This document shows positions 1 to 64,000 of a DNA stretch of 64,000 bases, in pieces (the stretch's first letter is position 1; the number at the start of each line of letters is the position of its first letter). The DNA is from Tupaia tana (Eukaryota > Chordata > Mammalia > Scandentia > Tupaiidae): positions 6,624,415 to 6,688,414 of the forward strand of contig JAKSZU010000008.1 in NCBI GenBank assembly GCA_026018925.1. The letters are read 5' to 3'. The notes beneath the pieces are model-generated. The model was given only the letters and a program-made list of their open reading frames with translations, made no database searches and was not told where the DNA came from. Position numbers and translations under genes: made by a program.

Positions 1-93
1 CGATGTGAGTTTAAGCCACCAGGTCCGGGACTCGAACCATGGTCGACTACATGGGAGTCCAGGGACATAGCCATTACGCCAACTGCTGGCCCC
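1..93 (-). mobile_element. SINE-A, cut by window edge
   Basis: Reverse complement of the tRNA-like head (GGGCCAGCAGTTGGCGTAAT and onward) with B box GGTTCGAGTCC. The body is beyond the window. It lies just past an RB1CC1 splice donor, in gene-sense orientation. Confidence 0.85.
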
Positions 94-130
94 AAAACTT
101 CCTTTTTCTAAGAGAAGTCTGAAAAGGTAC

Positions 131-301
131 CTGAGCAAGCTCTTTCTGCTCATTCACAAGCCGGCTGCAGCTAGCAATCATCTGGTCCAGGGCATACAGG
201 CGATCTTCAAGCCCTTTAATGGCTTTCATATTCTGATTATCAAGTTTGGCAATAGTCTGACGGCATTCTGCTATAAATGGTCGAATAATCCGTGGATCAA
301 G
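131..301 (-). CDS. RB1CC1: RB1CC1 exon, residues 334-390
   Basis: The acceptor is AATTTAG before C301 and the donor is GTACCT (130-125). The exon is 171 nt, 57 codons in phase 0, beginning LDPRIIRPFIAECRQTIAKL and ending RLVNEQKELAQ. It encodes helices of the FIP200 N-terminal hub. A minus-strand SINE (1-93) begins about 31 bp past the donor. The next exon lies outside the window. Confidence 0.95.
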
Positions 302-3300
302 CTAAATTAAAAGGAAATACATATGAATACAATTTGCAGCAAATAATTTAAAACATGTTTTATATAACTGATACACAGCGTGAGAGAAAATAAAAATGAT
401 ATAAACAGAAAAGCAGAGGCACGGAAGATTTAAGTTATACTTTAACAAGAAGGTCAAATCAGGATAAATGCCATTCTAATAGTACGGAATACACTAGAAT
501 ATGTAATTAGAAATATAGTCACAGGATTCATACACTTGAATCAATGCTATAACTTAATTCTCAACACCTCTCAGAAAATGTTATTTTCAGGTTCTTATGA
601 AGTACAGCAGAGTTAATGGCTAAAACTCATTCCTTGGTCATTAATTCTCTTACCAATCTAAATTATATCCCTAATATATTGACTTCTTTGATCAAACTTA
701 CCTCCCTCCTAGTAAGTTTATAAATCCATCTCTATCTCCTTGAGTAATCTAGTTGATGAACTCTCTCTTCAACTTTTCTTACTTTTCAACTTTTTCTGTT
801 CCCTGTCTCTAATTCTATGAATTTGATGGAATTCATGGCACAGCCCCAAAATTTTCAACACTACTCATTTCCCTTGAAAGAATATTTTACCCTAGCTGCA
901 TTTTCCATAAACAACTGCTTAGCCAAAGACCACCAATGACCTCCTATCACTTGAGCCCCTGACACATTTAGCATTGTAGAAAACTTTTTCCAGGCTTTAC
1001 AGGCTTTGGGACATGACCGTTGCTGTTTCTCTCACAGTATTCATCTCTGGCTCCTTTTTCTCTACTCTTCAGCAACTATTGATGATCTAGAAGGAGTATG
1101 CCCTTAGCTCATTATTACTATTTGGTATATGATATCAGAATCAAGCATAGCTTTTATCACAGTAACCTCTTGGCCTATTTTAGTCCCTAATCTATCACAT
1201 AAATTCTGTGTTTCTGATGACAGCTGCTATTACTGACTTATGGCTGTTTTTTGATACTCAAATGGCTTTTTTCCTCCATCCACAAATAACATCCAATAAA
1301 TGTAGACTACAGCCAAGGTTTCAGTGAAATGATACCAGCAAATCTCTCCAGGTTCACCATCTTTTCAAGCTAAGTTGCCTATTACTTCAAGATACATCCA
1401 GTATTTTTCTGCCTCTGATCTTTATTCACATTACTTATACTACCTAGATGTTTAATTCCACCTCTGTCTCTATTTAGAGATCCTACTCAAAGACTATCTC
1501 CTTCACATTGTCTTTTTGCTCTTGATGATCCAAAGGACCGTAACTTTAGTTTATGTACACAGAAACCAAAGTGTACTAGTCTATTCTACTGTTATTAAGA
1601 ATCTAGTGCTAGTGGGAGGATGCATTTCTTAGACCACCAAAAACAAAATAACCAGGGCCATTATTTAAATACAGATAGCATTCATTTCACACAATATCAC
1701 TTTAACTGAACTTGTAATGTGAACATTTCTTCACTCCCTCTTCTCAATTTTGTGATAACTGAGCCCAATGCACATACATTTCTATTCTATGATACAAATC
1801 AGTCTCATTATAAAGTATTAATGAAATAATTAATAAAGAAATAGAAACCGACTAAAACTAGCTGAAATTACAACTTGAGTAAAATTATAATTACACTTAA
1901 ACTTAATATAGCAATGATTTAAATAAAATAAACCAAACACCAAGGCTCCTAATTATGTTTCTATATTTTGTAATTCACTGGAAGTATAAATTGCTGCACT
2001 GACAACCACAGGACAGTATTTATTATTCACTGAATAGAGTTTATAAAACATAACTTTCCTAAAATGTCATTGTACTTCATAATAATCTTTTGTTCACCGA
2101 TAATGGCAATTTAAATTTCCAAATAGTGTTTGAAGAAATGTTTTGGATGACATATATTTAAATCACAGAGTTATATTAGTAACTATTTAGTAAATTTTCA
2201 ATAACTACCACTTTATGTTACACTAATTTTTACTGTTGGTCTGTTTGACACATTTATAACTTTTTTATAGTGTTATTTATTGCTGCCTTAGAGAAAGAAC
2301 TATAATAACCAGTTTCTTACTCTTTCAATTCTTAACCATCTGACCTTCAAACCTACCCCCCATTGCAAAGAACAAGCAACAATATTCCTTAAGATGACAA
2401 GCTGCCTGAGTGAAATACTAAGATTCCGTAAATCATTCTGGTACTAATCTGGACAGCTTACAAAGGAGCTAAGTGCACATTCTTCTAATTATGACTCGTC
2501 AGAAGCACGAATCAGTTTGCTTTTTGTAGTACAATCTGAAATAGAACATCCAAGAGTCATTCTAGCAAGAAAATAAAATCTAAGAGACTAAAACTTTTCC
2601 CAACAGATTAAAACTGGGGAAAAACTAAGCACTTCATGAAACTATTGAGTTTTCAGAAGAGTCAGGACATATAATATATTATGAATTTTCTGAAAACCCA
2701 GTAGCATATTATCAAATCACACAAAATGAAGCTGGAGATAAAAAATATTAAGTGACTTTCCAAATTCTAAATTCTAAAATACCTGCCTTGACTAATTTCC
2801 TAAGAAAGAAATATGTGTCTCCATGGAAATACATGCTATTAACACAAATATTGCTGCAATTAGGATTAGTCTATAAAAATGATGGCATTAAACAAAATAT
2901 ACTTATACCACAGTATCAAATCTTGGCACATCTTTAAAATATACTGGCAGACAGCATGACTGCTAACAGATATCAACTTGTTTAGTTGTTTTAGACAACA
3001 ATTTAATAAACATGAGATAAAAAGGAAGCATTTCTGATCACTGAGAAATCCCATCTTCAGAGTTCAATCAATCATTAGAAATGCCAAAAGTTGTATCAAG
3101 AGTACACAGATCTAATAAACAGGAAGAAAATGTTAATTTAATGAAAATATTTAAATGCCACATATTACGCAATAAATCCTATCTATAGAACATAATATAG
3201 TGCACAAAAGGTAAGCAAAAATATAGAAACACATTTCTTTTAAATAGGTTTTCACAACTTTCATCTAGGAGCCACATGAAATGAATGAGTGCTGTAATAC

Positions 3301-3368
3301 AGGTAGTATTCTAGTCATGTTACCTCATCTTATAACAAATACACATAACCAAGTGAGAGCTTCTATTC
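302..3368. other. Intronic DNA, mostly unassigned
   Basis: AT-rich intron sequence with no SINE and no coding signal. The pyrimidine-rich part at about 860-1560 resembles an old L2 LINE fragment in composition, but I cannot align it with confidence. Confidence 0.4.
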
Positions 3369-3508
3369 TGGCTGGCAGAGCTGGAGGGAGGATCACGGCA
3401 TGAGCACCCTGTTGGGGATGCCCATCTCTCCTTTTCCTTCACTCCCTCTCTGCCCCTCTCCTCTGTCTCCCTCTCACATGGTAGAAAAACGAAAAGTTAA
3501 AAAATAAA
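3369..3508 (+). mobile_element. Degenerate SINE fragment
   Basis: CTGGCTGGCAGAGC-like head, CCCTCTC-rich tract and an A-rich end resemble a strongly decayed, internally deleted SINE-B. Confidence 0.35.
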
Positions 3509-3663
3509 AGCAGAGGTATTAGATCTCCAAACTTAAAAATTTTGACAAGTGTACTGTAGGAGACGCCGATACAAAATACAACCTTTTATTTATGATTATA
3601 AAATACAACTAAAAACACAATATTTGAAGGATCTCAGACAGGTATACTATTCAAAATTTCTTT

Positions 3664-3919
3664 TCTTTTTTTTTTTTTTTTTGGAGAGTTTTTTGCTATA
3701 GAGCGCATGCACTCGCCAGACAGAGAGACAGAAAGCGAGAAATCACCCCCCAGGAGGGATGGCCACGCCACAACCCCTTCTCCTCTGTTCTCCTCTCAGG
3801 ATCTTGGGCACGCACACACACGCGCCCAGCGTGAGTTTTAAGCCACCGGGTCCAGGACACGAACCATGGTTGACTACATGGGAGTCCAGCAACATAGCCA
3901 TTACGCTAACTGCTGGTCC
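3664..3919 (-). mobile_element. SINE-A2
   Basis: Full length with poly(T) start (tail on the minus strand). The TSD TCAAAATTTCTTT is perfect at 3651-3663 and 3920-3932. The B box reads GGTTCGTGTCC, consistent with decay of the A2 form GGTTCGCGTCC. Confidence 0.92.
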
Positions 3920-4312
3920 TCAAAATTTCTTTCTAAAAAAGTCAGAAAAAGGTTCCTTTTAAGGAGATGGTGATTGAAAAGAAGTATTAAGATGACAAGT
4001 TGGGTAATGGGAATATTCACTAACTTCTTTTGAGTCCTGGCTACTCCTTAACTAATATTTAACACCTGTACACTTTACCATACGTAAATCACTTATTATG
4101 CTAGACATCTTACTTACATGATCTCAAATAATCACCTGAAGTTTATGGTGAATTCAGAAATGGTATTTTAGGATTAAATCTAGACTGAAAAGTTTCACTA
4201 CAAGGTCTTTACTTCCATTGTACCGTAATCACCTCTTTATTATATAAAACATTTAGTATAAATGAGTAAAATAATTTAATTAAATGACAAATATCAAATT
4301 AACATTACTTAC

Positions 4313-4739
4313 TCTGCTCATAGAATCAAAGCACTTCCTGACCAAAGATTCCACATCATTAGGTCTATCTTGAACATTTATCCAGTCTAACAAAGAAACA
4401 TTAAAAAAAGGCAGATCACCCTCTTTAGCATCTTTTGAAGTTTCATCTTGGTGGACAGTACTTTGACAACATTCCCTAATTTCACTGCCACTCTCAGCAT
4501 CTGCGTTGTCTGGGGCTACATGTTCCACTGACTTGTGAAGTGAGGTTAATGAGGATTTGTTAGTTGTTCTAGGCATATCAGGAGAGAGCACCAGTTCAGT
4601 GGATCTTTTCATCTCGTTTTTTTCTGAGTCTTCATGTTCAGGTAAAGAATCCGGTCTTTCCAAACATTCCCTGTAACTATGTCTTGTTAGGCACTCCAAC
4701 AGTGGAATCTTGGCCATTACCGAAACCGCAGTTCCTAAG
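4313..4739 (-). CDS. RB1CC1: RB1CC1 exon, residues 191-333
   Basis: The acceptor is TTTTAAG before C4739 and the donor is GTAAGT (4312-4307). The exon is 427 nt. It opens LGTAVSVMAKIPLLECLTRH, passes through an acidic, Ser-rich and probably disordered stretch (about residues 220-290), then the conserved block DLPFFNVSLLDWINVQDRPN, and ends CFDSMSR. Most differences from human fall in the disordered stretch, including loss of one Gln (HQDET for HQQDET). The Met at 4717 is internal, not a start. Confidence 0.95.
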
Positions 4740-5711
4740 CTTAAAACACAAAGGATCTGTCAGTAAAACAATTAGACTGTTCTAGTTAGGAATTAGCAGG
4801 TTTGAGTGAAATCACATTTTTATTATTATACACATAAATCTTATCACCTCCCTATTACATTATACATACATAAACTCACCTACGACCTGAAAGAATTCTA
4901 ATTTAGCAGACAGAGGATATCGTTAATAGATTAAAATGTCACTCCAACATAAAGTTATCTAGATTGTATTAAACAAATGTACTTTTATCAAACTACAAGG
5001 TATAACAAATTCAAATTTACAAAAATTCACCATAGCAGTCACTTAGAATATAACTTTCTGTCTTTAAGCCAATCAAATATACTTGATATATTTAAAGCAC
5101 AGGAAAAACTAATAATCTTAAAAAAGATTAGGCTAATTCTTGCACTCACAATATCTCTAAAACAGATAGGCAGGTTTATGTTATTGAAAGGATGAAAAAA
5201 TCCTTGATGATCTGAGATCTATAAAACCACATGTAAAATGATGCAGGATCTTACATTAAATTGACATACAGAGACAAAACTCTCCAAAAAATAGTTACTT
5301 GAAGAGGTTACTAAACTTCAGAAAGATCTTTATAAGTCTTACACATTCTCTTTCCTCCCAAGATTTCTTTTAATTGTCAACTTCAAATCTACCTAAACAT
5401 TCATACCACAAAACAGAGAAACCTATAAAGAGGTTACCTAAATTTTAAAAAGAAAAAAAAAAAAAAAAAGAGGGGAATAAAAGGGAAGGAAATACAGTAT
5501 CTGCATCCGTTTCACTAAGTAAATTTTAAAAACCAAAAGAATCAAAAAGAAAACAAAAAATTGAACGAAAAATAATGAAAATAGACATACGCACACACGC
5601 AATGAAGTTATATTCATGCTTAATTATTACTATATCTTTACATTAATCATAGCCCTTTCAAAAAAAATCCAATGGGTATTAGATGTGATTTTATGCAAAG
5701 AACTAAATGAG

Positions 5712-5956
5712 GGTGAGCCTCATGGCTGAGAGAGCCAAATCTCACATGGCCAACTACAGCTAGAAACCAAAAAAAAAAACACCGAGTGTTCTGTGTGCAT
5801 GCCCAAAATCCTGACAGGAAGGAGGAATGGAAGAAGAGGGGATAACAGTGTGACCATGTCCCATCATGGATTGTTCACTCTTGCTCTCTCTCACTCTCTC
5901 TCTCCCTTTCTAATCAGTGCACAAACTTCCTGACAAAAAAAAAACTAAAAAGCCAC
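5712..5956 (+). mobile_element. Old SINE-A relative
   Basis: Diverged head and body (GTGTGCATGCCCAAAATCCTGA) with TSD CTAAATGAG at 5703-5711 and 5957-5965. Confidence 0.75.
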
Positions 5957-6182
5957 CTAAATGAGAGACAAAACAAAGTGTTTTGTTTTTTTTTTTCCCA
6001 TCTTGTCAAACTTCTACTAGTATATCAATACTTTAAAAATAAATTAAAATTGTCCTGGATTGTCCAATGTTTGATAACTTTTTTATTTCTGTGAGACTTA
6101 TTTTTACATCTTACTTTCTTCTTATTGAGAAAGAGACAGGCAAAGATTTTTGGTTTTATAAATGGTTTCAAAAGTATTTTGC

Positions 6183-6401
6183 AGGGGAGGAGGCGGCAGA
6201 TGGCTGCCTGGACTCCCACATGGCCAACCCTAGACCTGCCAGCTGGAGAACCACATCAGGCACGTGTATGTACGAGCCCAAGCCCCAGGAGGAGAGCGCA
6301 AGAGGAAGGACTGTGGCAGGGCTATACCTCTGGGGCTGTTTTCTTACTCTCCTTCTCTCTGTCTTTCTCTCTCTGACAAGAGCACGTATCCTATGACAAA
6401 A
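6183..6401 (+). mobile_element. Old SINE-A relative
   Basis: GGCGGCAGATGGCTGCCTGG head, CACGTGTATG body and CTCTCTCTGACAAGAGCACG end. The head has lost the B-box arm. Confidence 0.7.
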
Positions 6402-6682
6402 TCTAAAATATGTATCTTGTGCCTTTTTCATAAATAAAGTAACTTAAGGAAAAGAAATGTGGGAGGCTTGCTAAAAACATGGTTAAAAAAATTGATCACA
6501 ACTTTTAAATTATAAATTTATAAATCTGTAAAAACGATAATCTGCAAAGTACTAGCATGAATGACTCAAAAGTAAACCTCAGTCACTACAAATACATGAC
6601 CTTACAAATGGACTAAAACTAGTAATAAATGTCAAAGTAATTTTAAACAAGAATTTTTTATCCATTTTAATGGCAAACATAC

Positions 6683-6885
6683 TGAGTAAGTTTTAACTTG
6701 ATGTCTTCTATGGATTGCAGATAATTTGAATAAATACTTTCAAATTTGAAAAGTAGCTTCTGGTATGAATTGGAACAGTCCTCCAGATTGGCCATGATTG
6801 CAGCCCAGCCTTGATGCTGGAGATGTTCGTCATGGACAAGGCCTTCACAAAAAGAACAGAGCTTCTTGGCAACTTCATACATTTC
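6683..6885 (-). CDS. RB1CC1: RB1CC1 exon, residues 124-190 plus 2 nt
   Basis: The acceptor is CAATACAG before 6885 and the donor is GTATGT (6682-6677). The exon is 203 nt and reads EMYEVAKKLCSFCEGLVHDE and onward to SIEDIKLKLT, then CA, which joins C4739 to make His191. It belongs to the alpha-helical N-terminal scaffold and appears identical to the mammalian protein over this stretch as far as I recall it. A frame continuing past the donor ends quickly in the intron and is not coding. Confidence 0.95.
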
Positions 6886-8004
6886 CTGTATTGAAAAAGA
6901 CCATAAAAGAAGGCAATGGTTTTGTACACATGTTTGCATATGTATATATACAGGTATGCATAAATACAACATAAGCACATTTTAATGTGTTTTTAAAGGA
7001 CTATTTTAATTAATACTGTTCATGCCTATAAGAACCTAAAAGTAACACAGGATATAAATGCTGAGGTGTTTCTGAGCAAGTAGCCTAAAAGAGGTCAACC
7101 AAGGGTCCTGTAAGATGAAACCTCTGAAAAATAGAAGAGTGGAGGGTTCCTATGTTCTTATTGATGACTAAGGTACTAAGATATTCCACCTCAAATGTAA
7201 CTCTCCTCTAAAGAACTATCTCAAGCCAGATTTACTAAAAAAATTGTTTTTGCATAAGGCAGAAACTAAAAACTAAAAACATGTACTTCTCATTAATGTA
7301 ACAGGAATACATTTTGTAACCTACTGAAATTCTTGAAAATACTTTATGTCAACAGGGAAAACAGTGAGAATGAAAATTTAGGATTCAATTCTAGAGAAAA
7401 GAGTAAATTACTAGAAAGCAATGTAGAATATCTAAATATTACAATTCCTGTTACAAAACATTTTAATATAATAGAAACTAAGATCATTCCAACTTTGTTA
7501 AGTGCTATAAGACAGATATAAAAATCAAGAAATGGGTAAGGAGAAGGCTTTCTGAAAATAAAAAAATACTTAAATACTGAGATGTGAAATGAATACGAAC
7601 AAAACTGCAAGAGAAATGGAGGAAAAGAAGAGAGTAATGTAACTCAGGCAAGGAAATGGAAAATATGTATCATTGATTAGAACAAAACGTGAGAAAAGGA
7701 GAGCAAGGAGAGAACCAGATGATGAAACACTCAGAAAATACTAAGGTAAAGGTGTTGGACTTTACTCACAAAACAACCACTTCCGAAGGATTCTTTAATG
7801 TGGATGAACACGATCAAACACATGCTAGGAAGATTGATAAGCCAAAGTGATCCTAACAAAAACAAAGCTAATGTTCAAAAAAATACCATAAAGCCATAGT
7901 AACCTAAAGTAGCATGGTATCTGGATAAAAACATATACAGCAGGATAGAGAACCCAGAAACAAATCCATGTATATACAGCCGATTAATTTTCAACAAAGG
8001 CATA

Positions 8005-8286
8005 GGGACCAGCAGTTAGTGTAATGGCTATGTCGCTGGACTCCCACGTAGTCGACCGCGGTTCGAGTCCCGGACCCGGCGGCTTAAACTCACGCCGGGC
8101 GCGTGTGCGTGCGTGCCCAAGATCCCGAGAGGAGAATGGAGGAGAAGGGATTGCGGCGTGGCCATCCCCCATGGGGGGTGATTTCCTGCTTTCTATCTCT
8201 CTGTCTCTCTCTGTTTGGCGAGCGCACGCGCCCTATAGCAAAAACCTCTCCAAAAAAAAAAGAAAAAAAAAAAAAAAAAAAAAAGA
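8005..8286 (+). mobile_element. SINE-A inside L1
   Basis: Near-consensus copy, intact B box GGTTCGAGTCC and a long A-rich tail. It splits L1 ORF2-derived sequence. Confidence 0.9.
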
Positions 8287-8796
8287 AAATATCTGCAAAC
8301 TAATCACCTGACAAGAGACTATGATCCGGCACTCACAAGGATGTCAAAAAGATCAAAGCCAAACAAACAAAAACCAAGAAATGGACATATGATTTGAATA
8401 AATTATTTCTTAAAAGTAGACATACAAATGGCTAACAGGTGCATTAAAAAAGCTCAACTTCTTTAACCACCAAGGAAATACAAACCAAAACGACAATTAG
8501 CTATCACCTAAGTCCAGTTAGAATGGCAATTATGTAAAATGCATAAAAACAACAAGTGGTGACAAGGATGCAAACAAAAAACTCTAATGCTGTTGGTGGG
8601 AATATACTTTAGGTACCATGGAAAACAATATGGAAGTCTCTCAAATATCTAAATCTCACTGTTGGATATATATTCAAAAGAAAGGAAATAAGTTTGCTGA
8701 AGAGATAGCTACACAGGCTTATTGCAGCACTATTCATAGATACACAATCGACCTATGTACCCCTCAACAATAGAATGGATAAAGAAAATGTGGTAT

Positions 8797-9019
8797 ATAT
8801 AGGGCCAGCTAGGTGGGATGGATTCTAGTTGTCTGACTGGTTGGTTTGAGTCTTAGATCTGGTAGCCGGAAAAGAGGAAAATGGAGATTGGGATTGCAGC
8901 ACAGTCATCCCCCAGTGGGGTGCTTTCTCATTTTCTGCCTCCCCTGCCCAGCCCTCCCAAACCTACCCCACGGCAAGCACATGCGCCCTCTGGCAAATTT
9001 TGAAAAAAGAAAGAAAAAA
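8797..9019 (+). mobile_element. Old SINE inside L1
   Basis: GGCCAGCTAGGTGGGATGG head and GCACATGCGCCCTCTGGCAA end. TSD AAAATGTGGTAT at 8785-8796 and 9020-9031, which is L1 target sequence. Confidence 0.85.
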
Positions 9020-9485
9020 AAAATGTGGTATGTGTACACATTGGACTACCAGACAGACAGTCAATAAAAACAAGACAATTCTGTCATTGGGATAACATGA
9101 AAGAGCTTGGAAATCTTCTGTTAAGTGAAATAAGCCTGATACAGAAAGAGAAAAATCACATGTTCTCACACAGATGTAGAGGCTAAAAAGGTGAACAATT
9201 AGAGAGTAAAATACTGGTTACCAGACGTGACCAAGGTGATGGAGAAGGGGAGGGCAGGGAGCTGTTGGCTGATAGAGTCAAAATCAGTTAGACAGGAGGA
9301 GTAACTTCTAGTATTCTATAGCACGGCAAATAACTACTAATCTATTATCTATTTCAAGACAGCTAAAAGAATTTTGAATGTTACTAATACAAAGTAATTA
9401 TAAGTGTTTGAAGTGATATGCTAATTACCCCAATCTGACCATTACAATGGTATTCATGTATCAAAAAACAATACTTTATAAATAA

Positions 9486-9740
9486 CGGGAAACAGCGTGT
9501 GGCATAATGGTTACATTGCTGGACTCCCCCATAGTCAACTGTGGTTCCAGTCCCAGACTTGGTGACTTAACACTCATGCCGGGCACGTGTGTGTGCATGC
9601 CCAAAATCCCAAGAGGAGAGACTGGAGGAGTAGGGATTGCAGTGTGGCCATCCACCCTGGGTAGTGATTTCTCACTGTCTCTCTCTGTGTCTTTGGCAAG
9701 TACACGCACCCTATAGCAGAAATCTCTCTTTAAAAAAAAT
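9486..9740 (+). mobile_element. SINE-A
   Basis: Head GTGTGGCATAATGGTTACAT, B box GGTTCCAGTCC, complete body and CCCTATAGCAGAAATCTCTC end. It sits just after the old L1 and directly before another SINE-A. Confidence 0.88.
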
Positions 9741-9742
9741 AT

Positions 9743-9840
9743 GGGGGACCAGCAGTTGGTTTAACGGCTATGTCACTGGACCCCCATGTAGACGACTGCA
9801 GTTGAAGTCACAGACCCGGTGACTTAAACTCACATTGGGC

Positions 9841-9880
<40 letters not shown>

Positions 9881-10022
9881 CCAAGATCCCGAGGGGAGAA
9901 TGGAGGAGAAGGGGTTGCGCTGTGGCCATCCCCCCGGGCGGTGATTTCTCACTTCTGTCTCTCTGTCTCTCTCTTTCTGGAGAGCGCATGTGCCCTATAG
10001 CAAAAACCTCTCCAAAAATAAA
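9743..10022 (+). mobile_element. SINE-A with internal TG expansion
   Basis: The GTGTGCGTGCGTG part of the body has grown into an uninterrupted (TG)n at about 9844-9879, showing how this SINE can seed microsatellites. Confidence 0.88.
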
Positions 10023-10259
10023 ACCAAACAATAAATATGAAATCATAATTACAAAATATGTACTAGCTGCACATGTGTACATATGTAACAGAAACACAGA
10101 TAACAGAGAGGCATAACATGCATAATACACAGTCATACCAATAAATTTATGAAAACCCATTGTCATAGACAAAGAATAAGAACAGGAGAACACCATAGGT
10201 ACAGAAGGAATAAATGTTCAAACTTGGTAATTATTTGCAAAATAAAAAATAAATGAACA

Positions 10260-10530
10260 GGGCCAGCTAGGTGACATGGAGTTTAAGACAGTGAATTCCA
10301 CATGGACGACAGTACTGTTTCAATCCCAGACTCAGCAACTTGAAAAATACACTGGGTACACACGTGCATGCAAGACCAAAAATCCCAAAGAGTGCAGTCA
10401 TTCCCCCTGGGAGGTGCTTTCTCACCTGCCCTCTCTCTCTGTCTCTCTAGTGAGGGCACGCATCAATAGCAAATTAAAAAAGTAAGTACGTACGTATGTA
10501 CATACATACATACATACATACATAAATAAA
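10260..10530 (+). mobile_element. Old SINE with TACA-repeat tail
   Basis: GGCCAGCTAGGTGACATGGA head and CTCTCTAGTGAGGGCACGCA end. The tail has become (TACG/TACA)n then AAATAAA (about 10486-10530). Confidence 0.8.
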
Positions 10531-10974
10531 GTTGACCAAAAGATCCCATCACCCTTAGCTATCACTGTGACAAAATTAAAGACAGAAAAATCTTGTCTAT
10601 AGGGTGGGAAAATGGATACTTAGTCAATTTGGAAACAATTATCAAAACAAAATGTATAATATGACATAGCAATTCTGCTTTAAGTACCTGTCCTGGAAAT
10701 ACTGGCACAGACACACAAATACTAAGTATCCAAGTATGGTGACCGTGGGAATGTCGGCGGCTGGAAGACCATCCAAATACTGGGTTGTCAGAAAAGTCAT
10801 GATGCAACTGACGGTGCCTGGCGTGTTTTTAAGTCTCTAGGGATGGCATCCAAACCACAATGAGCTATGCAGGATCCAGTGCCCTTAGCCACCCCTGTTG
10901 AATTAAGTTTTATTTGTTCCTCAATTTCACTCTATTCATTTGAAACTCATATGTAATATCTCCCCCTCCATCTG

Positions 10975-11402
10975 GAGTTTTACTTTGCAGTTTCAGTTAC
11001 CCACAGTCAAACATGGTCCAAAAATAGGTAAGTACAGAGGAGTTAAGATATTTTTACAGAGACAGTACTTTTACATAATTTTATTACAGCATAATGTTTC
11101 ATTATTGTTGTTAATCTCTTACTGGGCCTAATTTATACATTTTTAAGCTTTATCATAGATATGTATGTACTACAAGAAGAAAACATACAAAGAGACTTGA
11201 AAAGTTTGTGGGAAACTAGAATTAAAACAGAAGCTTATTCTGGTGAGAAAAATTTGAAATCCATATATAATTTCTTCCTAATACACATTATCCTTGAACT
11301 TTTTGAAGGCTTATCTCCCTCCCTCCAATATAGGGACTGGTATCATCCAGTTTACTATCCACTGGAGGTCTTGAAACACATCCTTCACAAACGGGGAGGA
11401 AG
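10975..11402 (+). mobile_element. Tigger-type DNA transposon fragment
   Basis: GTTTCAGTTACCCACAGTCA near 10991, TTGTTAATCTCTTACTG near 11108 and CATCCAGTTTACTATCCACT near 11344 with GGAGGTCTTGAA match the ends of mammalian pogo/Tigger elements. A separate inverted-repeat MITE (11190-11312) sits inside it. Confidence 0.6.
11190..11312. mobile_element. Short inverted-repeat MITE, copy 1
   Basis: The terminal arms GACTTGAAAAGTTTGTGGGA and TCCTTGAACTTTTTGAAGGC are imperfect reverse complements, and the inside holds AAAAATTTGAAATCCATATA. Related copies lie at 44127-44233 and 48413-48752. Length and arms suggest a mariner-like non-autonomous element. Confidence 0.55.
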
Positions 11403-11599
11403 TGGTGAGAGCTAAGCTATCCTATTTCGTTATCCTTTAGTTTATTCTCATGTTTAGTATTTCATTTCCTCTACCAGAATGAAGCACCTATACTTTCCAA
11501 CCATATAAAAAAAAAAACAAATTTAAAGGACTCTATTACACAAATCCACATTACAGAATTATGCTTTAAACAATTTTATTCTCTCAAAAGTACTTCTGG

Positions 11600-11861
11600 G
11601 GAACCAGCAGTTAGCGTAATGGCTATGTCACTGGACTCCCACGTAGTCGACCGCGGTTCGCGTCTCGGACCCGGTGGCTTACAACTCACGCCGGGCGCGT
11701 GTGCGTGCGTGCCCAAGATCCCGAGAGGAGAATGGAGGAGAAGGGATTGCGGCGTGACCATCCCCCCTGGGGGGTGATTTCTCGCTTTCTGTCTCTATGT
11801 CTCTCTCTGTCTGTCTGGCGAGCGCACGCGCCCTATAGCGAAAAAACCTCTCCAAAAAAAA
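11600..11861 (+). mobile_element. SINE-A2, first of a four-SINE array
   Basis: Nearly consensus. TSD AAAAGTACTTCTGG at 11586-11599 and 11862-11875. B box GGTTCGCGTCT. Confidence 0.93.
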
Positions 11862-11879
11862 AAAAGTACTTCTGGACTC

Positions 11880-12152
11880 TAGGAACCAGCAGATAGCCTA
11901 ATGGTTATATCTCTGGGCTCCCACATGGCCGACTGCGCTTTGAGTCCCAGACCCGGTAGCTTGAAACTCACACTGGGTGCATGTACACGCGTCCCCAAAA
12001 TCCTGACTGGAGAATGGAGGAGAAGGGATTGCCACATGGCCACCGCACCTCCAGCCCCCACCCAGGGGGTGATTTCTCGCTTTCTTTCTGCCTCTATGTA
12101 TCTCTCTCTGTTGAGCGCACACACCCAATAGCAAAAATCTCTCTTAAAAAAA
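11880..12152 (+). mobile_element. SINE-A, second of the array
   Basis: Older copy (GGAACCAGCAGATAGCCTAA), flanked on both sides by the AAGTACTTCTG motif shared by the whole array. Confidence 0.9.
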
Positions 12153-12162
12153 AGTACTTCTG

Positions 12163-12424
12163 TGGGACCAGCAGTTGGCATAATGGCTATGTCACTGAAC
12201 TCCCAAGTGGTGGACCACAGTTCGAGTCCCAGACCCAGTGGCTTAAACTCATGCTGGGCGTGTGTGACCAAGATTCCAAGAAGAGAATGGAGGAGAAGGG
12301 ATTGCAGTGTGGCCATACCCCCTGGGGGTGATTTCTCACTTTCTGTTTCTCTGTCTTTCTGGCAAGCGCACTTGGCGAGCGCACATGCCCTATAGCAAAA
12401 AAAAACTCTCCAAAAAAAAAAAAA
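12163..12424 (+). mobile_element. SINE-A, third of the array
   Basis: B box GGTTCGAGTCC is decayed to AGTTCGAGTCC. A small duplication (GCAAGCGCACTTGGCGAGCG) lies near the 3' end. The AAGTACTTCTGGG flank follows. Confidence 0.9.
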
Positions 12425-12433
12425 GTACTTCTG

Positions 12434-12577
12434 GGAGCCAGCAGGGGGTGTGGTGGCGAAGGCGCTGGACTCCCATATGGCTGGTGGTGTTCTGAGTCCT
12501 GAACACGGGAGCCTGTTTTCTTTCTCTCTCGTCAAACTTAAAAAAAGTAATAACAATAAATACATTTTTTTAAAAAG
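12434..12577 (+). mobile_element. SINE-B, fourth of the array
   Basis: GGTGTGGTGGCGAAGGCGCT head, short TTTCTTTCTCTCTCGTCAAA end and TAATAACAATAAATA tail. The downstream flank AAAAAGCACTCATGGACTC is a decayed form of the array target. Confidence 0.8.
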
Positions 12578-13127
12578 CACTCATGGACTCATTCATACTT
12601 ATTAAATGTTTTGGAAAGATGAAGCTAGTTCCTTTTCTGTGTTGTATATGTGAACAATGAAGTGGTTTCACAAATGTATATACTACCTTAAGACAATTCC
12701 TAAGAGTTTTACTTACCAAAACACATGAGCAAAAGTTATGTTAACTTTTACTGAAAGTAATGCCTTCTAAGACATTATACTTCTTCATGTGTGAAAGCTA
12801 AATGTGGCTTACTGCTGATAGTTTAGAGTCTTTAACAGTAAACAACAAGTTTAAAAGGACAAAAATCTGCGGGGATTCTAAGGAGTAGTGCAAGAAGGAT
12901 ATGTCAGAAAGAAACTTGGTTCTCTATTAACCAAATATGGAAACACGAGAGAAAAATTTTATCTTTAGAGCTATTTAAGCTCTCTTTGGCAAACATACGT
13001 ATTTTATTAATTAAAGAATGCTGAAAAGTAATTATATGCATATCATCATTGAAGACAGTTGATCAAATTATGAAGAAGTTGATCGAATTATGTTTAAGAC
13101 AGCTTTTTATTAAGATTCTAAAAGCCT

Positions 13128-13398
13128 GGGAACCAGCAGTTAGCGTAATGGCTATGTCGCTGGACTCCCACGTAGTCGACCGCGGCTCGCGTCTTGGACC
13201 CGGTGGCTTACAACTCACGCCGGGCGCGTGTGCGTGCGTGCCCAAGATCCCGAGAGGAGAATGGAGGAGAAGGGATTGCGGCGTGACCATCCCCCCTGGG
13301 GGGTGATTTCTTGCTTTCTGTCTCTATGTCTCTCTCTGTCTGTCTGGCGAGCGCACGCGCCCTATAGCGAAAAACCTCTCCAAAAAAAAAAAAAAAAA
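13128..13398 (+). mobile_element. SINE-A2
   Basis: Almost identical to the copy at 11600. 16-bp TSD AAGATTCTAAAAGCCT at 13112-13127 and 13399-13414 and a clean poly(A), so a recent insertion, about 200 bp from an RB1CC1 exon. Confidence 0.94.
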
Positions 13399-13616
13399 AA
13401 GATTCTAAAAGCCTTTTAACTGTCAATGTAATATGGCTACCAAACATATGGGCTTAAAATTTAAAAACTGGACATATTAATCACTAAAGGTTTTATAAGT
13501 TTGTTACATTTTATGTTGTTTTTGGATGCTTCCTATGTAATTAATAGTAGTCAGCTCTTTGTATTGTAATGTTTTAGGAGCAACTGGTTAGGTAAAAATG
13601 ACTATTAACATCTTAC

Positions 13617-13787
13617 CACTGCAAGTTGTGTCCTGGAAGCAACAGTGTGAAAAACTGCAGGCATCATAAGAGACTCTTCAACTTTTATTTCCATGTCATT
13701 TTCTGTTGAAAAGGTAGTTTTAGGAATAGCAGGTGGACGATCGCATAAGATCATTTCTTTGTTAAAAAGAAAAATTGGATTTGTGTC
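13617..13787 (-). CDS. RB1CC1: RB1CC1 exon, residues 67-123
   Basis: The acceptor is TATATAG before 13787 and the donor is GTAAGA (13616-13611). The exon is 171 nt, 57 codons in phase 0, starting DTNPIFLFNKEMILCDRPPA and ending FHTVASRTQLAV. It closes the ubiquitin-like domain and enters the helical scaffold. The last residue is Val where I recall Leu in human, a conservative change encoded at the exon border (GTG then GTAAGA). Confidence 0.95.
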
Positions 13788-13964
13788 CTATATAAAGAAA
13801 AATGCAGACATTTTACAAATACTGAACACAGTGCCCTCAATATATGTGGCCCCCAAAAGCGCCCCCACAGGTAGATAAACCTGACTTCTCCGTATACCAA
13901 GTTCCCAGCTCCCGACAGTGTGTGAAGCTGGACCATCTTTGTATAGAGGCTCGTAGATACCTAC

Positions 13965-14091
13965 CGTCCCAGCACTGTAGGTGCATACTCTTCTATCTGC
14001 AGCCATGCACTCGCCTCCGTTGACCACCAGCACCTGATGCTGAATAGCAATCTTGTATTTGCTCTGAATGGCATGCTTAAGGTCTGCCACA
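13965..14091 (-). CDS. RB1CC1: RB1CC1 exon, residues 24-66
   Basis: The acceptor is TTTTTGTAG before T14091 and the donor is GTAGGT (13964-13959). The exon is 127 nt: one base completing Thr24, then 42 codons beginning VADLKHAIQSKYKIAIQHQV and ending CTYSAGT. It encodes the helix and later strands of the ubiquitin-like domain. The exon ends in phase 0 and is followed by a very short 177 bp intron. Confidence 0.95.
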
Positions 14092-14171
14092 CTACAAAAA
14101 AAAGGAAAAAAAGAAGCCAGTTATTTACATTTGCCTTTTTATGACTTTATTATCAAAATAGCACTACGCTA

Positions 14172-14335
14172 GACCAGCCGGTAGTGTGGTGTCACTAGAC
14201 TCCCACATGACTGACCATGGTTTGAGTCCCAGACCTGGCAGTTTGTTATCTCTCTCTTGCTTTCTCTTTCTCTCTGGTAAGTGTGCATGCCCAATAGCAA
14301 TTGAAAAAAAAATAATGATGATAAATATAATTAAG
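14172..14335 (+). mobile_element. SINE-B
   Basis: GACCAGCCGGTAGTGTGGTG head, B box GGTTTGAGTCC, TCTCTCTGG then AATAGCAATTG and an AT-rich tail. Confidence 0.8.
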
Positions 14336-14444
14336 TAATTCTTTTTTTTTATAAGGTAGGACTATGTTACCTGGTAAGTTAACGAATTTCACTCTCAAAC
14401 CCTCCCCCACCCCCGAAAAACAGCAGTAAAAAATATAGCTTCCT

Positions 14445-16690
14445 CAAAATGGGCATAGAAGGGCCATTTCTCAACACAATAAAAGCTATCTATGAAAAAC
14501 CCATAGCGAACATCATCCTCAATGGAGAAAAGCTGAAAGCTTTTCCACTAAAAAACGGGTACAAGACAAGGATGTTCACTTTCTCCACTCCTCTTCAATA
14601 TAGTACTAGAAGTCTTGGCCATTGCAATCAGAAAAGAGGAAAAAATAAAAGGCATTCAAATAGGAAAAGAAGAGGTGAAACTCTCTCTATTTGCAGATGA
14701 CATGATTGTATACATAGAAGACCCAATGGTTTCCATAAAAAAATTTCTGGAAGTAATACATGAATACAGTAACGTTGCAGGATACAAAATTAATATCCAG
14801 AAATCTATAGCATTTCTGTATACAAACAACAGGCAGACTGAGATGGAACTGAAAAAAGTTGTTCCATTTACCATAGCCACAAAAAGTATAAGATACTTAG
14901 GGATAAATCTAACTAAAGAAGTTAAAGACCTCCATAAGGAAAACTATGAGAAGATAAAAAAAGAAATTGAAAATGACACAAAAAAGTGGAAGGACATCCC
15001 ATGTTCCTGGATTGGAAGAATTAATATAATCAAAATGGCAATTTTACCCAAATTAATCTACCTATTTAATGCAATGCCAATCAAAGTACCAGACACATTC
15101 TTCACAGATCTAGGAAAGACAATCATAACGTTTGTCTGGAATCATAAAAGACCCCGTATTGCCAAAGCAGTTTTGCACAAGAAGAATGGAGTGGGCAGCA
15201 TCTCACTCCCTGACCCAAAAATATACTACAAAGCTGTGGTAATCAAAACAGCATGGTACTGGCACAGGAACAGACAGGTGGACTAATGGAACAGAATAGA
15301 GTCCCCAGGAATGAATGCTCAAACATACAGCCAACTGATTTTTGACAAGGGGCACCAGTCAATCCTGTGGGAAAAAGGATAACCTCTTCAGCAAATGGTG
15401 CTGGCAAAACTGGATCTCCACTTGCAGAAAGATGAATCTGAACCCCTACCTCTCACCTCTGACAAAAATAAAGTCAAGGTGGATCAAAGATCTAAATCTA
15501 AGACCTCAAACTATAAAACTGCTCCTTGAAAACACCAGGGAAACTCTGGGAGACATTGGGGTAGGGAAAAACTTCTTAAATAAGACTCCCAATGCACAGT
15601 CTATGATCCCTAAAATAGACAAGTGGGATTACATCAGACTAAGAAGTTTCTGCATGGCAGAAGACACAGTGATTAGTGTGAACAGACAGCCCTCAGAATG
15701 GGAAAATATTTTTGTAAACTATGCATCAGACAAGGGACTGATAACCAGAATCCACAAGGAACTCAAGCGGCTGTTCTGGAAAAAGACAATCAATCCTATT
15801 AAAAGATGGGAGAATGAGTTGAAAAAAACCACTTTCTAAAGATGACATACGAATAGCTAAAAGGCATATGAAAAAATGCTCAACATCCCTCATTGTAAGA
15901 GAAATGCACATCAAAACAACAATGAGATATCACCTAACCCCAGTCAGAATGTCTAAGATTAAAAAAACAAAAAATGATAAGTGCTGGAGGGGGTGTGGTG
16001 AAAAGGGAACTCTCTTACACTGCTGGTGGGACTGTAAATTGGTACAACCACTGTGGAGAACAATTTGGAGATTCCTCCAAAATCTACAAATAGAACTACC
16101 ATATGATCCAGCAATCCCACTCCTAGGTATCTACCCGAAGGACAGAAGAATACTTAATCGAAAAAGTGCTTGCACATCGATGTTTATTGCGGCGCACTTT
16201 TCACGATTGCTAAGTCATGGAAACAACCTAAATGCCCACGAACTGATGAATGGTTAGAAAAACTGTGGCACATATACTCAATGGAATACTATTCATCCAT
16301 AAAAAACAACAAATCCCTGACTTTTGAAAGGAAGTGGATGAATATGGAAGACTTACTGTTGAGTGAAGCAAGCCATGCTATGAAGGAGAGACATTGTATG
16401 TCCCCACTTAATATATACCGAGTGTCTGCACTCTAAATGTGTATATATATATATACACATATATATGTGTATATATATATATATTTTTGAAACCATTCTG
16501 CTTCTGTTGTTATAGAGTTTTAAAATTATACAAAATTATAAGTCATATTTTGAACATTATCTTTAAAATTCAGTATTTTGAGATTTTGAAAGTTGTTTGT
16601 AAACTGTCAAGAATTATAGAGTATGAGCTAAAATTTTTTGCTATGTAAAGTAAATGTTTGTGGAAAAATGTAAAAATAAATAAATGAAAA
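14445..16690 (+). mobile_element. L1 LINE, 5'-truncated, antisense to RB1CC1
   Basis: About 2.2 kb of L1 ORF2 (reverse transcriptase onward) plus 3' UTR. The RT motif FADD is seen at 14690-14701, and the C-terminal L1 signature ([20 protein letters not shown]) at about 16030-16085. The frame is broken by shifts near 14600, 15290-15340, 15840 and 16170-16250, so it is a dead copy. The 3' part contains a (TA)n stretch (16441-16482). TSD AAAAATATAGCTTCCT / AAAAATATAAGCTTCCT at 14429-14444 and 16691-16707 (one indel) proves retrotransposition. It is the least decayed of the three L1s. Confidence 0.92.
16441..16482. repeat. (TA)n-rich microsatellite in L1 3' UTR
   Basis: Alternating TATATA with CACA/TGTG interruptions, able to form a hairpin, lying directly after the L1 ORF2 end. 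Confidence 0.8.
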
Positions 16691-17371
16691 AAAAATATAA
16701 GCTTCCTGTTTCTTGAACTGGATTCTATAATCAACTGGCTAATCTTAGGTAAGTCAGTCACCCACTGAGTCATATCTAAAAGTAAGTCTAGGAAATACAG
16801 GCAGTAAACACATTTATTTTTGAGCACTATATATAATACAGCAAAGGAATATGCTCATACTGGTATCAGGTCTGTTAAAATTCTCAGATTTGTGTTAAAA
16901 TCTGCAGATCATATTACAGAAAGTACATTAATTCTAAACATGTTAAAATTCCTTCTTCTTTCTATGTTTCAAAACAATCATCCCTTTAGAGGCAAAACTA
17001 CATTTCATAAAAACTAGTCCTTTTAAAAATAAAAAGAATTCCATAATTCCATTTTTAAAACAGAGATTATTGATCCCAAAAATTACTCATAACAACTTTA
17101 GTGTTGGATTTATGTATTCCATACTGCTAATAAGTCTTTGCTATTTTGACCAAGATAGTAATACAAGCAGGTCTGAAATGATTATTTGTCTCTTCACCCT
17201 GTTTGGCCTCAAAATACATTCTCTCTCTCCTACATGCTCTCCCAATTTTCACAAATATAGCAGGATAAAAAGCATTCAACTGTCAAATATTTGACATCTT
17301 TGAAAAGCTAAGAGAATTATTTGATACACTGTATGAGTACCATTAATTTGCCTAAGCATATTAAATTTTTT

Positions 17372-17611
17372 CTTTTAGATTTTTTATCATAGGATGTGTG
17401 CGCTCACCAGAGACAGAGGGAAAGAGAGAAACCACTTCCTGGGGAGATGACACCCACAATCACTTTTCCTCCACCATTTTCCTCTTAGGATGTTGGACAC
17501 ACATGCACACATGGCTCATGTGTTTTTCAGACCGCTGGGTATGGGACTCAAACTGCTGAGTCAGCCATATGGGATCTAGCACTTTAATCACCACACGCCA
17601 CCTGCTGGCCT
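17372..17611 (-). mobile_element. Old SINE-A relative
   Basis: Minus-strand head GGCCAGCAGGTGGCGTGTGG and end TTATCATAGGATGTGTGCGC. TSD CATATTAAATTTTTT versus CATATCAAATATTTTTT on the two sides. Confidence 0.82.
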
Positions 17612-17878
17612 CATATCAAATATTTTTTATTCTCTAAATAACAACCTATTAACTTGACTTCATTCATATGATACAGTAGAAAATTAAATGACCAAATAAT
17701 ATTACTTTATGAACCTAGAAATACCCTTAAAAATTCCCTATGAAACTTAAAATAGCAATTGGCTACAGGTATCTATTAATAACAGCCTTACTGTAAAACC
17801 ACTTTGTGAGCAGGGTCATTGTTTGTGTGTAGTGCATTTACACAAAAGCAACAAAAGACAACTTAAAGAATTTAACTT

Positions 17879-18122
17879 AGGCCAACCAGGTGGCATGGCA
17901 TGGTATTCAAGGTGGCTGGATCTCACATGGCTGACAACACTGCTTAAGTCTCAGACCCTGTGACTTGAGAAACATGTCACACGAGCCCAAGAGGAGGAGA
18001 GGAAGGAGAAGGGACTGGGGCATGGTCAGCCCCTCAGGGGTGACTTCTCACACTACCAACCGCATAGCTTTGAAGAGTGTATATGCTCTATGGCAAATTT
18101 TAAAAAAGAAAAAAAAAAAAAG
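17879..18122 (+). mobile_element. Old SINE, first of a two-SINE array
   Basis: TSD AAAGAATTTAACTT (17865-17878) and AAAGAATCTAACTT (18123-18136). Head GCCAACCAGGTGGCATGGCA. Confidence 0.85.
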
Positions 18123-18137
18123 AAAGAATCTAACTTC

Positions 18138-18376
18138 AGGGCTAACCCCACGGTCTAAGCAAGTGTTCAAGGGAGCTGGATCACACATGGCTGACCACGC
18201 AGTTTCCAGTGGATTGAAAGACAGGCTAGGCACTTGTGCATGTGTGCCTCAAATCCCAATGGGGATGGAAAAATGGAGAAGGGATCGCAACCTACCATTC
18301 CCTATTGGGAGATGCCTCCCCTCTCCTTGGTGAGGGCATACACCCTCTGGCAATTAAAAAAAAAAAAAAAAAAAAG
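18138..18376 (+). mobile_element. Old SINE, second of the array
   Basis: Head GGGCTAACCCCACGGTCTAA and end CATACACCCTCTGGCAATTA with poly(A). The flank AAGACTTTAGTTTCAGG after it resembles the AAGAATCTAACTTCAGG before it. Confidence 0.78.
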
Positions 18377-18541
18377 CAAGACTTTAGTTTCAGGATTTCA
18401 GAGAAAGTCAATGAAACATGTAATGCATTGTGATAAAAGATTTAAGACTTGCCATATAGCTTGCTATCTTCTCTAGCAGCTCAATAATTTTCTCTTGCAT
18501 ACAAAATGCAAAACTAAGTAAAGGGACCAAAACTAAGTAAA

Positions 18542-18777
18542 GTGGGCGTGATGGCTATGTTGCTGGACTCGCACACAGTAGACCGTGGTTCGAGTCCTGG
18601 ACCCGGCAGCTTAAAACTCATGCCAGGCACGTGTGCACGCGTGCCCAAAGTCCCAAGAGGAGAATGGAAGGGAAGAGATTATACCCTGGGAGGTGATTTC
18701 TAGCTTTCTGTATCTCTCTGGTGAGTGCATGCACCCTATAGCAGAAATCTTTCTTCAGGCGAAAAAAAAAAAAAAAT
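18542..18777 (+). mobile_element. SINE-A with altered 5' end
   Basis: B box GGTTCGAGTCC and a full body. The head's first bases are replaced by a second copy of AAAACTAAGTAAAG. It ends about 24 bp from the donor of the RB1CC1 start-codon exon. Confidence 0.85.
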
Positions 18778-18806
18778 CTAAGGAGAATAAATAAAATACA
18801 ACTCAC

Positions 18807-18926
18807 GTTTGCACTGTAAGTTCAGTGTCAAATGTTAGAGTGGTTCCAGTGTTAACCAGAAATACATATAACTTCATGATTTCTCTGGATTCTGTGAGTT
18901 TATACCTCACCCCTCTGATACGATCA
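18807..18926 (-). CDS. RB1CC1: RB1CC1 start-codon exon, residues 1-23 plus 2 nt
   Basis: The acceptor (TTTTAG) precedes 18926, and 49 nt of 5' UTR lead to the ATG at 18877-18875. The coding part reads MKLYVFLVNTGTTLTFDTEL then TVQ, and ends in AC before the donor GTGAGT (18806-18801). This is the first strand of the ubiquitin-like domain of FIP200. The start is chosen because it matches the known N-terminus exactly and no upstream in-frame ATG lies in the exon. The exon leaves phase 2, completed by T at 14091 (Thr24). A SINE ends only about 24 bp below the donor. Confidence 0.95.
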
Positions 18927-20080
18927 CTAAAATAAACAAGAAAAGTAATCAACTCACAAACACAACAGGGACCAATAATGACACAGCACCATATTACCGT
19001 ATTAATTTTTTTAAAGAAAGTTTTTGCTGTCTAAGATGGCAGCCTCAACAATTCTGTAAACTTGATAATAAAAAAGTAACAACATGTGAAGAGACTAGTA
19101 TTCAAACAAAAGTCTGTATGTGTCTATTTCATATTGTTTTCTACATTAAGAATAAAACATCTGATTAAGTATCTTATCCCCAAAAGTGCTTCCCCCAAAT
19201 CTTCCTTAAAGCAGTAATAGGTTAGTCTTAAGATTAAACTTATTAGTAGCACATAACATACCTACCCCTTTCAAGTTAAGAAAAATGTGCCCCAATTCTT
19301 TCCACTAGCTGCCTGTTAATCCATGTTCCTCTCCATATTGAGCTGGAAATTCCCCATAACAAACTTAGGCCCAAACAGTCATTTCTTGTGCAACAGAAAA
19401 TGCATAGGTCTGTGAATTAAATATTTAAAACAACTCTGCCATTAAGTTGTTCAAGTTAACATCTCATCTATAAAAAAAGGCCTTCTCGTCTATAAAATGA
19501 AGTCTATATGGAAAAGGGACAAATTTAACAAGCTAGCATTGTATGCTTAACAAAAGGAGGTAAAAATCTCAAAGATCAATGAAAGTAGAGAGACAATTAT
19601 AAATAAATTCCTAGAAAACTAGTAAGTACCTTTCTTTACGCTCTTTCCACCTAAGCCTTAGAATAAAAATATCAGAGAAGGAAAAGCATGTAAGGTCTTA
19701 AAATTAAGGTTTCTAAACTGAAAAGTACATTAGATAAAATATTCTGTTATAAAGGTAGGAACTGGGACTTACCGTCAGGCACTGTGAAAAGGGTTGCCAC
19801 TTTTCTTAAAAAGCAGATTAAAACTGGCTTATGTTTGCTTTGCTTGATATTGGCAACTGAATGGCATTACTGGTTAAACTCAGAGAACTGTAAAAAAATG
19901 TTCTGGATTAGTACAAGCAGAAACAATTCAATATGCAAAGACAACATATGGTTATTTTTCTCTCTTAAAATTAACATCTATAAGACTGGTCTCTCTGAGT
20001 CCCTTTCCTACCTGAATGCATTCACTAAAATCACAACTGTATGACAACACCCAACATCGCTCCATTAAAAGGCATCAAAC
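18927..20080. other. Start of RB1CC1 intron 1, unassigned
   Basis: AT-rich sequence without recognisable repeats or coding signal. Confidence 0.4.
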
Positions 20081-20090
20081 AAGTCATCAA

Positions 20091-20261
20091 TGGTGGGGGA
20101 GATGGGGCAGCGGCACAATAGCAGGATTCTAAGCTCTTCATGGCTGACCCACATGGAAGGGTTCTGAGTTCACATCTGGAGACCTCCCTGAGTTTGTACC
20201 CATGATCCAGGCTGGTTGAGACTGGTTCTTTCACTCATTGAAGAAACAAACTTATAAAAAA
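20091..20261 (+). mobile_element. Diverged SINE of a third type
   Basis: GGGCAGCGGCACAATAGCAG head, CCCATGATCCAGGCTGG body and CACTCATTGAAGAAACAAA end. TSD AAGTCATCAA / AAGTCATGAA at 20081-20090 and 20262-20271. The end is shared with the element at 27921-28147. Confidence 0.65.
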
Positions 20262-20340
20262 AAGTCATGAACAGAACATACTCCCCAAAACTACCATTTC
20301 TATAGCAATTTCTCGTCCTTAATTATGATAAAGTGTCCAG

Positions 20341-20463
20341 GCCATGGAGTCAGACCGCCTGCCTCTGGTCCTGTCCCCATTACCTGTATAGTCATCTCTG
20401 AAAAGTCACTTAACTGCTTCAGTTTCCATTTCTATAAATAGGAATAAAAATGGCACCTGCAGC
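20341..20463 (+). mobile_element. MIR fragment, 5' part
   Basis: GGAGTCAGACCGCCTGCC, AAAAGTCACTTAACTGCTTCAG and CATTTCTATAAATAGG follow the MIR core consensus. Confidence 0.65.
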
Positions 20464-20905
20464 AAGCAGCCTCTAAGACAGCACCCATCACTGGTGTTAA
20501 CTCTACTGCCGGGTCATGATCTCTTCTAACCAAAAAAATAGGGCAAAAGTGATGGCTGTCATGCCTCCAACTGTTATTCCAGACTAACTCTCATCTTGCC
20601 AGCTGACTCTCTTCCCTGCAACTGATGAAGTAGGCTGCCGCATGGAGAGGGATCACTTGTGCAAAACTGAGAATGGCCTATGGTAGCAGCCAGCAAGAAG
20701 CTAAGGGCCTCAGTCGAACAACCCTGAAGGAACTGAATCTTGACACCACATGGGCCTGGAAGTGGATCCTTTCCCAGCTGAGCCTCAGACAAAACCCCAG
20801 CCATCACCAACAACTCGACCATAGTCCTGTAAGAGACGCCTTGCAGAGGACCTTACCAAGCCACGGCCAGAATCTGTGAAATATATTTTTATTGCTTCAA
20901 AGAGT
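20464..20905 (+). mobile_element. MLT1-type LTR (ERVL-MaLR)
   Basis: CAGCCAGCAAGAAGCTAAGG, CTGAAGGAACTGAATCTTGA and TGGAAGTGGATCCTTTCCCA match the MLT1 LTR. It separates two halves of one MIR (20341-20463 and about 20955-21050), so it inserted into that MIR. Confidence 0.7.
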
Positions 20906-20954
20906 CAAGTTCATGGTCTAATTTTTCTCAGCAATAAGTAAATAATACACCACA

Positions 20955-21050
20955 ATCACCTCATAGGGATATTATGAGGACACAAAAGGAAAAACTGTCA
21001 TGTTGCAGCGCGGCGCTTGGTATGTAGTAGGCCAACTCGCCAATGCTGGG
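20955..21050 (+). mobile_element. MIR fragment, 3' part
   Basis: CACCTCATAGGGATATTATG, then GGCGCTTGGTATGTAGTAGG, continues the MIR consensus from the fragment at 20341. Confidence 0.6.
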
Positions 21051-21139
21051 TGGGACCTCAGGTTTCTTCTCGCATTTTTACAGTAGAGTTTACCTACTCC
21101 TACAGCTGGAACTCCCACTACTGTTACTGTTGACTCCAA

Positions 21140-21830
21140 AAGTCAGCCCCAACTTATCCGCAATTATCCATCCAATCTCTCTCAAGCTCACCTAATCCAA
21201 AGTTATTTCTAATATGTATTTCTTAAATACTATTGTTTCTAAAATAGAACTAATTTTCTCAGCCCCCTAACTCTCCTTACTTTCTGTTTTTCATTCCTCT
21301 TTCGATGGACTCTATATTCACCCAATCTCTCACATGCTATCCTAGATCTTTCATCTTCCTTAGGAAAATATAAATAAACAACAAATCTGTCTTGCCAATT
21401 CTAACAATTAATTATTTACTGACTATCTCTATTTCTACTGCTATGGCCTTAAATCAGACCGTCACTGTCCTTCCCTAAGGTTTTGAAAACTCCACAGCCA
21501 GGCCCAGCAGATGGCATGGTGGTTAAGGTGCTGGACTTTCACATGGCCCACACTGGTTTGAGTCCCAGACCTGGTGCTTTGTTTTCTCACCTTTCCCCCC
21601 TCTCTCTGTGATGAGCACATTTGTTCTATAGCAAATTGAAAAGTAATAATAATGATAAATTAAATAAATAATTCTTTTAAACATATTGAAAAAAAAAAAA
21701 AAAAAAAAAACCTTCTCAGCCCATAGCCTACTTCATATCACCTCAGTTCCTACGCTGTCTTCTACACTGCTTTCAGAGATCATTCTAAATGTTAGGCTGA
21801 TCAAGCTTTTCTTCTGCTTAGAACTCATGA
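21140..21830 (+). mobile_element. L2 LINE fragment split by a SINE
   Basis: Pyrimidine-rich L2-like text (for example AAAATAGAACTAATTTTCTC and, after the SINE, TCAGAGATCATTCTAAATGT). Assignment is from family memory. Confidence 0.5.
21500..21710 (+). mobile_element. SINE-B inside L2
   Basis: GGCCCAGCAGATGGCATGGT head, B box GGTTTGAGTCC, TTCTATAGCAAATTGAAAAG end, AATAATAAT tail and poly(A). Confidence 0.82.
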
Positions 21831-21844
21831 TAATTATGATTTTT

Positions 21845-22040
21845 ACAGCACAGCTACCATTTTGCAAGTATTTAATGAGACCCCAGGAAATAATTCTGAA
21901 TGCAGTCAGTTTAATATGTCTATACTGTCATCTTCATCTTATAGATGAGAAAATAAGAATTAAGTAACATCATATGTGAGTAAAGGTGCAAATCCAGACA
22001 GTCTAACTCTGCTGTTTCATGCTTTCAACCACCACATCTA
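21845..22040 (+). mobile_element. MIR
   Basis: TCTTATAGATGAGAAAATAA, TTAAGTAACATCATATGTGA and CCAGACAGTCTAACTCTGCT match the MIR 3' half. Confidence 0.65.
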
Positions 22041-22140
22041 AGACAGCAAATACAATACCTCTTTGTCATTGTCACCACAACTTCCTACTCTCATCCTTCG
22101 CAATCACCCAACCTTTCATATCCAAATACCTCATTGTTTT

Positions 22141-22384
22141 ATTTTTAGCAGAGAGTTTTGCTATAGGGCACATTTGCTTTGTGGCAGAGAGACAGAAAGT
22201 GAGAAATCAACCCCCCATGGAGGATGGCCATGCTGTAATCCCTTCCCCTCCATTCTCCTTTCTGAATTTTGGGCACGCAGGCACACGAGCCCGGCGTGAA
22301 TTTTAAGCCACTTGGTCTGGCGCTCAAACAGCAGTCGACCCTGTAGGAGTCCAACAACGTAACCGTTATGCCATCTGCTGATCC
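22141..22384 (-). mobile_element. SINE-A
   Basis: Read from the minus strand: GGGATCAGCAGATGGCATAA head, body with GCACACAAAGG-type changes and CTATAGCAAAACTCTCTGC end. Confidence 0.86.
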
Positions 22385-22660
22385 CAACACTTTGTTTAAG
22401 CTCCCTGAACAAAATAAGCTGTTAAAGTCTGAGACTTCACTGATGCGGTTCTTCCTGCTTAGCATTCTCTTTCCCCTGTCTGCTGTGATCAACCCTTCAT
22501 CCTCCTGTCCTAGTCTCCTACACATTCTCTTTCACAGACTCAGTCACTGACGACTGATCACTTCACTAGCTGTGTCATGTACTCTGTATATGATTCTTAG
22601 AGTACACGCATTGTGATGGTTCTGCTATTTCTTACCTATATAAAACAAGCTTAATTTTAA

Positions 22661-22817
22661 AAAGATTATTTAATTTAACTTTATTTATTTATTTCAATTA
22701 TGTCAGAAAGGGAGGGAGGGAGAGAACGAGAGAGCAAGCAGCCAGGTCTGGGATTCAAACCATGATTGGCTATGTGGGAGCCCAGCACCCTTAATCACCA
22801 TGCCACCTGCTGGCCCC
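22661..22817 (-). mobile_element. SINE-B
   Basis: GGGGCCAGCAGGTGGCATGG head on the minus strand, ending in the ATAAATAAATAAAGTTAAAT tail. Confidence 0.85.
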
Positions 22818-23800
22818 ACAAGCTTTGTTTTTTAAAGCAAAGGCTATGCATTCCTGAGAACTAGACCTAAAATAATTTCTAAATAAATAAACAAATAATC
22901 CAACACTGGCAAAGAATTATTTTACATCCTTTTGAAGATTCCTAGGAAGTCACATGCTTGACATCTACCCTAGGATTTTTTCAGCTTATACTCTAAGAAA
23001 AATCCCTCAATTTTTCCTATATCATTATTTCCACAAAAACAGTAAGGTACAAGTTCATTCATTACCAATACACCTTCCCCACCATTAACATTTATGGGTG
23101 ACACAAATATAATATCTTACAAATATTGCACCGTGGTTCCACCCAACTAAAAAGATACTAGAGTGCTACCTAGCCAGCATAGACTAAGGTATGTTTTTTG
23201 TTATTCTATAGATTAGTACCAAATTTTTCAATGAGTGAGAGAAAGTGGCAGGAAACTAATAAAGTAGAAAGTAAATATGAGTAGCTTATAAACTGAGCCC
23301 CTAGCTGGTGTCCAGAGTGACAATGACCAAGTCCTCTTTGTCAACTCATGAAAGGCACAATGGAACTGAGAAAGAAAACATGCTAAATTGCTAAACTTTG
23401 GAAGATTTCGCACCATTATATTATTAGTATATTAGAAAATGCTACAAAACTGCTTCTTTTACTCTTCAGACAATGTATCCAGGTAACAAAGATCACTATA
23501 TCTTTGTCAGTATGATATTTTTAAATGCTTGCCAGTAATATTTCACTATTTTATATTACATGTCATCTTTGATCATTACTGAGTTTGAATGTTTTTCAGT
23601 CACAGATTGCCAAGTATGTACCAGGTACCGCACTAGAAGCAGAACATAGCTGTGACTAAGATAAACAAAGTCCCTGGGTCAGTACAAACCTAAATTAACA
23701 GGACCAATGACGATTCCATCTCAATAACAGTTTACCTAAAGATCAAGCAGGATAGCATATATTTTAAAATACCCAACACAATTCCTTAGAAAAGCACTCA
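22818..23800. other. Intron DNA, unassigned
   Basis: AT-rich. At 23600-23690 TATGTACCAGGTACCGCACT and AAACAAAGTCCCTGG suggest an old LINE/MIR-class fragment. Nothing else is recognised. Confidence 0.35.
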
Positions 23801-23803
23801 CTA

Positions 23804-24058
23804 GGGACCAGCAGTTAGCATAACGGCTATGTTGCTGGACTCCCACGTAGTCGACTGCTGTTCGAGTCCCGGACCCGATGGCTTAAACTCACGCCGGGCG
23901 TGTGTGCGTGCATGCCCAAGATCCCGAGAGGAGAATGGAGGAGAAGGGATTGCGGCGTGGCCATCCCCCCTGGGGGGTGATATCTCGCTTTCTGTCTGTC
24001 TCTGTCTGTCTGGCGAGCGCACGCGCCCTTATAGGAAAAACCTCTCCAAAAAAAAAAA
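23804..24058 (+). mobile_element. SINE-A
   Basis: Near-consensus with TSD AGAAAAGCACTC at 23788-23799 and 24059-24070. The B box is TGTTCGAGTCC. Confidence 0.92.
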
Positions 24059-24147
24059 AGAAAAGCACTCTATAGATGTATCAAACATTTCATACACACA
24101 AAAGCCAAGCATCAAAGACACAAAAATGATTGTTAATGACAAAAGGA

Positions 24148-24430
24148 GGGGCCAACAGGTGGCACAACGTGTCAGCAGGGCACATCATGGTTAAGGCGCT
24201 GGACTCCCACGTGGCTGACACAATGAGCCATAGACCTGGTGGCTCGAAACTCCAGGTGGGCAAGTGTGTATTCATGCCCAAATCTTGAGAGGAGAATAGA
24301 GAAGGGATTGTGCCATGGCCTTCCCCTGGGAGGTGATTTCGCTCTGTCTCTCTGGTGAGCACATGTACCCTACAGGGGAAAAAAAAAGTCTCTATATTAA
24401 AAAAAAAAAAGAAAGAAAGAAAAAAAAGAA
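24148..24430 (+). mobile_element. Old SINE-A relative with duplicated head
   Basis: The GGTGGC head is followed by CATCATGGTTAAGGCGCTGG, so the A-box part seems present twice. Purine-rich tail. It directly abuts the next SINE. Confidence 0.78.
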
Positions 24431-24724
24431 GGGACTAGCAGTTAGTGTAATGGCTATGTTGCTGGACTCCCATGTAATCGACCATGGTTCGAGTCCCGGA
24501 CCTGGCAGCTTAAACTCACGCCGGGCGCATGTGCGCGTGCGTGCCCAAGATCCCGAGAAGAGAATGGAGGAGAAGGGATTGTGGCGTGGCCAGCCCCCCG
24601 GGGGGTGATTTCTCGCTTTCTATCTCTCTGTCTGTCTGGCGAGCGCACGCGCCCTATAGGGAAAACCTCTCCAAAAAAAAAAAAAGAAAAAAAAGAAAGA
24701 AGGAAAAAAAAAGGAAAAGGAAAT
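24431..24724 (+). mobile_element. SINE-A
   Basis: B box GGTTCGAGTCC, CGGACCTGGCAGC, complete body and a long AAAGAAAGAAGG tail. Confidence 0.9.
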
Positions 24725-25043
24725 ATCTACAGCTAAAGAAAGCAGACAAAATGATCAAAAATGTGATACTTTCTAAGAAATATGCAAAATGACAGGGAAA
24801 TATGAAAGACATGCAATAGCTGAATGAGAGATTAGCCAGGAAAGACAGGCCTAGGAAAGTATGCAGAACTGAAAGATGCTGAGGACAGGAAGCCTGAGGC
24901 AGAGGCAGAGAGGGAGATGACTGCTCAATAACGATCTGAACTAGTGAAGGAGGCTAAATCCAAAAGTGCAGGCATCCTCTTAAAGGCTACAAGGAGCATT
25001 TTGATTTTCTGAAGAAATTAAGTAGCTCAAGTATAGTGATGAG

Positions 25044-25292
25044 GGGACCAGCAGATGGCGTAATGACTATGTCACTGGACACCCATGCGGTTCAAGTCCT
25101 GGACTCCAGTGGCTTAAACTCACACCAGGTGTGTGTGCAGGTGTGCCCAAGATCCTGAGAGGAGAAGGGATTGCAGCGTGGCCATCCCCCCGGGGGGTGG
25201 GCGATTTCTCGCTTTCTGTCTGTCTCTGTCTTTCTGGCGAGTGCATGTGCCCTATGGCAAACCCCCTCCCTTCAAAAAAAAAAAAAAAACAC
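25044..25292 (+). mobile_element. SINE-A with deleted anticodon arm
   Basis: TSD AGTGATGAG at 25035-25043 and 25293-25301. CCCATG joins directly to CGGTTCAAGTCC, losing about 10 nt of the head. The copy at 61013 has the same deletion. Confidence 0.88.
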
Positions 25293-25493
25293 AGTGATGA
25301 GAACATGAGACAGGCAGAAAAAGTCATTCATCCAACTACAACAAACACAGACCTTAGGCATCAGGACTGGCTACTCCGGACAGACAGACATGATCTCTGT
25401 CCTCAAGGCATTAATAGTTTTGAAGGAGAGACAAAGGCATTAAACGAGAACAAAGTGAATGTGATAAAATCAATGAAAGAAAAGAAAAGCAGG

Positions 25494-25750
25494 AGGGACC
25501 AGCAGTTAGCGTAATGGCTATGTCACTGGACTCCCATGTAGTCAACTGTGGTTCGAGTCCCGGACCCTGGCTTAAACTCACGCCGGGCGCATGTGCGTGT
25601 GTGTCCATCCCCCCTGGGGGGTAATTTCTCACTTTCTATCTCTCTGTCTCTCTCTGTCTTTCTGGCAAGTGCACACGCCCTATAGCAAGAAACACCCCCC
25701 CAAAAACGCACACGCACGCGCACACACACACACACACACAAAAAAAAAAA
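25494..25750 (+). mobile_element. SINE-A with internal deletion and CA tail
   Basis: About 55 nt of the body are missing between GCGTGTGTGT and CCATCCCCCC. The end runs into (CA)n (25709-25740). Confidence 0.88.
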
Positions 25751-25751
25751 A

Positions 25752-27055
25752 CTCTTTTAATATTAGGTTTGAGTAAAAAAAGCAGAACACTCAGAAATAG
25801 GATAAGGTAGATTTTTCAACTGAAAGGAAAGTCATCATCCAAAAAAATGGCATGACCTCAGTCCTGGGAAACCAGTATCTCCATGGGTCCATAGGTGAAA
25901 AGGGGATTCCTGGCATTTAATAGGCTGGAAATTCTTCCATACCTAGTCAATTTGGCAGTATGGGACTTCCTGGGTATGTGTACATTGAAAACTTCAGAGC
26001 TAAAGAAACGTACAGAGGAAAACCTACCTATAGTAGCCAAGAACAGGGCTGAGTGCGAAACCCAGACAGGGCCTTCCTGAAATCTGTACCTTCGTCCTAG
26101 TCCCAGGGTTTCTTTTTGCAGCCCAGGGCACATGGTGGGGCCCTTAGACACAGTGAACCTCGCTGCTACTGATAGCAACCACTGGGAGGAAAAACTAAAT
26201 CTCAGCTCTGGACTGGGAGAAGCAACAGGCTACCTGGCCTCCCAAGCAGGATTTCAGGAGAAAAAGAAGGGTGTCACAGGATCTAGGAGTCTCTAGGCAG
26301 AAAGTAAAATGGTGGTGGCCTTCATTTCCAAGCTGCCAAGTGCACCCCCTACGGGTGGTCCTCTGAGTCCAGGGAAAGTTTCCAAATGATGGCCACAAAA
26401 CAAGCCCACCACACGAGATGGCCTGTCCCGGATGAATGAGACTGAGCAAGAGAGTCTGTTCTTATTATAGCAGCACCTGCATAATGGCCCTGGTTTTTGC
26501 CTCCTGGACAGCAAGGCTAACCTTAACGACCTGTCCTTTACAAGGAAGGTCTGTGACCTCTACTCCAGAGCTTGAGCAACTGCAGCCACTTCAGTGAGTG
26601 CCGCAAATACCTCGGTTACTCAAGTGAGCACGTGCCATGTACAACAGTAACACCACACAGAAGCCACAGCAACAAAGAGGAGAAGTAGTTCCCCAGGAGA
26701 CAATTTCTCAGTTTTCTTTCTAAAAGATGTTAAAACTCAGGTCAGGACAGATCACAGAAATGAGTGTTCTCTGGCTAGCAGGGGAGGGGAAAGGGTAGAA
26801 AACAACAACAAGAAAATTGTCTTCCATCACCTCCATCAATTTCATTTCTCCTCACAACTGGTAAGATATGACAATTAACAAATGACTAAGTTATTATTAG
26901 CTTTTAAAAAAGAGCTCCAACAGATTAATAAGAAAATCACAAAGATCCACAACAGATGAGCAGGAAAAGGGCAAAAACAGGTAACTGAAATAGTAAAAAA
27001 AAAAAAAAAAAAAAAAAAAATATGGGAAGTCTCTCCAGTAATTATAGAAATATAA
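25752..27055. other. Intron DNA, GC-richer, unassigned
   Basis: 25850-26700 is less AT-rich than its surroundings and free of SINEs. It may be an old LTR element, but I cannot name it. A poly(A) run lies at 26996-27020. Confidence 0.35.
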
Positions 27056-27060
27056 ATCCA

Positions 27061-27308
27061 TAGGCCAGCCCATCGATGTAGCGGTTAAAGGCAGCTGGAC
27101 CCCACACGGCCAACTAGACAGTTCAAGTCCCAGATCAAGTGGCTTGAAAAACACAATGAGCGTCGTGTGTGCATGCCCAAAATCCTGAGTGGAGAATAGA
27201 GGAAAAGGGATTGGAGAGTGGCCATTCCACCTGGGGAGTGTTTTCTCATTCTCTCTCCCCAGTGGGTACATGTGCCCTACAGCAAATTAAAAAAAAAAAT
27301 TTAAAAAA
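27061..27308 (+). mobile_element. Old SINE-A relative
   Basis: GGCCAGCCCATCGATGTAGC head, GTGTGTGCATGCCCAAAATC body and ATGTGCCCTACAGCAAATTA end. Confidence 0.82.
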
Positions 27309-27310
27309 TA

Positions 27311-27320
27311 TATGTGTGTG

Positions 27321-27358
<38 letters not shown>
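27311..27358. repeat. (TG)n microsatellite
   Basis: TATGTGTGTG then a pure TG run, grown from the tail of the adjoining SINE. Confidence 0.9.
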
Positions 27359-27359
<1 letters not shown>

Positions 27360-27360
<1 letters not shown>

Positions 27361-27910
27361 ACATTATTTCTCACCTATTAAGCAATATTTTTAACATAAG
27401 ATTCTAAAGTTTTTCAATTTCAGAGAAAATAGATCAAATCTATAAAGTAGTAAAAATACTTTGGAAATGTTACTATAAGTAAGAAATTGTTCTCCACATA
27501 AAATACATATTCCATAGCACCAATGAGAAAAGGCAGCATTAATCCTAGGGGCATAATTACCCATAACATCTTAATTGGTGAAGAATTACCTTTACCCAAA
27601 GAGCAGTCCAGCCTTTGCCCTAGGCTCTGGAGAGGTGACCTCTAGGCCCTTGGAATGTCCTCCCTGACAGGACTGTCTTTGCCCTGAGAACTTTAGTCAT
27701 CAGACAGTTTAACACCATGATTTATGATAGAAGCTTTAGGATACACTGTTGTCAATCCTAATCTTTAGATTAATCTCCTGTTGCCTACTTTGTGTTTTTA
27801 ATTACCATAGAAAATTATAAAAATATGAAAACAAAACTTACACAACACTTCCAGGAATTCCCACCCTAACAATAGGTAAAAATTATATAGCTAGAAACTC
27901 TGATCAATGA
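27360..27910. other. Intron DNA, unassigned
   Basis: No repeat or coding signal recognised. Confidence 0.35.
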
Positions 27911-27920
27911 ACTGGTTTTC

Positions 27921-28147
27921 ACCCCTCCTGGTGCCAGATGGTAGTGTACAGGAGACAGCAATTCTCTATGAGGCTGACCCAGATGGGAGGGTTCTAGGTT
28001 CACAACCAGAGACCTCTCTTAGTGCACCAAGTACCTGCATGCATATGACCCAGGACTGCCGGAAATCAGGGGTAGACTGTGGGTGGCATCAGGACCCTAC
28101 TAGAGGTGCTGTTCTTCTTTCTCACTCATTGAAGAAATAAATTAGTG
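27921..28147 (+). mobile_element. Diverged SINE of a third type
   Basis: GGTGCCAGATGGTAGTGTAC head, GAGGCTGACCCAGATGG and a CACTCATTGAAGAAATAAA end shared with 20091-20261. Confidence 0.6.
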
Positions 28148-28262
28148 AAATAAAAGATATATAATAAATTAAATAAACTGGATTTTATTTTATTATTATT
28201 TTTTAGGCAATACCTGATAAACTTTTTCACAAAAACAAATTCATTTTATAAAAGGCTGCTGT

Positions 28263-28505
28263 TGAGCCAGTCTCATAGCCCAGTGGTTAAGGAAACGGGA
28301 TCTCACATGGCCAAGAACATTCTGAATCCCATCTTTGCACCTTAAAAGCATGCAAGGTAGGTGTGCGTGCATGCCCCAAATACTGACAGGGTAGAGAAAG
28401 AGGAGAAAGGATTGCAGTGTGACCACCTACCACTTCTGCTGGGGGTGCTTTCACCCTCTCTCTCTCTCTCTGGCAAGGGGACATGTCCTATATCAATGAA
28501 AAAGT
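28263..28505 (+). mobile_element. Old SINE-A relative
   Basis: AGCCCAGTGGTTAAGG head, GTGTGCGTGCATGCCCCAAA body and GGCAAGGGGACATGTCCTAT end. Confidence 0.8.
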
Positions 28506-28513
28506 AAAGTGCT

Positions 28514-28788
28514 AGGGCCAACAAATGGTGTTGTGGTTATATTGCTGGACTCCCATATGGCTGATTACAGTTAGAGTCCTGGACCTGGTGGCTTGAAATC
28601 ATGCTGGGTGGATGTGTGTGCATGCCCAAGATCCTGGGAAGACAATGGAGGAGAAGAGATTGCAGCATGGCCATCTTCCCCCACCCCTCCAAGGGGAGTG
28701 ATTTCTCACCTTCCCTCTCACTGTCTCAATTCTCTATCTGCAGTGAGTGCACATGCCCTAAGGCAAAACCCTCCTGGAAAAAACCCAA
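28514..28788 (+). mobile_element. SINE-A
   Basis: GGGCCAACAAATGGTGTTGT head, and body with GCATGCCCAAGATCCTGGGA. Short flanks AAAGTGCT / AAAGTACT. Confidence 0.85.
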
Positions 28789-28936
28789 AGTACTGCTTAA
28801 AGAACCATGCCTAGTCTGGTATCTATCTACTGGCACAGTGTCTACGTAAAAGCTACATGCTTACGTAGAATATACATATTCCTCTCCCGCTAGTCATCTT
28901 TTCTCAAGTTAATGGCAGAAGTTTAGAAGTTCAATG

Positions 28937-29174
28937 GGACCAGTTCTATGGCATAATGGTTACATCGCTGGACTCCACGGTAGTCAAACGCAGTTCAAGT
29001 CATGGACCCAGCGGCTTAAAACTCATGCCGGGTTCATGTGCATGTGTGTCCAAACCCCCAAGAGGAGAATGGAGATGAAGGGATTACAGTGTGGCCATCT
29101 TCCTGGGTGGAGGGGAGCCGATTTCTCTCTGGTGAGCCCACGAGCCTTATACTAAAAAACCTCTTTAAAAAAAG
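28937..29174 (+). mobile_element. SINE-A, pyrimidine tract shortened
   Basis: GGGACCAGTTCTATGGCATA head, AGTTCAAGTCATGG B-box region. The CT-rich tract is reduced to TTTCTCTCTGG. Confidence 0.85.
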
Positions 29175-29680
29175 TTCTAAAAGTAGTCTTTCACTGCTGC
29201 AAGATGATACTAAGAAATCTCCTTTCCCACAATGTCTGAAAAAGAATTATCAACATGTTCTTAGATTAAGTTTGATCTAAGCATATAACATCAGTCTTCA
29301 GCATATCATTATGTGCAGCCAATCCAGAAACATGAGAATATATATCAAATAATGTCTAACACACATAGGGCTTGTATCCATGCTAAGGTATAACACTAAA
29401 TATGCTTCACTCAGTAAAAACAATGACAATTAACGATTACAAATATAATGAAAGTAACAGCTTCCTAAAAGGTAAACAGATGTGTGTGCATGCGTATACA
29501 AAGTCCAACTCAAACTTCCATCTTGCAACAGCTCCTAACCAATATAAAGGTTATCCAAGATTCTCTTATTCTCAGACCACACTCTCAACCTGTTTAGCGA
29601 AAATCACCAGAGACTTGTAAAACAAAATATTACATTTACTTGAAATGAGTTCCCTGTACTATTGCCTCATTGAGAAGAAA
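29175..29680. other. Intron DNA, unassigned
   Basis: No repeat or coding signal recognised. Confidence 0.35.
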
Positions 29681-29681
29681 G

Positions 29682-29937
29682 CAGGAGACCAGCAGTCGGC
29701 ATATTGGCTATGTCACTGGACTCCCACGTAGTTGACCGCGGTTCGAGTCCCAGACCCAGTGGCTTAAACTCACACCAGGCATGAGTGAGTGCATGCCCAA
29801 GATCCCAAGAGGAGAATGGAGAAGAAAGAATTGAGACTTGGCCATCCTCCCTGGGGGGTGATTTCTTGCTTTCTGTCTCTCTGTCTCTGCCTTTATGGCG
29901 AGCGCACACGCCCTATAGCAAAAACCTCTCCAGAAGA
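29682..29937 (+). mobile_element. SINE-A without poly(A) tail
   Basis: TSD GAGAAGAAAG at 29672-29681 and 29938-29947. The element stops at AACCTCTCCAGAA with no A run. Confidence 0.9.
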
Positions 29938-29947
29938 GAGAAGAAAG

Positions 29948-31002
29948 TTGACCTAGATGAATGTACAACCAAAGCACCTACTGACTCAAGATTCTGTGAG
30001 ATAAACTGCGTGAATAAGACTGTCAAGCCACCTATTTAGAGACTGTCTTGAAGTGCTATGCAATCTCATTTACATTAGAAGGAGCAAAGAGCCAAGTCTG
30101 TGACAGAAACAATAATGGGAAAGAAGTTTCATTTCTCTCTTGCCTGAGCACTCTGTCTCAGTCAAAACAAGGGGATTTTGCTTCACTTTTGCCCGTGTAC
30201 ATGTCACCACTTTTCCATCAACAAAATCTCTTCATAAAGCTGTCTCATCAAGTTTTTACTTCATTATCTTACAGGCTCCTAAGCTACTAGAGTCTTTTAA
30301 AAAATCTATTTTATCTTCAGCTGTTATTTCTATCCTAGGTTACTAATATTCAGGTGGTCACGTCATTGCTTCACAGCAAAATAAGTATGTTTGGTGTGGA
30401 AATTATTTCACCTCAACTTTTTTCTTATTTCACAGATTGGACATAATAATAAGAGTGAAAAGATGAATTTCTGTGTAAGGAAAAACAAAAGTTTGCCAGA
30501 ATTTAATAAAAAATGTGCCTTATAAAATTAAGTAAATGTTCAGTAGGATAACTTGGACAAATAAAACATTAGGTCACTGGGACAGTCATGACGTATTTTT
30601 CTATGCAAAAATGTGCCATAACTTTCTTGATAACTCAATATATTCATATTAATGTTTTAAACAGTTGTTTAAAAATGTCTTCAGACCTATAAAAAGACCA
30701 ATTTTATACTAAGTTGTAAAATTTTATTGAGTTGAAACTCCACAATCTGTGAGTTGCACAGCTTTATTATAAAGAAAAAAGTAAATAAAAAAAACTCCCT
30801 CCTTAGTACACATCTGTCTAAATTTCCATGAATGAATCTGCAAATGAGGATGTGACTACCCAAATCATATGGCTGGTGTAGAAAACAAGTAAAATGACGG
30901 ATATTTAAAAAGCTATTTGGTACACTGCCAACTTCAAAAAAAAAATCTCAAAAATGTTACGTAGGGACAGGAAACAACTCTGTGACATAACACAAAGCAC
31001 CC
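29948..31002. other. Intron DNA, unassigned
   Basis: AT-rich, no repeat or coding signal recognised. Confidence 0.35.
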
Positions 31003-31015
31003 AAAGCATCTGTTG

Positions 31016-31266
31016 CGGGGCCAGTAGATGTTGTAATGGTTATGTTATTGCACTCCCATGTGGTGGACTGCAGTTCGAGTGCTGGACCCTGTGGCTTGGA
31101 ACTCACCCTGGGCACATGTGATGTATGCCCCAAATCCTGAAAGGAGAATGGAGAAGGGATTGCGGTGTGGCCATCCACCTGGGAGGTGATTTCTCACTTT
31201 CTGTCTGTCTCTCCACCAGGCACAAATGCCCTATAGCAAAAATGTCTCTTTAAAAAAAAAAAAAGA
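31016..31266 (+). mobile_element. SINE-A, first of a two-SINE array
   Basis: Flanked by GCATCTGTTG (31007-31015) and GTATCTGTTGG (31270-31280). B box AGTTCGAGTGC. Confidence 0.87.
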
Positions 31267-31279
31267 AGAGTATCTGTTG

Positions 31280-31459
31280 GAGTCGGCAGAGGTATGGTGG
31301 TTATAAGGGCACTGAACTCCCTCATGGCCAGCCACAGTTCCAGTCTTGGACCTGGCGGCTTGCTTTCTCTCTCTCTCTCTGTCCCTCTCTGGTCAAATCA
31401 AAATAAGTAAATAAATTAAGTTAAATAAAATAATTCATTAAAGAAAACAGTTTGGCAAT

Positions 31460-31497
<38 letters not shown>
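31280..31497 (+). mobile_element. SINE-B, second of the array
   Basis: GTCGGCAGAGGTATGGTGGT head, GGTCAAATCAAAATAAGTAA end, then GGCAATTTCT and about 34 A. ATCTGTT follows again at 31497-31503. Confidence 0.83.
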
Positions 31498-31501
<4 letters not shown>

Positions 31502-31899
31502 TTCAATGAACCGGTTTCACATGCAAATCTACTCTTAGTATATTCTATAGAATGACAAAATAAAGTTCATATCTGAGAGAGATCACATTAAAATAGCTCA
31601 TTTTGGTCATCTCTCTTCTACTTTATTCCCCTGAAGCTGTCTAATTCAGTGCTTATTACTGCAGCACACCTGAGCCCTGACAATTACCTACCTACAGACT
31701 CCATCTCCAACCTAGCCAGGAAGACAATGCCAACTAAACAATCTTCAGTCCTATTTTTAATGTCCCTTTACTTCTCCCAAAACTAAAAATGCTTCCTAAT
31801 ATCCACTCAAGTAAGTTTTAACTCTGTAGAGTGATACCCCCTATTACTCTTCTATGGTCCATCCATATGAAGCTCCACACCATTTAAATGGATCTCCTG

Positions 31900-32076
31900 G
31901 GGCCAGCAGGTGGCGTGGTAGTTAAGGTGCTGGACACGCCCACATGGCTGACCACGGCTCGAGTCCCGGACCTAGTAGCTTGCTTTCTCACTTTCCTTCT
32001 CTCTCTGTCTCTCTCTCTCTGGTCAAATTAAAATGAATGAATGAATAAAATAAAATAAATAATTATTTTTAAAAAA
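31900..32076 (+). mobile_element. SINE-B
   Basis: Typical copy with GGTCAAATTAAAATGAATGA end and TSD AAATGGATCTCCTG / AAATGGATCTCTTG at 31886-31899 and 32077-32090. Confidence 0.92.
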
Positions 32077-32090
32077 AAATGGATCTCTTG

Positions 32091-32948
32091 ACATGAAATA
32101 ACAAAACCTTGGGTTTTTCCATGTCTTTCCTCATGTTATGTGGTACCAAGAACTGAAACACTGTCAGAAGGTCTTCTCTACTCTTCTGGATGTCAATGGT
32201 CTGCTCCTTGGGCACTTACAGCTCATACTGTAAACTCCAGTTAATCAAATAAGTGTTTGTATCCAGGAGATAAATAAATGTCCTGTTAAAAAAATGTTTT
32301 TGCACCTCTTGCCAAATGACTTATATTGACCGAGCTATATTACAAAGCTGCATTTTTTCCTTTGTACATAATTGTTAAAACACTAAGCAAAAAAGGATAT
32401 TAATAGCCAAATACTCGATCACCCTAAAATAAAACATACTAGGACAGATAAAACAGGTAAGGATTTTAGTACTAGCTTCACACTTTTACTCCCATGACCT
32501 TAAAAACAAATTACTTAATTCTGGACTCTCAGTTTCCTTTTTGAAGAACGAAAAGGGTATACTAGATCATTCTTTTATAAAATGCAAAATGGTCAGATTA
32601 TACATTAAACCCAGTTGTAAAGTACAGTCATTGAACAAATAACAATTTAAACAAAACTAATTCTGTGTGCTATCTGTCTTATAAAAGCTTAGTCACATAA
32701 AATGAATACTACCATATCATGTAATATAGTAAGTATTAGAAAGAGAGGTCTATCTCAAAAGTTATATTGAGAAAGCATGGACACATCAAACAAAGATGTC
32801 ATTCTAAAAAAAAAAAATTGGGGAAAAGAAAAACAAGTTCTAACAAGAAACCTACAATTTATCTTCATTGACCACATTACTAAACCTTAAGAGGATAAGC
32901 TTACTAGTAAACCACTGATTTCTAAGAAAAGAATCATTAAAAATCCTA
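32091..32948. other. Intron DNA, unassigned
   Basis: AT-rich, no repeat or coding signal recognised. Confidence 0.35.
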
Positions 32949-33139
32949 GGGTCAGGTGGTGGCACAGTGGTACCACAAATGAACCACATGAAAAAGGTCC
33001 CGATTCAAGATTCTGTTCCAGGACCACCCTGAGCATACAGGGCAGGGCGCATGTGCCTGTGATACGGGCTGGCTCAGGCTGAGGCAAATCGCAGTGTAAG
33101 GGTTCTACAGGGTTGCACATCTCTATCTCCCCGAAAAAA
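32949..33139 (+). mobile_element. Diverged tRNA-like SINE
   Basis: GGTCAGGTGGTGGCACAGTG head and CCCGATTCAAGATTC B-box-like part. The body (CAGGGCGCATGTGCC) only faintly resembles SINE-A. Confidence 0.5.
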
Positions 33140-33159
33140 TATATATCTAATTTATTATT

Positions 33160-33328
33160 TTTTAAAAGAATTACTTTATCATTATTATAATATTATTATT
33201 TTTTATTTTGACCAGAGAAAAACAGAGAGAAAGTGAAAGTGAGAAAGCAAGCCTCTAGGTCCAAGACTCAAACCACAATTGGCCACGTGGGAATCCAGCA
33301 CTCCAATCACTATGCCACTTACCGGCCC
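33160..33328 (-). mobile_element. SINE-B
   Basis: Minus-strand GGGGCCGGTAAGTGGCATAG head, ending in the AAATAATAATATTATAAT tail. Confidence 0.87.
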
Positions 33329-33367
33329 CCATACATACATTTAAAAAAAAATTTTTTTTTTTTTTCA

Positions 33368-33535
33368 GGGGCTGGCAGGTGGCATAGTGGTTAAGGCTCT
33401 AGACTCCCACATGGCCAACCATGGTTCGAGTCCTGAATCTGACAGCTTTCTCACTTTTCCTTTCTCTTTCTCTCTGGTCAAATTGAAAGATAAGTAATAT
33501 CAAATAAAGTTAAATAAATAATTCTTTTTAAAAAT
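33368..33535 (+). mobile_element. SINE-B
   Basis: GGGGCTGGCAGGTGGCATAG head, B box GGTTCGAGTCC and GGTCAAATTGAAAGATAAGT end. It lies head-to-head with the copy at 33160-33328, 39 bp apart. Confidence 0.9.
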
Positions 33536-33877
33536 GTTTTTCAAAGTGCTGAAGCTTGCCACGTTGCATTTTTTTTTTTTAAAAAAGGATCTTTATAAAA
33601 CTGCAACTTCAAGATTACTTACTATGTATTTTTCCTTAACTTACGTAAAATTCATTAAATTCCATAAACAGGCCGAGACTATGCATCTTTAAAGTTATTG
33701 CAAGTAATTGTAAGGTTCAAGCATAGAAGTCAACTTTTGCTGATGGTAGAAATTAACATCATATGCTTTATATAAACATAACCCTAGTACAGAACTATTT
33801 TAAATATTTTCACAAAATAGTCAAGATTTCTTAAAATTGGACTTGATGCTCATTTTATATAAAAATCTTATCTTTTG

Positions 33878-34126
33878 GGACCAGCAGTTAGCATAATGGC
33901 TATGTCGCTGAACTCCCATGTAGTCAACCGCAGTTCAAGTCCTGGACCCGGTGGCTTAAACTCACGCCGGGCACGTGTGCGTGCGTGCCCAAGATCCCGA
34001 GAGGAGAATGGAGGAGAAGGGATTGCGGCATGGCCATCCCCTCTGGGGAGTGATTTCTCGCTTTCTATCTTTCTGTCTGTCTCTGTCTGTTATGCGCCCT
34101 ATAGCAAAAACCTCTCCAAAAAAAAA
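33878..34126 (+). mobile_element. SINE-A
   Basis: 17-bp TSD AAAAATCTTATCTTTTG at 33861-33877 and 34127-34143. The GCGAGCGCACGC stretch near the end is deleted. Confidence 0.93.
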
Positions 34127-34149
34127 AAAAATCTTATCTTTTGTTTTCT

Positions 34150-34399
34150 TTTTATTAAATTGCCAGAGGGCATGTGAGTTCACCAGAGACCTACAGTGAG
34201 GAGGAGAGAAGGACGGAGGAGAAAGCATCCCTTCTGATGGGACATGGTTGCACGGCAATTCCTTCTCCATTTCTCCACTCTGACAGGATTTGGGGGACAC
34301 ACACCCACAGGCCTGGCATGTTTCTCAAGCTGCCAGGGCTGAAAACCACTGTCAGTCATGTGAGATCTGGTTCCCTTTAACCAGCAGGCCATGGGGCCA
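34150..34399 (-). mobile_element. Old SINE-A relative
   Basis: Minus-strand GGCCCCATGGCCTGCTGGTT head and GCACATGCCCTC-like end with TTGCCAGAGGGCATGTGAG on the plus strand. Confidence 0.78.
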
Positions 34400-34403
34400 C
34401 CCC

Positions 34404-34571
34404 TAACTTTTTTCACAAGAGCACATGTGCTCTTCAGAGAGAGAGAGAGAGAGAGAGAAGAGAAAGCATTCCCTGTGAGGGATGGTCATGCTATAGTCCC
34501 TTCTCCATCTCTCCCTGCTTTCAGGATTTTAGGTACACATATGCCTAGCATGCTTTTCATGTCACTGGTCC
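34404..34571 (-). mobile_element. Old SINE-A relative, head missing
   Basis: Body and (GA)n tract (34437-34458) are present. The tRNA-like head is lost. Confidence 0.65.
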
Positions 34572-34704
34572 ATCTTTTCTTAATTTCTATTAAAAATAAA
34601 ACCCCACACTTAACATTATATAAGTTAAACCAATTCTATGTTAAAAGCAACAAGTCATAACTTAATCACTGACACAGATTTTCTTAATTAAGATTAATCT
34701 GACT

Positions 34705-34962
34705 GGGCCTGCCAATGCTGTCGTGGTTTAAGGCATCTGAATTCCACAATGGCTGATTGCTTGGTTTAGTCCTGGATCCAGTGGCTTGTCAAACATGCAG
34801 GTCACGTGTGCATGCATATCCAAAATCTCCAAAGAAGAGCAATATGGAGAAAGGACTGCAGCATGACCACTCCCCATGGGGGGTGGTACCTCACTTCCCC
34901 CTCAACCCTATCTCTCTCTGGTGAGGGCATGTACCCACTAACAAATTAAATGAAAAATTATT
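34705..34962 (+). mobile_element. Old SINE-A relative
   Basis: GGGCCTGCCAATGCTGTCGT head, GTGCATGCATATCCAAAATC body and GGGCATGTACCCACTAACAA end. Confidence 0.78.
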
Positions 34963-35116
34963 ATTTGACCCTCAAGCCTAAAGACTTCCAGTGAGACAAA
35001 AACTATTAAATGCCTTCTGTATGTATTGAGACACCTTAGGAGAACTGTCAAAACGTACTAAACACACAGTAAAGTGGTGCATTACTAAACAATGTATAAA
35101 ACAGAACGAGTCGAAC

Positions 35117-35610
35117 TTTTTTTCTTTTGCTACAGTGCAAGTGCGTTAATTGAAGACAGAAAGAGAGAAGGAAAATGAGAAAGCACCCCCCCATGGGGGA
35201 TGTTCACACCACAATCCCTTCTCCCCTATTTCTCCTTTTGAGACTTTGGTATACATGCAGAAACACATCCCTGAGGGGTTTTCAAGCTACCAGGTCCAGG
35301 ATTGGAACCGTGTAATGGATCATGTGGGATCTAGCCCCTTAGAACACCATGCCATCTGGGAACCAGCAGTTAGCGTTAACGGCTATGTCGCTGGACTCCC
35401 ACGTAGTCGACCGTGGTTCCCGTCCCAGACCTGGTGGCTTAAAACTCACGCTGGGCGCGTGTGCATGCATGCCCAGGATCCCGAGAGGAGAATGGAGGAA
35501 AAGGGATTGCGGCGTGACCATCTCCCCTAGGGGGTGATTTCTCGCTTTCTGTCTCTATGTCTCTCTCTGTCTGTCTGGCCAGCGCACGCACCCTATAGTG
35601 AAAACCTCTC

Positions 35611-35648
<38 letters not shown>

Positions 35649-35672
35649 ACCATGCCATCACCTAGCTGCTAA
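35117..35672 (-). mobile_element. Old SINE-A relative split by a younger SINE
   Basis: Minus-strand element whose head (CAGCTAGGTGATGGCATGGT) is separated from its body by the plus-strand insertion at 35357-35643. Confidence 0.85.
35357..35643 (+). mobile_element. SINE-A2 inside an older SINE
   Basis: 16-bp perfect TSD AGAACACCATGCCATC at 35341-35356 and 35644-35659. Long poly(A). B-box region GGTTCCCGTCC. Confidence 0.94.
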
Positions 35673-36113
35673 GTATCTTGACATTTATACACATGACTAC
35701 ACAAAAAAGGTAGAATTTCAAATTGGGAAAAAAGATGAATGTTTAAAGCATGATATTAAGACAAACAGCTATCCGTTGTTCTGAGAGAACAGAGTAGTAA
35801 GGCCTTTGAAATGAGTCTGGAGAGGTAAACATACTTGGAATCTTAGCTGTGGTTGCTATGATTCTGTCATTTTTACGAAGTTCGAAGTAGTGCTCACAGA
35901 TGGCGTTAACTGACTTACAAACTAATTCACATATTATGAAGTATGGCATGAAAGACTACGTAATTGTACTTGTGCTAAAAAAACAACATTAACCAACAAA
36001 AATTCTTGAGTAGGTAAAGATTGAGGTCTGAGGCTCAAGTTCGTCTGGAAGAGATTAGGGTTAGCCTAGTCACTTCCCACACACCTGTCTGAGATAACTG
36101 TTCAAGGACACAT
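35673..36113. other. Intron DNA, unassigned
   Basis: No repeat or coding signal recognised. Confidence 0.35.
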
Positions 36114-36284
36114 TTTTAAGAATTATTTTAACTTCATTTATTTATTTTAATTTGGTCAGAGATGGACAGTGTGTGTGAGAGAGAGAGAGAAAGTAAGAAA
36201 GCAAGCTGCCAGGTCCGGGACTCAAATCTCAGTCAGTCACTTGAGAGTACAAGGCCTTTAGCCACCACGCCACCTGCCGGCCCC
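36114..36284 (-). mobile_element. SINE-B
   Basis: Minus-strand GGGGCCGGCAGGTGGCGTGG head and GACCAAATTAAAATAAATAA end. Confidence 0.9.
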
Positions 36285-36578
36285 TCAAGGACATCTTAAC
36301 AAAGAGGTCACTGACTAGATGGCATCACAGTAAAAGTATCCTAAATGACCAGAGACTACATATTGTTCATCGTAACCCCATCCCCTGCCTGTAGTTAGGG
36401 TACTAATGTGGGATATGTGAAACCTCAAAAAGCCAGTCAGAATTGTGCTGATCTTATGAATCAATGTTATGAGTTCTTAGGGGAAAACAGCTTTGTAACT
36501 CTCCATCATTCCCATTGTCCCAAGGGGGAAAACAAAACACCCAACATTTTCATTTTGGAACACTGGCTACTGCTTTCT

Positions 36579-36850
36579 TTTTTTTTTTTTTTTTGGAGAG
36601 GTTTTTGCTATAGGGAACGTGCGCTAGCCAGGAAGACAGAGAGACAGAGAGACAGAGAGACAGAAAGTGAGAAATCACCCCCAAGGGGGGATGACCACGC
36701 CGCAATCCCTTCTCCTCCATTCTCCTCTCGGGATCTTGGACACGCACGCACACTCGCCCGGCGTGAGTTTAAGCCACCGGGTCTGGGACGCGAACCGCAG
36801 TCGACTACGTGGGAGTCCAGCAACATAGCCATTACGCTAACTGCTGGTCC
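36579..36850 (-). mobile_element. SINE-A2
   Basis: 18-bp TSD CACTGGCTACTGCTTTCT / CACTGGCTACAGCTTTCT at 36561-36578 and 36851-36868. B box GGTTCGCGTCC. Confidence 0.93.
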
Positions 36851-37026
36851 CACTGGCTACAGCTTTCTGAAGCCTGTTTCCTGGATGGTCAATCACATGC
36901 TTTGTGCTTGCCTGACAAGCTCAGGTCAAACTCCCATACTTCAGGTTAATAGCAAGAGGAAAAGTAAACCATCTGGAAGTACTAAGAAATGAGAATGCAA
37001 ATGCTAACAAGATATCTTTTTTTAAA

Positions 37027-37267
37027 AAAAAAAGGTTTTTTTTGGTTGGGCTTGGAGCATGTGCACTCACCATAGAGAGAGACAGTGAGAGGCAAAGTGA
37101 GAAGTCATCTTCCAGAGAGGATGACCACACTGCAATCCTTTCTCCTCCTGGGACTCTGGCATGCACGCACATGTGCCTGGCTGGATTTTTAAGCCATGGG
37201 ATCCACGACTTGATCCACAGTCAGCCATGTGAGAGTCCAAGAACTTTGCTATGCTATCTGTTGGCCC
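37027..37267 (-). mobile_element. Old SINE-A, first of a minus-strand array
   Basis: GGGCCAACAGATAGCATAGC head. Flanks AACAAGATATCTTTTTTTAA (37006) and AACAAGGTATCATTTTTTAA (37269). Confidence 0.84.
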
Positions 37268-37288
37268 AAACAAGGTATCATTTTTTAA

Positions 37289-37521
37289 AGAGAGAATTTT
37301 GCTATAGACAACGTGCACTTGCTGGAGAGACAGAAAGCAAGAAATCACCCCCCAGGGGGTATGGCCATGCTGCAATCCCATTTCTTTCATTCTCTTCTCG
37401 GGATTTTGGGCACACACGCACATGTGCCCGGCATGAGTTTTAAGCCGCCAGGTTCAGGACTCAAACTGCAGTCGACTATGTGGGAGTTCAGTGATATAAC
37501 CATTATGCCATCTGCTCGTCC
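37289..37521 (-). mobile_element. SINE-A, second of the minus-strand array
   Basis: TSD CAAGGTATCATTTTTTAA / CAAGATATCATTTTTTAA at 37271-37288 and 37522-37539. Confidence 0.9.
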
Positions 37522-37635
37522 CAAGATATCATTTTTTAACTACCTTAGATGACTTCTAATGATTTTTTAAAAATATTGCTGACAAGATTAAGAGAGATTC
37601 TACTGGCACATCTGTGACTAAAATATAAACTGGTA

Positions 37636-37892
37636 CTTTTTTTCTTCAGGGCACAAACACCTGGCAGAGAGAGGCAGAGAGAGGCAGAGAGAGGCAGAAA
37701 GAGAAAGTGAGACACCACCCCCCTACACATACACACACACCCTCCGCGGTGAATGGCCATTCTGCAATCCCTTCTCTGTTCTCTCAGGAATTTGCACAAA
37801 CATGTCTTTTAAGCCACCAGAACCAGGACTCAAACTGTGCAGTTGGCCATGTACGATCCAGCCACCTTAACTGTCACATCACCTGCCGGCCT
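37636..37892 (-). mobile_element. Old SINE-A relative with GAGGCA repeats
   Basis: TSD TAAACTGGTAC / TAAATTGGTAC at 37625-37635 and 37893-37903. The tract has become (GAGGCAGA)n (about 37670-37700). Confidence 0.85.
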
Positions 37893-37950
37893 TAAATTGG
37901 TACACTCTAAGGAAATCTAATCTGGTAACATGAACTACAATTTTAAATTT

Positions 37951-38213
37951 GGTAAGATACTGTGCTCTGCAGGCTAGGACCACATGGGCAGTCCAGGTTC
38001 GATTCCCAACCCAACATACAAGTGAGGTACAATGGTTATGCCAGTGATCCTGATGACTCAGATAGCATGCAAGAGAATGAACAGCCCCAAGCTGGCCTGG
38101 CAAAACAGGCCCCTGCCTAAAGAGCTAGGCATGGTGGCGCACGCTTGTAGTACCAGTTGGGAAGCTAAGGCGAAAGGATGAAAACATAGGAGATCCTGTC
38201 TAAAAAATAAAAA
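37951..38213 (+). mobile_element. Composite tRNA/7SL SINE
   Basis: A tRNA-like head with B box GGTTCGATTCC (about 37997-38007) and a unique middle are joined to a 7SL-derived unit from about 38122 (GAGCTAGGCATGGTGGCGCA, GAAGCTAAGGCGAAAGGATG, GATCCTGTCTAAAAAATAAA). Flanks TTTTAAATTT / TTTTAAATGT (37941-37950, 38214-38223) fit a TSD around the whole composite. Confidence 0.75.
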
Positions 38214-38471
38214 TTTTAAATGTATGAAGCATTACTTTTAACAATGAAAAATTAGAAATCTACCAACAGATGCTAATGAAGTAAATTACGAAGCAACTAT
38301 GAGATGCTATTATATTTAGACATTTGAAAATGTTTGCTTATACATTTTGATTAGTGATATATCTATTATCCAGTAATAAAAGTTATGGAATAAATCATGT
38401 AAAAATATTTATAATTTTTATATTAACTATCACAAAGGATATGTCTGCATATAGTCATTTAAAAAGAGTGG

Positions 38472-38728
38472 AGTGGGGTCAGCAGAGGGCATGGAGATTA
38501 AGGCAAACTGGATTCCACATGGTCAACTGCATGGTTTGAGTTCCAGAGCCAGCAACTTGAAAAACACACTAGGCACATGTGCATGAGTGCCCAGTATCCC
38601 AAGAAGAGAATGGAGAAGGGACTATGGTGTGCCCATCCCCCAGTGGGTGCTTTCTTTCTCTCTCTTTCTCTGGTCAGTGCATGTACCCTATAGCATTAAA
38701 AAAGTTTTTAAAAAAAAAAGAAAAAAAG
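38472..38728 (+). mobile_element. Old SINE-A relative
   Basis: TSD AAAAAGAGTGG / AAAAAGCGTGG at 38461-38471 and 38729-38739. Head GGGGTCAGCAGAGGGCATGG. Confidence 0.87.
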
Positions 38729-38739
38729 AAAAAGCGTGG

Positions 38740-40587
38740 AACAATTTAACACATGACTTAACACCTATCTTTTCAACACTGGCTACCTCTGGTAGTCAGA
38801 CTCTCACTTTTTCTGATTTCTTTAAAAATCGCATTTATAATTACGAGGAAAAACACTTAATATCATTTTTTAAAAGAAAGAAATATGACACTCTATGCAT
38901 TACAAAAAAACAAAGAATCTGAATTTGCTGCCCTAGAAAAACTGGTCCAACCGAGAAAGCAAGACAAAGCTGCCCTACTACCTGCTTTCACCACTTCAGT
39001 CTCCCATCTGAGGTCCTAGTGAATCTGTCTCCAATACTGCCTTCCCTAACCAGTTGTTCATCCAGTCCTCCAACTATGATGTTCACGTAGACAAAAAGGG
39101 GAAAATACAATTGTGAGAAGAATATGATATCTGAAATTGAAGGTCATTAGGGAAATCATGTCATATTTTTCTATGTTTTTCTATGCAAAAACATGTCATG
39201 ACTTTCCCCACGATCCAATGTTCAAGTTCTGCTTCTACTGACTATTACGGTAACTGACTTCGTCAAACAAGCTTTCCCACTTGATTCCAACAGGGGAAGA
39301 AATCACCTACCTCACAGAGTTGCTGGGAGGATCTAAACAACAACTCTACCCACAGATAGAAGAGCAATACACTAAAGGGCAACATGGACATCAGTTACTG
39401 CTATTAACTAATCCAGATCTGTCTTGAGCTTTTCACTAGTACTAGCTGGTGCTAAAATTTTCCAACTAGAAACTCTATTGTCACCCTGAAAACTAATCAT
39501 GTCTAATTTAAAATTATTCCTTAACATCTTCATCGTCGGCAACATTATCATTCTCCTGCTACCCAAAACGTCAAGTTATTTCTGTTCAAACCCTATCCAG
39601 TCAGTCTTTCCTTAATAATCCAACCCCTTGTTTTCTGATGACATAACCCTATTTTCAAGCCTGCAAGTTCTCTGCCTTTAAATCTCTGCCCTGCACCAAC
39701 CCGTCCAAACACTCCTCCCAGCAACAACCACTATAATCAGGCTGCTTCTCTTAAATGCTTCCTCTATCTCCTCACCTGCCTAGGGGTGGGTACAAACCCA
39801 TGGTCCAATTTGCTCTGTTACTTCTTTCTGTGACGCTACATTTTACGTGACATCTGGTTCAGTATCCAGGTTTCACTTAATTACATGATCTTCCTGCCCC
39901 TCTAAAGCAGGTGAATTTGCTAACTCTGACATAGGCTAGAATAATATGAAAGTGGCAGGTTTGGGAACAAAACGTGACTGTATTTAAATCCATCTACCCA
40001 CGAGGCTCAGATAATCTACACACATTAGTTCATGATCTATAAACTGAAATGATACTTTCGACATTAGTTCATGATCTATAAACTGAAATGATACTTTTGC
40101 AGGGTAGGTGAGAAGGATAGGAATAAAGTACTTCAGCTTATTTACAGTGCTAGGGATGTGCTTTAAAAATGGTGGCAATTAAAAAAAAATGGTGGCAATT
40201 AAGACTTTAATTAAACTCTAACATCCAAGGACTTTCGAAATGAACACCGGTTTATCTTTCTAGACATATCACCAACTACTCCTCTACCTGAAACCTGTGC
40301 TCTCACTTCACATATTCTTGCCAGGTAGAATTACCCCCCCCCCCCCTTGAGTTTCACTCATCCATAAAAGTCCACCTATTACCACTTTTAGGAAATCTTT
40401 CCCAATCACAGGTGGCCTGCGGTATTCCCTCCTCAGAATTTAAAAAGCTCATAACTAGTTTTATAAGGTAGTATGAATTATATTATTGGGGAAGTGTGGA
40501 CCCATTTCACATCATGAAAAGACACTTGCTCATCCTTCTGGGATAGTAAACTACAAATAAGGGAGAGAAAGCAAGGTGTATTTCTTG

Positions 40588-40588
<1 letters not shown>
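38740..40588. other. Intron DNA with weak L2-like text
   Basis: 39580-39900 and 40230-40440 are pyrimidine-rich (for example TAGGAAATCTTTCCCAATCA) like old L2. A 39-bp tandem duplication and a 13-C run (40334-40346) are noted separately. Confidence 0.35.
40022..40099. repeat. 39-bp tandem duplication
   Basis: Units 40022-40060 and 40061-40099 (ACATTAGTTCATGATCTATA and onward) differ at a single base. A second small duplication, AAAAATGGTGGCAATT, lies at 40165-40180 and 40185-40200. Confidence 0.95.
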
Positions 40589-40618
<30 letters not shown>

Positions 40619-40869
40619 GTACTAAAAGGCCCACACATTTGCCAGGGAGAGATAGAGAGAGAGAGAGAAAGAGAGAGAAGGAAAGTGAGAAAGCACCCCC
40701 AGGGGGAATGGCCATGCTGCAATCCCTTCTCCTCCATTCTCCTCTTGAGATTTTGGGCACGCACGCACACAATTTCAGCATGTTTTTCAAGCCTCCAGGT
40801 CCAGGAACCAAACCAAACAGTTGGTCATGTAGGAACCAGCCACCTCAACCATCAGGCCTCTGGCTGGCC
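40589..40869 (-). mobile_element. Old SINE-A relative
   Basis: Long poly(T), purine tract GAGAGATAGAGAGAGAGAGA, and minus-strand GGGCCAGCCAGAGGCCTGAT head. Confidence 0.86.
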
Positions 40870-41448
40870 CATGAAAGTGTACGTTCTAAAAATACTGATC
40901 CCATTGTATTTATTTCTATATGTACAAGAGTAACAATTGTATTTTAATTCCCACATGTAGGCAAAAAAAACAGAGAGCATCCTGTACATACTTAAAAAAC
41001 TAAATATCCAACTAATCAATTAGCAGTTTATGATTTCCTCTTGAGAGATTTCCACCACAATTATTAAGTTAGTCATTCTAGCCTAATATATTCAAAACTT
41101 TGTATTAGCCTCCTTATATGAGATGAAAGAGGAACATCTTAGATAACAATGTATGACTCCCAAAACTGAACACATTCACTCACTAGGCACTGAGTATTCT
41201 AGAGTCGTCTCACTTAAGCCAGACACTATACTACTTTCAGGGAACCCAAGTATCTTCAAGTTGCTTTCAAAAGAATAGAATACATGAGATCTGGATGACA
41301 CTGATAATGAGGACTAAAATCTTCATACAAAAAAAAGAAAAAAGACTCGGGGTAATTCTTCCTGCTTTCTAATTCCACAATTTGCTATTCAAGTCTCTGG
41401 CCGCTGCACTAATGAAGACAATGTCCACCACATAAGAGTGGTAGGTTG

Positions 41449-41715
41449 GGAACCAGCAGTTAGCATAATGGCTATGTGGCTGGACTCCCACATAGTCGAC
41501 CGCGGTTTGCGTCCCGGACCCGGTGGCTTAAAACTCACGCTGGGTGCGTGTGCGTGTGTGCCCAAGATCCCAAGAGGAGAATAGAGGAGAGGGGATTGTG
41601 GCGTGACCATCCCCTCTGGGGGGTGATTTCTCACTTTCTGTCTCTATGTCTCTCTCTCTCTCTCCATCTGGCAAGCGCACGTGCCCTATAGCGAAAACCT
41701 CTCCAAAAAAAAAAA
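41449..41715 (+). mobile_element. SINE-A2
   Basis: 15-bp perfect TSD AAGAGTGGTAGGTTG at 41434-41448 and 41716-41730. B box GGTTTGCGTCC. Confidence 0.94.
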
Positions 41716-41969
41716 AAGAGTGGTAGGTTGAGCAGGGACTGAAAACTGGGCATTTAGTCTCTCTCTAAATCAGATGAATTCCCATCTGATCCTACCTTTT
41801 CTTTGCTAAGCAGTAAAGAAGAAAAGAAGGAAAGAAGAGTAGGTTACACTATTTCCTCACATTCCCCAAAAGAAAACCTTTCTCATAAAGGTTCAAGGTC
41901 TCCTAAACATATGGCCTGTCCACAACTAGACAAGCAACATCATGTAAGGACAGCCCCAAAACAACGGTG

Positions 41970-42272
41970 ATAACAGCCCAGTCAATGGTGTGGTAGTGAA
42001 GGCAGCTGGATCCCACATAGCCGACGGTGCAATTCAAGTCCTAGAGCTGGCAGCTTGAGAAACACACCAGGCACATGTGGGTGTGCATGACCAATGTCCC
42101 GAGAAGAGAAATGGAGAAGGAGTTGTAACATGACCAATCCTGTGGGGGGTGCCTTCTCAGTTTTCCTTGTCTGTCTTTCTCTGTCTTTCTCTCCAGCAAG
42201 TGCACAAGCCCCTAGCAAATTAAAAAATAATAATAAAAAGAAAGAAAGAAGAAAAAAAAAAAAAAAGAAAAG
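41970..42272 (+). mobile_element. Old SINE-A relative
   Basis: AGCCCAGTCAATGGTGTGGT head, ACACACCAGGCACATGTGGG body and an A-rich AAAGAAAGAAG tail. Confidence 0.82.
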
Positions 42273-42334
42273 AAAGACTTCATGTAAAAAGCCAGTGCCC
42301 AAAGACACTGGAACAGAAACAGGAGAGAAGAAAT

Positions 42335-42349
42335 GTTGTGTGTGTGTGT

Positions 42350-42379
<30 letters not shown>
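42335..42379. repeat. (TG)n followed by 30 G
   Basis: About 8 TG units run straight into an uninterrupted 30-G homopolymer (42350-42379). Confidence 0.9.
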
Positions 42380-42380
<1 letters not shown>

Positions 42381-43200
42381 TACTGTTAAAATGAAAAAAA
42401 TCTAAGTTTGGAATATATCCTTCAGAGTTTTTCCCCAGGTAGTGGAAAGTTAATATACATATAGAGACAATTTGATCTTTTATAAAAAGGATAAAGTCAT
42501 ACATCCAACTATGTACCTATGTACCTTGCTTGAACTGTACAACATGGAAATCTTTCAACATCAGTACATGCTTATATTAGATCTTTTTAGTGTTTTGCCA
42601 TTCATAAAAACCACATGGAATGCATGGCTTTAGTAAAAATTTTCTAGTTACATGTCTTATTTTATAAGGTATACTAAGTAAAAATTAATAAAGCCAAAAT
42701 CATCGACATAGCAACTAATAGCTTTATGCTGTTAAACCAGGATTATCTGTAAACATAAAGACTAACCAAACATTCATGAAAATATTAACAGTACAGTACT
42801 GAATTGATATTTCAACAGATATGCTGGACAGTATAAAAGAAAAAATCATATGGATAGTCCCAAATTAGTAATTAAAAAATGGAAAGAGTTCACAATTATT
42901 TTCATATCCTAGTATAATTACAAGCTAATAAAATAACGAGAAGTAGAAAGAGCAAAATCATGGATAGAAAGTGTGATCAGGGCATTCACTAAATGGTTGT
43001 GAAAGCATAAACAATACCCAATGAAAGGAAGAATGTGTGGAGGTACCTCAACGACTGCACTTGCAAAACAGTAATTCATCAGAACCTTAACTTGACCTAC
43101 AAATAGAAAGAAATGTCATCTTCTCAGCACTCTGGACAACAAGGCTAGGCAAATTAGGTTTATTAGGTCCATGATGATAAGCAGAAAAATGTCATAGTCT
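42380..43200. other. Intron DNA, unassigned
   Basis: AT-rich, no repeat or coding signal recognised. Confidence 0.35.
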
Positions 43201-43202
43201 CT

Positions 43203-43719
43203 TTTTCCTTCAAATTTGCCATAGGGCACATGTGCTCGCTGGAGACAGAGAAAGAGAGAGAGAGAGAGAAACTGCCACCCAAGGGGAACGCCCACAATGC
43301 AATCTCTTCTCTTTTCATTCTCCTCTCAGGATTTTGGACATGCCTACGCACCAGCCTGTCCAGCATGTTTTTTGTTTTGTTTTTAAGAGAGATTTGTGCT
43401 ATAGTGTGCATGCGTTCACTGGAGAAAGAGAGAGAGAAGACAGAAAGTGAGAAATCCCCCCAACCCCCAAGGTGGGACGGCCACTCCGCAATCCCTTCTC
43501 CTCCATTCTCCTCTCGAGGTTTTGGGCATGCACCCAGGGTGAGTTTCAAGCTTGCTGGGTCCAGGACTCGAACCAAGTTTGACTATGTGGGAGTCCAGCA
43601 CCTTAACCACAATGCCCTGCTGGCCCCCAGCTTGTTAAAGGCATTGGTTCAGGGGTGCAAACCATGCAGTCAGCCATGTAGGATCTAGTCATCTTAACAA
43701 CCAGGTTACTTGGCTAGCC
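43203..43719 (-). mobile_element. Old SINE-A relative split by another SINE
   Basis: Body at 43203-43371. Head (GGGCTAGCCAAGTAACCTGG on the minus strand) at 43627-43719. Confidence 0.8.
43372..43626 (-). mobile_element. SINE-A nested in an older SINE
   Basis: B box GGTTCGAGTCC on the minus strand, and TTTTTAAGAGAGATTTGTGC at its tail side. Both elements have the same orientation. Confidence 0.87.
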
Positions 43720-43749
43720 CATAGGTAATCTTCATATCCCTTTCTTTCG

Positions 43750-44002
43750 TTTCTCTTTTTTTTTTTTTTTTTTAAAGAGATTTTTGCTATAGGGTACGTG
43801 CGCTTGTTGGAGAGACAGAGACATCCCCCCAGAGGGGGATGGCCATGCTACAATCCCTTCTCTTCTATTCTCTCAGGACTTTTGGGTATGTACACACATG
43901 TGCCTGGCCTGAGTTTAAGCAACCACATCTGGGACTCAAACCCTGGTCAGTCAACTACGTGGGAGTCCAGTGATATAAGCATTACACAATCAGCTAGTCC
44001 CA
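43750..44002 (-). mobile_element. SINE-A
   Basis: Flanks AATCTTCATATCCCTTT / AATCTTCATACCCTTTT at 43727-43743 and 44003-44019. Confidence 0.9.
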
Positions 44003-44091
44003 ATCTTCATACCCTTTTATTTTACCACCTGAAAGCAATCTGCATTTCTTATTTACCTTCTTTAAAATTTCCAATAGTTCTTATTTCCTAG

Positions 44092-44119
44092 ACACACACA
44101 CACACACACACACACACAC
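44092..44119. repeat. (AC)14 microsatellite
   Basis: Pure ACAC run, not attached to a SINE. Confidence 0.95.
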
Positions 44120-44126
44120 TCATGTC

Positions 44127-44233
44127 GTCAAAAGGTTTGTGGAATGAGTATTATAAAAAATTATCCAATGGATTTCAAAATTTTTGCACCAAAATAAACT
44201 TTAATTCCAGTTTATATGAAGTTTTTGAAACCC
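44127..44233. mobile_element. Short inverted-repeat MITE, copy 2
   Basis: Arms GTCAAAAGGTTTGTGGAA and ATATGAAGTTTTTGAAACC are imperfect inverse repeats. Inner ATTTTTGCACCAAAATAAAC is shared with 48413-48752. Confidence 0.55.
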
Positions 44234-44498
44234 CTTCATGTATATTGACCCTTCTTACTGTGCCGCTGAAGCTAAGAGTGTGCTGCAGAGGTTCAATGAA
44301 CATTTCAGGAACAAAATCAATCAATTTGATTCTAACTGCTTCCCAGCTTTGCTGGAGTTACTGGAATCACCTCTACGCCTTTGTACATGCAGAGTTAGGG
44401 AACATTTTATAGTAGTGTCCTTACTATGATGTACAAAACCTAAGTATCTGTAGAGTCCCCCACACTCTGGTTCTACTATTCTCTATGCGCCTGCCCAT

Positions 44499-44715
44499 TG
44501 ATAGAGTAGTAGTGCCGCATCCCGGATGGAGACCAATGTTTGAATCCCTGGCCTGGTCAGCTTTGAAACATGCCTGGCATGTACCCAAGTACCCAAGATT
44601 CCAAACTGAAGGCCTGGAGGGAAGGGATCCTAGAGTGGCCAGACTGTGGAGGATGTTCACCTCTTTCATTCTCATGGATATACAGGCTGGCATTCTATCA
44701 GGAATTTAAAAAAAA
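44499..44715 (+). mobile_element. Diverged tRNA-like SINE
   Basis: ATTGATAGAGTAGTAGTGCC head, GTTTGAATCCC B-box-like part, and ACATGCCTGGCATGTACCCA body similar to 60040-60262. Confidence 0.5.
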
Positions 44716-44835
44716 AGAAAAACGTCAATCAGTGACTCTTTCCCTGGCCACTTTGTCTAAAGTTCTAACGCCTAATCCTGACATCCTCTCTTCCCTGCTT
44801 TAACTTCTGATTAATAATTGCAGCTCTTACTCCTT

Positions 44836-45079
44836 TTATTTTAAATGTGCTATAGGGCAAGTGTGCTCATGAGAGAGAAAGGAGGAAAGAAAAAGGGAAA
44901 GTGAAAAAGCACTGCCTAAAGGAGATGGTCACACTGCAATCTCTTCTTCATTCTCCTCTCCGGATTTTGGATATATACCTACGCACGCCTGGCAAGTTTC
45001 TCAAGCCCATGAGTCTGGGACTCAAATCATGTAGTCAGTTATGTGGGATCCAGCTGCCTTAACCACCATGGCTGGTCTT
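44836..45079 (-). mobile_element. Old SINE-A relative
   Basis: Minus-strand ACCAGCCATGGTGGTTAAGG head and TTGCCCTATAGCACATTTAA end. Confidence 0.82.
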
Positions 45080-45109
45080 CCGTATTTTTAAAATATGAAG
45101 ATAGGAATT

Positions 45110-45200
45110 TTGGTTTGGTTTGTTCACTGCTAAATCTCCAATGATTCTAGAGCAATGCCTGGCACACAGCAGGTACACAATAAATCAAAGTCAAATCTCT
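45110..45200 (+). mobile_element. L2 or MIR 3' end fragment
   Basis: GTTCACTGCTAAATCTCCAA, GCAATGCCTGGCACACAGCA and CACAATAAATCAAA match the conserved end shared by L2-type elements. Confidence 0.6.
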
Positions 45201-46439
45201 GTGAGGTGGCGAAGGCATTTTAAAAGAGAGGCGAAGTAATTTGTCCATGTCACTTTATGCTGCCTCTTCTCCCCCAAAAAGATCCTCCTACACTCTGTAA
45301 AAGCTCAATCCTTTCAACCAACTTTCAATAATGCCCTATTATAACTTTATATACAGAACTGCATTTTTTCTCTGACCCCCCAAAAGAACAGTACCTTAAC
45401 ACATTCTTACATCCCTCATAATAACCAGTTCACGGTTTTGCCGTGGTAACAATAAAAGGATAATGAAAGTGTGTGGGGAGGGAGTGCTGGATTTTAACTT
45501 GAGTTTCTTGGGTCAGTCAGTATTTACACTACGTAGAAAATGTGTAATTGGGGCTAGAGAATACTATTAAGCAAATGAGAAAATTTTACCAGCCAGTCTT
45601 TAAAAAAAAAAATCTAAGTTACATACATGTGTAAAGCAAAGCATATAGGTACTCAAATACTTGCTGAACGCATAAAAATCTAAAGACAATATGAAAATTC
45701 GAAGCCAAATAAAAGCTCTTCTCAAATTTATATAATCAAAACTTGGGTCCAAAACTGACTTCCAAAAACAATGGTCTTGTGTCCTCTATCCTTTTGGGCT
45801 TTATTAATTGTATTGGCTAAAAGTCAATGTGCCATGTATTCTGACCTTATCTGTAGGCAAGGGGCAGGAGCACTGCTTCTTTGTCTCCCTTGCCACCCAC
45901 GACAATATATTAAGGATTAGACTCACAAATACTCAAAACTTCACATAAAATATTCAAAATAGGCTATGTGAAATAACTTTTTAAATGTGGCTTAAAGTCA
46001 TATCCAACTCCCATTAATAATAATTTATGAACATAAACACTATGTGCCTAAACATCCCTGACAAACTCTACGAAGGTTTTGAACACAAGTGTATAGGAAC
46101 ATGACAGGAATGTTACTGAGAAAAGTCATTTGATTCAAGCCATACTATTCTGTTCAAAAAGACAAAATATGTTCTCTGGGCTGGGCAGTGGTCCCCTTAG
46201 ACAGCCACTCCCCTCGGCGGGGCGGCTCCTTTGCTCCTCCCAGCAATCCCGGGGCAGAGCAGAAGTGGAGGGACCTCTCTGCACATCTACCAACGCACCG
46301 CAATAATACTCTTGACTGAACACGCATTTAATAAGCCTACTTAATTAAAAGTCCCCTCCTTCACTAACTTTCCAAACCTTCTGATCGGTCAGACAAGCCC
46401 TGTACACACGAAGACTTAAGAAACCCCACACATACTGGA
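45201..46439. other. DNA just downstream of exon 1, unassigned
   Basis: Free of SINEs, in contrast to both sides. GC content rises from about 46.2 kb toward the CpG island. Confidence 0.4.
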
Positions 46440-47257
46440 AGCGCCAACAGGCGCTTGTGTTGTTTACAGAGGCCGGCGGGCTTGCCCAGCTGGCTGACTG
46501 TCCTGCAGGAACGTGACTGTCAACAGAGAGCGCATCGGCCTCCCCACCTCACGGGACGAGCACACGGCCGAGGCTGGACGGCAAGCCCGAATTACGAAAC
46601 CAGAGGCGGTCACCACAGCAGTCCTCGGGCGGCCGAGGGCTACACGTCCTCCCCTCGGAGGCTGCCATCTCTGCTGCTGGCTACTGTATGTCTTCTCCCA
46701 CCACGAGAAGTTGTGAAATCAGCGTGCACACCGCATCCCAAATCTATCGGCAGGGCGGGCGGAGGCTGAGTCATCCCTAGGAGTAACTTTATACCGATCC
46801 TCGCACTCCGGGGTCGGGACAAAGACATCATCTCTCCGTCCCTCCCACTCTGTACACTTCGTTCGGCCTCGGCCCAACTCCGCTCTCCGGTTTCCCGAGC
46901 CCAACACGCCACTGGGGCTGAGCCTTGGCAGCGGGGACCGAGGCACGGATGCGTCCGGGTGGGTCCGGGCGCCTCTCGTCCTCGGCCACTCGCGCCACTG
47001 GGCCGGGTGCTGGGCGGCGGCGCTCCCGGGGCCAGGCGGAGGAAGCCGCGGGCAGCCTCGCACCGCCACGACCCGGTGGGGCATCGGCTCGAACCGCTTT
47101 TGTTTCCTCTGGAGCTGTCGCGCAAGGAAGGCGACCGCTGGGCAACACCTGCCGGGGCCGCACACACCTGCGCGCGGGGACGCCGGCGGGCCCACCCTGC
47201 CCGGACTGGCCGCGCGGCCGCGGTGCCAGAGGGGGCAGGGGCGCGGGCGGCGGCAGC

Positions 47258-47264
47258 ACTTACC
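47258..47264 (-). other. RB1CC1: Candidate RB1CC1 exon 1 splice donor
   Basis: Read on the minus strand, CTGCCTG is followed by GTAAGT at 47263-47258, a near-ideal donor in the middle of the CpG island. It would end a non-coding exon 1 starting somewhere around 47.4-47.7 kb. The start site cannot be fixed from sequence. Confidence 0.55.
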
Positions 47265-47716
47265 AGGCAGCGCCTCCTCCTCTGCCAGTGGCAGCAGCTG
47301 GGCCGGCGGCCCCGGGCACCATCTTCCGCCACCGCCTCGTCCTCGGCGGCGGCTACCGAGCGCCCATTCGGCACCGCCAACCGACACGACTGCCGGCGTC
47401 CCGGGTGCCGACCCACCCGCCGCGGCCCCGAACTCCGGGCGGGAGGGAGGGCTGGGCGCAGAGAGATGCGGTCAGGCCCCTCGGCTCTAGGTCGGGGGCC
47501 GGAAGACAGGGGCCGCGGCCTGTCAGAGCCGAGGGGCCCGGGCAACTGGGGGACCCCGAGGCAGCGCCTAGGGCTCGGCAGGGCCGCGGACGCGGCCGCG
47601 GTCGGGTTTGTTATTGTCGACTCCGTCCCTTCCTCCGCGGAGCACGCCGGGAAACGGCAGGCCGGGGGAGGGGCGCGCCGGGCAGCCGGGCGGCGCAGAG
47701 AGGCGTCTGCGCAGGT

Positions 47717-47724
47717 CCGGAAGT
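47717..47724 (+). promoter_or_regulatory. ETS/GABP-type motif CCGGAAGT
   Basis: A perfect 8-bp ETS-family core in the densest CpG part, about 450 bp upstream of the candidate exon 1 donor. Such sites are common near start sites of housekeeping mammalian genes. Binding here is inferred. Confidence 0.45.
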
Positions 47725-47868
47725 CGGCGCGCTGCCTGGAAAGGGGCGCGCCCGCCCCCGGACCGGCTCGACTTGGCCCAGGACTTGGCTGTCCTGCCCT
47801 GACCCGGGGACACAGTGCTGGGCGGCCGGTTGTGGTGCTCGCCGCTTCCCGGCGCGGACGTCCCCAAG

Positions 47869-47874
47869 GTGAGC
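47869..47874 (+). other. Candidate plus-strand donor of a divergent transcript
   Basis: CCCAAG is followed by GTGAGC on the plus strand near the upper edge of the CpG island. It could end the first exon of a divergent non-coding RNA. No downstream exon can be supported. Confidence 0.3.
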
Positions 47875-48412
47875 TCGACCTTCCCTGCCATAGCGAGTAG
47901 GCCCGGCCTAGGCCGACCTCGCCGACGGTCGGATCAGCCCCGGGGAGAGGGGCTCACCCCGCCACCCTCTGTTGGAAGAGCGAGGCTGATCAGGGTCTGC
48001 TGCCTTGTCGCCTGTCCCCAGAGCAGGCGCGGCCGGCCCTAGGTCTGTGACAGGATGCCCTACCGGGGGCTTGACCCACTATCGCCCCAGCACCCCGACC
48101 GCCGCGACTGCGTGCAGCAAGCTAGTGTCCCTGGTAACGGCTAGGGTGGGGGCCCAGTTTTCCTCGGACCAGGTAAGGAAAGATTAAAAACAAAAACAAA
48201 AAAACTTACGTGAGAGAAAAGGGCCAAGGCTAGGCCGACTGGGATGCAGACGTCGACGCCAAGACCACCAGCGTTCAGCCCTGTAAGTACTGTGTTGTTC
48301 GAGGCTCGAGGCTCGCCCTTAGCCTGAACAGTGGTGGATGGACGGTTTGTGAAGATGATCGGCCACAAGACTTAAGCTTCAGAATCTGAGGAGATGTTAC
48401 AAGCATGAGAAA

Positions 48413-48752
48413 GCTTCAAAACGGTCATGGAAAGTGTACATCATGAAAAAAAGCTTGACATGGATTTTTTTAAAAATTTTTGCATCAAAATAAACATTTT
48501 TTAGAGAGATTTTTGCTATAGATCCCATGCACTTGCCAGAGAGACAGAACGAGACAGGCAGGCAGAAAGTTCCTCTCGGGATTTTTGGGCATGCGTGCAC
48601 ACTTGCCGGGTGTGGGCTTTAAGCTGCAGAGTCCAGGTTTCCCACCGTGGTTGACTAAGTGGGAGTTCAGACACTAACCGTTTGGCTATCTGCCGGTCTC
48701 CAAAATAAACTCTTTAATTTCATTTTTCCATGAACTTTTTGACATCTTTTCG
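48413..48752. mobile_element. Short inverted-repeat MITE, copy 3, split by a SINE
   Basis: Arms CTTCAAAACGGTCATGGAAA and TTTTTCCATGAACTTTTTGA are inverse repeats. TTTTTGCATCAAAATAAAC lies next to the SINE insertion site. Confidence 0.6.
48496..48700 (-). mobile_element. SINE-A, internally deleted, inside MITE
   Basis: TSD CAAAATAAAC at 48486-48495 and 48701-48710. The GGAGGAGAAGGGATTGC part of the body is missing. Confidence 0.88.
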
Positions 48753-49040
48753 TAATTACATGAGATTTTATAAATTCCTTTTATATCTAGGAATATCTGA
48801 TTTGAGTAAAAGCTTAGAGGGGCACCTTCAAAATTATCAGTATATCTGAGTTATGTTTGTAAAAATGAGGGCAAAAGAGCACACCAAACTGAACGTTTGC
48901 AGCCCTTCCTTCGTTATGTTTTGTTATGGAAGAGACAATAAAAAAAGAAATTGACTGTCAACATTAGTGATTTTCCATGCTCATCACACTACCGAGTATG
49001 TGGACACTGAGATTGGACTGGTTTGTTTTCTTACAACTTT

Positions 49041-49306
49041 ATTTATTTATTTTGAAGGTTTTTCCTATAGGGTGCGTGCACTCGCCAGAAAGACGGAGAG
49101 AGACAGAGAGACAGAAAGCAAGAAATCACCCCCCAGGGGGGATGGCCACTCCACAATCCTTTCTCCTCCATTCTTCTCTTGGGATCTTGAGCACATATGC
49201 ACATGCACCTGGCGTGAGTTTAAGCCACCGGGTCCAGGACTCAAACCTCAGTCAACCACATACGTGGAAGTCCAGTGACATAGCCATTACGCCAACTGCT
49301 GATCCC
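49041..49306 (-). mobile_element. SINE-A
   Basis: TSD ACAACTTT at 49033-49040 and 49307-49314. Complete body. Tail is TTTATTTATTTATTTT on the plus strand. Confidence 0.9.
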
Positions 49307-49314
49307 ACAACTTT

Positions 49315-49581
49315 TTTTTTTTTTTGAGAGATTTTCACTATAGGGTGTGTACAGTAGTCCAAAATACAGAGAGAGTCAGAGAGAGAAAGTGAGAAATCCT
49401 TCAGGGATGGCCACACCTCAATCCCTTCTCCTCCATTCTCCTGGGATTTATTCTCTTGAGATTTAGGACATGGCACACACAAGGAACCTGGAGTGAGTTT
49501 GAAGCTGCTGGTCCCGGACTCAAACCAAGGTCTGCCATGTGGGCCTCCAGAGCCTTAACCACTGCGCCACCTGCTGACCCC
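49315..49581 (-). mobile_element. SINE-A relative abutting the previous SINE
   Basis: GGGGTCAGCAGGTGGCGCAG head on the minus strand. The pair shares the CACAACTTTT junction. Confidence 0.85.
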
Positions 49582-50880
49582 ATTGCCACTTACTTTTGCA
49601 CTGCTACATATCCCACAGAAATCATGCCTTTATGATCTTTGGTAAGCCATTTTACATAATTTTTTAAGCTGTAATTTATTGTACCCTCTTAGCAGGATAG
49701 AGCAGAAAAGTGAAAATTAAGCACTTGGTTGTTATGCCTTAGGGGAGGGTATGAACTAACAAGATTAAAGAAAAGAGCTTTTATTATTATTATTATTAAA
49801 CACTTAATGGTAATAATCAGTACATAAAATATGTGATAACCAGGAGTCTGGCCAGAAAACTGGCTAAGAAAAACACAGGGTGAAGCCTCTAAACAACCTG
49901 TTGGTGTTGGTCCTTCCTCTTAAGTTATGACATTCATCATAAATACAATCCAATTTAGATAATCTACTTGATAATAAAATGTCGTAGGTGTCTCTCTTTG
50001 TTTCATTTGAAAACAGATTAGTTCAATCCTGAGCGCTCTTAATCAGAGACTGAAAGAAGTCACCAGAAATAACTGGTTCTGACCTTTAAGTTTTAACACT
50101 TCCAATGTAAATGTTAATTTATATGTGTATGAAGCTCTTCCCCAGGGATAAGTAAAAAATAACATTAATTCTACGTATTCATGTAGTGAGAGAATTTAGT
50201 AAGTATAGATATGTGTGTGTGTGTGTGTGTGTGTGTGTATGCAAGTATCTAGAAGAAATATTTCAAACTACTGATAGTACATGTATCCATAGAAACATTT
50301 TGATGTGTTATTTTTCTTCATACTAAACTTATTTCAATGCTCTAGCTATACTCTCCTTTTCACAATAAATAAAATCAAGAAGAAATAAAATCCTCCTGCA
50401 GGCATCACTTCTCAACCAAGCTTCCTGATAGAAATCCTCAATCCAGTGTCTTATTTTTGGCTCAGTGCGCTTTTCTCACTGAAACTGCAGGATAATGGGA
50501 CTTCCAAATTATTACATTAAATGGACATGCTAGGACTTTACTTGTACTTTCTAAAGCATTAGCCATTTTCAGTTATTCACTCTTTCCATCTCTCCCTTCC
50601 CTTCTGGGCTGTCCCCTCCTGCCGTCTTGAGTCTCTGCCCACTCGTTTGGTCCTATTTCAGATTGCCAAGAAAATGATGATATGGCATAAATGACACAGA
50701 GATAAAGCGCTGTGCAAGAACAGGAAAGACAGGCTTAATTGGCCTTCACATTATTTTTTTTAGTTGAATATGTCATTTTAGATGCTTTGGTAGATTTGTA
50801 GTGAGGGTAAAACAAAGTTTTGTTTTGTTTTGTTTTAAGAAAGAGTATGCAGGAATTATACTGAGTCTACTGATAAATAC
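49582..50880. other. Intergenic DNA, mostly unassigned
   Basis: AT-rich, with a (TG)n run at 50211-50239. The pyrimidine-rich end at 50570-50660 may be L2. Confidence 0.35.
50211..50239. repeat. (TG)n microsatellite
   Basis: ATGTGTG to GTGTAT run with about 14 units. Confidence 0.95.
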
Positions 50881-50889
50881 CCTAAGTAC

Positions 50890-51420
50890 TTCTAATCAGT
50901 TCGGATCTTTAAAATCCCCTTCTTCCTTCAGATTTCAACTTCAGTGTGATTTTCTCAGGGAATTCTTCCCTGACATGCCGTAATTCCCCTAAATCCTTGT
51001 GTTCGGTCAGTAGCTATCTAACCTGCTGACTGTAAGCTCCTTTTTGAAAAGGATGAACTGATTTCCCAGCATCTGGTATAGAGTGGTGTGTACTCAACAA
51101 ATGCTGGCCGTGTCCCACACCTTGTTCAGGCCCCTCCTGCACCTGGACCAACCTCCTGCTAGTCTCCATCACTTACTCTATCAAGGCCAGTCTAATCATG
51201 TCTCTTCCCTGCCTAACGACTGTCCTTAGTTTGGTTTCGTGCACTAGCTCTAACTTAAACTTACCAACATAGCATAAAATCTGGATGGTATGTGCAGCGT
51301 ATCTCTGCAACTGTGTCTGCAGCACTTTCTCCTTTTCCACAGAGTTTATATGAATGTCCTCCCTCTGTCTGGGAATGTTCTTTCCCACCCTTCACCTTTC
51401 AAAGTCATCCTTTAAAACAG
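50890..51420 (+). mobile_element. L2 LINE fragments
   Basis: CTCAGGGAATTCTTCCCTGA, GGTGTGTACTCAACAAATGC, CTAATCATGTCTCTTCCCTG and GGGAATGTTCTTTCCCACCC are typical of L2 ORF2 end and 3' UTR. Confidence 0.6.
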
Positions 51421-51427
51421 AGACTGG

Positions 51428-51723
51428 GGACCAGCAGATGGCATAATGGTTACGTTACTGGACTCCCACATAGTCAACCGCGGTTCAAGTCCTGGACACG
51501 GTGGATTAAAACTCAAGCCGGGTGCGTGTATGTGTGTGTACCCAAAATCCCAAGAGGAAAATGGAGAAGAAGAGATTGTGGCATGGCCATTCCCTCAGGG
51601 GAGTGAGGGATGGGGAGTAGGGTGATTTCTCGCTTTCTGTCTCTTTGTCTCTGTCTCTTCAGTGAATACAAGTGCCCTATAGCAAAAATCTCTTCAAAAC
51701 AAAACAAAACAAAACAAAAAAAG
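51428..51723 (+). mobile_element. SINE-A with AAAAC-repeat tail
   Basis: TSD-like CAGAGACTGG / CAGAGCCTGG. The tail is (AAAAC)n (51697-51718). The B box AGGTTCAAGTCC form is decayed. Confidence 0.9.
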
Positions 51724-51871
51724 GCAGAGCCTGGACACCAGCAGCTCCCAGCTTAGACATCTGGTGATCATTGACCCTTCTATCTAGCTCTGCTCCATTT
51801 CCACACTACTATAAGTTTCTGTCTTCCTTCTGAGTCTATGAAACCTTTCATATTTGAAACTATGCATTATT

Positions 51872-52047
51872 AATTTTTTAGAATTATTTAATTTTATTTA
51901 TTCATTTATTTTTAACTTGACCATAGAGACCGGAAAGATAGAGAGAGGGGGAAAGTGAGAAAACAAGCCACTAGGTCTGGGACTTGAACCATGGTCTGCC
52001 TTGTGGGAGTGTCCAGCGCCTTAACCACCACGCCACCTGCTGGTCCC
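51872..52047 (-). mobile_element. SINE-B
   Basis: Minus-strand GGGACCAGCAGGTGGCGTGG head. Tail AATAAATGAATAAATAAAAT. Confidence 0.9.
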
Positions 52048-53380
52048 AGTTTTTAAATAACTAGAACTTTGTGGGAAAGTTGGCATAGTCAGCAACTAAA
52101 ATATTAGTAGAATGTAATAAATCCTGCAAATAATATTATCAAAGGTTGACTAGGTAAGTTACTGTGGAAAATTCCTGCCCTTGTATATCTCAAAGGCTGG
52201 ACCAGGGGACCATTCAAAGAAATTGCAGTGACAAGTTTATATTGGCATCAATGCTTTACCAAAGTACACACGATATGGGGAAGGTCACAGCACACCTCTT
52301 AATTTTGCCAAGTGCGTCTGATTTGGAATTTCATCCAGGATGTGCATTAGGTATTTGTCAGACAACTTAATGTCATTCCCCTCATTTTCTGTTCAAAGAG
52401 CCAGTAACCACAATTCATATAATTTGGCTTTATTCAAGGTATGAATCACAAATATTGTCCATTTTTTAAAGGGTTAAAAGTATGTACTGTTTTGGACTTT
52501 GTTTTTAAGATCAGAACTCATTTGTTGTACATGGTCATGCACTATTTAAAGGCTGCTGGCATTGTGATTACTAATGTTTTTCGTACTGTTTACAGACCTT
52601 AAAGCTATCCTACTCAGCTGGTCTGTTGGTACTCACACATGTTATTAGCAATAATAATAGTTAACTTATGAATGACCATCTTCAAAGCTAGTGATGAGCT
52701 TGATGAGCTAGTGAGCAACCCAGTTTCTAAAGCTACATAACAAATGCAAGAAAATATTTCTGGCATGCTCAGTTTCCCAAAAGATATAAACCAATATTGA
52801 GGCAAAACATTTTAAATCATTTTTCACACTTAGTATCGTATTTCACTGGATTCTTGTCTTCCTTTATTTTGAAGGACTTCTCAGCAAAATGCCCAGAAGT
52901 CAAGATGATGCCATTTCTGGGATATCCTAAAGCAGAGATTAGTCATATAGATACAGGTATAGAATTGTCTCAAACATTGGACTTAAGGTGGAAGCTTTCA
53001 AACATCTTGACTGTGACCCACATTAAGAAATACATGTTAACATTGTGACCAGGGAATACACATAGAGATCTCAATGAAACATGTTTTATGAAAAAGTATT
53101 TTCTGCTGGTGATGTATTTGGATAGTTTATTTTCTTTTTTTTCCCCCCAGTGCTAGTGCTAGTGATCATTTGACTGACATTAGATTCAATAACTTAGGCC
53201 CCAAATGTTGAAATTCTTTGTTCCTGGTTTTTCAGTCTGTATCTTCTTATTTTGATTACAAACCTCAGTAGTGAAGTTCATGATTGTGTTTGAAAGCATA
53301 ATGTAACTAAGTCGTGAAACACTTTTGGGTGTGTCTTAGATGCCAGACCTGAGTTTTATACATATAAATATATTTACTTG
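52048..53380. other. Intergenic DNA, unassigned
   Basis: No repeat or coding signal recognised over this SINE-free stretch. Confidence 0.35.
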
Positions 53381-53384
53381 CCTT

Positions 53385-53570
53385 AATAACTGTCATGTTT
53401 CTATAACTCTTCTATTATTTTACAGATGGGGAAATGAGGCATAGAGAAAAGTTAAAAATTCAATATATTTCCTTCTACTTAGTGTTGTTCAACTACTAAC
53501 GGTCAAGGTCAGGATTTGAATCCAAGTAATCTAATTCTAGAGGCCGTATTCTTAAACATAATATTATGTA
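53385..53570 (+). mobile_element. MIR
   Basis: TTTTACAGATGGGGAAATGA, CATAGAGAAAAGTTAAAAAT and CAGGATTTGAATCCAAGTAA follow the MIR consensus. Confidence 0.75.
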
Positions 53571-53640
53571 ATATATATTATTATGTATTATCCCTTAATT
53601 TGATGTCAATCCTGTAGGGGGAAAATAGTGAGAACTTCAA

Positions 53641-53815
53641 AGTTTCTCAGCCTCAGCACTACTGGTACTTTGGGTCCGGTCATTCTTTGTTGTAAGGGGC
53701 TGTCTTGTACATGTCAGGATGTTTAACAATATCACTAACCTCTGACCAGTAAGTTTCAGTGGCACTTACCCCCCTCCCCATGACAACCAAAAGTGTCTCA
53801 ATATTTTGTAATATT
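53641..53815 (-). mobile_element. MER5-type hAT element
   Basis: TTCTCAGCCTCAGCACTACT, TTCTTTGTTGTAAGGGGCTG and CCCCATGACAACCAAAAGTG match MER5A read from its reverse strand. Confidence 0.7.
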
Positions 53816-54249
53816 TCTAGAAGGACAAAAACAATCCTTTCCCAAAATCACAGGGTCAAAGTATGGTATCTACATAATGAAATACTATGCAACCATTAAA
53901 ATTCACATCTTAGACAAATAGTTAAGCCCCAGGAAAACTATCCTCAATTTGCAGAGCTGTTGTATTTTCTATTGCAATATCCCTGAAACAAGTCTAAAGT
54001 AAAAATTACTAGTGATTTTTTTCCTTTCTGTGTGTACATTTTTCATTTTCCAAAATACATGTTTTGAAAAATATATCCATTAGTCTTTTGTAATTTCAGA
54101 TGGTTTCTCTGTTATATAAAATTAAATATTTTTTCAATTTGCATAAGTATTTATTTTACTAATGTCATTTTTTTCCCCTTATTTCCTCAAGTCATCGTTT
54201 TGTTTTTGTCATCCCTACTGGCTGTTATGCAGAATTCCTTTTCATATGG

Positions 54250-54385
54250 CTTATTAAAAGGAGTACTGAATTGAATGTCTAGAAACCTGGGTTCAAGTTC
54301 TACCTCGGCCTTTTGTCTCATGTTTCTTTCATAAGCCATACATTCTCCCCATGCTTCAGCAAACTGTCCACATTATTCTCAAATT
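54250..54385 (+). mobile_element. MIR fragment
   Basis: AGAAACCTGGGTTCAAGTTC, then CCATGCTTCAGC, resembles the MIR 5' half. Confidence 0.45.
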
Positions 54386-54687
54386 CCTGACCTCACCCCT
54401 TTGCAGTTTTTTCCTTGGCAAATAATTCATCTCTTACATGAATGCGGAAATAGAAGAAAAGCCCATTCTCACTCTTCTGCTATGAAATCTGCAAGCCTGC
54501 TCACACCTGTGCCTCATCTTAGCCATCTCTATCCCTCCTATTTGAGGTGGTTGTGGCTTTGATTCCATCCCACTTTCCCATCTCATTCTTTTAGTTTTTT
54601 TTTTTTCTTTATTTCCCAGAGAGTTCATGTGTGTGCTCTCAGAACCATTTGTTAAGTACAAAATTTAGTTCATATGTGAAAATATTT

Positions 54688-54902
54688 TTAAAAATATTTT
54701 TGCCATAGGTCACGTACATCTGCTAAAGAGAGAAATAGACACAGACAGTGAGAGAGAAAGTGAGAAACCACCCTCCAGGGGATATGGCCTTGGACATGGC
54801 ACACGCACCTGGCATGAGTTTCAGACCTCCAAGTCTTGAGACTCGAGCTGCGGTTGGCCATGTTGGAGTCCAGCACCTTAACTACTATGCCCTGCCAACC
54901 TC
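54688..54902 (-). mobile_element. SINE-A, internally deleted
   Basis: Flanks ATGTGAAAATATTTT / ATGTGAAATATTTT. The GGAGAAGGGATTGC part is missing. Confidence 0.86.
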
Positions 54903-55237
54903 TGTATGTGAAATATTTTACCAAATCTAAATATCTCTAAAATTGAAAGCTATCCTGCTTCATTTATTATTGTTCATTTAAAATTAAAATTGAATCAAAA
55001 AATGAAACATTTCATTAGCAATGTGATTTAGTGGGTATTTAAGTTACATCTTTTGCATATGTTTTTATTAAAATTCACTTCCTGTTAGAACTAGACAGTT
55101 ATTTACATGAAAATGATACATCCTGTTATCAAAGGATCAAGGTTAAAACTCTTAGGCAGATATAAAAACTACTGAATATTTAACTTTTTTCCTTTTTTGG
55201 TTTTGTAATATGTTCTTTTTAAATGTTGTACCGTCTT

Positions 55238-55501
55238 TTCTTTTTTTTTTTTTTGAGAGGTTTTTGCTATAGGGCGCATGCATTCGCCAGACAGACAGAG
55301 AGAGACATAGAGACAGAAAACGAGAAATCACCCACCAGGGGGGATGGCCACGCCGCAATCCCTTCTCCTCTGTTCTCTCGGGATCTTGGGCACACACGCA
55401 CACGTACCTGGCGTGAGTTTTAAGCCACCGGGTCCAGGACGCGAGCCGCAGTCGACTACATGAGAGTCCAGCGACACAGCCATTACGCTAGCTGCTGGTC
55501 C
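55238..55501 (-). mobile_element. SINE-A2, left arm of inverted pair
   Basis: TSD GTACCGTCTT at 55228-55237 and 55502-55511. The B box GGCTCGCGTCC carries the A2 change. Confidence 0.93.
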
Positions 55502-55528
55502 GTACCGTCTTAATTATACAAAGTTCCA

Positions 55529-55792
55529 GGAACCAGCAGTTAGTGTAATGGCTGTGTCGCTGGACTCCCATGTAGTCGACCGCGGTTAGCGTCCCGGACC
55601 GGTGGTTTAAAACTCGTGCCGGGCGCGTGTGCGTGCATGCATGCCCAAGATCCCGAGAGGAGAACGGAGAAGGGATTGCGGCGTGACCATCCCCCTTGGG
55701 GGGTGATTTCTCGTTTTCTGTCTCTATGTCTCTCTCTGTCTGTCTGGTGAGTGCACGCGCCCTATAGCGAAAAAACCTCTCCAAAAAAAAAA
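55529..55792 (+). mobile_element. SINE-A2, right arm of inverted pair
   Basis: 17-bp TSD AATTATACAAAGTTCCA / AATTATACGAAGTTCCA at 55512-55528 and 55793-55809. Confidence 0.94.
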
Positions 55793-55809
55793 AATTATAC
55801 GAAGTTCCA

Positions 55810-56288
55810 ATTGAAAACGATTTCAGTTTCTGACCCTTATTGTTTCATAATGTTTACTAGTACTAATTCATAGAGGAAAGGAGCATTAAATGCTGAGTGT
55901 CAGATACACTTGGTCAGTGGTGTCAGGGACAGGACTCAGGGCTCTTCATTTTTTAATAAGTCCTTCGGGAAATTCTAATGCAGATGATGGCCTTGTGAAA
56001 CAAAAGATTAAATTTCTAAAGATCCTCACACTACTAAGTCTTTCTTCTCTATAAATGTCATCCACTCAAAATAAATTATTTAGATAAACCATAATCTATT
56101 CACAAAACTGCTTGTGTCTTTGTACTGTTATTACAGCATAAATTTGAACTCATTTGTCATTGTCTGATGTGCCTTAATTTTTAAAATACGTGTGTGTAGT
56201 TAACACACCAGTAGAGCACAGGTTGGTTGCAGGATCTCACTTGAATTTAGGCAAGCACTTAACATATCTGTATTCACGCTCCTCCTTT
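55810..56288. other. Intergenic DNA
   Basis: At 55900-55990 CTTCATTTTTTAATAAGTCC and AATTCTAATGCAGATGATGG hint at an old hAT (MER20-like) fragment. The rest is unassigned. Confidence 0.35.
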
Positions 56289-56301
56289 AAAATGGTAGTG
56301 G

Positions 56302-56476
56302 TGGGGCCGGCAGGTGGCATGGTGGTTAAGGGCACTGGACTCCTACATGGCCAGCTGTGGTTCTAATCCTGGACCCAGTGGCTTGCTTTCTCACTTTCCC
56401 TCTCTCTTTGTCCTTCTATGGTCAGATTAAAATAGATGAATAAATATACAGTTAAATAAAAATAATTATTTAAAAA
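56302..56476 (+). mobile_element. SINE-B
   Basis: TSD AAAATGGTAGTGG / AAAATGGTAATGG at 56289-56301 and 56477-56489. Complete typical copy. Confidence 0.92.
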
Positions 56477-56619
56477 AAAATGGTAATGGCAAGACCTGTT
56501 TTTGCTCCCTCACATTAGAATCAAACTTTGCATGTAAAATATATTTAGTTCTGACATTTTGTACAGTCCCCAAGGAACTGGTGTAATAGCCACTCAATAC
56601 TTTTTTAAAAGTGCAGTTC

Positions 56620-56899
56620 TAGAGACCAGCAGATGGCATAATAGTTAGATCGCAGGATTCCCATGTAGTCAACTGCAGTTCAAGTCCCAGACCTGGTGGC
56701 TTAAAACTCACACTGTGCGTGCTTAAAATCCCAAAAGGAGAATGGAGTAGCAATGGAGAATGGAAGAGAAGGGATTTGTGGCATGGCCATCACTTCGGGG
56801 GGGCGGGGATGATTTCTCACTTTCTGTCTTTCTGTCTCTCCAGTGAGCACATGCTCCCTATAGCAAAAAATCTCTCTTATAAAAAAAAAAAAAAAAAAA
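56620..56899 (+). mobile_element. SINE-A with small internal duplication
   Basis: GAATGGAGTAGCAATGGAGAATGG shows a short repeat in the body. Flanks GCAGTTCTAG / GCAACTCTAG. Confidence 0.87.
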
Positions 56900-57012
56900 A
56901 GCAACTCTAGTCGATTTTGAAAGTATCTTTGTGTATTTTGGTACTAACATCTACTTACATTTAAAACATCATTTAAAAAATTATTTCAAAATACTATTTA
57001 AGAAACTTTTTA

Positions 57013-57175
57013 AAGAATTTGGTTTTTTTCATTTATTATCATTATTTTTAATTTGACCAGATAGAGACAGAAAGAGAGAGGGAAAGTGAGAAAGCAAACA
57101 GACAGGTTCAGGACTGGAATCCTAGTTGGCCATGCGGGAGTCCAGTGCCTTAACCACCACACCACCTGCTGGCTC
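57013..57175 (-). mobile_element. SINE-B
   Basis: Minus-strand GAGCCAGCAGGTGGTGTGGT head and GGTCAAATTAAAAATAATGA end. Confidence 0.88.
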
Positions 57176-57187
57176 TCAAAATAATTT

Positions 57188-57427
57188 TAGGGCCAGCACG
57201 TGGCGTAGAGAGAAGGTGGCTGGATCCCACGTGGCCAACTGTTCGGTCTGAGCCCCGACCTGGTAGCTTGAAAAAGACGCCAGGGGCATGAGCATGTGTG
57301 CCCAAATCCCAAGAGAAGTATCTCCATGTGGTGTGGCCATCCTCCTAGGATAGTGATTCCTCTCTCTTTCCCTCCAGAGAGTGCATGTATTCTGTCCAGC
57401 AAGCACATGCACCCTATAGCAAAATAT
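57188..57427 (+). mobile_element. Old SINE-A relative
   Basis: GGGCCAGCACGTGGCGTAGA head and GCACATGCACCCTATAGCAA end. It lies head-to-head with the SINE-B at 57013-57175. Confidence 0.85.
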
Positions 57428-57841
57428 GTTTTAATCTCACCTTTTTGTTCTCATTTACATTTATGTTGTTGGCTTTTTGTCTCACCTCTTCTCTCTTTCA
57501 TTGCTTTTTATCCCAAGATTTTTGGAAGCTGATCAGAGAGACATTTGTGTAAAATGCCTGTCTTTTCCCAAGAACAATTTTACACTGATTTTAAGATTAA
57601 TTTTTTGAAAGTATCCTACATCACCAAGAGATAATCTGATAATCACAGGTTTTCTGAAAAAAAGACTCAGCCAGTTACAGCATGTATAAATTTACATACA
57701 TACAGATTTTAAAGAAGTAAAACTGGTAAAGTCCACATTATTGATCTTAAAATTACCTTTTCTTATTTCATGTAAGTATTTCAGATGTTTCCTATTTCAT
57801 GAAAGTATCGCAGATGTTTTTGTGTGCTTGTTTTGTTTTTA

Positions 57842-58088
57842 CTTTTTTTTTTTTTTTTTTTTAGATTTTTGCTGTAGGGCACATGCGCTGGCCAGAGAGA
57901 CAGAAATCAAGAAATCACTTCCACTGCCCCTAGGGGTGGCCACGCCACAATCTCTTTGTTCTCCTCTCAGGATTTTGGGCGTGCACACATGTGCCTGATA
58001 TGAGTTTCAAGACACCAGGTCTGGGATTCAAACCATGGTCAACCACATGAGACTCCAACACCTTCACTACAGCTCCTCTTGCTAGCCC
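57842..58088 (-). mobile_element. SINE-A, first of a minus-strand row of three
   Basis: CTTGTTTTGTTTTTACTTTT before and CTTGTTTTTACATTTTT after suggest a TSD. Confidence 0.84.
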
Positions 58089-58098
58089 TTGTTTTTAC

Positions 58099-58335
58099 AT
58101 TTTTGTCATAGGGCACATGGACTTGCTGGGGAGAGAGAGAGAGGGGGAAAGTGAGAAATCACCCCTCAGGCATATGCTACACTGCAATCCCTTCTCCATT
58201 CTCCTCTTGGGATTTTGGGCACATAAGCCCACATCCTGCCCAGTGGGTTTTCAAGCCACTGGGTCCAGAACTCCACCCCCGGAGTTGCCCATGTGGAATC
58301 TAGCACCTTAACCACCATACCACCTGCTAGTCCCA
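58099..58335 (-). mobile_element. SINE-A, second of the row
   Basis: GGGACTAGCAGGTGGTATGG head on the minus strand. The B-box part is decayed (GGAGTTCTGGACC). Confidence 0.82.
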
Positions 58336-58349
58336 GAAGTTTTAAGTTT

Positions 58350-58609
58350 TTTGGTTTGGCTTTTGGCCATAAGATGCATATGTTCGCCTGAGAGAGACAG
58401 AGTCAGTAAGAGGAAAAGTGAAAAATCACCCCCTCACACATCGGGGAGGATGACCACATGGCAATCTTTTCTTCATTCTCTTCCTGGAATTTGGAGCATG
58501 CACACACATGTGCCTGGCATGATTTTCAAACCACCAGGTCCAGGCCTCGAACCCTTGTAGGTCATGTAGGAGTCCGATGTCTTAAACCACCAAGCCACCT
58601 GCTCGTCCT
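58350..58609 (-). mobile_element. SINE-A, third of the row
   Basis: Flanks AGAAGTTTTAAGTTTTT (58335-58351) and AGAAGTACCAAGTTTTT (58611-58627). Confidence 0.83.
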
Positions 58610-58627
58610 AGAAGTACCAAGTTTTTA

Positions 58628-59284
58628 TTTTAACATTTTATTGTGTTTTCACACACTAGCAGTGAACAATTAAAAATGCAGTTGATAAAAGAAGTTCACT
58701 TAAAATAGCATTAGAATTGTTGGGTACATTATTTTATATAGTATACACTGAGAATATGAAACATTCTTAAAAGAAATTGAAGATAGCATTTTCATGGGTT
58801 GGTTGGCAAATTAAAGATCCAAAAGGCCAAACAAAATACCAGGTGACCTTTTTGCTGAAATGCAAATATCCTAAAATCATGAGAATGCAAGGGACTCAGA
58901 ATAGTCAAAGTAATCTTGAAAAACAATGCATAGTCACCCTTCACATCCACAGGTTCTGCCTGGATTTCAGTCAACCCACCAACCTCTGGTTGAAAAATCT
59001 TATACCATTGCTGATGAGAAGAATGTAATTAGGCCTATGATGCTAGGCGTGCACTGAACATGTATGGACTTCTTTTTCTTGTCATTTCTTCCCTGAACAA
59101 TGCAGTATAACAACTATTTACATAGCAGTGACATTGCATTAGGTATTATAAAGAATCTGGAGATGATTCGAAGTGTGTGGGAGGATGTGCATAGTTGTTT
59201 TCAAATACTACACCATTTCTTTATGGGGCCTTGAGCCTTCAGGGCTTTTGGAATGTGTGGAGGTGTGGTGCTAGAACCAGTGCA
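58628..59284. other. Intergenic DNA, unassigned
   Basis: No repeat or coding signal recognised. Confidence 0.35.
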
Positions 59285-59725
59285 GGGAAGACTGTTGTAG
59301 AACATCTCGCTTTCCAACTCTAAAACTTAACCACAAACCCACAGCAATCTAGATAATGTGGCACTGGCATAACGTTAGATAGAAAATAATTTAGAGTATA
59401 GAAAGGAACTGCTAAAGTTGCTTGGTTTTCAACAAGACACCAAGATATTTCAATGGAGAAATAATAGCCTTCTCAGCAAATGGTATTGGGACATCCAGAT
59501 TCCACATGCAAAAGAATGAGGTGGGACTCTTACCTCGCACCATATACAAAAATAAAACATCATCTAAGACTAATCTTTGTTTAAACTTTCCATTTTCAGA
59601 AGAAAAAAATGGGAGTAAATCTTTGTGACTTTGGATTGGCAATGATGACTTACATTTTATACCAAAAGCATAGCCCACATACACACACTTAGGTAAGTTG
59701 GACATCATCAAAATTAAAGACTTTG

Positions 59726-59990
59726 GGAACCAGCAGTTAGCGTAATGGCTATGTCGCTGGACTCCCACGTAGTCAACCGCGGTTCGCGTCCCGGACCCGG
59801 TGGCTTAAAACTCACGCCGGGCGCGTGTGCGTGCGTGCCCAAGATCCCGAGAGGAGAATGGAGGAGAAGAGATTGCGGCGTGACCATCCCCCCTGGGGAG
59901 TGATTTCTCGCTTTTTGTCTCTATGTCTCTCTCTGTCTGTCTGGCGAGCACACGCGCCCTATAGCAAAAATCTCTCCAAAAAAAAAAAAA
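59726..59990 (+). mobile_element. SINE-A2 inside L1
   Basis: Flanks AAATTAAAGACTTTG / AAATTAAAGACATTTG. B box GGTTCGCGTCC. Very close to consensus. Confidence 0.93.
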
Positions 59991-60039
59991 AAATTAAAGA
60001 CATTTGTGCTACAAAGGACACCATTAAGAAAGTGAGAGT

Positions 60040-60262
60040 GGGCACCATGATACAGTAGTAACAATTGAGAAAAGCCAGCTCCCACATGGTTCGAATATCC
60101 AGCCTGGTCAGCCAAAACACTGCTGGGCATGTGTGAAGCACCCATGATATGACATGCTGGAGGATTAGAGGATGGGGATTCCAGTGTGACAAGACCTGTG
60201 GAGGGTATGTATCTTTCTCTTACACAATTCAAACATTTATGCACTCTATCATGAATAAAAGA
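60040..60262 (+). mobile_element. Diverged tRNA-like SINE inside L1
   Basis: GGCACCATGATACAGTAGTA head, GGTTCGAATATCC B box and a GCTGGGCATGTG body. Confidence 0.55.
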
Positions 60263-60275
60263 AAATATAAAAAGA

Positions 60276-60472
60276 GGTAGGATAGGTGATGCGTTAGTAA
60301 TACGCTGCTCGGTTGAAGCTGGCACCATATGGAAGACTAGGGGTGTGACTCCTGAGTCGACCTGTACTTGCTCAGTATGTGACCCCATGATTCTGACTGG
60401 AAAAGCTAGAGTGGGTGGGGTTCACAGTGTGAGACTCTGTGAAGGTACTTCCCTCTCTCTCAAAATAAAATT
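60276..60472 (+). mobile_element. Diverged tRNA-like SINE
   Basis: GGTGATGCGTTAGTAATACG head and a CTTCCCTCTCTCTCAAAATA end. It directly precedes a young SINE-A2. Confidence 0.45.
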
Positions 60473-60476
60473 TAAT

Positions 60477-60757
60477 GGGGAACCAGCAGTTAGCGTAATG
60501 GCTATGTCGCTGGACTCCCACGTAGTCGACCGCGGTTCGCGTCCTGGACCCGGTGGCTTAAAACTCACGCCGGGCGCGTGTGCGTACATGCCCAAGATCC
60601 CGAGAGGAGAATGGAGGAGAAGGGATTGCGGTGTGGCCATCCCCCCGGGGGGTGATTTCTTGCTTTCTGTCTCTATGTCTCTCTCTGTCTGTCTGGCGAG
60701 CGCATGCGCCCTATAGCAAAAACCTCTCAAAAAATAAATAAATAAATAAATAAATAA
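60477..60757 (+). mobile_element. SINE-A2 with AAAT-repeat tail
   Basis: B box GGTTCGCGTCC. Tail (AAAT)n at 60733-60757. Confidence 0.92.
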
Positions 60758-60786
60758 AATTAAGGAAAGAAAAAAGATAAGATACA

Positions 60787-60993
60787 GGGGCCAGCCAGTG
60801 GCATGGTGGATAAGGCAGCTAGATCCCACACGGCCAACTGAGCAGTTCAAGTCCTGCACCCTGTGGCTTAATAAAAACCACACCAGGCATATGTGCATGT
60901 ATGCCCAAAATCTTGAGGAGTGCTTTCTAACTAACCCCATCAACCCGGTCTCTGATGAGCACATGTCCCCTATAGCAAACAAAAGAAAAGGTC
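60787..60993 (+). mobile_element. Old SINE-A relative
   Basis: TSD AAAGATAAGATACA / AAAGATAAAATACA at 60773-60786 and 60994-61007. The body is shortened. Confidence 0.88.
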
Positions 60994-61012
60994 AAAGATA
61001 AAATACAAAATA

Positions 61013-61258
61013 TGGGGACCAGTGGATGGCATAATGGTTATGTTGCTGGACTCCCATGCAGTTCAAGTCCTGGACCCGGTGGCTTGAACTCATGCCAGGC
61101 ATGTATGCATGTGTGCCCAAGATTCTGAGAGAAGAATGGAGAAGGGATTGCAGTGTGGCCATCCCCCCCTGGGGGGTGATTTCTCGCTTTCTGCCTCTCT
61201 GTCTCTGTCTTTCTGGCAAGCACATGTACTCTATAGCATAAACCTCTCCCAAAAAAAA
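61013..61258 (+). mobile_element. SINE-A with deleted anticodon arm
   Basis: CCCATG joins to CAGTTCAAGTCC, the same 10-nt loss as the copy at 25044. Confidence 0.87.
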
Positions 61259-61362
61259 TTTTTTTTGAGAAAATATTTGCAAATCACATAAAAAATGAGG
61301 AACTACTATCCAGATACATAGACAACCTTAACCTTTACAATTCAGTAACAAAAAGGCAATCC

Positions 61363-61591
61363 AGGGGGCCAAAAAGTGATGCAATTGTTAAGGTACGGGA
61401 TTCCACATGATTGACCATGGTTTGAGTTCTTGAAGCTCACGCTAGGCACGTGCATGAATGCCCCAAATTCCTAAGACAATGGAGAAGGGATTGGGACATG
61501 GCCAACCCTCCTGGGGGATGATTTCTTGCTTTCTGTCTGTCTGTCTCTCCAGTGGGCACACACATCCTATAGCAAAAAATCTCTCAAAAAA
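61363..61591 (+). mobile_element. Old SINE-A relative
   Basis: GGCCAAAAAGTGATGCAATT head. GTTTGAGTTC runs directly into TTGAAGCTCACGC. End CCTATAGCAAAAAATCTCTC. Confidence 0.83.
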
Positions 61592-61946
61592 TTAATCCAA
61601 TTTTTTAAATGAGTTAAAACTTTGAACATTTCTACAAAAATATACAGACACTAATAAATACGTGAAAAGATATTCAATCTCAGTCATTAGGGAAGTGCAA
61701 ATTAAAATCACAACACTACTTCAGATCAGCTAGGATGGCTAAAATACAAGGACAAGGATGTGGGTACTTGGAACCCTGTTCTGTTTCTAGTGAGGCTGTA
61801 AAATGGTGCAGCCACTTTGGAAAATAGTTTGGCAGTTTCTCAAAGAGTTGTATGTAAAGTCATTACATGACACAATTTCACTCCTAGAAAATATAAAAGC
61901 ATACATCACCAAAATCCTTTTATACAAATGTCCATACAGCATTATT

Positions 61947-62210
61947 TCTTTCATTTTTTTATTTATTTAGGAGAGATTTTCGCCATAGGGCACGTGTGCT
62001 CATCAGAAAGACAGAGACAGAGAGAGAAAGCGAGAAATCACCAACAAGGGGGGATGGCCACGCCACAATCCCTTCTCCATTCTCCTCTCGGGATCTTGGG
62101 CACGCATGCACACGCGCCTGGCGCGAGTTTAAGCCACCGGGTCCAGGACTCGAACCACAGTCGACTATATGGGAGTCCAGTGACATAGCCGTTATGCTAA
62201 CTGCTGGTCC
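61947..62210 (-). mobile_element. SINE-A inside L1
   Basis: 15-bp perfect TSD CCATACAGCATTATT at 61932-61946 and 62211-62225, which is L1 sequence. Confidence 0.94.
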
Positions 62211-62332
62211 CCATACAGCATTATTCATAACAGCTGAAAAATGGATACAATTAAAACATTCTTCAATTTATGTATCCTTAAAATGTGGTATACCTAAAAA
62301 ACAGATATATGTAATGGAGGAATTTTAGCTCC

Positions 62333-62362
62333 AGGGCTAGCAAATGGAATGATGGTTAAGAC

Positions 62363-62397
<35 letters not shown>

Positions 62398-62420
62398 TAA
62401 ATTTTTATAAAAATAAGAAA
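62333..62420 (+). mobile_element. Minimal SINE: head fragment plus AAT tail
   Basis: Only about 30 nt of the tRNA-like head (GGGCTAGCAAATGGAATGAT) is followed by (AAT)n. TSD GAATTTTAGCTCC / GAATTTCAGCTCC at 62320-62332 and 62421-62433. Confidence 0.8.
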
Positions 62421-62451
62421 GAATTTCAGCTCCTCAAAAATAAGCATAGTG

Positions 62452-62687
62452 AGGCCAGCAGGTGGCGTGGTGGTTAAGGTGCTGAACCCCCACATGGCCA
62501 AACCTAGTTTGAGTCCTGGACCTAGTAGCTTGAAAATCATGCCAGACATGTATGTGTGCATGCCCAAAATCCCAGGAAGAGAATGGAGGAGAAGAGATTG
62601 CGGTGTGGCCCTAGCCCCCAGGGGAGTGATTTCTCACATTACTTCTCTTTGTCTCTCTGGCAAGTGCATGCACCCCATGGCAAAAAA

Positions 62688-62737
<50 letters not shown>

Positions 62738-62740
62738 AAA
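62452..62740 (+). mobile_element. SINE-A/B intermediate with long poly(A)
   Basis: B-type head (GCCAGCAGGTGGCGTGGTGG) on an A-type body. A run of about 46 A (62689-62734). Confidence 0.87.
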
Positions 62741-63330
62741 GAAATTCTACATGCTCCAATAGTTTCATTTCTATGTATATACAACCTAAGAGAGCTAGAA
62801 AAAAAAAGCCTTTGCCCACAAAAAATTCAGATACAGATGTTCTGAGAAAAGTTCTTAGTGGCCAAAATGGCCACAACCCCAATATCAACTGCCGAATGAA
62901 TAAAGCAAATATGTCCTAGTCATACAATGGAGCATTATTACTTGCCAATAAACGGGAACCAAGAATTGGTATATGATACAACATGGATGATCCATGAAAA
63001 TAGGCTAAGTTAAAGAAATCACGTATGAAAGACCCTACACCATGAATTTGCATATTAATTTACATCTTAATTTCCCCTTATATAAAACGTCTACAAAAGG
63101 CAAGTTCATAAGACAGTGTATTAGGGGTTTCCAGCGGTTGGAGGAAGGAAGGGAAGTTTGGGATGTGACTGCTGTGGGCAGGGAATTTTTTGGGGGGTTC
63201 ATGAAAATGGTTCAAATTTAGAGAGTGGTGATAGTTTTACCACCTTAGAAGCAAAGTGAAAACGACTGAATTGCACACTTTAAAATGGTAAACGTTTGGT
63301 ATGTAAATTATATTTCAGAAAGCAGGAAAT

Positions 63331-64000
63331 CAACTAAGAACTGCTACATAAATCACCAGCTACTAAGCTCTGGTTCCTTTAACCCTCACTGAGGTGGTAG
63401 TCTTTTAAGAAGCAGTATGGAGAGCTCCAATCTGAGAACACATGTGACCTTTAGAGGCATGCAGAAGTGCAGAAGTGAGATTCTGTGAGCTACATTAGCA
63501 ATGGCTATGGGAGTATTTCCATATGAAAATGCTATCTGCAGGCCGATTATCTTCTTGATGTTGATATCGATACTGCAGGGCAGTATGAGGCTAAAGGAAG
63601 CCATGTGCGTTTATCAGATTTCGCCCCCAAAAAGTCAGAGAAATCACATAGTACTAGTTGTTCTTACATCTTCAGACGATTTACATCCTAAAGTAACTGG
63701 CTTTGCATTCCATTCCCTCTTCCCTCATTTTCTGCCCTTTAAAAGAATAAACCCGAGGCCAGTTACGGGTTGCAACTTCTCCTTCAGAAAAGTTGGGCCC
63801 ACGCAGTCCTCCCTTTTCTATACTTGTGTGTCTTTGTGTGTTGTTGCGTTTATTTATAATCCAGCCTTCCCTGCTCAGAAAAACATACTCAACAGAGCAG
63901 GTCCCAGCAAAGTGGAAATGGAATTTAACCCTCACTGAAGTGGTTATTCTTTGGCAGGAGAAATCTAGAATGAAGAAAGGTACCCAACATGTGGTGGGCT
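63331..64000. other. Unassigned DNA, possible LTR
   Basis: A diverged direct repeat (TTTAACCCTCACTGAGGTGG at 63377, TTTAACCCTCACTGAAGTGG at 63925) brackets about 520 bp. TTTAAAAGAATAAA at 63738 looks like an LTR TATA or poly(A) region. Not named. Confidence 0.3.

What the first reader, a model, noticed from the sequence alone, without database searches (positions are those of the whole stretch)
11586..12600. Four SINEs stacked at one target site
Four same-strand SINEs (11600, 11880, 12163, 12434) are separated and flanked by one motif, AAGTACTTCTGG, seen at 11588, 11864, about 12152 and about 12424. A decayed form, AGCACTCATGG, follows the last. This looks like repeated insertion at one L1-endonuclease site: each new poly(A)-TSD junction recreates the target. 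It includes both SINE-A and SINE-B, so it is not a plain tandem duplication. The motif is seen in the sequence; the mechanism is inference.
Basis: partly seen in the sequence, partly recalled or inferred. Interest (0 to 1): 0.75.

Follow-up and report, generated by a model that had tools for sequence, protein, structure and literature searches.

The report
Four SINEs stacked at one site
In what looks like a mammalian genome, four short jumping elements appear to have landed one after another at the same small target sequence, each leaving a copy of it behind; it is a clear and deep example of a process already known from Alu and other SINEs.

Summary
Four same-strand tRNA-derived SINEs (three type A, one type B) lie head to tail at 11599-12576. 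Each starts at a copy of AAAAGTACTTCT(G); GTACTTCTG after an A-run occurs only at these four places in the window. They are independent insertions, not a duplicated block: S1's closest copy is 1.5 kb away (98.4%), S2 and S3 share 73.3%, and single-clade trees are rejected (S1-S3 p=0.0016; S2+S3 p=0.028). The target copy before S2 is longer (GGACTCT) and its likely mate lies beyond S4. On that reading S2 preceded S3 and S4 (8 of 24 orders fit), and S1, the least decayed, came last. S4's divergence leans against this order (p=0.10). A two-element stack at 37522-37028 looks alike. Same-strand abutments number 14 against 2.7 in random placement, uncorrected for endonuclease preference. Tandem SINE insertion near earlier SINEs is known for Alu and CanSINEs. 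Orthologous sites could not be examined.

The parts
11586..11598 (+). Target copy T1 (AAAAGTACTTCTG), 5' TSD of S1, preceded by CTCTC (endonuclease-like site TC|AAAA)
11599..11865 (+). S1, type A SINE with poly(A); least decayed of the three: 98.5% non-CpG identity to a consensus of five young copies (S1 is one of the five), 22 of 23 CpGs kept
11862..11880 (+). Target copy T2, long form AAAAGTACTTCTGGACTCT; between S1 and S2
11881..12153 (+). S2, type A SINE with poly(A); 83.3% non-CpG identity to young consensus, 5 of 23 CpGs kept; inferred to precede S3 and S4
12150..12163 (+). Target copy T3 (AAAAGTACTTCTGT), between S2 and S3
12164..12424 (+). S3, type A SINE with poly(A); 88.9% non-CpG identity to young consensus, 4 of 23 CpGs kept
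12421..12433 (+). Target copy T4 (AAAAGTACTTCT, plus a G shared with the SINE start), between S3 and S4
12433..12576 (+). S4, type B SINE (shorter, with AATAAA and a T-run near the 3' end)
12573..12590 (+). Target copy T5, decayed (AAAAGCACTCATGGACTC), likely mate of T2
37028..37522 (-). Second stack: a less decayed type A element 5' of a more decayed one; target copies TGATATCTT, TGATACCTTGTTT and GATATCTTGTTA at the three junctions

Best explanation
Four separate target-primed reverse transcription events used one L1-endonuclease target, AAAAGTACTTCTGGACTC. S2 went in with a long (about 19 nt) target-site duplication, leaving a target copy on each side. S3 and S4 later inserted at the downstream copy with short (about 12-13 nt) duplications. 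S1 inserted last, at the upstream copy. Shown: the elements, the shared junctions, the independence of S1, S2 and S3, and the low decay of S1. Inferred: that L1 protein did the work, the order S2 before S3 and S4, and that T5 is the mate of T2.
For: Four of four element starts carry the same A-anchored target, 4 of 3048 anchored sites in the window. Clades {S1,S2,S3} (p 0.0016) and {S2,S3} (p 0.028) are rejected by two-tree AU tests; S1 pairs with the copy at 13129 (96/89; the bootstrap had not fully settled). S2-S3 identity is 73.3%, lower than that of either to its nearest young copy (78.8% and 84.7%). S4 is another SINE type. The GACTC extension stands only before S2 and beyond S4; 8 of 24 orders rebuild the layout, all with S2 before S3 and S4. 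A second stack at 37 kb has the same layout: longer copies flank the more decayed 3' element, a short copy precedes the less decayed 5' one. Same-strand abutments of 40 bp or less: 14 against 2.7 in random placement (largest of 2000 trials 9; so the 11 outside this stack also exceed all trials); opposite-strand 5 against 2.5.
Against: S4 diverges more from the type B consensus (19 of 98) than S2 from type A (17 of 148), p=0.10, which leans against S2 before S4. S2 and S3 are not separated in age: 16.7% against 11.1% from the young consensus (p=0.12), reversed against 13 mid-age copies (10.5% against 13.8%). T5 differs from T2 at 5 of 16 places, its local-alignment control is weak (172 of 5000), and S4's own TSD test fails (p 0.58). 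At 37 kb the younger element's own TSD test gives only p 0.13. Of the 14 same-strand pairs, the 3 stack pairs and the 37 kb pair share a target clearly, 2 more only perhaps (47 of 1623 null flank pairs score as high), and the other 8 do not. The abutment control ignores endonuclease preference. No orthologous site was seen.
Confidence: 0.87

Rival explanations
1. Tandem duplication or unequal crossing-over of one SINE-plus-motif block, followed by divergence.
For: Start-to-start spacing of the four elements is fairly regular (282, 282 and 270 bp) and four motif copies are nearly identical.
Against: The three type A elements are not each other's closest relatives and a common clade is rejected. 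S1 keeps 22 of 23 CpGs while S2 and S3 keep 5 and 4. S4 is another SINE type. The spacing is about one type A element plus target.
Confidence: 0.03
2. Same insertion process but another order: S4 (type B) first, then the others, with the GACTC match between T2 and T5 arising by chance.
For: S4 shows the greatest divergence of the four from its own family consensus.
Against: If S2 had inserted upstream of S4 with a long duplication, T2 should read into the start of S4 (GGGAGCC); it reads GGACTCT, and T5 reads GGACTCA. The divergence difference is not significant (p=0.10).
Confidence: 0.12
3. Chance insertion of SINEs next to one another in a very SINE-dense region, with the flanking motif homogenised later by gene conversion.
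For: 79 SINEs cover 17.6 of 64 kb.
Against: Conversion would have to spread a 12-nt flank without homogenising the elements beside it, which stay 73-84% alike. Same-strand abutment exceeds random placement fivefold.
Confidence: 0.03

Closest known systems
Tandem Alu insertions (El-Sawy and Deininger 2005; paper not held, known here only through passages and section 27 of PMC3783187 and passages of PMC3415434)
   Same: SINEs inserted beside an existing SINE; as reported in PMC3783187, the cleavage site persists at the head of the first Alu but not at its tail, and 27 insertions were split about equally between heads and tails.
   Different: Different SINE families and host; here four elements of two SINE types share one readable target, and both head-side and tail-side copies appear to have been used at one locus.
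CanSINE insertion hotspots and tandem arrays in Felidae (PMC4084570; an abstract passage, further passages and sections 5 and 11 seen)
   Same: Existing SINE loci frequently targeted, giving tandem arrays; independent insertions with overlapping TSDs.
   Different: The insertions described at loci 133135 and 212075 are largely in different species; here four are in one genome and relatives were not seen.
SINE insertion hot spots in a retrovirus-like element (Cantrell et al. 2001; title seen in a reference list, paper not held)
   Same: Repeated SINE insertion at preferred places (from the title only).
   Different: The host sequence there is a retrovirus-like element; here the target is a short sequence copied at SINE junctions.

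Membership tests
L1-mobilised (TPRT) SINE insertion | Target-site duplication flanking the element | tested here: met
   S1, S2 and S3 flank scores p 0.006-0.017 against swapped flanks; S4 fails this test, p 0.58
L1-mobilised (TPRT) SINE insertion | A-rich 3' tail and a T-run/purine nick site on the bottom strand (consensus recalled) | tested here: met
   Poly(A) ends S1-S3; S4 ends in a mixed A/T-rich tail; pre-stack site on the bottom strand reads ACTTTT|GAGAGA
L1-mobilised (TPRT) SINE insertion | Mobilisation by L1 protein | not testable with these tools
   Reading frames that I recognise as L1 ORF2-like lie at 14615-15839; no database search and no activity shown
Tandem SINE insertion at a reused target | Members are independent insertions, not one duplicated block | tested here: met
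Tandem SINE insertion at a reused target | Same target sequence at every junction | tested here: met
   T1-T4 identical over AAAAGTACTTCTG (last G of T4 shared with S4); T5 is decayed, 11 of 16 to T2
Tandem SINE insertion at a reused target | Intermediate states in related genomes | not tested
   The one search sent for the window's own genome did not complete; no tool used here offered mammalian relatives
Tandem duplication | Copies are each other's closest relatives | tested here: not met

The most novel reading that the evidence does not exclude
In this lineage SINE insertion returns to earlier insertion sites much more often than base composition alone predicts, so that target copies act as self-renewing landing sites whose TSD lengths record the order of insertion.
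Probability: 0.15. Interest if true: 0.5.

Novelty: new member of a known kind. Interest (0 to 1): 0.3.

Why it matters
It is a compact, readable record of repeated SINE insertion at one site. Such stacks warn against treating the presence of a SINE at a locus as a single event in phylogenetics, and a mix of long and short target copies offers a way to order insertions without relatives. The principle itself is not new.

Tried and rejected
Naming the organism and the SINE families failed: a paper search for two SINE core strings gave 0 papers, a viral-contig scan for one 23-base core gave 0 matches, and Rfam gave 0 matches at gathering thresholds. Dating S4 against S2, and S2 against S3, by divergence was inconclusive.

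A shared target in the other same-strand pairs was clear only at 37 kb; 31018/31279 and 58348/58097 are possible (47 of 1623 null flank pairs score as high); 60788/61015 is weaker (104 of 1623); 9488/9745, 24173/24431, 28276/28517 and 49315/49043 are not supported. Three more of the 14 pairs (34408/34151, 43377/43215, 58097/57850) were scored only against other pairs and showed no shared target; 43215 and 34408 are 5'-truncated matches. The cross-pair control includes stack-to-stack comparisons; one search excludes comparisons within 600 bp.

The abutment simulation places elements at random with no endonuclease preference, so part of the excess may only reflect A-rich tails as targets; PMC3783187 saw 20 Alus in same-strand Alu tails against 10.3 under uniform placement but 17.2 after correcting for nick sites. 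For the tree, 33 of 58 long type A copies were used, those with the highest identity to the young consensus; 25 were left out. For the type B consensus 11 of 12 listed copies were used; 14170 was left out.

Papers that gave nothing useful: PMC3272032 (no matching passage), PMC3024322 (passages), PMC12458276 (passages), PMC12840619 (passages; the 2005 Alu paper only in its reference list as far as the passages show). PMC9599045 was seen in a listing only. One paper search gave 0 papers.

Full report
What is there. Bases 11586-12590 hold four same-strand SINEs. A profile built from 27 type A copies finds 83 matches in the window, merged to 79 elements, 12 of them type B, covering 17.6 of 64 kb. 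Types A and B share about the first 81 positions; B is shorter and ends in AATAAA-like and T-rich sequence. Reading frames at 14615-15839 look to me like L1 ORF2, by eye and not by a database search, and the window looks mammalian (inference). The species was not identified.

The shared motif. AAGTACTTCTGG is exact at 11588, 11864 and 12423 and has one mismatch at 12152. Counting up to two mismatches the window has 13 hits against 7.3 expected, which is unremarkable, but the only hits with zero or one mismatch are the four in the stack. After an A-run, GTACTTCTG occurs at 4 of 3048 sites, all four in the stack. The end of the motif overlaps the SINE's own GGG start, as the copy at 13129 shows: its 16-nt duplication (AAGATTCTAAAAGCCT) ends just before GGGAACC.

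Junctions. T1 AAAAGTACTTCTG|GGGAACC (S1). T2 AAAAGTACTTCTGGACTCT|AGGAACC (S2). T3 AAAAGTACTTCTGT|GGGACC (S3). T4 AAAAGTACTTCT|GGGAGCC (S4). T5 AAAAGCACTCATGGACTCATTC (after S4). T2 is longer than the other copies before elements, and its extra GACTC recurs only in T5. T5 matches the 16 bases of T2 after the A-run at 11; besides T2 itself and T4, one other site of 3047 does as well. A local-alignment control is less impressive, 172 of 5000.

Independence. Non-CpG identity to a consensus of five young copies is 98.5% for S1 (itself one of the five), 83.3% for S2 and 88.9% for S3; kept CpGs are 22, 5 and 4 of 23. S1 is 98.4% identical to the copy at 13129 but 78.8% to S2 and 83.8% to S3; S2 and S3 are 73.3% identical. 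In a tree of 33 of the 58 long type A copies, forcing S1-S3 together is rejected (p 0.0016), and so is S2+S3 (p 0.028); S1 and 13129 are sisters with 96/89 support, with the note that the bootstrap had not fully settled and 19 of 30 inner branches are open. S4 is type B. One duplicated block is therefore very unlikely.

Order. Treating each insertion as duplicating either the short or the long target, 8 of 24 orders rebuild the observed layout, and in all eight S2 precedes S3 and S4; S1 is free. S1's low decay makes it last. S3 and S4 are not ordered between themselves. Divergence does not settle S2 against S3 (p 0.12; reversed with another reference set). S4 is, if anything, more diverged than S2 (19 of 98 against 17 of 148, p 0.10), which leans against the inferred order and is left as an open point.

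Mechanism. The pre-stack site reads ACTTTT|GAGAGA on the bottom strand, an acceptable L1 endonuclease site (from general knowledge), and it still stands upstream of S1. S1 most likely used this head copy. S3 and S4 lie on the tail side of S2, where the copy follows a poly(A) tail.

Wider picture. Same-strand neighbours within 40 bp number 14 against 2.7 in random placement (largest of 2000 trials 9), opposite-strand 5 against 2.5; the simulation ignores endonuclease preference. Three of the 14 are this stack. One further pair, at 37522-37028 on the minus strand, shows the same arrangement: TGATATCTT before the less decayed element (86.1% non-CpG identity), TGATACCTTGTTT between, GATATCTTGTTA after the more decayed one (72.3%). 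Its flank match has 14 of 1623 null pairs as high; the older element's TSD has p 0.0009, the younger one's only 0.13. Two other pairs are possible cases, and 8 of 14 show no shared target.

Literature. PMC3783187 (passages and section 27 seen) reports that El-Sawy and Deininger 2005 noted persistence of the cleavage site at the Alu head but not the tail, with about equal numbers beside heads and tails in 27 insertions, and finds no enrichment of polymorphic Alus near other Alus after correction for nick-site preference. PMC3415434 (passages seen) reports a bias of new Alu inserts towards other SINEs and calls tandem Alu inserts common. PMC4084570 (passages and sections 5 and 11 seen) reports CanSINE hotspots with overlapping TSDs and tandem arrays. 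The 2005 paper itself is not held. The finding is thus a new and fairly deep example of a known kind.

Noticed in passing
37028-37522: Second SINE stack with a shared target at three junctions, more decayed element 3' and less decayed one 5', minus strand.
   Followed up: yes
57850-58608: Three same-strand SINEs in a row (minus strand); the first two have similar 5' flanks (ACTTGGTACTTCT and ACTTAAAACTTCT), the third seems by eye to have its own GTAAAAACAA duplication.
   Followed up: partly
31018-31442: Type A SINE followed by a type B SINE, with similar flanks (AGCATCTGTTG and AGTATCTGTTG) before each.
   Followed up: partly
13129-13391: Young type A SINE, closest relative of S1 (98.4%) only 1.5 kb away, with a 16-nt target-site duplication.
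   Followed up: partly
46640-47900: Overlapping long reading frames on both strands in a stretch of 64-77% G+C, perhaps a CpG island rather than coding sequence.
   Followed up: partly
14615-15839: Two reading frames that look like L1 ORF2, by eye only.
   Followed up: no
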